IMG/VR virus record: IMGVR_UViG_3300028735_000017
Span: 1 to 36,168 of that record
DNA from: a virus
DNA: 36,168 nucleotides
Strand: one strand, 5' to 3'
The position numbers and the translations under genes were made by a program. Shown in pieces: positions 1 to 36,168 of this stretch. Below the pieces are notes generated by a model, which had not been told where the DNA came from, made no database searches, and saw only the letters and a list, made by a program, of their open reading frames with translations. Every line of letters starts with the position of its first letter. Position 1 is the stretch's first letter.

Positions 1-771
1 AAGCGTAAATTTAATGTTAGTTTTTTCAAAAAGCCAGTTCATCGTGTTTTCGATTTCGGCGTCTGAGTAGCCTTTAAGGTTTCCAGCCGCCCGCAGGTCT
101 CTTTTCAGCGCCCGCCGAAACTTTTCTCTGTTGTCAAACTGAAATCCTTTGAATAACCAGTAAAGGTGAATTATTTGTAAATCTCTCCTTTTAGAGGTTT
201 TTAACTTTTCAATTTCTTTTTGAAAATCCCACTGCGAGCTTTGCTCGCTAGATACGTTAGTATCTATATTCTTATCATTCTTATTATCATTCTTGTTTGT
301 TCCGATTTGAGTCCCATCTGCGTCCTCATTTGAGTCCGATTTGAGTCCAACTTGCTGATTTTCTTTTGTTATTTTAGGCTTGTTTATCGTATATTTTCCG
401 TCTTTTTTGAGTTCAACTTGTTCACTCTTACCCCCCCCTAATTTGAGTCCAACTTGATATTTATTCCAGTTTTTTAGCTTAACTATCGTGTATTTGTTGG
501 TTTTTTTGAGCTCAACTTCTCCTTCTTTCTCTAAAAACTCTAGCCAATACCAGATTGTTGATTTAGCCATCCCTAAAAATTCACTTGCTTTTTTACTTCC
601 CATGACAAAAGCTCCTTCTTCTATTTTTAGCTTCTGACGACCAAGTAGGATTGTTTTTTCTTTGTGGTTCGCCTTTAAAAGACACCATATCCATACTTTT
701 AATCCCTTTTCATTTTGGAATACTAGGCTCGTCAACAGCTTGCGGTACAGTTTAATCCAGCCATTATTCAT
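1..771 (-). CDS. Replication initiator, copy A (3' end cut by window edge)
   Basis: Not closed by a stop: the frame runs off the left edge. It starts at ATG 769-771, giving MNNGWIKLYRKLL. The first ~100 residues look like the winged-helix domain of phage replisome organisers (VWIWCLLKANHK, then KKASEFLGMAKSTIWYWLEF as the helix-turn-helix). A polar linker follows, and the last part is nearly identical to the protein at 34698-35429, in the same frame. Expected role: binds the phage origin and recruits host helicase or loader. The linker DNA (306-518) holds six iteron-like repeats, an arrangement like the origin inside lambda gene O. The N-terminal part differs strongly from the right-hand copy while the C-terminal part does not. 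Family assignment is by motif and layout; confidence in a replication role is good, exact family less so. Confidence 0.75.
   Translation of the reverse strand, partial: MNNGWIKLYRKLLTSLVFQNEKGLKVWIWCLLKANHKEKTILLGRQKLKIEEGAFVMGSKKASEFLGMAKSTIWYWLEFLEKEGEVELKKTNKYTIVKLKNWNKYQVGLKLGGGKSEQVELKKDGKYTINKPKITKENQQVGLKSDSNEDADGTQIGTNKNDNKNDKNIDTNVSSEQSSQWDFQKEIEKLKTSKRRDLQIIHLYWLFKGFQFDNREKFRRALKRDLRAAGNLKGYSDAEIENTMNWLFEKTNIKFTL
306..518. repeat. Iteron-like repeats within initiator gene, copy A
   Basis: Six copies of a sequence close to TTTGAGTCCAACTTG on the + strand, starting near 306, 328, 339, 404, 441 and 504. In the protein they appear as recurring QVGLK, QVELK and EVELK. They lie between the DNA-binding domain and the conserved C-terminal part. 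Candidate initiator-binding sites forming an origin inside the gene; function is inferred from placement. Confidence 0.6.
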
Positions 772-775
772 AAAA

Positions 776-873
776 TTACAACCAAAAAGGACTAGGCAAC
801 AAACCGCAAAGTATGCACACCTAGTCCTTTTTGGCGATAATTGATTGTAAGGCGGTTTGTTATTGTGTGCATA
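776..873. other. Interleaved triple inverted-repeat element, copy A
   Basis: Three arm pairs in the order a-b-c-a'-b'-c', each pair perfectly complementary. Pair a: CCAAAAAGGACTAGG (782-796) with 820-834, 15 bp. Pair b: AACAAACCGC (798-807) with 852-861, 10 bp. Pair c: TATGCACA (812-819) with 866-873, 8 bp, extendable by one. An outer TTACAA (776-781) also matches TTGTAA (845-850). The pairs cross one another, so as RNA or single-stranded DNA this is a pseudoknot-type or switching structure. It sits directly upstream of the initiator start. A second copy with different arm sequences is at 35739-35841. Confidence 0.8.
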
Positions 874-955
874 AATTTATATTACAAGCTAATGGCATCA
901 GATTTCTAGAATAGTGTCAAATGAAGTTATCCACAACATCTTTGCCTCTAGAAGC
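866..955. promoter_or_regulatory. Conserved spacer with DnaA box, origin candidate (copy A)
   Basis: About 90 noncoding bases that are identical in the right-hand copy (35834-35923), although the neighbouring NinB-like coding sequence carries several substitutions. It contains a consensus DnaA box TTATCCACA at 927-935, the palindrome TTCTAGAA, and on the - strand a TTGACA (915-920) without a convincing -10. Together with the adjacent inverted repeats and iterons this suggests part of a replication origin or control region. Confidence 0.55.
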
Positions 956-1405
956 CTAAAGATTATCTATCGCGGATTCTATGCTTGGAAATGCTGGAAA
1001 ATCGACCTCGCCGTTGGTTCGTTCAGTGATTATTCGGTTAAGATGGTCGTAAATCAAATCAATGTCTTGAGTTTTCCCGAGCTGAGTGGTTGATTTTTTG
1101 CCTAGTAAAGCCTTTTGAAGTGGTCTCCAGAGGTATTCTTTTACGCTGTAAGGCGTCCAGCTTAGCTCAACTTCCCGCCTTATTAAGTGCCGCATATCAA
1201 AATGCTTGTCATTGAGTTCGTCCGCTAGGAGCGTGAAAAACAGATGCAAGGCGGAGTTCTGCTGGAGCGTGCGGACGGATTTTACTGGTTTTACATCAAT
1301 TACCTCAAAGCCAGTCTCTTTAGCTTTCTGCTTGGCTTTTTGAAGTCCTTCAGCTAGGGTTTCCGCTTTAACTGAAATTATAATTTTAGCTTCAAAAGTT
1401 TTCAT
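956..1405 (-). CDS. NinB-like recombination protein
   Basis: 149 aa. The N-terminal third (KTFEAKIIISVKAETLAEGLQ) is a beta-alpha module. The remainder (RTLQQNSALHLFFTLLADEL, then WTPYSVKEYLWRPLQKAL and STTQL) has the pattern of the NinB/Orf-type recombination-mediator family found in many phages. Members of that family bind single-stranded DNA and assist phage recombination. The gene follows an SSB-like gene with TAATG overlap, which fits a replication-recombination operon. A partial near-identical copy is at the right end of the window (35925-36168). Family call is by pattern and could be wrong in detail. Confidence 0.6.
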   Translation of the reverse strand: MKTFEAKIIISVKAETLAEGLQKAKQKAKETGFEVIDVKPVKSVRTLQQNSALHLFFTLLADELNDKHFDMRHLIRREVELSWTPYSVKEYLWRPLQKALLGKKSTTQLGKTQDIDLIYDHLNRIITERTNGEVDFPAFPSIESAIDNL

Positions 1406-1941
1406 TAGAATGGTATCTCGTCTAAGGAAACAGCCTCAGAATCGACTGTGGCTTCAGATTTTGCGTTCTGCGGGCTTTTAGCTGAAGATTTGAGGAAAGT
1501 CCCGTCATCCAGCATTTTCCACTCTGCACCGCAAATATAAGCGACATTCGTGAGTTTGTCTTTCACTCGCTGTTTAACGACATAAGTTTTGGCTATTTGG
1601 TTAATCCACTTCACGCTGTCGTCTCCGTAAGCGTCAACCAGATTATTGAGGGAAGTTTGATTGAAAGTCATATTCTTTTCCCCATTTTTAGTCTTGACTT
1701 TGAATACAATTCTCGTTCCAAATTCTCCTTCAATTTCTTTTCCTTCATTGAGGATGACGATTGAACCCCCGTCTACTATGTCCTCTCCGATCTTTGCCCA
1801 ATCTCCCTGCATACTTTCTCGTTTTATGATTTTCATTGGATTATTTTTAATTATTAAACATCTTTTTGAACAAACTATATTTCCGTTTTTGGTTGTTTCA
1901 AGAGTAGCTCCGCATCTTTTACATTGACCAAAGATTTTCAT
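1405..1941 (-). CDS. SSB-like protein with N-terminal zinc ribbon
   Basis: 178 aa from the ATG at 1941 (a TTG three codons upstream is possible). Residues ~7-28 hold CxxC...CxxxC (CKRCGATL...VCSKRC), a zinc-ribbon pattern. The centre is a beta-rich region (DGGSIVILNEGKEIEG, RIVFKVKTKNGEKNMTFNQ) compatible with an OB-like fold. The tail is Ser/Ala-rich and ends SLDEIPF, very close to the DDIPF tip by which bacterial SSB proteins recruit partners. Inferred role: single-stranded DNA binding during phage replication. It sits between small genes and the NinB-like gene. The fold is not proven from sequence alone. Confidence 0.6.
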   Translation of the reverse strand: MKIFGQCKRCGATLETTKNGNIVCSKRCLIIKNNPMKIIKRESMQGDWAKIGEDIVDGGSIVILNEGKEIEGEFGTRIVFKVKTKNGEKNMTFNQTSLNNLVDAYGDDSVKWINQIAKTYVVKQRVKDKLTNVAYICGAEWKMLDDGTFLKSSAKSPQNAKSEATVDSEAVSLDEIPF

Positions 1942-1960
1942 TTTTTGCAATTCTAGACAA

Positions 1961-2227
1961 TTAAAAGGGGCTGGTGAGATTTTTGACTACTTCGTTTGGG
2001 TCGTATTGCTCGAAAAACCATTTTCTCCACTGGAGAATATACTCTTTCTTTTGGTCATCAGTCATTTTCGCAAATTTTGGATTTTCTATTGCCACTAAAA
2101 CAGCATCTCGCATACTGGAAGCGACTCGGATTGACAATTCCTTAGTGTCTTGGAATCGGGCAATGCTTTGCTCTTTTCGCTCCATTGCCTGGCCAATTGT
2201 TTTAGGCTGAGTTTTATATATACTCAT
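1961..2227 (-). CDS. Hypothetical helical protein
   Basis: 88 aa, start chosen at ATG 2227 because it overlaps the upstream stop as ATGA; an in-frame ATG at 2245 also exists. The protein is charged and mostly helical (MERKEQSIARFQDTKEL, then MTDDQKKEYILQWRKWFFEQYD). I recognise no motif. Its place in the run 2555-956, with SSB-like and NinB-like genes downstream, suggests DNA metabolism or regulation, but no function can be assigned. Confidence 0.6.
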   Translation of the reverse strand: MSIYKTQPKTIGQAMERKEQSIARFQDTKELSIRVASSMRDAVLVAIENPKFAKMTDDQKKEYILQWRKWFFEQYDPNEVVKNLTSPF

Positions 2228-2418
2228 TTGAATAGTCTGCCCCATTTTTTGCCGTGCAAGTCAACGAGGCGGTCAATAATTAACGTAGATTGCTCTTGGG
2301 TGATTGATTCAGAGATTCTGTCGGCAAGCTCAGTGGCTCCAAAATCGTGGAGATATTTCTTCATCTCAAAGCAAATCTCGCCATCCATATATTCTTTTTT
2401 GTCTTTTGAATTTTTCAT
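2224..2418 (-). CDS. Small hypothetical protein
   Basis: 64 aa, start ATG 2418 overlapping the upstream stop as ATGA, and its own stop overlapping the next start in the same way. It contains a helical centre (MKKYLHDFGATELADRISESI) and ends in basic GKKWGRLFK. No recognisable domain. Coupled translation with both neighbours supports a real gene. Confidence 0.6.
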   Translation of the reverse strand: MKNSKDKKEYMDGEICFEMKKYLHDFGATELADRISESITQEQSTLIIDRLVDLHGKKWGRLFK

Positions 2419-2555
2419 ATTCGTTCAATTAGACTACCTTTTGCCCGATGATAGGCAATAAATTCTCCAATGGTGTTGATATTGCGGTCTATGCTCCATC
2501 CTAAAAGGACGGACATAAACTGCTTTAATTCTCTGATTGTAAGTGGCTGTTTCAT
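2415..2555 (-). CDS. Small hypothetical protein, 46 aa
   Basis: Reads MKQPLTIRELKQFMSVLL and ends GSLIERI. The stop overlaps the start of the next gene (ATGA), which is the main evidence that it is translated. The sequence TIRELKQFMSVLLGWSIDRN could form two helices. It is the first gene after the lysozyme-like gene and heads the cluster leading to the SSB-like and NinB-like genes. No function assigned. Confidence 0.55.
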   Translation of the reverse strand: MKQPLTIRELKQFMSVLLGWSIDRNINTIGEFIAYHRAKGSLIERI

Positions 2556-2584
2556 TTTTTTAGATTATTTTTAAAATTATTTAG

Positions 2585-3166
2585 TTAGAGAAATTTTAGA
2601 TATTTTTTACTTGTGAATGCTACCCACGGTTTAAATGTTTTACCGCTTTTTTCATAGATTTGGTAGGCGAGTTTTGTATTTTCTTCGGGGTCTTCGCATT
2701 GCTCTTTGGTGGGATTATGACAACTATTGATTTGCCAGAGTCCACAATCCTTTGAACCATCTGAGTTATAATTTTCCGCTTTAGGGTTGCCTCCTGATTC
2801 AGCAAGCATAACTGCGATGGCGATTTTTGCTTCTTCTTCATTTTTCCAAGTTTCACGAATTAGTTTTTCGACAGAAGTGCTGGGGGCGGTAGCTTGAGCT
2901 ACCTGCCCCCCGGAGGCAACGCGATGCACCTCCGCACTATCTGCTGGCACGTATGATTCCGTTTTCGGAGTTTCCTCCTTGACCGAATCACCGATGCCTT
3001 TATTTAGTTGTCGCATTTGATATTCCTGCCAGGCCTGTTCGGCTTCCGCTTTTATTGGTTGCCAGAGCCAGTAGGCAGTCGTCCAGCCAATACATCCGAG
3101 ACAGAGAATGATGATGAACAGCGGTAGTCTTATTTTTTTCCACCCTCGTAGGAGTAGATTTTTCAT
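2585..3166 (-). CDS. Membrane-anchored lysozyme-like / transglycosylase protein
   Basis: 193 aa. Residues 13-35 form one hydrophobic segment after a basic start (signal anchor). A polar linker follows (~40-100), then a lysozyme-fold domain: IAIAVMLAESGGNP with likely catalytic Glu123, GSKDCGLWQINSCHN, and C141, C149 and C157 that could form a disulfide. This resembles soluble lytic transglycosylase or lysozyme-like domains that cut peptidoglycan glycan strands. The anchor suggests a cell-wall enzyme on the outer face of the membrane, for lysis. It is the first gene behind the consensus promoter at 3215-3243. The linker DNA (2882-2934) holds two tandem GC-rich palindromes, unlike the AT-rich surroundings. 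Confidence 0.75.
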   Translation of the reverse strand: MKNLLLRGWKKIRLPLFIIILCLGCIGWTTAYWLWQPIKAEAEQAWQEYQMRQLNKGIGDSVKEETPKTESYVPADSAEVHRVASGGQVAQATAPSTSVEKLIRETWKNEEEAKIAIAVMLAESGGNPKAENYNSDGSKDCGLWQINSCHNPTKEQCEDPEENTKLAYQIYEKSGKTFKPWVAFTSKKYLKFL

Positions 3167-3214
3167 TGTGCTTGCTTTCGCTCACCCAACGAATCACTTA
3201 TTACTACGCTTACT

Positions 3215-3243
3215 ATTATATATTATTGTCATTTTTTTGTCAA
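3215..3243 (-). promoter_or_regulatory. Consensus sigma-70 promoter for lysozyme-like operon
   Basis: On the - strand TTGACA (3238-3243), 17-base spacer, TATAAT (3215-3220): a perfect match. The -35 overlaps the end of the HTH gene. The spacer contains TGACAATAATATA, shared exactly with the promoter at 3439-3467. It points to the gene starting at 3166. Confidence 0.85.
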
Positions 3244-3405
3244 TAGCTTATCTGTGGATAACTTTCTTTTGTATTCTCTCCATCGGATAACTTGACGAAT
3301 TGAAGTATTTAATAGTTTGGCTATTTCTGCAAGATTTAAGCCTTGCTTAAGATATTTTTCGGTCATATATATACCGTAGTCATTTTTTGGTCTGCCTCTT
3401 TTCAT
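3229..3405 (-). CDS. Small HTH DNA-binding regulator
   Basis: 58 aa. Begins MKRGRPKNDYGIYMTEKYLK (an AT-hook-like KRGRPK) and carries a helix-turn-helix: GLNLAEIAKLLNTSIRQVIR. It lies between two promoters whose spacers share an operator-like repeat, so it probably controls its own transcription and that of the lysozyme-like gene downstream. The 3' end also contains TTATCCACA read on the - strand (3253-3261), a DnaA-box match that may be chance. The start ATG follows the promoter at 3439-3467 by about 34 bases. Family not identified. Confidence 0.7.
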   Translation of the reverse strand: MKRGRPKNDYGIYMTEKYLKQGLNLAEIAKLLNTSIRQVIRWREYKRKLSTDKLLTKK

Positions 3406-3438
3406 AGTGATAAACTTTTAATGCTGTAATTTTATATT

Positions 3439-3467
3439 ATTCTATATTATTGTCAGAATATTGTCAA
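3439..3467 (-). promoter_or_regulatory. Sigma-70 promoter for HTH gene
   Basis: On the - strand TTGACA (3462-3467), 17-base spacer, TAGAAT (3439-3444). It shares TTGACA-N6-TGACAATAATATA with the promoter at 3215-3243; the two TGACA repeats are 11 bases apart, one helix turn, suggesting an operator for the HTH protein. Confidence 0.8.
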
Positions 3468-3469
3468 GA

Positions 3470-3520
3470 AGTAACAAAAACACCAGCCAACTGCGGCTGA
3501 TGTTCGAAGGCCTTGTTACT
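3470..3520 (-). terminator. Two-level hairpin, likely terminator
   Basis: Inner stem AACACCAGCC (3479-3488) with GGCTGATGTT (3495-3504), one mismatch. Outer stem AGTAACAA (3470-3477) with TTGTTACT (3513-3520). Read leftward, the inner stem is followed by TTTTT. It lies after the stop at 3527 and before the promoter at 3439-3467, as expected for an operon boundary. Confidence 0.6.
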
Positions 3521-3526
3521 ATCACA

Positions 3527-3682
3527 CTATATACTCAATGGTGTTTCAGTTCCTATTCCAGGACGGGTTATTTTATATTTGCGCGCAATTTCAGCATCAG
3601 ACTTTCCTTGAAGATGTAATTTGTATATGTGGTTATTGCGTTTAGTTTTCCTTTTCTGCCAATCGTGTTTCCAGTTTTTCAT
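3527..3682 (-). CDS. Small basic HTH-like protein
   Basis: 51 aa from ATG 3682 (an earlier ATG at 3733 would extend it). Basic N-terminus MKNWKHDWQKRKTKRNNH, then LHLQGKSDAEIARKYKI, which fits the first two helices of a helix-turn-helix. It then ends shortly after, so the domain looks short or truncated. It overlaps the end of the upstream cysteine-motif gene by 41 bases and precedes the hairpin at 3470-3520. Possibly a DNA-binding regulator, possibly a remnant. Confidence 0.45.
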   Translation of the reverse strand: MKNWKHDWQKRKTKRNNHIYKLHLQGKSDAEIARKYKITRPGIGTETPLSI

Positions 3683-3962
3683 AGGATTTTTGAGATGGTT
3701 TATTAAGTCTAGCAATATTTTTAATAGGAACAAATTTCAGCAAGTCATCAGGCATCACAGAACCGCCTGTAGTTTTAAATTCGTGTCCGCGGCCGTCCCC
3801 AAAGACCACTTTGCGGTGTTGCACTCGTCTCTCTCTCATCCACCTACATTTATCGGCTTCTCCACCACTCCTTAATTTGAGTTCAATATCTAAAGGACAA
3901 AGATTTTGGGAACATCTATCAAAGTGAAGACATCTCTTCATATTTTCAGTAATTTTATCCAT
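3642..3962 (-). CDS. Small cysteine-motif protein, probable zinc binder
   Basis: 106 aa. The N-terminal part has C11, C17, C22 and C39 in CLHFDRCSQNLCPLD and DKCRWMRER, the kind of spacing that binds a metal. The centre is basic, and the C-terminus is helical (KPSQKSYEKLETRLAEKEN). Its ATG overlaps the stop of the metallopeptidase gene upstream. I recognise the CPLD...KC pattern as recurring in phage proteins but know no function. A nucleic-acid-binding role is only a guess. Confidence 0.6.
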   Translation of the reverse strand: MDKITENMKRCLHFDRCSQNLCPLDIELKLRSGGEADKCRWMRERRVQHRKVVFGDGRGHEFKTTGGSVMPDDLLKFVPIKNIARLNKPSQKSYEKLETRLAEKEN

Positions 3963-4353
3963 ATCTATTTCTTCTCTTTCCCACCTCTCTTATTATTACT
4001 TCTAATTTTCTCACCAATTCTTCTTCGGCTTCGTTCATTTCGCTATCCGTACACCATCTGGCGTCCGCGCAGTGCATCACTCTTCCCAGCAAAAGATGAA
4101 TAACTTCGTGCTTTGCCAGTCTTTTAATAAAATCCTCCTTTTTACTTTGACGAAGGATAAACTTGTCAAAATCAATATTGGTGGAAAAAAAGAAGGTTAC
4201 ATTATAACTATCTCCGTCTGTTTTTGTTACGGCGTTAGCATTGGCAAGTTCTTCGTGTTTCCACGCCGGATGCCAATTATTCAATTCCCATTCTTTCATC
4301 AGTCTTTCAGTTTCGGCCTTGAACAACTCAAAGTCTTTTTTAGTTGTCTTCAT
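3955..4353 (-). CDS. HEXXH zinc metallopeptidase-like protein
   Basis: 132 aa with AKHEVIHLLLGR: H82-E83-x-x-H86 is the zinc-binding helix and catalytic Glu of zincin peptidases. A downstream acidic helix (MNEAEEELVRKLEVI, ~106-120) could supply the third ligand. The length and layout resemble small phage-borne or SprT-like metallopeptidases. The substrate is unknown; it may act on a host or virion protein. It lies in a cluster with a C39-like peptidase. The HEXXH motif is clear; the family is tentative. Confidence 0.65.
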   Translation of the reverse strand: MKTTKKDFELFKAETERLMKEWELNNWHPAWKHEELANANAVTKTDGDSYNVTFFFSTNIDFDKFILRQSKKEDFIKRLAKHEVIHLLLGRVMHCADARWCTDSEMNEAEEELVRKLEVIIREVGKRRNRYG

Positions 4354-4362
4354 AACGATGTA

Positions 4363-4812
4363 TTAAATCTTTTCAACAATTCGGCAACCCGTAACTCGAT
4401 AGTTTCTTTTTCCAGTGAAGGTCCTTACTCCGCCCCAAGGGTCAATGATGCGATACCCTAAAAGCGGAAACCAAGACCCCCAAAGAAGAACAAAATGGGA
4501 ACCGTTATTTACTTCGAGAATGACCATTTGCTTTGGATTTTGGTAGGCTTTTCCGATTTCCTGATAAGGTGTTTTCGTTTTGCGAATGTCTACGACTTTT
4601 CGAAGTCCCAGCTCCTTGATTGAGTCCCACTGAAGGTAGCCGTTTTGGTCGTAAGCTAATTTTGGAACGACCTGGTCGGGTGTTTTGTTTTTCCCAAAAA
4701 GGTAGTTTGAAGCCATTATCAGACAGCAGGTAAGACACCCATACCGGGAAAAACTAAACCGAGTGTTTACCAAAAAAAGCTTGGGATACTGAAGTTGATT
4801 GATGAAGTTCAT
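4363..4812 (-). CDS. C39-like cysteine peptidase
   Basis: 149 aa. Matches the C39-like papain-fold layout: YGCLTCCLIMASNYLFG with likely nucleophile C26 (GC...M...Y), SHFVLLWGS with the His, and RIIDPWGGV with the Asp. Such enzymes cut after Gly-Gly in peptide leaders or, in phages, may cut peptidoglycan cross-bridges. No signal peptide is obvious. Its start overlaps the stop of the SpeD-like gene (ATGA). It could be a second lysis enzyme or a processing protease; the choice cannot be made from sequence. Confidence 0.65.
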   Translation of the reverse strand: MNFINQLQYPKLFLVNTRFSFSRYGCLTCCLIMASNYLFGKNKTPDQVVPKLAYDQNGYLQWDSIKELGLRKVVDIRKTKTPYQEIGKAYQNPKQMVILEVNNGSHFVLLWGSWFPLLGYRIIDPWGGVRTFTGKRNYRVTGCRIVEKI

Positions 4813-5150
4813 ATTTTAAAGTTACGAATTAAAACTCTAGAGCTGATTTGAGAAATTCCTTTCTTTCTAAGATAACTCTTTACTTTCCGAGTGTCAAAGT
4901 CCTTGCACGAATGGAGGTTTAAAAGAAAAACTTCCCGGTTGCCTCTGGTAAACGTGTGAATGGTAATTGAGGAAAACTCAACGAAAACACAGCCCGTTAA
5001 TCCGGGATTGTAGTCTGCTCCTTTGACGATGTAAACTCTGGAAATGGGAAACATTTCCACTAGCTCACAGAGCTCCAGAAGCATTTTCTTGAGTTTTGAT
5101 TTAGTAAAAACTGGGCTGACAGCGTCAACCACCAATTCGATGCCTTTCAT
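4809..5150 (-). CDS. SpeD-like (S-adenosylmethionine decarboxylase family) protein
   Basis: 113 aa, the size of bacterial class 1B SpeD. GLTGCVFVEFSSITIHTF aligns with the SpeD processing and active-site segment (ESHITIHTW), and LLNLHSCKDFD with the segment holding the catalytic Cys. By that alignment the pyruvoyl-forming Ser is S60, His65 is the processing His and C82 the catalytic Cys. The residue before the Ser is Phe instead of Glu, and the His after it is Ser. SpeD enzymes cut themselves to make a pyruvoyl cofactor and decarboxylate AdoMet for polyamine synthesis; homologues that act on arginine or ornithine are known, also in phages. Substrate and activity here are open. ATGA overlap with the C39-like gene. 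Confidence 0.6.
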   Translation of the reverse strand: MKGIELVVDAVSPVFTKSKLKKMLLELCELVEMFPISRVYIVKGADYNPGLTGCVFVEFSSITIHTFTRGNREVFLLNLHSCKDFDTRKVKSYLRKKGISQISSRVLIRNFKI

Positions 5151-5301
5151 TGAATCCAGCGCTTTGAAAGTCTTTTGGTGTTTTTCTCTGTTCGGGCTTC
5201 CAAAAAAGAAAAGTCAGAAGAACGGCAATCACTAGCCCAAAAGCAAGAGCAAAAATCCCCCAAGTTAGCCAGTCAGGGTCTGGCTCTTCCAAATGTTTCA
5301 T
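5125..5301 (-). CDS. Small single-pass membrane protein
   Basis: 58 aa: MKHLEEPDPDW, one hydrophobic stretch of ~23 residues (LTWGIFALAFGLVIAVLLTF) and a charged tail KPEQRKTPKDF. A short acidic outside and longer basic inside would give an N-out orientation. It ends 26 bases inside the SpeD-like gene. No strong Shine-Dalgarno site. It could be a lysis accessory (pinholin or spanin-like) or an anchor; nothing decides this. Confidence 0.6.
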   Translation of the reverse strand: MKHLEEPDPDWLTWGIFALAFGLVIAVLLTFLFWKPEQRKTPKDFQSAGFNERHRIGG

Positions 5302-5321
5302 TTTAAATGATTAAGATTTAT

Positions 5322-5390
5322 CCCCCTTGGAGGCGGCTAGTTGGGGGGACTCGCCGCCTCGAAGGGAGAGGGCAAGGATTTCCTTGCCCT
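5322..5390. other. Two GC-rich hairpins in intergenic gap
   Basis: First stem CCCTT-G-GAGGCGGC (5324-5337) with GCCGCCTC-G-AAGGG (5353-5366), one G-G mismatch. Its loop carries GGGGGG (5343-5348), which could pair with CCCCC (5322-5326). Second stem AGGGCAAGGA (5369-5378) with TCCTTGCCCT (5381-5390). No T-run follows on either strand, so this is not a plain terminator. It separates the genes ending at 5398 and starting at 5301. Confidence 0.65.
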
Positions 5391-5397
5391 AGATAGG

Positions 5398-5592
5398 TTA
5401 GGAAAGAGCGATGGAGGCCATAAAGAGGTCATTGTCGAGTCTTTGAATGAACTCAGCCGCTTTTTCGCATTGCGTTGCTTCGGCTTCTTTGCCTTCTTCT
5501 CGGTATATTTTTGCCACCTTGACTAGCACGAGTAGTGTTTCGTCGGCTTGGCGGCGTAACTCGTCCACTTTTTTTCGAAGACGATACTTCAT
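5398..5592 (-). CDS. Small helical protein
   Basis: 64 aa, ATG preceded by GGAGGTG at good spacing. Sequence MKYRLRKKVDELRRQADETL through EKAAEFIQRLDNDLF reads as two amphipathic helices, probably a helical hairpin. No signal peptide and no motif. It lies at the end of the group downstream of the phosphoesterase. Function unknown. Confidence 0.65.
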   Translation of the reverse strand: MKYRLRKKVDELRRQADETLLVLVKVAKIYREEGKEAEATQCEKAAEFIQRLDNDLFMASIALS

Positions 5593-5713
5593 TTCGCACC
5601 TCCAAGTTTTTGCAACCTTTCACTAATTCGCCGTTTTCTCGCCAAGTCTGCTTGAGACACTTAGCTAGCTTTTCACCCTTGACGAATCGACGGTGTTTTT
5701 TGCACCACATCAT
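5453..5713 (-). CDS. Possible overlapping zinc-finger-like small protein
   Basis: Start ATG 5713 overlaps the upstream stop as ATGA; ATG 5722 is an alternative with AAAAGGA before it. The first ~40 residues (MMWCKKHRRFVKGEKLAKCL...VKGCKNLEV) lie in otherwise unused DNA and have a CxxH...C...C arrangement. The remainder (SSSKKSGRVTPPSRRNTT...) overlaps the gene at 5398-5592 by 140 bases and looks like an out-of-frame shadow. Either a real overlapping gene or a short protein whose true end has been lost by a frameshift. Confidence 0.4.
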   Translation of the reverse strand: MMWCKKHRRFVKGEKLAKCLKQTWRENGELVKGCKNLEVRNEVSSSKKSGRVTPPSRRNTTRASQGGKNIPRRRQRSRSNAMRKSG

Positions 5714-6000
5714 TGCATCCATTCCTTTTCAGTAACCAATCCCCATCGCCTCAGGTAATCGAGACAGCCTTTGCACTGCGGAATTTGAATGACGATGGCG
5801 TTTTCCACTAAATACTGCGGGTCAGCTCCCGTATGCTCGGCGTAGAACATCACATTTTCAGGAGACTTTACCAGCCAGTAGAGAGTGTTACAACCGTCGC
5901 AGTAAACCGCAAAATGGGTTTGAAGCCTTTCAGCACATTTCACGCAAGTCGGCGGGTCGGTTCCTAAAAGAGCCACTTCTTTGCAAAATACGCAATTCAT
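5710..6000 (-). CDS. Zinc-ribbon protein with four CxxC pairs
   Basis: 96 aa, starting at ATG 6000 behind GGAGGTGG; an upstream in-frame extension lacks such a site. Cys pairs: C3-x2-C6, C19-x2-C22, C34-x2-C37 and C75-x2-C78, enough for two zinc sites. Between them is a mixed alpha-beta region (NVMFYAEHTGADPQYLVENA). Likely a structural zinc protein binding nucleic acid or a host protein. I do not recognise a named family. Confidence 0.7.
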   Translation of the reverse strand: MNCVFCKEVALLGTDPPTCVKCAERLQTHFAVYCDGCNTLYWLVKSPENVMFYAEHTGADPQYLVENAIVIQIPQCKGCLDYLRRWGLVTEKEWMQ

Positions 6001-6010
6001 TTTCCACCTC

Positions 6011-6226
6011 CTAAAGTTTGAGCTCAATCGGCTCGATGTGAAGTTGCCATTTCCAGTCGTTGATTTCCTCTCGAATGACCCACTTCGTAAAGCCGAGCTG
6101 AGCCGATTCTTTGAGGTGTTCAAGGGTTGCCTGCAGCCGGATGCGGTCTCTCTCTTGAGTCGGAATTTGCGACCAAATCGAGAGCGGCACTTCCAGCACC
6201 AACACCAATACCAATAACCACTTCAT
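6011..6226 (-). CDS. Small secreted or membrane-associated protein
   Basis: 71 aa. MKWLLVLVLVLEVPLSIWS is a signal-peptide-like start without a lipobox Cys. The mature part is charged and ends with a Trp-rich stretch (INDWKWQLHIEPIELKL). AAGGAGGTGAAAA gives a strong ribosome site. It is placed between the phosphoesterase and the zinc-ribbon gene. The export signal suggests action in the envelope, for example superinfection exclusion or lysis help; this is speculation. Confidence 0.65.
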   Translation of the reverse strand: MKWLLVLVLVLEVPLSIWSQIPTQERDRIRLQATLEHLKESAQLGFTKWVIREEINDWKWQLHIEPIELKL

Positions 6227-6263
6227 TTTTCACCTCCTTTGATTGGCCCCTTTAGGACGACCC

Positions 6264-7058
6264 CTAGAAAAAGGGAATCCACGATGGCGTGATGGACAGA
6301 ATGTCGTTCTTTTCCTTTCCGGTGCGGACTTCCATAATCCATCCCCCAATCGCAGGATTAAGCCCCCTGCGGAGTAGATAGGATGTTTGTCCCTGAAATG
6401 AGCCGCAGTTGAAAATGTGAATGTTCCGGTAAAAGAAATAAAAGCAAGTATGGTAGTGTCCAATCAAAAGGATGCGCGGCTTGTCCCCTGAGGGGATCTG
6501 TTCGGCGAGCTTTTGTCCCTTGTAGGAAAGGGCATATGAGCCGCCTCCGTCCCCGTGATGTAGGCGGATTTTCACTCCGCCAATCTCAATGTCCGCCGAG
6601 TAGAGACCCATATAAACCAAATCAGGCCTTTCATTTGAGATGAGTTCTCCGGTGCATATTCCCGCCAGTTTCCAAAACGACTCGTCGTGATTGCCGTCTA
6701 TGAAGTGGGTGGTGATTCCCTCCACGAACGGATAGCGGTTAATTGCGTATCGAACCTGCTCTTTTGCCCCGAAGGTGTGGACTTCCTGTTCGTGTCCCCG
6801 GTAGCATTTTATCCCATCCAGAATATCTCCGGCGTGCAGAACGATGCTGACGCCGACCTTCTTACAGATGGAATAAAAGGTCAAGAGTTCGTCCAATTTC
6901 TCCTTCTTGGAACACAGGTGAGTATCGGACACCACGCCGATTTTGAAAACATTATCCGAGATGCGATGCTTCAAAAGGCGAGGTCGACGCTTCTTGTTTC
7001 CGATTAGGAGCTTCCTCAACTGGTCCTCTGTGATTCCAAGCTCTTTCAGAATTTTCAA
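6264..7058 (-). CDS. Calcineurin-like metallophosphoesterase
   Basis: 264 aa, TTG start behind a strong AAGGAGGT. All family motifs are present in order: VVSDTHL (D45, H47), HAGDIL (D78), DGNHDE (N123, H124), LHHGDGGG (H167-H168) and IGHYHT (H201, H203). These bind two metal ions and cut phosphodiesters or phosphomonoesters. The spacing is that of the YfcE/MPP-superfamily single-domain type, not full Mre11. The first ~35 residues (KELGITEDQLRKLLIGNKKRRPR) look like an added helical, possibly DNA-binding, piece. Substrate unknown: DNA ends, cyclic nucleotides or sugar phosphates are all possible. Confidence 0.85.
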   Translation of the reverse strand: MKILKELGITEDQLRKLLIGNKKRRPRLLKHRISDNVFKIGVVSDTHLCSKKEKLDELLTFYSICKKVGVSIVLHAGDILDGIKCYRGHEQEVHTFGAKEQVRYAINRYPFVEGITTHFIDGNHDESFWKLAGICTGELISNERPDLVYMGLYSADIEIGGVKIRLHHGDGGGSYALSYKGQKLAEQIPSGDKPRILLIGHYHTCFYFFYRNIHIFNCGSFQGQTSYLLRRGLNPAIGGWIMEVRTGKEKNDILSITPSWIPFF

Positions 7059-7089
7059 AGAACACCTCCTTTATTTCTCCCTGAAAAAA

Positions 7090-7272
7090 CTATTCTGAAT
7101 AGATTTTCGTTGCTTTGTAGCGACCATACGCCGCTAGCAAAATTCCCAGCAATTCCACTAGCTTGTTGAGAAATTCATTAAATTCCGCCTGTCCGCCAAA
7201 ATAATTGACGATTCCCAGCCAGCCAGCCAAGACGACCGCTAAGCCGAGAAATGTTTTGTATCCGTCTAGCAT
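7090..7272 (-). CDS. Holin-like membrane protein
   Basis: 60 aa: MLDGYKTFLGLAVVLAGWLG as the first hydrophobic segment, a short polar turn (GGQAEFNEFLNKL) and a second segment (LVELLGILLAAYGRYKATK). The GYKT...YGRYKA pattern is typical of small two-helix phage holin-like proteins. Holins form membrane lesions that time lysis. It sits next to a coiled-coil/TM protein, while the wall-cutting enzymes lie further along the same direction. Confidence 0.65.
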   Translation of the reverse strand: MLDGYKTFLGLAVVLAGWLGIVNYFGGQAEFNEFLNKLVELLGILLAAYGRYKATKIYSE

Positions 7273-7298
7273 TGTTTTACCTTTAATTGTTTAATTAG

Positions 7299-7604
7299 TC
7301 ACTTAAGTCCTACTTTTTCAAAAATGAAATACACCGCCGTGAGAGCAAACAAAATTAGCAATCCTAGAATGAAAGACTCAATTCGTCCGATTCGTTCAAG
7401 GATTGCCTTGTGTTGTTTGGCGTTTTCTTCGGCGAGTGTTTTTAGTTCTTCTTTGAGTAAAACCATATCGATTTGAAAATCACGAATAAAACCTTGAGTT
7501 TCTTTAGCGGGTTCTCGATTAATAAAATCCCGTCGGATTTTTTCGATTTCCGATTTATTGCAGGCAATGTCTCGTTTAATGTTGGTTAAGTTTTCTTTTT
7601 TCAT
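7299..7604 (-). CDS. Coiled-coil protein with C-terminal membrane segment
   Basis: 101 aa. The N-terminal two thirds form a heptad-rich coiled coil (NIKRDIACNKSEIEKIRRDF, ELKTLAEENAKQHKAILERI) and the end is one transmembrane segment (FILGLLILFALTAVYFIFEK). This layout resembles XhlA-type haemolysin/holin-associated proteins. It directly precedes the holin-like gene, so a lysis role is likely. Confidence 0.65.
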   Translation of the reverse strand: MKKENLTNIKRDIACNKSEIEKIRRDFINREPAKETQGFIRDFQIDMVLLKEELKTLAEENAKQHKAILERIGRIESFILGLLILFALTAVYFIFEKVGLK

Positions 7605-7605
7605 C

Positions 7606-10455
7606 TTATAATTCTAAATAATTATTGTTTCCAAGATAAATTGCCATCTTACCCCGATTGACGATAAATATCTTTTTAATCGCTCCGATATACTGAACTG
7701 GAGCTTGGATAGTTACATCTGAAGTTGTTGTTATAATGGTCGGATTTATTATGGAAAATGTCGCCAAACTCTCACCGGCCAAGATTTCTTCATTGTCGTT
7801 GAGAGTAAGCAATGGCTGGACGGTGGAAAAATTGGCCTCTTGAATCGGAACAGTGGCAGAGACTGATTTTCCCGTGATGATTACTGGAGTGAGAGTTGAA
7901 AATGTTCCTGATTCTATTGCTGGACTTATGGATATACTCCGAGTCGTTGAAATTATGGCTTCTGGTTGACTAAATGTCCCCGATTGGATGGCAGGTGAAA
8001 TTGATATGTTTCCCCCCGATTCAATGGATGGAGAAATAGTTTCAATCACTCCGCTTTGGATATTCGGTGATATTGAAACATTTTTGGATGTCGTGATTAC
8101 GGGAGAAAGAGTCGCAAAAGCGGATGATTGAATGGGGGTTGATATTGAAACATTTTTGGATGTCGTAATGACAGGAACAAGCGTATTGAGTGCCCCTGTT
8201 TGAATCGCAGCCACTGGATTGATGTTTCTGGTAGTAGATACAACGGGGTCAATCGTGGCGAATGTAGCCGAGAAGATGGCGGGAGCGATTGTTTCGTTAT
8301 CGTTATTTGTAATCGAGGGCTGAATTGTGGCAAAGACTCCCGATTGCAAATCAGCTGATATATTTGTGCTTCTAGCGGTGGTGATGGTCGGAGTAAGTGT
8401 TGAAAATGTTCCGCTTACTATTGCCGAAGATACACTAGTATTTTTAGTTGTGGAAGCGCTTGAAGTTGGTTGCGAAAAAGCACCTGATTGAATTGCAATA
8501 ACCGTATTAACATTTCGTGTTACCGAAATTGTTGGAGTAAGCGTAGAAAATGTCCCTGAATTTATCCCTGCAGCGATTTCCTCATTGTCATTCAAAGTTA
8601 AAGAAGGCTGGATAGTTGAAAGGATAGCCAGTTCTACATTTGGGCTGATTGTTATATTTCTAGTAGTCGAAACTGTTGGGTTAAGAGTAGTAAGTGTTCC
8701 TGATTGAATCGCAGGAGACACAGACTCATTGTTATTTGCTGTAATGGTCGGGGCGAATTGTGCAAATTGAGCAGATTGCAAATCGGCATTGATTTCCATA
8801 TTTACCGCACTGGCGGTGATGATTGTCGGGTCTAGCGTGCTGAATGTTCCTGATTGAATGGCGGGTGTACTGGAAACATTTCTGGTTGTGATGGTTGTCG
8901 AGGTGGGTTGAGCGAAAATACCTGAATTTATTGCTGGAGAAACTGAAACATTCCTCGTGGTTGAAATTACGGGGTTTAGTGTAGTTGAAACGAAAGATTG
9001 AGGCGTTACCGAAACCGAAACGTTTTTTGTAGTTGAGACAGTCGCTTGCGGTTGCGAAAACGCTCCACTAAAAATAGCAGGTGAAATTTCCTCGTTGTCA
9101 TTAAGCGTCAAAGAGGGTTGGATTGTGGTAAAAGTTCCACTTTGAAGTGTCGCCGCAATATTGGGGTTTCGTGTCGTAGTTATTGTCGGCGATGGTATCG
9201 TAAAAGACGCTGATTCTATTGGTGGACTATTAGAGGTCGAAGTTTCTGCCGTAACTGTAGGGGCAAGAGTCGCAAAAGACGAAGCAAGAATAGCCACTGA
9301 AACAGTGATATTTCTTACTCCAGTTACGACTATGTTTAAGGTTGCCGAAACAAAACTTTGAATCGTGGCGGCAATAGTAGCACTTCGAGTCGTCGTAACT
9401 GTTGGCGTTAAAGTTGAAGAAGTAAAAGACTCCGAAGAAGAAACATTGATTGTAACATTTGTTCCTCCGCTTGCTGTTGTGAAGCTCCTTATACTACTCC
9501 ACTTTCCCCAAGTGTTACTTCCTGATGGGTCAATGGCTCTTACTCTCCAGTAATAGGTAGTATCGGGTTGTAGTCCTGCATCTGATTGAACTGAGTAAGT
9601 TATTTCATTTCCTGATGGCCAAGGGTGAGGGTCGCCTGTGCCTGAGAAATGAGAGGGAGATTCAGTAGAGGAAAGGACATCAAAAAAAATAGTTTTTCTA
9701 TTTATCGCAACATTTACTGGATTTTCAGGCGATGCTCCCGAAATGCTGTCTGGTGTAATTGGGCAAGTTCCACCAAAAGTGGCTGTACTGTTAAATTTGA
9801 AAACCAAATCTTCTGTGAATCCATCTGAGTTGAGATTGGTACAGTTATACCAGCAACTATATAGAAAATAACTACCGACGCTAATAATGCCACTTGGGAG
9901 ATTAAACCCCGAAGGCATTGTAGTAAGGGATGTGCAGTAATACCAGCAACTATCTAGGAAAGAATCACCGGCACTAGTAATGCCACTTGGGAGATTAAAT
10001 CCAGAAGGCATTGTAGTGAGGGATGAGCAGTCAGCCCAGCAGTTACCTAGGAAATTACTACCGACACTAGTAATGCCACTCGGGAGGTTAAATCCAGAAG
10101 GCATTGTAGTGAGGGATGTGCATTCAGCCCAGCAGTTATATAGGAAATAATCACCGACGGTGGTGCCTAAATCAGTCTCATTGAAATAAACTCCTGTGCA
10201 AGCGTTTATGGCAGTAATTCCATAATAGGAATGTGTCAAGACATTGTTTCCTGATTTATTCCAATAATTCCCAATTTCCCATTCGCCCGTAGAGGTAATA
10301 TTGACTTGTCCGTTAGTAGTTTCTATCCACGTTGTATCACCTTTTTTTCGGTAATAAAGAGAAAAAGAAGTAACCACATTAGTACTACTCCCTCTATAAG
10401 CTCGCAGAGTGAATGTTCCTGTTGAAGTCCAATTGCAAGTTGTAATAAAATCCAT
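7606..10455 (-). CDS. Large repetitive virion surface protein (adhesin or fibre)
   Basis: 949 aa. Residues ~1-100: beta-rich, Cys/Trp-containing start. ~100-220: four repeats of 31 residues (CTSLTTMPSGFNLPSG core), similar to BspA-type leucine-rich surface repeats. ~245-330: a region ending LQPDTTYYWRVRAIDPSG and WGKWSSIRSFTT, the second half of an Fn3-like domain. ~335-910: some 20 degenerate units of ~25 residues (SPAIQSGTFSTLTPTITTTR), Ser/Thr-rich and poor in charge, probably a long beta structure. The C-terminal ~30 residues differ (IKKIFIVNRGKMAIYL). Likely a host-binding or capsid-surface protein. The start has no good ribosome site, and the reading frame is the same as that of the upstream gene, with one TAA between. 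Confidence 0.7.
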   Translation of the reverse strand: MDFITTCNWTSTGTFTLRAYRGSSTNVVTSFSLYYRKKGDTTWIETTNGQVNITSTGEWEIGNYWNKSGNNVLTHSYYGITAINACTGVYFNETDLGTTVGDYFLYNCWAECTSLTTMPSGFNLPSGITSVGSNFLGNCWADCSSLTTMPSGFNLPSGITSAGDSFLDSCWYYCTSLTTMPSGFNLPSGIISVGSYFLYSCWYNCTNLNSDGFTEDLVFKFNSTATFGGTCPITPDSISGASPENPVNVAINRKTIFFDVLSSTESPSHFSGTGDPHPWPSGNEITYSVQSDAGLQPDTTYYWRVRAIDPSGSNTWGKWSSIRSFTTASGGTNVTINVSSSESFTSSTLTPTVTTTRSATIAATIQSFVSATLNIVVTGVRNITVSVAILASSFATLAPTVTAETSTSNSPPIESASFTIPSPTITTTRNPNIAATLQSGTFTTIQPSLTLNDNEEISPAIFSGAFSQPQATVSTTKNVSVSVTPQSFVSTTLNPVISTTRNVSVSPAINSGIFAQPTSTTITTRNVSSTPAIQSGTFSTLDPTIITASAVNMEINADLQSAQFAQFAPTITANNNESVSPAIQSGTLTTLNPTVSTTRNITISPNVELAILSTIQPSLTLNDNEEIAAGINSGTFSTLTPTISVTRNVNTVIAIQSGAFSQPTSSASTTKNTSVSSAIVSGTFSTLTPTITTARSTNISADLQSGVFATIQPSITNNDNETIAPAIFSATFATIDPVVSTTRNINPVAAIQTGALNTLVPVITTSKNVSISTPIQSSAFATLSPVITTSKNVSISPNIQSGVIETISPSIESGGNISISPAIQSGTFSQPEAIISTTRSISISPAIESGTFSTLTPVIITGKSVSATVPIQEANFSTVQPLLTLNDNEEILAGESLATFSIINPTIITTTSDVTIQAPVQYIGAIKKIFIVNRGKMAIYLGNNNYLEL
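9838..10155 (-). repeat. Four 93-base coding repeats (LRR-like)
   Basis: Direct repeats of 93 bases encoding units of 31 aa. The stretch for SLTTMPSGFNLPSGI is nearly invariant. Variable residues cluster around the CW..C core (YNCWAEC, GNCWADC, DSCWYYC, YSCWYNC). The pattern fits a surface-displayed repeat domain. Confidence 0.8.
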
Positions 10456-10476
10456 TGTAATTCTAAGTAAATATAT

Positions 10477-11091
10477 TTACATAGCTATTTGTACCTCATA
10501 TTCTAATTCGTCTTCTTCTGCGTCTGTTCCCGTAAAAACTAAATCTGGGGTAACAGAAACTCCTGTGGCGGCGTCAGAAGGAGAGGTGAGAGCGACAGTA
10601 GGAGCGGTATTTTCCTGACAAAGTGGCTGAGAAAATACAGCTGTAAGTGCGGAAGCATTAACGTTCACATCCGACCCAGTTTCTTCATAAATTAACTTAA
10701 TTCCGTTATATGTAACCGCAGTCGTGGTGCTATCTGCCACCCTTACCACTATCCTAGTACTGGCTGGAATAACATACGGCTCAGGAAGCCAAACCTTATT
10801 GACTGGCGGCATATAATGCCCATAGGCAGTAGTGTCCGACCTTATCGAGCTTGGTATTTGAAGTTTTGTTGTCTCCGAAGCAACCAGCCCAATTCCTATC
10901 TCAAAAAGTCGCTCCATCGTGGTATCAACGGAGGGATTATTTTGACCCTCCTGAAATTGAATACCAAGTACCTTTATTCCAGTTGAGAGTCCCGATGTAA
11001 TTTCAGTCCACGCCCCAAAATACCACGCAAGTATGGATGAAGCGGCACTAACGCCATTTGATTCAGCTGGGACACACTTAATATTGGCCAT
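10477..11091 (-). CDS. Virion surface protein with half Fn3-like domain
   Basis: 204 aa. Residues 1-~140 are a beta-sandwich-like domain paralogous to the next upstream protein (shared S-G-S-W-T-E start, IPSSIRSDT, LPEPYVIPASTRIVVRV). Residues ~165-204 (PTVALTSPSDAATGVSVTPD, then EDELEYEVQIA) are the first half of an Fn3-like domain, which then stops abruptly. The second half is found downstream in the 949-aa protein, in the same frame beyond one TAA. Probably a capsid decoration or adhesion protein. Confidence 0.65.
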   Translation of the reverse strand: MANIKCVPAESNGVSAASSILAWYFGAWTEITSGLSTGIKVLGIQFQEGQNNPSVDTTMERLFEIGIGLVASETTKLQIPSSIRSDTTAYGHYMPPVNKVWLPEPYVIPASTRIVVRVADSTTTAVTYNGIKLIYEETGSDVNVNASALTAVFSQPLCQENTAPTVALTSPSDAATGVSVTPDLVFTGTDAEEDELEYEVQIAM

Positions 11092-11092
11092 A

Positions 11093-11518
11093 TTAGGCTA
11101 TTTGATAAAGTATCTTAATAGCTGAAACGGTTACCGAAGCAGCCGTTCCATAGCGAAGCCTTACGGCTACTCTTGTATTTGCTGATATCTGTTTTGGCTC
11201 TGGTAGTATGACTATGTTGGTCGGCATATGCCCCGCCAAAGTATCCCCTCTCACGCTGGCGGGAATCACAATAATTTCAGTCTCAGAACCGGCAGCTCCT
11301 GTTCCCAAAGCTAACTCTATCTCATAAGTGGTGTCGGCTACCGCCAAAGGCGTCCACCACATCCAAGTAATTCCAGCAATATAAAATGTGTCGGTAATCG
11401 TGTTGGCGGGAACAACTTCAGTCCAAGAACTGTTTGTCCAAGCTGAACCAGATGAGGCTCGGCTAACTCCATTCGCCGCAGCTGGATAACAAAGATAGCG
11501 ATTTGTTGTTGTTGCCAT
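11093..11518 (-). CDS. Virion surface protein, paralogue of downstream gene
   Basis: 141 aa, a single beta-sandwich-like domain: YPAAANGVSRASSGSAWTNS at the start, IVIPASVRGDTLAGHMPTNI in the middle, and EPKQISANTRVAVRLRYG near the end. The same landmarks occur in the protein at 10477-11091, so the pair arose by duplication. No Fn3 addition here. Sits in the last part of the structural operon. Function inferred as decoration or fibre-associated from position only. Confidence 0.6.
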   Translation of the reverse strand: MATTTNRYLCYPAAANGVSRASSGSAWTNSSWTEVVPANTITDTFYIAGITWMWWTPLAVADTTYEIELALGTGAAGSETEIIVIPASVRGDTLAGHMPTNIVILPEPKQISANTRVAVRLRYGTAASVTVSAIKILYQIA

Positions 11519-11522
11519 AATT

Positions 11523-12659
11523 TTAAGTTAATTTCTTATACCAAATAGTATCTAGGGTATGCACCATTCCCAATTTTTCCGTTACAGCTTCCTGAACTCC
11601 AGGCCATTGAAAGTCGTGTCCGCAAATTAGCTTTCGGGTTTTTGGAAGCCACGCCTCAATGTCGGCTTTTACGGCTTCGTAAGTATGCTCTCCGTCAATG
11701 AAAACCATATCCGCCTTGCCCTTGAATTTTTTGGCCGCTTTTCGGGAGTCCATTTTCATTACTTTCAAATTCTTAAAACTTCCAACATTTTTTAGAAAGT
11801 CCTTGTAAAGATTTTTCACTCCTCGATGAGCTATTTCACTCGGTGAACCCTTGAAAGTGTCAATGGCTGTTACTGTTCCTTTACAAGCCGAGAGAAGAGC
11901 GTGTGTGGAGCGACCTTTCCAGCTTCCTATTTCCATCACCGAATCCATCGTTCCAGCCACTTTGTAAAGCCAGTTTAATTCTTCTTTACTCATCCAGCCT
12001 TCGATTTTATTGTCGTAAGGCAAAGCGACTTTCTTAGCGTCTTCTTTCATCCAATCGTAATAAGTCTTAAAGTTAAATTCCTGTTCTCCGATGTGATTCA
12101 AGGGAATGGTCGGGTCGCACCAAATCTTGAATCCCGCTTTTTTGGCTCGAATGCAAAATGCCAAATCTTCCCCGATGTCGTTCCCGTTAGGTTTCTTCAT
12201 AAAATTGAAAGGAAATCCCCACTTCCGAACAAACTTTTTTTCAAACATCTTATCGAGGACTTTCTTTTTAATCAAAAGAAACCCCGTTCCCAATCCGTCG
12301 CACTCAAACAAATCAGAGGGCGGGTTTTGAATACAGGTATAGTCAAGTCCCTTCACTGAATAAACAAGGGGTGAATGGGGCGGGCGTTTCTTGAAATACA
12401 TCCCGCCCACTATGTCCTTGTTTCTTGAAATTAACCTTTCAAGTCCCCAAGCGGGAAATTCGGTGTCAGAGTCAATAAATAGAAGATAATCCGTCTGGAT
12501 TCCTTGAGCGATGGTATTTCGTCCCACGTGAACCAAACTAGACTGGTAAAAGGCCACTCCAATTGGTCTTTTGGCGTATCTCAATGTCCCAATAAGGGAA
12601 GTAACATATTCGGGTGTCAAATCCCGTGCGTGTGGCGTTCCAATAGTTACTGACTTCAT
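11523..12659 (-). CDS. Glycosyltransferase (GT-A) fused to methyltransferase
   Basis: 378 aa in two domains. Residues ~1-215: GT2-like GT-A fold with YLLFIDSDTEF (DSD at 63-65, metal and sugar-nucleotide site) and GNDIGEDLAFCIRAKKAG (~159-176, the acidic ED motif). Residues ~225-378: class I AdoMet methyltransferase of the Methyltransf_24 type, with MEIGSWKGRSTHALL as the AdoMet loop, TAIDTFKG, and VFIDGEHTYEAVKADIEAW followed by ICGHDF. One polypeptide could thus add a sugar and methylate it. It sits among virion surface genes, so glycan modification of virion or host surface is likely. Substrates unknown. Confidence 0.8.
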   Translation of the reverse strand: MKSVTIGTPHARDLTPEYVTSLIGTLRYAKRPIGVAFYQSSLVHVGRNTIAQGIQTDYLLFIDSDTEFPAWGLERLISRNKDIVGGMYFKKRPPHSPLVYSVKGLDYTCIQNPPSDLFECDGLGTGFLLIKKKVLDKMFEKKFVRKWGFPFNFMKKPNGNDIGEDLAFCIRAKKAGFKIWCDPTIPLNHIGEQEFNFKTYYDWMKEDAKKVALPYDNKIEGWMSKEELNWLYKVAGTMDSVMEIGSWKGRSTHALLSACKGTVTAIDTFKGSPSEIAHRGVKNLYKDFLKNVGSFKNLKVMKMDSRKAAKKFKGKADMVFIDGEHTYEAVKADIEAWLPKTRKLICGHDFQWPGVQEAVTEKLGMVHTLDTIWYKKLT

Positions 12660-12663
12660 AAAA

Positions 12664-13086
12664 TTATGTCAGTTTAAGGATGCCAGCTGAGTTCCAAGTG
12701 ATAATAAAATTACCATTGTCTGATGTCTTGTCCGAGCCGAAGTCAACATACCCAATCAAAGGAGACGTGGTGTTTGTGCCAGTGTTCTTCCAGATAATCG
12801 CATATCGAGCCGTGATTGTAGAGCTTGACCATGTAAGGTCATCCGCGTCAAAGTAGGCAAGGTCATTGGTCGTGTCAATCGTAACGACTGGATTTGCCAG
12901 CGTCTTTCCTTTGGTGGTATAGCCATTCGCTGAGGTTACTTCCGACGCAGTGACATCGCTATAAAAGGTCTGTGTGTCAATGTTCGGTGTGTAGGAACTG
13001 GTATGGAGGGAGACATTGATATTGTCTGTGTCAAGGTCTATTGACCCGTCCATAATCTTCTTCTTGAAGCTGTTGTATAGCGCCAT
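12664..13086 (-). CDS. Conserved phage structural protein
   Basis: 140 aa starting MALYNSFKKKIMDGSIDLDT and containing VSLHTSSYTPN, FDADDLTWSSSTITARYAI and IGYVDFGSDKTSDNGNF. This set is characteristic of a widespread small virion protein in environmental podo- and siphoviruses, usually annotated as a structural or tail-associated protein. Beta-rich, no transmembrane segment. It lies between the coiled-coil protein and the glycosyltransferase fusion. Confidence 0.7.
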   Translation of the reverse strand: MALYNSFKKKIMDGSIDLDTDNINVSLHTSSYTPNIDTQTFYSDVTASEVTSANGYTTKGKTLANPVVTIDTTNDLAYFDADDLTWSSSTITARYAIIWKNTGTNTTSPLIGYVDFGSDKTSDNGNFIITWNSAGILKLT

Positions 13087-13131
13087 AGCGTTTTTAGTAA
13101 AAATAATCTGTAGACTACAAAAAGCTACAAA

Positions 13132-13248
13132 CTATTTTCCCTTAGTTAATTGTTTAATCTTTTTATCTATTAACTTAATTCTTTTTTTCAAGTCCTCGAC
13201 CTTAGACTTGAGTTCATCTACTTTTTCATCTTTTTTCATTTTTTTCAT
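13132..13248 (-). CDS. Tiny coiled-coil protein, 38 aa
   Basis: MKKMKKDEKVDELKSKVEDL followed by KKRIKLIDKKIKQLTKGK: highly charged with clear heptads, likely a short coiled coil. Its ATG overlaps the stop of the 305-aa gene as TAATG, which argues for translation. Could be a small virion or assembly protein. Confidence 0.5.
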   Translation of the reverse strand: MKKMKKDEKVDELKSKVEDLKKRIKLIDKKIKQLTKGK

Positions 13249-14165
13249 TAAAATACATTAAAAAATAATCCATAACTTAAACTTGCTCGTTCTGCCCAAT
13301 TGGTTTCGTAGTCAGTATCCCCCTTAGCATATCTAGCCGAAGTATCAGTAATCTTCATAATATACCATTCGCCGTTTGCCTTAGTATATCCGTAATATTC
13401 ATTATCAAAATCAGTTATCTTGTAGTCCGCAAGGGACGCTTGGAGGGTCTCTTCAGTAGCGACTCCTTCCAGTTTTTGGAGGTATCCAGTCTCAATCGGA
13501 GTCAATCCACACCCGCCGCCACCCACTCGGTCAACGGCGACTTTGAGTCTTCCGTTTTCAAACTCAAATCCGTATTCTTTTTCTTTTTTTTCGTAAATGG
13601 ATTTGAGCCAGTCGGCAATGACGGATATATCTTCAGTAGTGGCTAACTTAGTAGCCAAAGCGTCAACCGACTCTTTAATTTTTTTTATTTCTGTAAAATC
13701 AAAAGGTTTCTCAAGGATTTTCATCAGCTCATCGAGCATCAGAGTATAATCAGTGATTTCTTTCTGTTCGAGTTTATCGAGCTTCTTTTCGATTTTCTCA
13801 AGCGCCTTGACTATGGAGGTAGTATCAATGTTTACTTTAGTCTTTCCAATATTTACGCTTAAGTCTTTTTTCTCCAGCGTTTCCTTTAGTTCTGCAAGTT
13901 TCGCTGAAAGTTCCGAAAAGTCAGTTTTGGGGATTTCGGGAAAATCGGGAAATTCAATGTCTTTCACAGCTTGGGAAACTTCGTCTAATTTCTCAACGAT
14001 GGGTTCACTGATTTCAGTCGGGTTGGTTAGTTCGTATTTCTTGTCTTGGATAGCCTTTACTATAGGGTCAGAAATATCCTTTCCGTTAATTAACTTAACA
14101 AAGAAAAAACTTTCCTTAATTTCCTTTTTTGCCCACGCTATGAGGTCTTTAATTCCGAGGTTCAT
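13248..14165 (-). CDS. Coiled-coil virion protein (fibre or tail-associated)
   Basis: 305 aa. N-terminal ~200 residues are helical with several heptad stretches (ELSAKLAELKETLEKKDLSV, IVKALEKIEKKLDKLEQKE). A Gly-rich turn (VDRVGGGGCGL) precedes a C-terminal beta domain (EYYGYTKANGEWYIMKITD, ARYAKGDTDYETNWAERASL) of a type often found at the end of phage fibre or baseplate-like proteins. Its start overlaps the stop of the giant ejection protein by 4 bases. Likely trimeric stalk plus head. Confidence 0.65.
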   Translation of the reverse strand: MNLGIKDLIAWAKKEIKESFFFVKLINGKDISDPIVKAIQDKKYELTNPTEISEPIVEKLDEVSQAVKDIEFPDFPEIPKTDFSELSAKLAELKETLEKKDLSVNIGKTKVNIDTTSIVKALEKIEKKLDKLEQKEITDYTLMLDELMKILEKPFDFTEIKKIKESVDALATKLATTEDISVIADWLKSIYEKKEKEYGFEFENGRLKVAVDRVGGGGCGLTPIETGYLQKLEGVATEETLQASLADYKITDFDNEYYGYTKANGEWYIMKITDTSARYAKGDTDYETNWAERASLSYGLFFNVF

Positions 14166-17100
14166 ATAAGTGTTAAATCAGGCGTTTTATAATAATTATT
14201 CTGTAAGAGTTTAAGAGCAGCAATCAGGCCGTAAACCGAGAAAACATCATACATCTTTTTGGGGGGAATATAGCCGATGTTTGAATAAGGAACGACTGGG
14301 GGTATAAGTTTCAGTTTTTCAATAGCTTTCGTTAGTTTTGGATCTTTTTTAGTGTTCACTTTGTTATCAAAAGCAGTCGTAATTATATTTTTGGCTTTTT
14401 GAGCTGTCATCTTTCCGCTGGCTACTGCGCTAACCACGCTTTGCTCTTTTGAGTTTAATCTCGGAGGACTGGAAGCGAGTCTATCCCCAAAGGTGGTCGA
14501 GGATTCTCGCCACGCCATCGCTCCTAGCATTGTTTTCTTTTCATCATCGGTCAAGTCTTTCATTATCTTGTTTCCATCCACTCCTGTTGCTTCTGCGCCA
14601 TAACCGTTATTGCTCCATTTTCTAGCGGCTTGCTCGACTGTAAGATTAGAATACACACCACTTTTAAACAAGAGTTCTTCCGCCGCTCGCTTGCCTATTT
14701 CTGGAGTTTTGAATTTCAAAAATTGTCCTCCGTCTTTAGCCATTGATCCCGGAACTGCCAAGCCTTCGTCTATCCAGTGTTGAGTCGCTTTACCTATTTT
14801 GATATTGAGCGGATTATTGTTTCCAACTGCCGCGCCTTTGCCGATATTGACTGAAGCCAGAGTCGCCGTCGGAGCTAATTCTGGAAACTGCTCTTTCATT
14901 TTTGCATAAGCTTCTGCCTGCTGGTCTTCAGGCAGTTTTTCGATTTCAGCGAACATTGCCATTTTTCGAGCATTGGCTTCTTCTTCTGGAGTCGCCTCTT
15001 TTCCTTCTGGGATAACCTTTGATAATTCTTTTTTAGTTTCTTTGCTGATTTTTCCTTCTTCCAACATTTTTACCGCTTTATCAAAGGCATCTACTTGCTC
15101 GTCGGTGATGGTCTCGTCTTTGTTTATTCTTTTATCCATATTTTCTATAAGGCGGTCTTGTTCTTCAACATCAAGTTTATCTAGAAATCTGGCCATTCCT
15201 TCAATATCCTTTTCTCTCATTAACTTTTCCAATTCGGTTGAATTTTTAGTTTTCCACGCTTTATCAACTTTTTCAAATTCAGCATATTCCTTATCGTTGA
15301 GTGAGTTTATAATTTCATCAGCCTGATCATATTTTCCTTCAGAATCAAGTTTTTTTACTTCCCTAAAGAGATCAGTCGCTTTCACTTGCGTCAACACCTC
15401 TTCAGGAGACTTTAGTTGAGTATTTAATTCTGCTCCGAGGATTTGATGTTCAGCCTGATCTTTTGCGTATGTAGTTATGTCTTTTAGGAACTTTGCCTTG
15501 TCTTCATCTGGAAGTGAATGATAATAGGAACTTCCCATAATCATTCTCATTCCATCTAAAGTGGTTATTCCTGCTGATTCCTGAAGTTTTGATTGAAGAT
15601 CAGCGCTTAATTCTTTGTTTTCCCAAGCTCCGTTTACCTTAATTCTAATTGAACTTCCATAGGGCGATGGAATAGGAACTTGGTCTTGTGGCAAAATATC
15701 CTGCAACCTTCTAAGTTCAGCAGTTACTTCATTATTTTGAGACCTGGCTGGTCTTGTTGGATCGAGGAGTGTTTCCCAAAATCCTTTTCCGCCAACGGGT
15801 TGACCAAAAATATCTCTGACTTTGGCCAGTTTTTCTCTCCAGCCAGGAACAGTCGCTTGGAAAGCCTGACCTATCCCAGCAACGCTGTTTTCACTCATTC
15901 TTTGCCAACCGTCCATTCCTTCAGCTATTTTTCCGATTAAGCGAGGAACAATTGACCCAGCTAGACTTTTAGCCACTGCAAATCCTTTTTTCTCTGGTTG
16001 CATTACTGCCTCTGACCAAGTAGAAAGACCCGTAAGAAATGATTGTTCCGTAAGCCATTTTAATCCTCCGAACATTGCCGCCGTTGTTGCCTTTGCCTTA
16101 TCTTTGGTTTCATCGTATGTTTTTTTAAAATAACCCCCCATTAGCAATGCCGCTCCCATAGGGCCAAGTGCATACACGGAACGCCATTTGTCTCCTATCT
16201 TGACTGCGTTGGGCATTTTTCCTTCTGCTTTTTGAATCGCCGTCTCTTTTCCCTGTTCTCGCCCTAAATTAAGCCTTCCAGTCTTATAAAGATAAGCGCC
16301 AATCCCTAAAAGAGTTGTTCCGACTGTGCTTCTTCCTATCGCTTGAGCCATTCTTCTTTGGTTAAATTTTCCTTCAATTATTTGAGATATAATTTCTTTT
16401 CCAACGCCGACTGGACTATAATCTAGGATTTGTGTGGCTACTGCTCCTGGCGTTCTGGTAAACGGAGCAATAAATTGTCCAATAACCGGGAGTCTTTGAA
16501 TTGATTGTGCCGCTCTGCCCAGCCAAGTTTCATTCTGAAATACAGCCGTGCTGGCATCCGCGACAGCCGTTTTCAAGGCTTCATCGGAAGGATTATTTAT
16601 AAAGTTCTTTACAAATTCCTCGACATTAGGAACCTTAGCATTTTTTGCTTCTGCTAGAGCTTGACTCATCATTGAATTTTGATAGGCAGCATAGTAAAAA
16701 GGTTGGTCTTGAGCGCCAAGAAACCTGAAAACAGATTGGGTATAGGCATTAGCTACCTTCCCTGCCTTAGAATCACCGAAATAAACCCTTCCCATATCCC
16801 ACTTTGCGGCGACATCTCTTGTGTCAAAACCTGTTTTTAAATAAGTTTTCGCTTTACTTAAACCTTCTGCCACACCCTTAGCCTCTCCCCTTGCTGTTGC
16901 GACAAACGCGCGGCGTTTAGTAAAAACCGACATTGCCATATCCGCGACAGAAGCTGGTATTTTTTCGACTTGCCGAACAAGAGATTTAGTTATATTAGAA
17001 CCCAGATTTACTCCAGTTGTTGTTGGAGCGGTTAGAAGTCCGGCTTTCCAAACTGTTGAAACTTTCTTAACAAGCTCGGATGGCATTAAATTACCAAGTT

Positions 17101-18820
17101 TATCGTGAATCTGCTTGAATAGTTGAGCCTTTTCCTCTCCTGTTGCTACTTTGAATTTATTGAATAAATCGGTAAATTCTTTTACTTGATCACCAGAAAG
17201 ATTAGGAATTTTTTTAGCCAATCTCGCCCCTTCATTGTATTTTTCTATTTGCGCGTTAGCAAAGCGCAAAAATCCTTCGGGAGTCATTTTCCCCCACTGC
17301 TTTGCCGCTTCGACCGCTCGACCCGCCTCAGTAAGATTTGCCGAGTTGGTCTTGATTACATTCGCCGCTTTTTCCCAAAGAGCATTGGCAGTTGCTTCAT
17401 CCGTAGCTTTTTGAGCTTTGGCTATGTAATGATTGGCGACTTCATTGCCTACTGCCACCCCCATATCGTCTACTCTGGTTCTTGCTATTTTCTCGGCAGT
17501 CGCAAGGTCATCTCTAACTAGATTTTTTGCTTTAATATAAAGTTCTTCTCTGCTTCTAGGAGTGTATTCTGTTCCCAATCTTATTCCTAGCTGTTCTGGT
17601 GTTTCGGGCATTTTTTTAATTCTCGCTTCATATCCTCTCGGTTTCAAAAACTCATCCGCTTTTTCCAGATTTACACCGCTAGCTTTTGTTATTCCTCCTT
17701 CTTGTAGGGGCTTGACTTCTTTTATTGTGAGTCCGGGCGGATTTTCTTTTATATATTTCCCAAGAGCTGTTTTTCCTGTTCGCTCGAGTTCAGCTTTTGC
17801 CATTCCGGGGAGTTCTTTCAGCGTCTTGGCAAATTCTCCTCTTCCAATTTTCGAGGTTAAAAATTTCTCGAGATAAGGAGCGACAATCTCCGCTGCGTCC
17901 CCGAATTTGGCATAAGATTTCATATTTTCTTTTATCTGATCCCAAGAATAGTCTTTAGCCAGTCCTTCCGATATAGCAAATCCAATACCCTGCAACGCGC
18001 CTATGCCACCTCGTTTAAGAAGTTCCATTTTGGCGGTATCGGGAATCAGTTTATAAACCGTGGCTTCCAGTCCTGCCGCACCCGTTTTCTTCACAATGGA
18101 TTTCAGATCTTCTTTTGAAATTGTCGGGAGTATATCGAGATTTCCTTTTTCGTATTCTTCACGAACCCTTTTATCAGTCGCATAAGCCAAACTTTCCCCG
18201 CCAATTTTTCCCGCTGTTTCCAAAAGTTTTGTTTGGGCAGGAAAAAGATTTTCAGCAACTGTCTTTGCTCCACGAAATGCAGTTCCCGGAATTTCTTTCG
18301 CGACATCCATTACTCCGACTTTTGGTCCTGAGGTGATATTTCGATAAATTTCTGGTGCTTGTGTAGCAATCCTTTCCCCTATCCCCACTGATGCTCCTAA
18401 ATAACCTCTTAATATGCCTGTCGGGTCGATGGCTCTTTGCACTCCCTCAAATACTCTCTGTTGAAGCGGCTTGTTTTTTTCCTCCTCATATTTGTTTTTA
18501 ACATAGCTGAAAATATTTTGCGGAATGGAAGCTGGAGTAATTGGTGTAGTTTTAAATTCCTGAAGTTTATTAACTACTGAACCTAAAACAGCCTGATGAA
18601 GATTGGAAACATTACCCTGAAAGGCTTTTGCGTAAGCACTGACAAAATCTCCAACCGCTTCCTCTTCAGTCTTTGGCTTGTGAAGTTCTTCCTTTGCTCG
18701 TTCATTCACTTCTCTCATTATCTGGGCACGGTTAACTTCCTGCCCCTGTTTCTTGGCTTCTCGAATGGCCATCCTAGCCTCGTGTCTTGCTTGTGCTCTT
18801 GCTCCTGCAATTGATACCAT
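14162..18820 (-). CDS. Giant internal virion / ejection protein with lysozyme-like end
   Basis: 1552 aa. The N-terminus is helical and charged; the middle (~600-1000) has long amphipathic helices and Ala/Gly stretches (GLLTAPTTTGVNLGSNITKS, RLPVIGQFIAPFTRTPG, LGPMGAALLMGGYF), resembling the large polyvalent or transglycosylase-bearing inner proteins of podoviruses. Residues ~1090-1300 are coiled coil. From ~1327, GNNNPLNIKIG...GGQFLKFKTPEIGKRAAEEL and WSNNGYG resemble muramidase-like domains that begin NNPGN. Expected role: packed in the capsid, ejected with DNA, opens a path through the wall. Lies beside the 364-aa protein, as ejection genes usually do. The peptidoglycan activity is an inference. 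Confidence 0.75.
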   Translation of the reverse strand: MVSIAGARAQARHEARMAIREAKKQGQEVNRAQIMREVNERAKEELHKPKTEEEAVGDFVSAYAKAFQGNVSNLHQAVLGSVVNKLQEFKTTPITPASIPQNIFSYVKNKYEEEKNKPLQQRVFEGVQRAIDPTGILRGYLGASVGIGERIATQAPEIYRNITSGPKVGVMDVAKEIPGTAFRGAKTVAENLFPAQTKLLETAGKIGGESLAYATDKRVREEYEKGNLDILPTISKEDLKSIVKKTGAAGLEATVYKLIPDTAKMELLKRGGIGALQGIGFAISEGLAKDYSWDQIKENMKSYAKFGDAAEIVAPYLEKFLTSKIGRGEFAKTLKELPGMAKAELERTGKTALGKYIKENPPGLTIKEVKPLQEGGITKASGVNLEKADEFLKPRGYEARIKKMPETPEQLGIRLGTEYTPRSREELYIKAKNLVRDDLATAEKIARTRVDDMGVAVGNEVANHYIAKAQKATDEATANALWEKAANVIKTNSANLTEAGRAVEAAKQWGKMTPEGFLRFANAQIEKYNEGARLAKKIPNLSGDQVKEFTDLFNKFKVATGEEKAQLFKQIHDKLGNLMPSELVKKVSTVWKAGLLTAPTTTGVNLGSNITKSLVRQVEKIPASVADMAMSVFTKRRAFVATARGEAKGVAEGLSKAKTYLKTGFDTRDVAAKWDMGRVYFGDSKAGKVANAYTQSVFRFLGAQDQPFYYAAYQNSMMSQALAEAKNAKVPNVEEFVKNFINNPSDEALKTAVADASTAVFQNETWLGRAAQSIQRLPVIGQFIAPFTRTPGAVATQILDYSPVGVGKEIISQIIEGKFNQRRMAQAIGRSTVGTTLLGIGAYLYKTGRLNLGREQGKETAIQKAEGKMPNAVKIGDKWRSVYALGPMGAALLMGGYFKKTYDETKDKAKATTAAMFGGLKWLTEQSFLTGLSTWSEAVMQPEKKGFAVAKSLAGSIVPRLIGKIAEGMDGWQRMSENSVAGIGQAFQATVPGWREKLAKVRDIFGQPVGGKGFWETLLDPTRPARSQNNEVTAELRRLQDILPQDQVPIPSPYGSSIRIKVNGAWENKELSADLQSKLQESAGITTLDGMRMIMGSSYYHSLPDEDKAKFLKDITTYAKDQAEHQILGAELNTQLKSPEEVLTQVKATDLFREVKKLDSEGKYDQADEIINSLNDKEYAEFEKVDKAWKTKNSTELEKLMREKDIEGMARFLDKLDVEEQDRLIENMDKRINKDETITDEQVDAFDKAVKMLEEGKISKETKKELSKVIPEGKEATPEEEANARKMAMFAEIEKLPEDQQAEAYAKMKEQFPELAPTATLASVNIGKGAAVGNNNPLNIKIGKATQHWIDEGLAVPGSMAKDGGQFLKFKTPEIGKRAAEELLFKSGVYSNLTVEQAARKWSNNGYGAEATGVDGNKIMKDLTDDEKKTMLGAMAWRESSTTFGDRLASSPPRLNSKEQSVVSAVASGKMTAQKAKNIITTAFDNKVNTKKDPKLTKAIEKLKLIPPVVPYSNIGYIPPKKMYDVFSVYGLIAALKLLQNNYYKTPDLTLI

Positions 18821-18825
18821 ATGAT

Positions 18826-19920
18826 TTAACCTATTTTATCGGCCACCCAGCCCCAACCCGGATATTGAGCTTCGATTCTTCGACGAGCTTCTTCTTTCAA
18901 TGCGTCTTTTTTGGATTGTCTTCGTTCTCTGCCGACTCTGACGATGTAAGTTTGGACAATGTCATCTAAAAACTTGCTTCTAGCATTCACTTCCGCTTCG
19001 GCTCTTTTTGCCGCCTCTTCACTTTCTTTTTGGGCTCGGGCAATTTCCTCTTGGTTGGCGCTTTGCTCTCTAGCGGAGATTGCGCTTTGAATGTTTTGAA
19101 GTTCAAGCGCTTGTTTCGCCGCTGCGTAGGCTTTTTCTGATTTGTATTTCTTAGCTAACTTCTTATTCATTGCTTCCATTGAGAGTCCCTCTGGGAAGTA
19201 TCCAAAGGTCTGTGTGAACATATCCGTTACGACTTTCCTTTCGTTGGATTTCCTTATTTTTTCAGCCATTTTTTCAGTTGAATCTCCAAATCCGATTCCC
19301 GCATCTGGGAATTGAAGCATTAGTTGTTTGACATCGTTTAATTCATTGGCTCGGAGATTGTATCGTTCAGCAGCTTCGGCAGTAGCCATTGAAAGTTTGT
19401 TTTTCAGAACGTCTAGTTGATTGGTTAGCGCAGTACTAGCGGTTTCCGCCTCCCGGGCAAGAGCCGAACGTTCTAAAGCGCGTTGAGCCGCTTGTTGCGC
19501 CGCTTCACCCCGAAGAACTCCCATTGCTTTCGGCTGGTTCATTATTCCCTGTTGGCCTTGTTCGGTTTCAGTATCGTAAGTGTTCAGTTTCTGCAAAGCA
19601 GCCGTATTATAATCCGACAATTGTTTATAGAGGTTTTGGTATTCAGTTTGGAGTTGAGGAATCCCAAGTTCGTTATAAATTTGAGAACGGATATTCATCA
19701 AATCATCTGGTCTAGGCGCAGGCGCAGTGGAAGCCGCCATAATGTTACCAGCGGAATAGACTTGTTGAGCGGGAGCTTTAAGTCCGTATTTAGTGAGAAA
19801 AGTCTGCAATTCGCCAGAACTTAACTTTCCCCCGTATTTTTCCTTGTTTAAAATATCCTGCGTTCCCCCTGCCGCTAAGAAAGCTTGGATATTAGCTTGA
19901 TTCTCGTTTTTCGTTGTCAT
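18826..19920 (-). CDS. Internal virion protein, coiled coil
   Basis: 364 aa, ATG behind GAGGAG. Gln/Ala-rich N-terminal half (SGELQTFLTKYGLKAPAQQV, then NTAALQKLNTYDTETEQGQQ), long heptad region (LERSALAREAETASTALTNQ; SANQEEIARAQKESEEAAKR) and a short globular tail (IEAQYPGWGWVADKIG). Size, composition and placement just before the giant protein fit a smaller ejection-channel protein of podoviruses. No enzyme motif. Confidence 0.6.
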   Translation of the reverse strand: MTTKNENQANIQAFLAAGGTQDILNKEKYGGKLSSGELQTFLTKYGLKAPAQQVYSAGNIMAASTAPAPRPDDLMNIRSQIYNELGIPQLQTEYQNLYKQLSDYNTAALQKLNTYDTETEQGQQGIMNQPKAMGVLRGEAAQQAAQRALERSALAREAETASTALTNQLDVLKNKLSMATAEAAERYNLRANELNDVKQLMLQFPDAGIGFGDSTEKMAEKIRKSNERKVVTDMFTQTFGYFPEGLSMEAMNKKLAKKYKSEKAYAAAKQALELQNIQSAISAREQSANQEEIARAQKESEEAAKRAEAEVNARSKFLDDIVQTYIVRVGRERRQSKKDALKEEARRRIEAQYPGWGWVADKIG

Positions 19921-20068
19921 CTTTTTTCTCCTCGATTCTTTCGAGTTTAGTTAGGGGATTAATTAAATTATTTATTTCTATCCAGCTTCGGCCTTGTAGC
20001 TTATGAGTAGCTAGATATTCCAAAACAGCTTCTAAAAGTGGCTCGGGGATTTTATACATTCTTGACAT
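19892..20068 (-). CDS. Small conserved phage protein
   Basis: 58 aa: MSRMYKIPEPLLEAVLEYLA, THKLQGRSWIEINNLINPL and a charged tail KLERIEEKKDDNEKRESS. The MYKIPEPLL..VL.YLA start is a pattern I recall from short phage proteins near virion genes. A second ATG at 20059 may be the true start. It overlaps the 364-aa gene by 29 bases in another frame, and that overlap contains the downstream ribosome site. Function unknown. Confidence 0.6.
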   Translation of the reverse strand: MSRMYKIPEPLLEAVLEYLATHKLQGRSWIEINNLINPLTKLERIEEKKDDNEKRESS

Positions 20069-20096
20069 TTTTTAAAAAATATGCTTAGTTAATTAT

Positions 20097-20420
20097 ATGA
20101 AATCTTTAATTTATATATCTATCGCCATCGTCGCTTTTTTTGTGGCGGTTTTTTTATGCTTTTCGATGTATTTGCGGACCCGACTATTCGTTAATCTTCA
20201 CTGCGCTCATCCTGTCCAGAAAAAGGCTATTCTAAAATACGAGAGTTATCACGGAAGTTGTTGCTGGATGGTCGGAAATCGAACTGATTGCTGGGAGCGA
20301 TGGGATGTTCCCTGCGGAAAGGCGGAGGGTATTTCACCGGGATATGAAACTACCTTTACGGTTATGGATTATACTTGCGATGGTTCTCCGACTGATTTTA
20401 AAATTCCAGTTGATTTTTAA
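20097..20420 (+). CDS. Lone rightward gene: membrane-anchored Cys-rich protein
   Basis: 107 aa. Residues 6-25 form a signal anchor (YISIAIVAFFVAVFLCFSMY). The outside part holds six Cys (C36, C55, C56, C65, C73, C94) in HCAHPV, GSCCWMVGNRTDCWERWDVPCGK and DYTCDG, compatible with three disulfides. It is the only gene on the + strand, between leftward virion genes, and converges on the fibre gene with a 4-base overlap. TTGACA at 20062-20067 could be a -35, but no clear -10 or ribosome site follows. This is the picture of a moron gene acting at the cell surface; function unknown. Confidence 0.65.
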   Translation: MKSLIYISIAIVAFFVAVFLCFSMYLRTRLFVNLHCAHPVQKKAILKYESYHGSCCWMVGNRTDCWERWDVPCGKAEGISPGYETTFTVMDYTCDGSPTDFKIPVDF

Positions 20421-21379
20421 TAATCATATACAACCCCCTTTACAATATCTATCTTTTTTGTCGGGCTTCCACCTTTAGTAGTGGCGACATAATAACTTCC
20501 GCTCAATCCATTATCGGCAACGAGATACTCCGCATACACATATCTCCATCTTGTTCCATATGTGCCAACATCATAAGCGTTGTGGCTTTGCGGCACCAAG
20601 TTACCGTTTACTTCTACCATACTTTCTTTTAATTTAATGGAGCGACCAGTAGAGGCAACAATACGAACACACGAAACCTCGTTTGAACCGCCTCCGGCTT
20701 CATTTGTGTATCCCCCAATGTATCCCCGCCAGTCAGCATTATAATAAAAACTTATATCTTGATTCGCGCCGCCAGTTATGACAACACTTTTCCCTACGCC
20801 CGCCCCAGGCGCGGCTGTTCTTAGCGTCCTCCCAGTAATTGTGCCAGCATTTATCACATCGGCGTTGAGAGAAGCTATTTTAGCTGCCGAGATAGTGGCG
20901 TTGGCTATATGAGCATCTACTATCACCCCCTCAGCGATGTGAGCCGTTCCGATTGCCGCTGCCGCGATTGCCGCGCTTCCTACCGCCGCATTGGCTATTT
21001 TAGTTTCTGTTACGCTGGAATTAGCCAGTTTTGAAGCTTCCACCGCTAAATTAGCCAAATGTTGCGTGTTTACTGAAAGAGGAGCAAGAGCCGCCGTCGT
21101 TACGGAAGCGTCCGCTAACTTTTGCACTCCATTAAGACTGTCCATTACCGTATTTCCGTTCGCATCCTTGAATTTATATGTTCCGTCAAACTTAATATAG
21201 GCTTTAGCTTCTTCAATGGTTTGCCCGCCCCAAAAACTACCAATCCCAGCTACTGTTCGGAAAACTTCACTTCCCGAGCCAACGGTGATTTCCCGAAGGT
21301 TATTGAGAATTTGCCCAGTAGATTGCTCTCCGAGATTTTTTATTTCAATGTCAGTTGGTTGAATATCAAGACTTCCCAT
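20417..21379 (-). CDS. Tail fibre-like protein
   Basis: 320 aa. N-terminal ~80 residues may bind the tail (IKNLGEQSTGQILNNLREIT). Residues ~85-185 are repeats such as LADASVTTAALAPLSVNTQH and EASKLANSSVTETKIANAAV, the trimeric fibre-shaft repeat common in phage fibres. Then comes a beta tip domain (DISFYYNADWRGYIGGYTNE, PQSHNAYDVGTYGTRWRYVY) like the peptidase-type fibre tips without an obvious chaperone. Likely receptor-binding. Starts right after the stop of the 58-aa gene. Confidence 0.75.
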   Translation of the reverse strand: MGSLDIQPTDIEIKNLGEQSTGQILNNLREITVGSGSEVFRTVAGIGSFWGGQTIEEAKAYIKFDGTYKFKDANGNTVMDSLNGVQKLADASVTTAALAPLSVNTQHLANLAVEASKLANSSVTETKIANAAVGSAAIAAAAIGTAHIAEGVIVDAHIANATISAAKIASLNADVINAGTITGRTLRTAAPGAGVGKSVVITGGANQDISFYYNADWRGYIGGYTNEAGGGSNEVSCVRIVASTGRSIKLKESMVEVNGNLVPQSHNAYDVGTYGTRWRYVYAEYLVADNGLSGSYYVATTKGGSPTKKIDIVKGVVYDY

Positions 21380-21556
21380 TTATTTATCTTCCATTATTAT
21401 TTTTATTTGGTCTTTTTCCAGTAAAACCTGAAGAACATTGTGTTCTTTTCGTAGCATTTCCACATACTTCATTCCTTCAAGGATTTTCTGGTCTCTGGTT
21501 TCTTGTCCGTCTTTAGTTCCAGTTATGAGCCTCCAAGAGGCGATTTTCGTTTTCAT
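21380..21556 (-). CDS. Small coiled-coil protein before fibre gene
   Basis: 58 aa: MKTKIASWRLITGTKDGQET then DQKILEGMKYVEMLRKEHNV and LLEKDQIKIIMEDK. ATG overlaps the stop of the propeller gene (ATGA), and its stop directly touches the fibre start, so translation coupling on both sides supports it. Helical; perhaps a fibre assembly helper, but there is no sequence evidence for this. Confidence 0.6.
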   Translation of the reverse strand: MKTKIASWRLITGTKDGQETRDQKILEGMKYVEMLRKEHNVLQVLLEKDQIKIIMEDK

Positions 21557-22854
21557 AAAATTCTAATTGATTTAATTACTGGCGTTGCGCTTCCCGATGA
21601 GTTAAGAGTAATTCGGGCTTGGTGATATTTTCCATCCAGTCCGCCATCGAAATACACTTTTCTTTCGTTCGTGTCCGTGATGGGAGTTTGAGATACCCAG
21701 CTTCCGCCATCTGATTTAGTTTCAATTCCGATGCTTGTTCCTTCGGGAAGCGAGTCATAAGCCACTTCGACCATTTTCAGTTTTCCTTCGGCTTCTGGAG
21801 TGGTGATTGTCCCGTTATATCGGTCTGTTCCTAGTTTATCCACTCCGTAAGTTCCTGAATATTCCCAAGTAAGAAACAAATCCGCTCCCCTAACTTTGAT
21901 TGAGTGAATCGTGGCGTTCACTCCCGCCGAGCAGACATACTCGCAACAAACCGAAGCGGGTAGATTTCGATTTGTCCTTCCAATTGAATAGACTTTACCG
22001 CCGTAGGCAAAGAGCGGAAGCCCTTTGAATTTAGTGGTGAGATATGGATTGATTGAAGTAGTGGCATTGCGAATAGTGAAAAATGGCGTATCTTCCAGCT
22101 CCGCTCCGTTGAAGATGTAAATGTTCCCTGAAGACCCAGCTGAAACATATCCCATATTGGAAAGCATCTGAACCCAGTTTATTCCGTTTTCCCCGATGTG
22201 GGATTCTTCACTCCAGCTTGGTGAATAGGTGTCCCAAATGAACATTCCGCAGTCGTTGATGTAGTCTCCAAGAGTTGTCCCGATGAGAAGCCAGGTTTTG
22301 TAGGAGTCTAAAGTCGTTACGGTATACTGCGGCTGAAGGTCTAGGGAGTTGTCTTGAAAAGTTCCTGCTCCATCCACCGCAGAGACGTATTTGCCGTTTC
22401 CGATGAAGAGAGAAAGATTCTGAACACAAGCGGGGCGGTAATTGGTTTCCTGCGAAAAGGTCTGCCAAGTGTCCGTCCAAGTCGTAGAAAGGTTAAATCT
22501 TCCTAGTTTAGTCGATGTCCAGTAATAGAGATAGTTGTTAAAGTAAGCTCCTCCCTTGTGGGCGGTGTTGACGTTGGTATGAACCAAGGAATATTCTCCT
22601 GTTCCAATGTCTTTTTTCCAGATTTTCCCTGTAGTTTTTCCTAAGAAATAAATATCTCCTGTCGGCACTTTCACGGCAATAGTCGGTTCGGTAGTGTTTG
22701 AGTCTTTAGCGAATTTCAGTCCTGATTTAGCCAATCCCAGCTCGCTTCGAGTATCTATTCCGACCATATCGTCAAAGTAAGACTGAACGGATTTACTCAT
22801 TCCTATTCCGTAGTGAAAATTACTGTAAATGTAGGAGCCGTCTTTTAGTTGCAT
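21553..22854 (-). CDS. Beta-propeller tail protein
   Basis: 433 aa with repeated beta-blade signatures: GDIYFLGKTTGKIWKKDIGT, GGAYFNNYLYYWTSTKLGRF, LSLFIGNGKYVSAVDGAGTF, SSGNIYIFNGAELE, LPLFAYGGKVYSIG. The last ~100 residues form a separate beta domain (GTSIGIETKSDGGSWVSQTP, KYHQARITLNSSGSATPVIK). Podoviral nozzle proteins (tail tubular protein B type) have a propeller, and the position between connector and fibre genes fits, but a plain propeller fibre protein is also possible. Confidence 0.6.
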   Translation of the reverse strand: MQLKDGSYIYSNFHYGIGMSKSVQSYFDDMVGIDTRSELGLAKSGLKFAKDSNTTEPTIAVKVPTGDIYFLGKTTGKIWKKDIGTGEYSLVHTNVNTAHKGGAYFNNYLYYWTSTKLGRFNLSTTWTDTWQTFSQETNYRPACVQNLSLFIGNGKYVSAVDGAGTFQDNSLDLQPQYTVTTLDSYKTWLLIGTTLGDYINDCGMFIWDTYSPSWSEESHIGENGINWVQMLSNMGYVSAGSSGNIYIFNGAELEDTPFFTIRNATTSINPYLTTKFKGLPLFAYGGKVYSIGRTNRNLPASVCCEYVCSAGVNATIHSIKVRGADLFLTWEYSGTYGVDKLGTDRYNGTITTPEAEGKLKMVEVAYDSLPEGTSIGIETKSDGGSWVSQTPITDTNERKVYFDGGLDGKYHQARITLNSSGSATPVIKSIRIL

Positions 22855-22878
22855 TTTACTGAAAAGTTAGTATTTTAT

Positions 22879-23727
22879 TTAGTATTTTATAATCTTATTG
22901 AATACTATACTGGGTTGGATATTGTTGTGAGATTGAGAAGCACTGGCGGAAGAGTTATTGGCTATACTCGACCAACCAGTTTGTATGGAAATTCCCGTAT
23001 ATGAAGCGGCAGCGTATGGAGCAGGACCATCATACCCTGACGCTGATATTCGGTATGCGTTGCCTCCTCCAGTGTGAGGACACATTACATTACCAAGTGA
23101 ATGTCCGTGAGCTGGGTCATTAACTCCGTGTGTGTGTCCATAATCCGCGTGGTTGTGGGCAGGTATTCCGCTTTCCTCTGCTGTTAAGGTATGTCTCTTT
23201 TCTCCTGCCGCAACATTTCCCAAAGCACCGAAATCACTGTCCCCTGATTTATATCCAACTGTCGCTTTTCCTCTTGCGTCAGGAAGATTAAAAGTCGTTG
23301 ACCCATCTCCGCTCCCATAAGTTGTGCCAATGACTGCAAACAAAGCAGCGTAAGTTGTGCGGGAAACTTCAGAACCATCGCAAAGCAACCAGCCCGTCGG
23401 GGCAGTTGAACCAGCAAAGTCAACCACTGTTCCAGTGGCCACATAAAGCGTATCAAAATAACTTTTCAGCGCTGTCTTGATATTTGCCCAAGATATTTTT
23501 TTAAGGACATTGGAAGCAGCGGCATCATTGAGCCCCATCACATCCGAGTCAGAAGGCGTTGTTTTTGCAGTTCTATTGGTGAAAAGCGAATCGCCATTCG
23601 CTCCAATGTAATTTCCAATGGCGTTGATTTCGCCGTTGGGTTCGTTCTGATTGTCTGCCATTACGTCATCGACGTTATCGGCGTAATCTGTTTTGAGATT
23701 TGGAAGAGAAGTTGGAAAATTTGCCAT
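22879..23727 (-). CDS. Phage tail collar-domain protein
   Basis: 282 aa. Residues ~95-165 carry the tail collar signature: VVDFAGSTAPTGWLLCDGSE, TTYAALFAVIGTTYGSGDGS and FNLPDARGKATVGY. The C-terminal part is His/Gly/Asn-rich (IPAHNHADYGHTHGVNDPAH), typical of the metal-binding tips of short fibres such as T4 gp12-like proteins. Likely a short fibre that binds the host surface. Confidence 0.85.
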   Translation of the reverse strand: MANFPTSLPNLKTDYADNVDDVMADNQNEPNGEINAIGNYIGANGDSLFTNRTAKTTPSDSDVMGLNDAAASNVLKKISWANIKTALKSYFDTLYVATGTVVDFAGSTAPTGWLLCDGSEVSRTTYAALFAVIGTTYGSGDGSTTFNLPDARGKATVGYKSGDSDFGALGNVAAGEKRHTLTAEESGIPAHNHADYGHTHGVNDPAHGHSLGNVMCPHTGGGNAYRISASGYDGPAPYAAASYTGISIQTGWSSIANNSSASASQSHNNIQPSIVFNKIIKY

Positions 23728-23731
23728 ATGT

Positions 23732-24235
23732 TTAAACTACATCTGCATAAATTTTTAGAGTGGCTTCGTTATTAGCTTGCGGAGTGTTTCCAGCGGTAAC
23801 AATTCTTTTGACCCAAATTCCCATCACTTGACCCGCCGCCATATTTCCGATGGAAACAGCGTTTGATTGTCCATCAGCGGTGGAAAAATTAATATTCGTC
23901 GGAGCGGTGGATTCGTTGGTAATGGTTTGAATCGGGCTTCCCAGAGTGGATTCTTTCCCGATTTGAATGGAATCGTCTGCCGCCGTCGTGTTGGATTCAA
24001 TCCATATTTTCACGTTATAAGCTGTGTCGGTTGCGTGAGCGTTTTTCACAAAAATCGCTCGATATTCGATATCTCCCGCCTCGTGTTCGTCTCCTGAAAC
24101 GTCGTCAAAAAGATTGTTTAAGGTATTATCTGTTACTTCAGTCGAGCTTACCGCTCCGCCCAAAGAGGCGTTAGGGTCGTTGTTGGAAGCTCCACCCGAC
24201 AAGAGATATTTTAGGTCTGTGCTTGTAATACTCAT
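23732..24235 (-). CDS. Conserved phage structural protein
   Basis: 167 aa with DLKYLLSGGASNNDPNASLG, NNLFDDVSGDEHEAGDIEYR and AIFVKNAHATDTAYNVKIWI. These match a widespread virion protein family of environmental phages usually called structural or tail protein. Single beta domain, no Cys, no transmembrane segment. Lies between the 14-residue repeat protein and the collar-domain protein. Confidence 0.65.
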   Translation of the reverse strand: MSITSTDLKYLLSGGASNNDPNASLGGAVSSTEVTDNTLNNLFDDVSGDEHEAGDIEYRAIFVKNAHATDTAYNVKIWIESNTTAADDSIQIGKESTLGSPIQTITNESTAPTNINFSTADGQSNAVSIGNMAAGQVMGIWVKRIVTAGNTPQANNEATLKIYADVV

Positions 24236-24239
24236 TGAT

Positions 24240-24689
24240 TTATTGTTTAGTCCAATTAGTGCTTGGTTTATTTATTTTTGACCAGCTAGTCTCGACTTTA
24301 TCTTTGGTTGACCAGCTCGTATTTGGTTTTTTAATTTTTCTCCAAAAATCGAGATTATATTTAATGGTCAATTCTTTAAAAACTCTTCCCCATAAACGAT
24401 ATTTAAGAATCAATTCTTTAGAAACTCTACCGAAGAAATTGTATTTTAAAGTTAGGCTTCGGCGAATCGGGTTAAAAATGTTCCACTTTACAACTAGGCT
24501 TTTTAAAACTCTTGCGAATAGATTGTATTTTAGCGTTAGACTTTTAGTAATAGTCGTCCAGAGATCATATTTAAGCGTAAGGGAAGCGTAAATCCTTGCC
24601 CAAAGGTTATACTTAGCTATGAGAGCCTTATAGACCCTTGCCCGTGTTCCATAGACTGCCTGTCCGTATTTTATGGTTGAATATTTCAT
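24240..24689 (-). CDS. Virion protein with 14-residue repeats
   Basis: 149 aa. Seven consecutive units of 14 residues of the type SLTLKYNLFARVLK (others: ALIAKYNLWARIYA, SLVVKWNIFNPIRR, ELILKYRLWGRVFK), each with LKY at the centre and alternating hydrophobic and basic residues, so probably stacked beta-strands. A different tail (WSTKDKVETSWSKINKPSTN) carries a WS repeat. Overlaps the connector gene stop by 4 bases. Likely tail- or connector-associated. Confidence 0.6.
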   Translation of the reverse strand: MKYSTIKYGQAVYGTRARVYKALIAKYNLWARIYASLTLKYDLWTTITKSLTLKYNLFARVLKSLVVKWNIFNPIRRSLTLKYNFFGRVSKELILKYRLWGRVFKELTIKYNLDFWRKIKKPNTSWSTKDKVETSWSKINKPSTNWTKQ

Positions 24690-25399
24690 TTGTATCTGTC
24701 CCTTTTAACGGTTATTCTTTTGGTTCGTTTCATTTGAGATTTATAAAATTGGAAAAATCTATTTTCGGCTTCGGCTTTCATTTTGTTGAATAAATTCCAC
24801 CATTTCGCATCATAAGACTGGGATTGATTCAAAGCCTTCACTTCCGCAATATCAAAAGCTAAAATATCGTGAAGATTTGGTTCTATGTCGGGCGTGCTAT
24901 CTAAAGTTGATAATTCTGCTTGCCGCAGCTCATACCAAATTCGAATCCCTTCTGGAATGTCCCCGGATGTAGTTTTGAGAGGACGAATAAAAAAAGAATT
25001 TCGTGAAAATTCCACGTAGGGATAGTTGGTTGAAAAGGTATTGTTAATCGAATCTTCAGTCGCTTCCGAAGCTGGGTTTTCATTGAGGTCGTAAATTCGG
25101 CACTTATTCCAACTCACTCCGTCATAACTCACTTCTACCCGAAGCGGCTTGACTAAGTCTGACGGAAAAGCATATTCGCCCATATACCCGTTGTCTCCCG
25201 AAGAAAGTCCTTCGGTTGAGAGAAGAATCGTGGTCGCTTCCGTAATTTGGGCGTTTCTGTCCACTTCGGTTCTTAGAATGTCCAAAATCCTTTTGCCGTA
25301 AGCCACATTTAAAAGCGTCAAAGCTTCCTCGTCGGTAAAGGTTGTTGAATTTCGGTTAAGTAGAGTTCTGGCGTAATTCGCCACGTTAGTTCCAGTCAT
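24686..25399 (-). CDS. Head-tail connector / adaptor protein
   Basis: 237 aa: GTNVANYARTLLNRNSTTFT, DEEALTLLNVAYGKRILDIL, then a beta region (YAFPSDLVKPLRVEVSYDGV) and a C-terminal helix (WWNLFNKMKAEAENRFFQFY). The N-terminal helical start plus DLV.PLRVEVSYDG layout is that of adaptor (gp4/gp11-type) proteins joining portal and tail nozzle in podoviruses. Position after capsid and portal genes agrees. Confidence 0.65.
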   Translation of the reverse strand: MTGTNVANYARTLLNRNSTTFTDEEALTLLNVAYGKRILDILRTEVDRNAQITEATTILLSTEGLSSGDNGYMGEYAFPSDLVKPLRVEVSYDGVSWNKCRIYDLNENPASEATEDSINNTFSTNYPYVEFSRNSFFIRPLKTTSGDIPEGIRIWYELRQAELSTLDSTPDIEPNLHDILAFDIAEVKALNQSQSYDAKWWNLFNKMKAEAENRFFQFYKSQMKRTKRITVKRDRYK

Positions 25400-25407
25400 T
25401 TGTTTAT

Positions 25408-25456
25408 TTTATAAATGTTTATAAATGTTTATAAATTTTTTATAAATGTTTTATAA
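25408..25456. repeat. AT-rich short tandem repeats
   Basis: Three to four copies of ATAAATGTTT on the + strand (AAACATTTAT on the coding strand) fill the gap between the GT4 gene and the connector gene, immediately upstream of the connector start. The run is nearly all A/T. Possibly a 5' leader element or transcript-processing region; nothing more can be said. Confidence 0.6.
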
Positions 25457-25467
25457 TTAAAGAAATC

Positions 25468-26495
25468 TCATATGTTTTCAAAAAAATCGTATATCGGTTG
25501 AGTGTGCTTCTCGATGTTGTATTCTTCCAAAACCACTTTTCGAGCGTTTTCCACCATTTCTTTTCTTAATTTTTCATTAGTTATTAACTTCCTAAGAGCG
25601 TTTTTCCATTGATTCTTGCTTCCCGCTAGAAATCCTGTCTTTCCGTTTTCGATTGAACGACTGTAGGGATATACATTGCTTCCCACAAACGCCGCTCCTG
25701 CCATCGTTGCCTCCAAAAACTTGATATTGCTTTTTGATTCGTTAAATTTGTTGTCCGTAAGAGGACCAATAGAAATATCCCAATTCAATTCTTCCAGTCT
25801 CTTGGGATATTCAGCAAAAGGACACGGCTTAGGTGATTTGTATTCAAAGCCAAAGATTCTCGTTTCTCCGCCCATCATTTCAAACTCAGCCACGTCTTTC
25901 ATTTCTTCCATCACATCGCACAAGGCTTCATTTATTACAGGCAAGTCAGGAATGTGAGTCGGTGAAAATACCCAGCCAATTTTGACTTTCTTGTTTTTTT
26001 TTCGCTTTCTAGTTAAATTCCAGTCTTTCGGGTCTATCATATTGGGAATAACTACCACGTTTTCATTGAAACGAGTCAGGTAATTCTTTAAAGGTTCAGT
26101 TGAGGCGACAATCCAGTCAGCCGTAGCTAGAAGTTGAGCCTGCTTTTCCACTCTCGTTCTCGGCCAATAAAACAAAGCTGCATTTCCCCAAGGAATCTCA
26201 AAGATATTATCATCTTGGTCAACGACCATCGTTACTTTCTTTCCCTGTGAGGCGAGATACTGCTTCGCTGATACGATGACATTTAGGAAATTGTTATTTG
26301 GCAGGTATTTCATAAACCAAATATCTCCCTTTTTCCACAAGGATTCAGCTATCTTATCGAGTCGTTGTCTCACCTTGTTTTCTACTATTTTGTCAATGAA
26401 CGTTACCTCGTGTCCTGAATGCTCCAGCGGTCTGAAATTACGATAGGTTTCTACCGCGTTTCTATTCGTGTAAATTGAGCAGATTTTTCGCATAT
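25468..26495 (-). CDS. GT4-family glycosyltransferase
   Basis: 342 aa from ATG 26495 (an in-frame TTG lies at 26544). GT-B fold signs: N-terminal MRKICSIYTNRNAVETYRNF, middle VVDQDDNIFEIPWG and VIPNMIDPKDWN, then the C-terminal donor domain with VKIGWVFSPTH and FNESKSNIKFLEATMAGAAF, the E-x7-E-like region of retaining GT4 enzymes, followed by ENGKTGFLAG. It lies inside the head gene cluster between capsid and connector. That suggests glycosylation of a virion protein or modification of the host surface; donor and acceptor cannot be read from sequence. Confidence 0.8.
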
Positions 26496-26553
26496 TGTTC
26501 TCATTATGTGAGGCTGGCCATAATGAGTAACCAGCCCCAAACAATATTCAATT

Positions 26554-27429
26554 TTACTCAGCGATATTAACTGAGACCATCATTTGCGCTCCGGAGTGGA
26601 AAGTTTTAATTCCCCACAAAGCCCAAGCGATATAGGTCTGACCAAGTCGGCTGGAACCGCCTGATCCGATGGCGTCTTTAACTTCTACCGTTACATCTTT
26701 TTGAAGTCCCAGAGCGATTGCTCCGCGCTTCATAAAGAGGTTGTAATCAATCGATGCCGGGCTGTATACGTTGTTGGAAACGTATACTTTCCAGCCTAAC
26801 ACATCTCCGGCATATCCGTTTCTTAATGTTGAGTCAGAAACAGAGAAACCGGTTGCCGCAAACTTCTGCTCAATCAAGGAAGCCATAGCAGGAGTAATAA
26901 TAGCAACGAAATCACCGGAGTCCGTAACATTGTTTTGAGCCAACTTCATTCTGGCTTTCGAGAATATCTCGATAATGTTACTGGTCGTAGCGGTGATTGG
27001 TCCCGATCCAGAACCACCCGTGAGGTCGCCAGCCGTCAATGAAAGACCAGCATTAGCAACTTCAGCGAGAACCAAACTGTCTATCTTATCTCTCAGTGCG
27101 TAAGCGCAACGCTCCTGATAGATTTTAGCAGTCGAGTATTTATTCTGGATTATATCTTTGGTGGATATGTAAACGGTCGCATCGTATTGCTGATCGAGCA
27201 TCATTGTCTCATCGCAAGGATTGACATCGTTTACAGTAACACCAACGGCGTCCACATATTGGTGTGCCGTCACATTCCCGATATACGGAAAGTGAACTGT
27301 ATCCCCGTAGGAAAGACCGGAGGTAAGTTTTGTGTTACAAACCTCCTTTGCTACTAGGGTTTTGTCCAGAGTGTCTTGAATATCTACACTCCAGACCTCT
27401 GGAGTGAAATTTGAAAGATCTTGAGCCAT
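26554..27429 (-). CDS. Major capsid protein
   Basis: 291 aa directly after the scaffold gene. Landmarks: FTPEVWSVDIQDTLDKTLVA, a loop (TVHFPYIGNVTAHQYVDAVG), the helix KIYQERCAYALRDKIDSLVL, ATTSNIIEIFSKARMKLAQN with FVAIITPAMASLI, GWKVYVSNNV and MKRGAIALGLQ. This order is the HK97-type capsid fold as in podo-/siphovirus capsids of ~300 residues. No N-terminal delta domain or prohead protease is visible, consistent with a separate scaffold. Confidence 0.85.
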   Translation of the reverse strand: MAQDLSNFTPEVWSVDIQDTLDKTLVAKEVCNTKLTSGLSYGDTVHFPYIGNVTAHQYVDAVGVTVNDVNPCDETMMLDQQYDATVYISTKDIIQNKYSTAKIYQERCAYALRDKIDSLVLAEVANAGLSLTAGDLTGGSGSGPITATTSNIIEIFSKARMKLAQNNVTDSGDFVAIITPAMASLIEQKFAATGFSVSDSTLRNGYAGDVLGWKVYVSNNVYSPASIDYNLFMKRGAIALGLQKDVTVEVKDAIGSGGSSRLGQTYIAWALWGIKTFHSGAQMMVSVNIAE

Positions 27430-27445
27430 TTAATTTTTATCGTCT

Positions 27446-28060
27446 TCAGCTGGCTCCTTCCTTTGCTAATCTCCATTTGTTATATTCCTCTCGTTCCTTG
27501 GGAGTAAGCTTTTTGTAATCTTCGGCAGTCTTTATTTTGGAGAAGTCTGTTTTAAAGCCAACTTCGGACGATGGTTTATTGACTTTAGCTTTATTCTTCT
27601 CCTCTTCTGCCTTCGCTTCGGCTCTGGCTTTAGCTTCGCCCTTGTAAAAGGCTGAGCTTTCGTAGAGAACGAACGGGTCTTTTCCAAGAAGCTGTGCGTC
27701 TTTCTCTACTTCATCCCAGATTTCTTGAGCTTCAGGATTCGCTTTGAAGTAAAGGCTTTTCAAGACGGGGTTCACGTTTGATTCCGTCTTTTTAACCTTC
27801 TCTTCGGTAGGTCTTTCCTTCTGCTCTTTTTTCTCTCGCCCTCTTTCGGTAGCCAATTTCTTGACTCCCTTCTCGATTCGAGCGATTTTTTCCTCTAGAC
27901 GCTTGACTTTTTCTTCAGGCGTCTCGTCTTCTGGCGAATCATCTTCAAAAAGACTATCGAGGTCTTCCGAAGCGCTGTCAGATTCGCGTGTCTCGTCGGA
28001 GGTAGAAACTTCCTCTTGTGAGGTTTCATTTCCGTCGAGGTGTTGGTCTTCTGATGGCAT
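27446..28060 (-). CDS. Scaffolding protein
   Basis: 204 aa from ATG 28060; a TTG at 28084 lies within the hairpin at 28076-28120. Strongly acidic first half (EDQHLDGNETSQEEVSTSDE, LFEDDSPEDETPEEKVKRLE), then a coiled coil with many Lys/Glu and an Ala/Lys-rich end (AKAEEEKNKAKVNKPSSEV; KLTPKEREEYNKWRLAKEG). High charge, coiled coil, no Cys and the place between portal and capsid genes define a scaffold. Confidence 0.8.
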   Translation of the reverse strand: MPSEDQHLDGNETSQEEVSTSDETRESDSASEDLDSLFEDDSPEDETPEEKVKRLEEKIARIEKGVKKLATERGREKKEQKERPTEEKVKKTESNVNPVLKSLYFKANPEAQEIWDEVEKDAQLLGKDPFVLYESSAFYKGEAKARAEAKAEEEKNKAKVNKPSSEVGFKTDFSKIKTAEDYKKLTPKEREEYNKWRLAKEGAS

Positions 28061-28075
28061 AAAATTAGAAGTTAT

Positions 28076-28120
28076 CTCTGACAATGACTGCTCTTAGCGA
28101 GCAACTAATCATTGCCAGAG
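28076..28120 (-). other. Nested hairpin in scaffold leader
   Basis: Outer stem CTCTG-A-CAATGA (28076-28087) with TCATTG-C-CAGAG (28109-28120), one mismatch; inner stem TGCTC (28089-28093) with GAGCA (28099-28103). It fills the gap between the stop at 28128 and the ATG at 28060. No T-run follows, so a terminator is unlikely; a processing site or translation control for scaffold or capsid is possible. Confidence 0.6.
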
Positions 28121-28127
28121 AACGATT

Positions 28128-28427
28128 CTAATTCATTATTTCCGAGAGCATTTTTTCCAGCATTTTAGCGGCAATTATGGATTGCATTACTAAATCTCCA
28201 ATTTCTTCTTTAGTGGTGTCTTTTTTCATTCCAGCAATTATTTTTCTCGTATCAGTCAGCCCGGCGATGTTCTTTTTAAAAATTCCTTCTACGACATACT
28301 TTTGAAACCTTCTGTCTTCCCGCAATCTCTCATAATAATCAGCCGCTTCTTTTGCGTATTTCAATTCCGCTTCACGATCCTTCTTTTCCTGTTCGTGTTT
28401 TAATTTATTATATTTCACCACCCTCAT
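28128..28427 (-). CDS. Small helical protein next to portal
   Basis: 99 aa, ATG overlapping the portal stop (ATGA). Charged coiled coil at the start (KLKHEQEKKDREAELKYAKE), central basic region (RFQKYVVEGIFKKNIAGL), and a hydrophobic amphipathic helix at the end (LVMQSIIAAKMLEKMLSEIM). No domain recognised. Position between portal and scaffold suggests a head-assembly role. Confidence 0.6.
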   Translation of the reverse strand: MRVVKYNKLKHEQEKKDREAELKYAKEAADYYERLREDRRFQKYVVEGIFKKNIAGLTDTRKIIAGMKKDTTKEEIGDLVMQSIIAAKMLEKMLSEIMN

Positions 28428-30268
28428 CTTTGTTGATTCACCAATTGATTAACAGGATTCGCAGGAGTCATTATGCCCTGAGCTTCCAGCATTTTCTGTC
28501 TTTGCATCTCTACCTCTTGAGCTTTTTCTTCAGCTGTTTTCCGGAAAGCCGCCGGATTTTCGTCCAAGAGATAGAGGATTTCTTCTTCTAAAGCTTTGCG
28601 GCTCCCAGTAAAGTTAGGATCGGCTTTCATCGCCATCAGGTTTTGAATTTTCTGAGCTTTATCAAATGTTTCGTTGGTAACGTAAAATTCGATGTAATAA
28701 TCCAAATCTTTGAGCATTTCTTTTTTAAGTTCTGGAAAACGCATATCTCCCTGCTTTCGCAATTCTTCCATTCCTTTTTCCTTGAGCTGGGTTACAATCA
28801 TTTCGCACGCTTGCTCATAACTTGCTCCTCCACTCATTAGTCTTAAAACTTCATTGTTTAACGCACTTTGACCAACTGGATCTGATTGCATTTCCTTGAT
28901 ACTGCGATCAATATACGAATCCATTAAAGCAGAATCTATTTCCTCTAAGTCTCTTGAATCTCCGACGATGGCTTTGTATTCCTTATCGTTCATCTCATCG
29001 ATGATGTCTTCCATATATCCGTTGGAGAAGAGCCTCTGAATGAAATGGTGCATTCTTTCCCGAACAAAATCATAGGTAGTTTGCTGAGCTCTTTGATTCG
29101 CTAACGCCAATGTCGCTGTTTGAGTAGCTGGTTGGTCTTCTCCTGTTCCTTGCGAGGTTACGCCCATTATCAGACGTGCCAATTCGTATAGTTTGTCTAT
29201 TGAAGCCACAAATTCGGCAGTCTTAGTGTCAATAATTAGCCGTTGCAAGTCTTCTCCCACGTCCATTGAAAGCACATCTCCCGTTTCTAGGTTTGAAAGA
29301 AATTCTTGCGTTAAGGAGTTGGAAGTTGAAGTGTATTTGTGAATGAAGATTCCTCTCAAATCGAGAATGTCTTTCTTGCGGTAAAGGTTGAATTTCTCGT
29401 TGTAGTGTTCTTGGAGTCCTTGCAAGAGTTCTGAACAGCCAAATCCTAGCCACCGACCGGGAACATTAAAGAAATCAATCTGTTCGTAAGGAAACAGCGG
29501 CTCGTATTCTCCTAGCTTTTTAGCCATTCTTTTGCTAGTTCTGCGCCTTTTAGCTGGGGTTTTGTATTCTTCCAGCTCCAGATACGGCTCCCAATCTTGA
29601 CTAGTGTTCCTTTCGTCTTCTAAGCTCCGCTCTAGCATTACTTTGCAAACTTTTTCTCCCTTTTCGTTGAATGTCCACCACTCATACAAAGTGAATCTAT
29701 TTTTGTTGTTTTTTTGCAGCTGTTCCCAGGTTTTTTCAATTTCGTCCCAGTGTTCTTTCCAATCGTCTTTTTTGGATTGCATTTGCTCATAGGTCCAAAA
29801 CATTCTTTCCGCCAGTCCTGATTCTTGAATGTCCTTGATATGCGGCGGTCTCACAATGTTTCTCAAATCAACCGTATAAACACTTCCGTCTACTCTTTTA
29901 GTGATTGATGTTCCAAACCAGACAAACTCACTCATTATTTTATCTATGTAATCTCCAAAGAATGTCCGCAAGAGGTGAGAACGCACTGCTAACTTCAGTA
30001 AGTTCAATATCAAAAGGTTTTTGCCGTTTATTGAGCGGAAATTGATGTTCTTCAGGTCAATATTTGAACCCATTATTATCGTCCTGTAAACTACCCAAAT
30101 GATGTTGTAAAAGATCTTTTCTAATCCTGAAGAATCTATTTTGTCTTGGTATTGAGAATTGTAGTTTCTAAAGGCTTGCTCAATTACCTCTCGAATTGAG
30201 TAAGAAACTCCCGGAGAAACTTCTACGTTGCCATTTTGGTATGTTGAAATATAATTTTGAAATTTCAT
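28424..30268 (-). CDS. Portal protein
   Basis: 614 aa, start overlapping the TerL stop (ATGA). Size suits podoviral portals. Features: N-terminal helices (SYSIREVIEQAFRNYNSQYQ), membrane-free beta region (DGSVYTVDLRNIVRPPHIKD), FPYEQIDFFNVPGRWLGFGC, then SNLETGDVLSMDVGEDLQRL and the long helix region RLIMGVTSQGTGEDQPATQT, typical of portal stems, and a Lys/Glu/Gln-rich C-terminus (EEKAQEVEMQRQKMLEAQGI) likely forming the barrel. Forms the DNA channel at one vertex and binds terminase. Confidence 0.85.
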   Translation of the reverse strand: MKFQNYISTYQNGNVEVSPGVSYSIREVIEQAFRNYNSQYQDKIDSSGLEKIFYNIIWVVYRTIIMGSNIDLKNINFRSINGKNLLILNLLKLAVRSHLLRTFFGDYIDKIMSEFVWFGTSITKRVDGSVYTVDLRNIVRPPHIKDIQESGLAERMFWTYEQMQSKKDDWKEHWDEIEKTWEQLQKNNKNRFTLYEWWTFNEKGEKVCKVMLERSLEDERNTSQDWEPYLELEEYKTPAKRRRTSKRMAKKLGEYEPLFPYEQIDFFNVPGRWLGFGCSELLQGLQEHYNEKFNLYRKKDILDLRGIFIHKYTSTSNSLTQEFLSNLETGDVLSMDVGEDLQRLIIDTKTAEFVASIDKLYELARLIMGVTSQGTGEDQPATQTATLALANQRAQQTTYDFVRERMHHFIQRLFSNGYMEDIIDEMNDKEYKAIVGDSRDLEEIDSALMDSYIDRSIKEMQSDPVGQSALNNEVLRLMSGGASYEQACEMIVTQLKEKGMEELRKQGDMRFPELKKEMLKDLDYYIEFYVTNETFDKAQKIQNLMAMKADPNFTGSRKALEEEILYLLDENPAAFRKTAEEKAQEVEMQRQKMLEAQGIMTPANPVNQLVNQQR

Positions 30269-31686
30269 TTGTAGCTAGTTAGTTTTATTGATTGAAATTG
30301 AGGCTTTTTAACTGGCGGAATAGCTATTTGCAACTGATAGGCGGTTGCGTCAAGCACGTCATCGTTAACGCCACGAGGAAAGTTTATCAGCTCTTCTTCT
30401 AAATCAACGCATTGCCCAGTTATGTGAAATACTGAATGGCTTTCATATCTTGGCAACAAAGCTCTGATTCTAGTTTCTTTGTTAACTTGGTCGTGCTGAA
30501 GCTCAACTATGTTTAAAAATTTGTTTCTTGTTCGCATTTCCTGATCAAGAAACGGTTTTATAGCTTGAAGATAAATTGTCTTTTCAATCCCAATCTTAGT
30601 AAGTCTAAATCTTTCTTGGAGTGCGAATAAATCATCTATTAATTCAAGCGGGCTGATTTTCTTTTTCCAAGCTTTGATATTCCATTTATTTTCATTGTCA
30701 ACGAAATTGAGGCAAAATCCAGTGTAGTCAGCTCTAGCTTTTTGGGAAATTGCAGTATCTATGGTTAGAAACCTGTTGGTTTGGAGTGCTTCTACTTCTT
30801 CTATGGTTCTATATCTAAAAAATTCTTTTTTAAATTCCTGAGTCTCGCTGGCGATTGGCTCTTGCTGGTAAAGACACTGCCAATCATAGATTCCTATTGT
30901 GTTTTTGATTTGTTTTAATGTTTCTAGGTTATATTTTTCTTTCCATAATGCTTCGCCTTTTTCTCTAAATTTTTCATCCTCAACCGCAATGGCTGGAAAT
31001 TTTATTACTTCCCATCGATCTCCGCCATCTTCTTGAGCTTTCAGTAGTCTTCCAGCTAAATCGTCTTGGTGCCATCTGGTCTGAATGAGAATTATTGCTC
31101 CGTTTTTCTCAAGGCGTGTATATGCCGTGCTGGTATACCACGAATACACTTTTTCTCTGAGGGTGCTGCTTTCCGCTTCTTCTCGGTTTTTAATTGGGTC
31201 GTCTATTATTAGCAAATCAGCTCCTCGTCCAGTGATTGCTCCGCCCACTCCAACTGCGGTGTATCCGCCACCTTCTTGGGTTAGCCACTTGGCCTTACTC
31301 TTTGAGTCTTCCCTGAGTTTAGCGCTAAAAAGTTCTTGATATTCTTGGCTAGCCACTAGATTTCTTGTTTTATAGCCAAAATCTTCGGCTAATTCTGCTG
31401 AGTAGCTTGAAACGATAATTTCTTTCTTGGGGTTTCTTCCTAGATACCACGCTGGGAAAAGAATGCTGGCTACTTCCGACTTTCCGTGTCTTGGGGGCAA
31501 AAAAATCATTAATCGCTTTGTTTTTCCCTTTTCAACACTTTCTAGTTTTTTCGCTATTTCCAGATGAAACCAACTAGCTTGATATTCTTTAACGAATCCA
31601 CCAAATGCTATCAGCTCATTTCGGCAAATCACTCTTATCGCTTCCTTTTCTAATTCCTTCCTCGATAATTCTTTTTGCTCTCTCAT
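30265..31686 (-). CDS. terL: Terminase large subunit
   Basis: 473 aa. ATPase: Walker A FLPPRHGKSE (~62-71), Walker B DLLIIDDP (D162, D163) and the coupling motif ILIQTRWHQDDL. Nuclease (RNase H fold): FLTIDTAISQKARADYTG with D310 and D320, IGIEK, and NDDVLDATAY near the end with the last acidic residues. The enzyme cuts concatemeric phage DNA and drives it into the prohead. It overlaps the TerS gene by 71 bases and the portal gene by 4. The RHGKSE-type Walker A is that of the Terminase_6-like group. Confidence 0.92.
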   Translation of the reverse strand: MREQKELSRKELEKEAIRVICRNELIAFGGFVKEYQASWFHLEIAKKLESVEKGKTKRLMIFLPPRHGKSEVASILFPAWYLGRNPKKEIIVSSYSAELAEDFGYKTRNLVASQEYQELFSAKLREDSKSKAKWLTQEGGGYTAVGVGGAITGRGADLLIIDDPIKNREEAESSTLREKVYSWYTSTAYTRLEKNGAIILIQTRWHQDDLAGRLLKAQEDGGDRWEVIKFPAIAVEDEKFREKGEALWKEKYNLETLKQIKNTIGIYDWQCLYQQEPIASETQEFKKEFFRYRTIEEVEALQTNRFLTIDTAISQKARADYTGFCLNFVDNENKWNIKAWKKKISPLELIDDLFALQERFRLTKIGIEKTIYLQAIKPFLDQEMRTRNKFLNIVELQHDQVNKETRIRALLPRYESHSVFHITGQCVDLEEELINFPRGVNDDVLDATAYQLQIAIPPVKKPQFQSIKLTSYK

Positions 31687-32053
31687 ATCCTAAATCATTT
31701 ATCGATTCTCCTTTTGTGGTAATGTCAATTCTCTCTAATAATTTGGCCACATATTTCAAAAAAATCTCTATTGCTTTTTCACTTCCGCTTTCTGCTTTTA
31801 TCTGCAAAGCTCTTAAAACTTCAGGCAGTCTTTTTATTACTTTGCTTAAGCTCTTTTTTGTTATTAAGTCCTGATATTTTTTACTAGCAGTTTTGTGATA
31901 AAATGTTCTTTCTGGTATTTGATAAAATTTAATTATATCCTTTTGAAATTTCGGCGTTCTTTCTTCTTCTGGTAAAGCAAACCAGTCCGCGATTATTTCC
32001 CACATCTCGGCTTTTTCTTCTTCGTTCATTTCTGGATATTTTTTTTCAATCAT
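31616..32053 (-). CDS. Terminase small subunit
   Basis: 145 aa, immediately upstream of TerL and overlapping it. FQKDIIKFYQIPERTFYHKT is a helix-turn-helix-like DNA-binding region; SLSKVIKRLPEVLRALQIKA and SEKAIEIFLKYVAKLLERID are oligomerisation helices; the C-terminal tail is polar. Recognises the packaging site and brings TerL to it. Called from position, size and helical layout. Confidence 0.75.
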   Translation of the reverse strand: MIEKKYPEMNEEEKAEMWEIIADWFALPEEERTPKFQKDIIKFYQIPERTFYHKTASKKYQDLITKKSLSKVIKRLPEVLRALQIKAESGSEKAIEIFLKYVAKLLERIDITTKGESINDLGYERAKRIIEEGIRKGSDKSDLPK

Positions 32054-32181
32054 TTCTTTTTTCTCCTTCGGCGGGCTTTGAATGTTCCGCCAGTAGCATA
32101 ATAAAATCTTACCTGTTTGGCAGTGAATTTCCTACCGCTTGGGGAAACGTAAGTGTTTTTTCCTATTTTTCGAAATGGCAT
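32050..32181 (-). CDS. Tiny basic protein, 43 aa
   Basis: MPFRKIGKNTYVSPSGRKFT then AKQVRFYYATGGTFKARRRR and KKK. ATG overlaps the upstream stop as TAATG, and the stop overlaps the TerS start as ATGA, so it is translated as part of the late operon. The YVSPSGRKFTAKQVRFYYAT pattern is a small beta motif seen in phage-borne basic proteins. Possibly DNA-binding at packaging. Confidence 0.65.
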   Translation of the reverse strand: MPFRKIGKNTYVSPSGRKFTAKQVRFYYATGGTFKARRRRKKK

Positions 32182-32378
32182 TATCTTTTTTTAGCTAGTT
32201 TTTTCATTGTTGCGGCAAAATTGGCTCTTTTTGCCATTACTCCTCCTTTTTTTCTTGCTGCGGCGATTTTTTTAGTAGTGGCTTTGCCAAATTTTCCAAG
32301 CGTTCCCTTTTTCTTCATTTTTGACACTGCTACTTGAATCCACCTTTTAGCCATTGGGTTTAAATTACTTTTTAGCAT
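32181..32378 (-). CDS. Lysine-rich, histone-like small protein
   Basis: 65 aa (an ATG at 32354 is a second possible start). MAKRWIQVAVSKMKKKGTLG, KATTKKIAAARKKGGVMAKR, and a tail MKKLAKKR: about a third Lys/Arg with Ala and Gly, as in short phage basic proteins of the KWIQ...KxKGALG type. It is the first gene of the late operon. A small hairpin (GGCGG/CCGCC, 32380-32396) sits right before the ATG. Confidence 0.65.
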   Translation of the reverse strand: MLKSNLNPMAKRWIQVAVSKMKKKGTLGKFGKATTKKIAAARKKGGVMAKRANFAATMKKLAKKR

Positions 32379-32428
32379 AGGCGGAAATTAACCGCCTTCT
32401 CTACTTTTGAGAGCGTTTTAATACGAGC

Positions 32429-32496
32429 AAAAAAAGCTCGTTGGCAAAAACACCTATAACGAACACAAAGTTCTTAGGTATCTTCACCAACGAGCT
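32429..32496 (-). terminator. Leader terminator or attenuator of late operon
   Basis: Stem AGCTCGTTGG (32435-32444) with CCAACGAGCT (32487-32496), perfect 10 bp, and an inner hairpin (ACCTA/TAGGT plus GAAC/GTTC, 32452-32479). On the - strand the stem is followed by seven T (32429-32435). It lies only ~25 bases after the expected transcription start and before the first late gene, so it may act as an attenuator or mark a short RNA. Confidence 0.75.
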
Positions 32497-32525
32497 CGGT
32501 TGTTCCGTCACTCATTGTTGATTAC

Positions 32526-32554
32526 ATTCTAGCAAACCCTGAAAATCTTGTCAA
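32526..32554 (-). promoter_or_regulatory. Sigma-70 promoter for late operon
   Basis: - strand TTGACA (32549-32554), 17-base spacer, TAGAAT (32526-32531). Directs transcription leftward into the hairpin at 32429-32496 and the structural genes. Confidence 0.85.
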
Positions 32555-32558
32555 GCCC

Positions 32559-32587
32559 AGTTTATCATTCCTCAAAAAATCTGTCAA
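32559..32587 (-). promoter_or_regulatory. Second, upstream sigma-70 promoter
   Basis: - strand TTGACA (32582-32587), 17-base spacer, TAAACT (32559-32564). The -35 overlaps the end of the DUF2292-like gene. It lies 33 bases upstream of the promoter at 32526-32554, on nearly the same helical face. Confidence 0.65.
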
Positions 32588-32723
32588 GTATTTTTTTAGT
32601 TTTGATTTCTTGGTAGATTACTACTTCGCCGTCTTGAAAAACGATACGCACTTCTCCATAGCCGTGGTCTTCTACTTCTTCTAGGGATTTTTGGATTTGA
32701 GCCAGTTGTTCCATGGTCAGCAT
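32565..32723 (-). CDS. DUF2292-like small protein
   Basis: 52 aa. MLTMEQLAQIQKSLEEVEDH then GYGEVRIVFQDGEVVIYQEI and KTKKILDRFFEE. The FG.V.I..QDG.VV.IE pattern matches the small DUF2292 proteins, which have no known function and are often phage- or plasmid-borne. Its ATG overlaps the NinG-like stop. The gene's end carries the -35 of the upstream late promoter. Confidence 0.65.
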   Translation of the reverse strand: MLTMEQLAQIQKSLEEVEDHGYGEVRIVFQDGEVVIYQEIKTKKILDRFFEE

Positions 32724-33115
32724 TTTTTTGGTTTCCCCAGCAATTTTTTATATTTCTCAATAACTTCTTCTAGTTTTTTGTTTGTCCAGTAAATTCGTTT
32801 GGCTTTTTTAATTCGCTCCACTTCCTTTAGTCCATAAGTTTTTATCATCCAAATTGTGTAGTTCTGAAGCACGTCTTGACCGCCATAGTAGTTGTTTTTT
32901 TTGGCTTGAAGGTGGCAGTTTGTTTCCCAAAAGTAACACTCTTTTCCTTTGCCGTGCCGCCAATGTCCAATGTCCATTTCAGAGGCTAGATATATTTTAC
33001 CATCGCTTGGGTCTCTTGCATAGCCTTGAAAGTTAGTGTCTCGCTTGCGAATGTATTCACGGAATGTTTCGTAAGCTAGTTTCCAAAGTTTTTGCTTTGG
33101 GGTTTTAGACATCAT
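32717..33115 (-). CDS. NinG-like protein lacking the usual cysteines
   Basis: 132 aa from ATG 33115 (ATGA with the upstream stop). Layout follows NinG/Rap-type Holliday-junction endonucleases: KLWKLAYETFREYIRKRD, then DIGHWRHGKGKECYFWETNC (the AGH.....RF..RN region) and YTIWMIKTYGLKEVERIKK. NinG normally has a CxxCG before this region and QCxxCN after it; here those places read DPSDGK and QAKKNN, so the metal-ligand cysteines are missing while the AGH-like His (H51) and the Asn remain. It may be a zinc-free relative or a changed enzyme. The wide replication-recombination setting agrees. Confidence 0.6.
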   Translation of the reverse strand: MMSKTPKQKLWKLAYETFREYIRKRDTNFQGYARDPSDGKIYLASEMDIGHWRHGKGKECYFWETNCHLQAKKNNYYGGQDVLQNYTIWMIKTYGLKEVERIKKAKRIYWTNKKLEEVIEKYKKLLGKPKKC

Positions 33116-33381
33116 TTCAAATCTAAAGATTGTTGTCTTTGGATCCAAATCTCTATTTTTGGCATTTCTTTTCCTACATACCGATAGCCGATAATATGAT
33201 GCGGGGGTTTTTCAGACTTCACGGCAATAACCCAATCACTTTCAGATGGTCTCAAGCGACGTTCTAGGTTACTCGTTCGATATCCCCAACTTCTGACCAA
33301 CTCTTCAATTTCAAGATAAGTCATATACCGGTTGTTTTGAAGCTCTCCGTATATTCTTTTCTTAAGGCTCATTTTTCTCAT
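33112..33381 (-). CDS. Small winged-helix-like protein
   Basis: 89 aa; ATG 33381, with a second ATG three codons in. SLKKRIYGELQNNRYMTYLE, EELVRSWGYRTSNLERRLRP, and HHIIGYRYVG read as a winged-helix: helix, helix-turn-helix (TYLEIEELVRSWGYRTSNLE), then beta wing. Similar short domains occur in phage replication or regulatory clusters. Overlaps the NinG-like gene start. DNA binding is likely; target unknown. Confidence 0.55.
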   Translation of the reverse strand: MRKMSLKKRIYGELQNNRYMTYLEIEELVRSWGYRTSNLERRLRPSESDWVIAVKSEKPPHHIIGYRYVGKEMPKIEIWIQRQQSLDLK

Positions 33382-33393
33382 ACTTTTTTTTAT

Positions 33394-33573
33394 CTAATAG
33401 AATTTTTCAATACATTTATCGCACCATTTACCATTTCTCATCCAAGCAAATACTTGCCTATTACACCCATCACACTTCCCAATACCCCGATTTTTAACAT
33501 TCCTTAATTTTTTAATGGTAGAATGTATTATTTTTTCTATATCATTATTTGTTATTTTTAATCCTTTTTTCAT
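33394..33573 (-). CDS. Small zinc-ribbon protein, 59 aa
   Basis: MKKGLKITNNDIEKIIHSTI then IGKCDGCNRQVFAWMRNGKW followed by CDKCIEKFY. C34-x2-C37 and C51-x2-C54 make a zinc ribbon after a basic helix. Possibly nucleic-acid-binding. The 20-base gap upstream holds no other gene. Confidence 0.6.
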   Translation of the reverse strand: MKKGLKITNNDIEKIIHSTIKKLRNVKNRGIGKCDGCNRQVFAWMRNGKWCDKCIEKFY

Positions 33574-33593
33574 AGGCTTAATTTATCTTTATT

Positions 33594-33752
33594 TTAATTA
33601 GGTTTTAATTCTACTTCTAATTTTGGGTAAACTTTTATATTTTTATCATAAAATTCAATCTCCCAGCGCCAACGACAAACTTTCTTTTTACCATCTTTTA
33701 CATCAAACCATACTGATTTTATTCTGGTTTTTCGTTTTTTTCCTTTTTTCAT
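33594..33752 (-). CDS. Small basic protein, 52 aa
   Basis: MKKGKKRKTRIKSVWFDVKD, GKKKVCRWRWEIEFYDKNIK, VYPKLEVELKPN. Basic N-terminus, then a beta-rich stretch. The start MKKGKKRK parallels the zinc-ribbon gene downstream (MKKGLK), suggesting related leaders. ATG lies just before the stop of the 171-aa gene (33757). No recognised family. Confidence 0.5.
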   Translation of the reverse strand: MKKGKKRKTRIKSVWFDVKDGKKKVCRWRWEIEFYDKNIKVYPKLEVELKPN

Positions 33753-33756
33753 GGTT

Positions 33757-34272
33757 TTAATTTCTCTTTATCTTAATTGGGTTATAATGACTTCCATTAA
33801 CTCTGATATATCCCTTTACATAGATTCCACCCTCTGCAGAGATGTAGTCCCCTGCAGAGATATAACCCTTCGCAGAGATATCGCCCTCTGCAGAGATGTA
33901 ACCCTTCGCAGAGATATCGCCCTCTGCAGAGATATCGCCCTTAGCAGAGATGTAGCCCTCTGCATAGATATTGCCCTCTGCATAGACGTAGCCCCTCGCA
34001 GAGATGTCGCCCTTCGCAGAGATATTTCCGTTCGCAGAGATGTAGCCCTCTGCAGAGATGTTGCCCCTCGCATAGATATTTGTTTCAAACCGACACCAAC
34101 CAGTTTTCGCTATCTCTAAATTGCCTTCAACATTGGTTAAATCTTTATTTCCGCAATACACTCCATCTTTGAAATCCTGTTTTGTTAGTTTTATTGTGTC
34201 CATAGTTTTAGACATTGTTAATTTATCACCTATGTTGTTTTTTTGCATATATTTTCTAAAAAAACTAAACAT
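33757..34272 (-). CDS. Hexapeptide-repeat (beta-solenoid-like) protein
   Basis: 171 aa; ATG 34272 overlaps the upstream stop as TAATG, an in-frame ATG at 34215 is preceded by AGGTGAT. N-terminal ~60 residues are globular (LTKQDFKDGVYCGNKDLTNV). From ~68 to 155 the sequence is a six-residue repeat, ISAEGD / ISAKGY / ISARGY, with Ile at every sixth position and Gly two before it, as in left-handed beta-helices or bactofilin-like solenoids. A charged and aromatic end caps it (YIRVNGSHYNPIKIKRN). Could bind a surface or polymerise; function unknown. Confidence 0.65.
   Translation of the reverse strand: MFSFFRKYMQKNNIGDKLTMSKTMDTIKLTKQDFKDGVYCGNKDLTNVEGNLEIAKTGWCRFETNIYARGNISAEGYISANGNISAKGDISARGYVYAEGNIYAEGYISAKGDISAEGDISAKGYISAEGDISAKGYISAGDYISAEGGIYVKGYIRVNGSHYNPIKIKRN
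33834..34082. repeat. 18-base tandem repeats coding for hexapeptides
   Basis: About 14 units of 18 bases near GCAGAGATGTAGCCCTCT on the + strand, with conserved GCAGAGAT and variable last bases. Each unit encodes six residues of the solenoid. Because the period is a multiple of three, the other frames are also open over the array, which creates spurious ORFs on both strands. Confidence 0.85.
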
Positions 34273-34436
34273 TACTTTTCATTCTTATTGGTGAATACCC
34301 CACCCCGTTCTCTTTCAATTTCCCGAAAAGCTTTCTGAAGTCCTTTTTGTTTTTTAATTCCTAACTTCGAGAAAAATCTTTTGAAGCGGTCGTTTCGTCT
34401 TCCTCGATAGGAATGTTTTCCGTTGGTGAATTTCAT
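34272..34436 (-). CDS. Small basic protein, 54 aa
   Basis: MKFTNGKHSYRGRRNDRFKR, FFSKLGIKKQKGLQKAFREI, ERERGGVFTNKNEK: strongly basic and helical. The stop overlaps the next start as TAATG. No recognised domain; basic charge suggests nucleic-acid contact. Confidence 0.6.
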   Translation of the reverse strand: MKFTNGKHSYRGRRNDRFKRFFSKLGIKKQKGLQKAFREIERERGGVFTNKNEK

Positions 34437-34440
34437 GTTT

Positions 34441-34701
34441 TTAGTCTAAGGGTCGAGGAAAAAGGTTATTTGCCCGATAGTAGTTATCAAGTTGTCTTAA
34501 CTCTTCGTCGGAAAGCAAATAGCAATCATTTGGACAAGCATCTAAATCTGATTGGTTATCTTGAGCGGCGGTTAGAAAGGCCCCTTTTACCATTCGGTTC
34601 GTGCCGTAACCTTCGAAACCCAATGAGCAATAGATTGGATTTTTAGCATAAAAGCTCCATTCTTTCTGGTTAAAGTTTTTTCTGACAAATAATGCTCTCA
34701 T
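34441..34701 (-). CDS. Hypothetical protein after initiator
   Basis: 86 aa, ATG overlapping the initiator stop (ATGA). MRALFVRKNFNQKEWSFYAK, FEGYGTNRMVKGAFLTAAQD, CPNDCYLLSDEELRQLDNYY. One CxxxC (CPNDC). A mixed fold; no motif I know. Always-adjacent coupling with the initiator suggests a replication-related role, by position only. Confidence 0.55.
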   Translation of the reverse strand: MRALFVRKNFNQKEWSFYAKNPIYCSLGFEGYGTNRMVKGAFLTAAQDNQSDLDACPNDCYLLSDEELRQLDNYYRANNLFPRPLD

Positions 34702-35429
34702 TTTTTTATTGGCTCGAGGTTGGCTAAATTTTCGTCGATGAATTTATGCACAGTCTCAAGCGTAAATTTAATGTTAGTTTTTTCAAAAAGCCAGTTCATC
34801 GTGTTTTCGATTTCGGCGTCTGAGTAGCCTTTAAGGTTTCCAGCCGCCCGCAGGTCTCTTTTCAGCGCCCGCCGAAACTTTTCTTTGTTGTCAAACTGAA
34901 ATCCTTTGAATAACCAGTAAAGGTGAATTATTTGTAAATCTCTCCTTTTAGAGGTTTTTAACTTTTCAATTTCTTTTTGAAAATCCCACTGCGAGCTTTG
35001 CTCGCTAGATACGTTAGTATCTATATTCTTATCATTCTTATCATTCTTGTTTGTGTCGGCTTGTTGTTGCTTTGTTGTTGCTTTGTTGTCGGATTTGTTG
35101 TTGCCGTTTTGATATTTTTCCCATTTTACTATTGTAATAAGCCTAAATTTGGTTGTCTTTTGTTGTCGGATTTGATGTTGGGCTTCTAAGAATTTCAGAA
35201 TATCCTCGACAGTTGACTCTGGGATCCCCGTTTCTTCGGATAATTTTTTTCTTCCTGTAATAAGTTGGCCCCCGTTTATTATAATAATTCCGCCATTCCA
35301 CATAATTTTTTGAGGCTTATGGTTGGCTTTTAGTAGTAAGACGATCCACAGCCACGCATATTGAGGTTTTTTGGCGATTGGGTTGTTTAATAAACATCTA
35401 TGAAGCTTTACATACCCTAAACTTTCCAT
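34698..35429 (-). CDS. Replication initiator, copy B (complete)
   Basis: 243 aa from ATG 35429, which aligns with the start of copy A; an ATG at 35465 would add 12 residues. Winged-helix N-terminal domain (LGYVKLHRCLLNNPIAKKPQ, WLWIVLLLKANHKPQ, LITGRKKLSEETGIPESTVE) as in phage replisome organisers, polar linker rich in Gln/Asn/Lys, and a C-terminal helical domain (LQIIHLYWLFKGFQFDNKEK, YSDAEIENTMNWLFEKTNIK) shared almost exactly with copy A, where the last ~20 residues are cut by the window edge. The linker DNA carries a different repeat family from copy A. Expected to bind the origin and load replication proteins. Confidence 0.78.
   Translation of the reverse strand: MESLGYVKLHRCLLNNPIAKKPQYAWLWIVLLLKANHKPQKIMWNGGIIIINGGQLITGRKKLSEETGIPESTVEDILKFLEAQHQIRQQKTTKFRLITIVKWEKYQNGNNKSDNKATTKQQQADTNKNDKNDKNIDTNVSSEQSSQWDFQKEIEKLKTSKRRDLQIIHLYWLFKGFQFDNKEKFRRALKRDLRAAGNLKGYSDAEIENTMNWLFEKTNIKFTLETVHKFIDENLANLEPIKK
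35051..35182. repeat. Iteron-like repeats within initiator gene, copy B
   Basis: Repeated TTTGTTGTTG and TTTGTTGTCGGATTTG on the + strand in two groups, 35051-35110 and 35150-35182. They occupy the same place in the gene as the copy A iterons (after the winged helix and at its end) but have a different sequence. Candidate binding sites of copy B initiator. Confidence 0.5.
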
Positions 35430-35698
35430 AGTCTTTTTACCATTTTTAGCGTTTCTTTTGCGCATTTTACCACATTTACCATCTCCCGGTCACTTATAGT
35501 CCCATCGTTTTCACATTCTGATAAACTAATCATCTTCTTTAAATTTTTTTCAATATCGTCCCGATATTCTATTATAGTTTTTGCTTTGGGATTGGAGTTG
35601 TGAAAGACTAAAAGTCCTAAAAGAGCGCTTGAAAACATTGATAATCCGGAAGCCACGCCTTTGTTAGTTATTTCTATTCTTAGTTTTTCTTCTTTCAC
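35417..35698 (-). CDS. Small protein present only in copy B cassette
   Basis: 93 aa, GTG start. MKEEKLRIEITNKGVASGLS, a hydrophobic stretch (MFSSALLGLLVFHN) and a helical rest (YRDDIEKNLKKMISLSECEN, DREMVNVVKCAKETLKMVKR). Its stop overlaps the initiator start. A promoter-like TTGTAA-16-TATAAT lies just upstream on the - strand. Copy A has no counterpart. Could be a regulator of the initiator; no motif supports this. Confidence 0.55.
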   Translation of the reverse strand: MKEEKLRIEITNKGVASGLSMFSSALLGLLVFHNSNPKAKTIIEYRDDIEKNLKKMISLSECENDGTISDREMVNVVKCAKETLKMVKRLWKV

Positions 35699-35738
35699 TT
35701 TTTTAATTTAATTATAAATTTTACAACCTATTTTACAA

Positions 35739-35841
35739 CCTAAAAGAGGCTGCCCGTAACACCAGCGAAGATGCACACACGAACAGCCTCTTGTAGGCGA
35801 TAAAGTTTTTCTAGTTGATTGCTGGTGTTATTTGTGTGCAT
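35739..35841. other. Interleaved triple inverted-repeat element, copy B
   Basis: Same a-b-c-a'-b'-c' order as copy A. Pair a: CCTA-A-AAGAGGCTG (35739-35752) with 35784-35797, one mismatch. Pair b: TAACACCAGC (35757-35766) with GCTGGTGTTA (35821-35830), perfect. Pair c: ATGCACACA (35771-35779) with TGTGTGCAT (35833-35841), perfect. Arms a and b share no sequence with copy A, but pairing is kept; arm c and the flanks TTACAACC and GGCGATAA are conserved. A tandem TTTTACAACCTA lies just left of it on the + strand (35731 region). Confidence 0.8.
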
Positions 35842-35924
35842 AAATTTATATTACAAGCTAATGGCATCAGATTTCTAGAATAGTGTCAAATGAAGTTATC
35901 CACAACATCTTTGCCTCTAGAAGA
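35834..35924. promoter_or_regulatory. Conserved spacer with DnaA box, origin candidate (copy B)
   Basis: Identical to 866-955, with the DnaA box TTATCCACA at 35896-35904. It joins the NinB-like gene to the inverted-repeat element. Confidence 0.55.
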
Positions 35925-36168
35925 CTAAAGATTATCTCTAGCGGATTCTATACTTGGAAATGCTGGAAAGTCGACCTCGCCGTTGGTTCGTTCAGTGATT
36001 ATTCGATTGAGATGATCGTAAATCAAATCAATGTCTTGAGCTTTCCCGAGCTGAGTGGTTGATTTTTTGCCTAGTAAAGCCTTTTGAAGTGGTCTCCAGA
36101 GGTATTCTTTTACGCTGTAAGGCGTCCAGCTTAGCTCAACTTCCCGCCTTATTAAGTGCCGCATATCA
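35925..36168 (-). CDS. NinB-like protein, partial second copy
   Basis: Cut at the right edge; the frame is open to the end of the window. The visible 80 residues (MRHLIRREVELSWTPYSVKE to FPSIESARDNL) differ from the protein at 956-1405 in two residues (GKAQ for GKTQ, ARDNL for AIDNL) despite several silent base changes. Same gene order and spacing to the origin spacer as on the left side. Likely the same gene in the other strain or the other repeat copy. Confidence 0.8.
   Translation of the reverse strand, partial: DMRHLIRREVELSWTPYSVKEYLWRPLQKALLGKKSTTQLGKAQDIDLIYDHLNRIITERTNGEVDFPAFPSIESARDNL

Follow-up and report, generated by a model that had tools for sequence, protein, structure and literature searches.

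A putative pseudoknotted attenuator in the leader of phage replication-initiator mRNAs

Crossing helices ahead of the replication initiator

Three inverted repeats whose helices all cross one another lie at positions 776-873 and again at 35733-35841 of an IMG/VR virus record of 36,168 bases (hereinafter the window, meaning the whole stretch of DNA analyzed), and their presence at both places is a confirmed observation. Judging from sequence, we see about an even chance that the element is the 5' leader of the replication initiator mRNA and acts as a pseudoknotted transcription attenuator, with an ON/OFF logic of docking and ribosome loading. Attenuation is strongly supported; terminator activity, leader translation and the trigger are the parts that we infer. 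The architecture, its recurrence in other phages, the covariation of its arms and its sense strand are evident from the sequences compared below.

On the plus strand, the arms follow the interleaved order a-b-c-a'-b'-c', as an earlier note on this DNA had described; on the minus strand, which is the initiator sense, the order is c b a c* b* a*. Read 5' to 3' along the minus strand, the copy at 776-873 (allele 1) starts with arm c (TATGCACAC, 865-873), which contains the AUG of a leader ORF (872-870), and continues with arm b (AACAAACCGC, 852-861), arm a with its base TTATCGCC as the 5' side of a terminator-like hairpin (820-840), arms c* (812-820) and b* (798-807) in the hairpin loop, and arm a* (CCTAGTCCTTTTT) with its base GGTTGTAA as the 3' side (776-796), which ends 4 nt before the initiator ATG. 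All 15 positions of arm a form Watson-Crick pairs (782-796/820-834), as do 10 of 10 in b (798-807/852-861) and 9 of 9 in c (812-820/865-873); base 820 could pair in either a or c*. Allele 2, also on the minus strand, consists of arm c with the leader AUG (ATGCACACA, 35833-35841), arm b (TAACACCAGC, 35821-35830), arm a with base TTATCGCC (35780-35803), arms c* (35771-35779) and b* (35757-35766), and arm a* with base GGTTGTAA (35733-35756). Pairing is again complete in b (10 of 10) and c (9 of 9), and the core of a (35744-35752/35784-35792) extends to 35741-35756/35780-35795 with minus-strand G.U pairs. The complementarity given in the note for b in both copies and for a in 776-873 was thus reproduced; arm c, which it had called conserved, is identical between the copies, and the conserved flanks were found to pair too.

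These flanks, TTATCGCC and GGTTGTAA, form 7 of 8 pairs, G.U included, in the minus-strand RNA versus 5 of 8 on the plus strand. Including this base, hairpin a of allele 1 has 21 positions, of which 18 are Watson-Crick and 2 are G.U pairs; in allele 2, the 24 positions include 18 Watson-Crick and 4 G.U pairs. With A.C mispairs absent from both, pairing is better in the minus-strand RNA than in the opposite strand. Minus-strand folding gave z values of -5.65 and -4.25. Between the alleles, both partners differ in 7 pairs of a and in 5 of the 9 pairs of b that were compared, with pairing intact; pairs were counted by structural register, because DNA alignment of the two alleles puts the arms out of register. 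The linkers of alleles 1 and 2, respectively, are 3 and 2 nt from c to b, 0 nt in both from a to c*, CUUU and CUUC from c* to b*, and 1 and 0 nt from b* to a*. With linkers of 0-4 nt, helices b (10 bp) and c (9 bp) would lie side by side in a compact three-way junction.

Triple-crossing sets with perfect arms of at least 8 nt contain 34 paired bases in total at 776-873 and 28 at the second allele. Among 200 dinucleotide shuffles of the whole window, none approached these values: the maximum was 25 paired bases, and 193 shuffles contained no triple-crossing set.

Two alleles of one circular-genome locus

The ends of the contig overlap, with window 1-300 matching 34758-35054 (98.7%) and 858-1199 matching 35826-36168 (97%). 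These overlaps indicate that the contig covers one full turn of a circular genome plus ~1.4 kb, in which the second pass represents the other allele, so 776-873 and 35733-35841 are alternative alleles of one locus and not two sites. The covariation that the earlier note had seen between copies therefore holds as pairing kept through changes on both sides, but it is covariation between alleles of a single locus.

Near-identical flanks enclose a swapped cassette (window 1-1199 versus 34758-36168) of the leader, the N-terminal half of the initiator and its internal repeats, so that the half of the initiator that binds DNA is exchanged along with the leader. Both initiators (allele 1, 1-771, minus strand, its 3' end running on across the contig joint; allele 2, 34698-35465, minus strand) match DnaD-like helicase loaders in PHROGs, and that of allele 2 also shows a weak match to Phage_rep_org_N. 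Allele 2 alone has a 93-aa ORF with a GTG start between leader and initiator (35417-35698, minus strand), for which Pfam and PHROG searches gave no match. A promoter-like TTGTAA-16-TATAAT was observed directly before this GTG (35738-35711, minus strand).

Direct repeats specific to each allele are located inside the initiator genes (295-518 and 35071-35195) and are likely to be initiator iterons, and hence the origin; they are of the TTTGAGTCCAACTTG type and the TTTGTTGTCGGATTTG type. When they were compared with the leader arms, none were seen among the arms. Across the window, nearly all genes are on the minus strand. The ORF at 33757-34272 is built of YISAEGDISAKG repeats with internal DNA repeats, reminiscent of a beta-solenoid, and a 949-aa ORF (7606-10455) with many degenerate repeats (SPAIQSGTFSTLNPTI type; DNA repeats at 9839-10158) is perhaps a tail or adhesion protein.

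Recurrence in other phage leaders

Searching IMG/VR for the exact DNA pattern (conserved flanks plus arm c) returned no match, and queries with the initiator C-terminus or the whole initiator returned no relatives. Relatives were found only with an alignment of initiator N-terminal domains, in viral contigs and genome assemblies. Upstream of these related initiators, crossing arms of unrelated sequence often lie directly before the start codon (~30 leaders), and the initiators of element-bearing phages share just ~26-65% identity. The recurrent order is a promoter, a 5' element (b, sometimes with c), hairpin a/a* with b* (and c*) in its loop, and then the initiator or a small ORF. The full series c b a c* b* a* is present in leaders L096, L204, and L257; in L172 and L245, the 5' arm is nested and in two parts, and the majority of the others have a single 5' arm. 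The earlier note had argued that pairing, or paired protein sites, matter, and its options included a pseudoknotted RNA of the initiator leader and an RNA for replication control. The recurrent layout and kept complementarity agree with a pseudoknotted leader RNA in which pairing matters and which plausibly controls replication, and the check that it had proposed on homologues with diverged arms found complementarity retained.

In 20 of 147 nonredundant loci, the leader was the best of ~41 windows of its own contig, versus 3.7 expected. A signature consisting of a U-tract hairpin and a crossing upstream arm (threshold -32) gave 24 sense matches in the 400 nt ahead of initiators, whereas the remaining 827 kb had 5; this enrichment of ~56-fold is partly circular, since the signature was designed after the first members had been seen. 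In antisense, the counts were 4 upstream of initiators versus 13 elsewhere. A crossing scan of whole loci without filters yielded 49 sense and 49 reverse-complement matches and was unspecific in GC-rich contigs, so the U-tract and spacing filters are required. L223, L276, L232, L150, and L341 meet some thresholds and were rejected, as they look like plain hairpins or GC-rich chance matches.

The signature scan newly revealed a further cluster, at 150-370 nt ahead of the initiator (L145, L190, L234, L236, L240, and L241; L115 is similar), with an ORF between leader and initiator as in allele 2 of the window. The intervening ORFs of these seven loci are small (54-72 aa), unrelated, and without a Pfam match where searched; in L091, a GIY-YIG ORF takes this place. 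In the close pair L236/L241, compensatory changes affect 3 pairs of the 5' hairpin and 2 pairs of the loop-loop helix b/b*; there are none when the partners are slid.

Among terminase relatives of the window phage, the module is mostly absent. The exception is L006, a 76% terminase relative whose initiator belongs to a different family (Lin1244_N) and precedes a DnaB-like gene. The L006 leader follows this plan too, with a leaderless-looking ORF (MYLKLIKLNNFTNRKEDLLCNLNNRKVSQ, ending in a stop) and an ACTTCAC arm crossing a long terminator hairpin, which was reached in 0 of 200 shuffles. The protein encoded at 956-1405, used as a query, returned 2 distant loci, both without the element. The initiator domain also occurs in named phages and plasmids, and in L086 and L087 the initiator lies close behind other genes. 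Separately, an arm c with ATGCACACA, whose leader peptide starts MHT, is common to the window (863-872 and 35832-35841) and the distant phage L204 (2377-2386).

Terminator, promoter and strand

The 3' ends of a* are T-rich, with 6.0 T per 10 positions versus 3.2 in the control (e.g., ..CCAGTCGGCTTTTTT in L204, ..TGGCCGGTTTTTTTT in L245, and ..AACGGATTTTTTT in L129), and mostly lie 9-34 nt ahead of the gene start. A stock terminator scan returned no leader terminator, because it permits only loops of 3-8 nt. The earlier note had recognized no terminator, tRNA or known riboswitch here; it lacked the terminator-like nature of hairpin a, as well as the allelic relation of the copies, the coincidence of the 5' arms with a leader ORF start, and the recurrence in ~30 phage leaders.

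Sigma70-like promoters were detected ahead of the 5' arm (Fisher combined p=1.6e-7), and the predicted transcription start sites are mostly within a few nt of the first arm. The same leaders scanned for antisense promoters gave no signal (Fisher p=0.42). In the window, the promoter is weak (p 0.24-0.31): a possible -10 box TAATAT (879-884, minus strand), 6 nt before the leader AUG, was recognized by inspection, lacks a good -35, is weak by PWM, and is not picked by the promoter scans. Several leaders carry a TATATTTG box instead of a sigma70-like promoter, which we take to resemble the Bacteroidota -7 element. An intrinsic terminator is thus predicted between the promoter and the first gene, the arrangement of a pyrBI-type attenuator.

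At non-Watson-Crick extension positions, 52 G.U versus 33 A.C were counted, an excess that lends modest support to the sense strand. The functional strand is the minus strand, in the sense of the initiator.

Leader ORFs and the hairpin subtype

In the subtype represented by the window, an ATG lies in or beside the 5' arm. The leader ORF of allele 1 (MHTITNRLTINYRQKGLGVHTLRFVA, 792-872, minus strand) has its stop within a*, and that of allele 2 (MHTNNTSNQLEKLYRLQEAVRVCIFAGVTGSLF, 35740-35841, minus strand) stops directly after the U-run of a*. The ATG frame is open as far as a* in 13 of 19 leaders, versus 4 and 4 for the other frames and 4.6 expected (P~2e-5), a count in which the ATG was picked by nearness to the arm after the first members had been seen and in which the closely related L121 and L129 are not independent. 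Six leader ORFs end before the terminator arm. The stops are often at the initiator start, with an ATGA overlap in L116, L121, and L129.

The predicted start site coincides with the A of the ATG in five leaders (L093, L098, L178, L204, and L245), and TAATAT-N6-ATG in the window, weak as this promoter is, would likewise place the start at the A of the ATG. An SD-like site precedes only 6 of 42 window genes, which suggests a host with SD-independent or leaderless starts and suits leaderless initiation here.

In L236, L241, L145, L115, L198, L106, and L190, a 5' hairpin presents b in its loop, and there is no useful leader ORF at the arm. A leader ORF that enters or passes the terminator, as in pyrBI-type attenuators, is thus found in the window subtype and not in the hairpin subtype. 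Since b in the hairpin subtype has no overlapping leader start codon, a ribosome switch cannot be universal; the common denominator is a 5' element that pairs with the terminator loop, of which the leader ORF is one elaboration.

Proposed mechanism and alternative explanations

In the proposed attenuator, the RNA would begin at or just before arm c or b. The terminator-like hairpin a/a* would follow ~20-35 nt on, hold the complements c* and b* in its loop, and end a few nt before the initiator or small ORF. With the 5' arms docked in the loop, all helices could coexist. Premature termination would limit the amount of initiator made, with the outcome set by whether the 5' end docks into the loop. 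In the window subtype, a near-leaderless ORF that enters the terminator has its AUG within the 5' arms, so ribosome loading and loop docking should compete. Docking would conceal the leader start codon and leave the putative terminator intact (OFF). A ribosome arriving first on the 5' AUG would keep the arms apart and trail RNA polymerase through the terminator, so that the initiator would be made (ON).

More broadly, and tentatively, at rather less than an even chance, such leaders may form a widespread and hitherto undescribed class of phage regulatory RNA. In this class, the 5' end of the initiator mRNA would dock in its own terminator loop as a tail, a kissing hairpin or a double pseudoknot, and thereby decide replication. 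One subtype would hide a leaderless start codon and thus sense ribosome availability, with arms diversifying as strain-specific immunity determinants.

The main rival, which we regard as somewhat unlikely, is that the leader yields an RNA acting in trans in immunity or copy control. Once terminated, at ~110-130 nt, this RNA would use its b*/c* loop or b/c tail to pair with nascent leaders from its own allele, thereby halting initiator expression, the arms diversifying for specificity. This would explain arm diversification between co-occurring strains. It is in keeping with the change of arms a and b between the co-occurring alleles along with the DNA-binding half of the initiator, and the P4 CI RNA and IsrK are precedents (PMC4825925). 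However, every complement is present in cis on one transcript and tightly spaced, and the linkers of 0-4 nt fit an intramolecular fold; there is no separate antisense promoter, and neither integrase nor repressor was recognized among the window ORFs searched. Less likely still, the docked RNA may be an antiterminator, in which b/b* precedes a* and slows the terminator and a factor (a phage protein, the initiator or a host signal) controls docking, or the fold may bind a protein or ligand. Because b* and c* are transcribed ahead of a*, docking can come first, and the hairpin subtype, without a leader ORF starting at b, fits this reading; yet the arms adjoin without overlap, which favors coexistence over exclusion, and a protein- or ligand-binding fold finds neither conserved sequence for a ligand pocket nor an Rfam match.

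Countertranscript attenuation, as in plasmids pT181 and pIP501, shares the type of target gene (a replication initiator) and a premature leader terminator, but it is improbable given the lack of an antisense promoter signal and the assignment of each arm to its own partner, no arm being shared by alternative helices apart from a small overlap in L178. A DNA-level feature is slightly more improbable. Inverted repeats do adjoin the initiator gene, and the earlier note had considered initiator half-sites and a folded single-stranded origin. Half-sites are unsupported because the arms differ from one another and each pairs only with its own complement, the iteron-like repeats being inside the gene and away from the leader; the origin is unsupported because the signature is sense-specific and preceded by promoters. 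The U-tracts and the excess of G.U over A.C at extension positions also argue against any DNA-level reading. Chance or an assembly artefact has a negligible probability: the second copy is present solely through self-overlap of the contig with a strain variant, but the shuffles and the ~30 further leaders contradict this explanation, which the homologues refute.

Significance and comparison with known systems

A compact RNA switch common to phages with strongly diverged initiators would provide a general and testable control point of replication, and any additional trans action of the arms could make them determinants of superinfection immunity. The element would also be an example, rare in nature, of three helices that all cross one another and are conserved as pairings alone. 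Covariance models cannot represent crossing helices. As almost no sequence is conserved, the element eludes covariance searches, and more such attenuators may be hidden. Rfam covariance models, including those for IsrK, C4, P4 CI-SeqA and riboswitches, gave no match at gathering or E-value thresholds. In the open PMC literature, to which the search was confined, no description of such a leader was found.

Like pyrBI, ampC is a translation-coupled attenuator of E. coli. As in these two systems, the leader ORF here overlaps a putative intrinsic terminator and ends near the first gene, and a closely following ribosome should block termination; the pyrBI terminator sits within its 135-bp leader peptide gene (PMC4824070). 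Unlike in pyrBI and ampC, the terminator loop here is complementary to the first part of the leader ORF (pseudoknot), the regulated gene would be a phage replication initiator, and the hairpin subtype lacks a leader ORF at the arm. The plasmid pT181 and pIP501 repC/repR antisense attenuators are similar in that initiator mRNA is attenuated, but here there is neither an antisense promoter nor mutually exclusive arm pairing. In mycobacteria, leaderless short ORFs (polycysteine uORFs; reference cited in PMC9031893) likewise govern a downstream operon; no amino-acid-specific codons were recognized here, and RNA docking would take their place.

Gifsy-1 IsrK, the P4 SeqA-CI RNA, and the P1 C4 antisense RNA share with the present element a phage leader RNA with internal complementarity, premature termination, and coupling to an upstream ORF. 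The P4 CI RNA pairs with seqA/seqC, causes premature termination and represses the P4 replication genes, and IsrK is produced by termination in its own leader, where an upstream ORF is coupled by AUGA (PMC4825925). P4 controls its own replication genes, as the window phage would. The present leader differs from all three in forming a single compact crossing fold in cis, in its topology and initiator type, and in matching no Rfam model. We regard it as a variant among attenuator leaders that has a real chance of being a new RNA class, and as probably a previously unrecognized on/off switch for phage replication.
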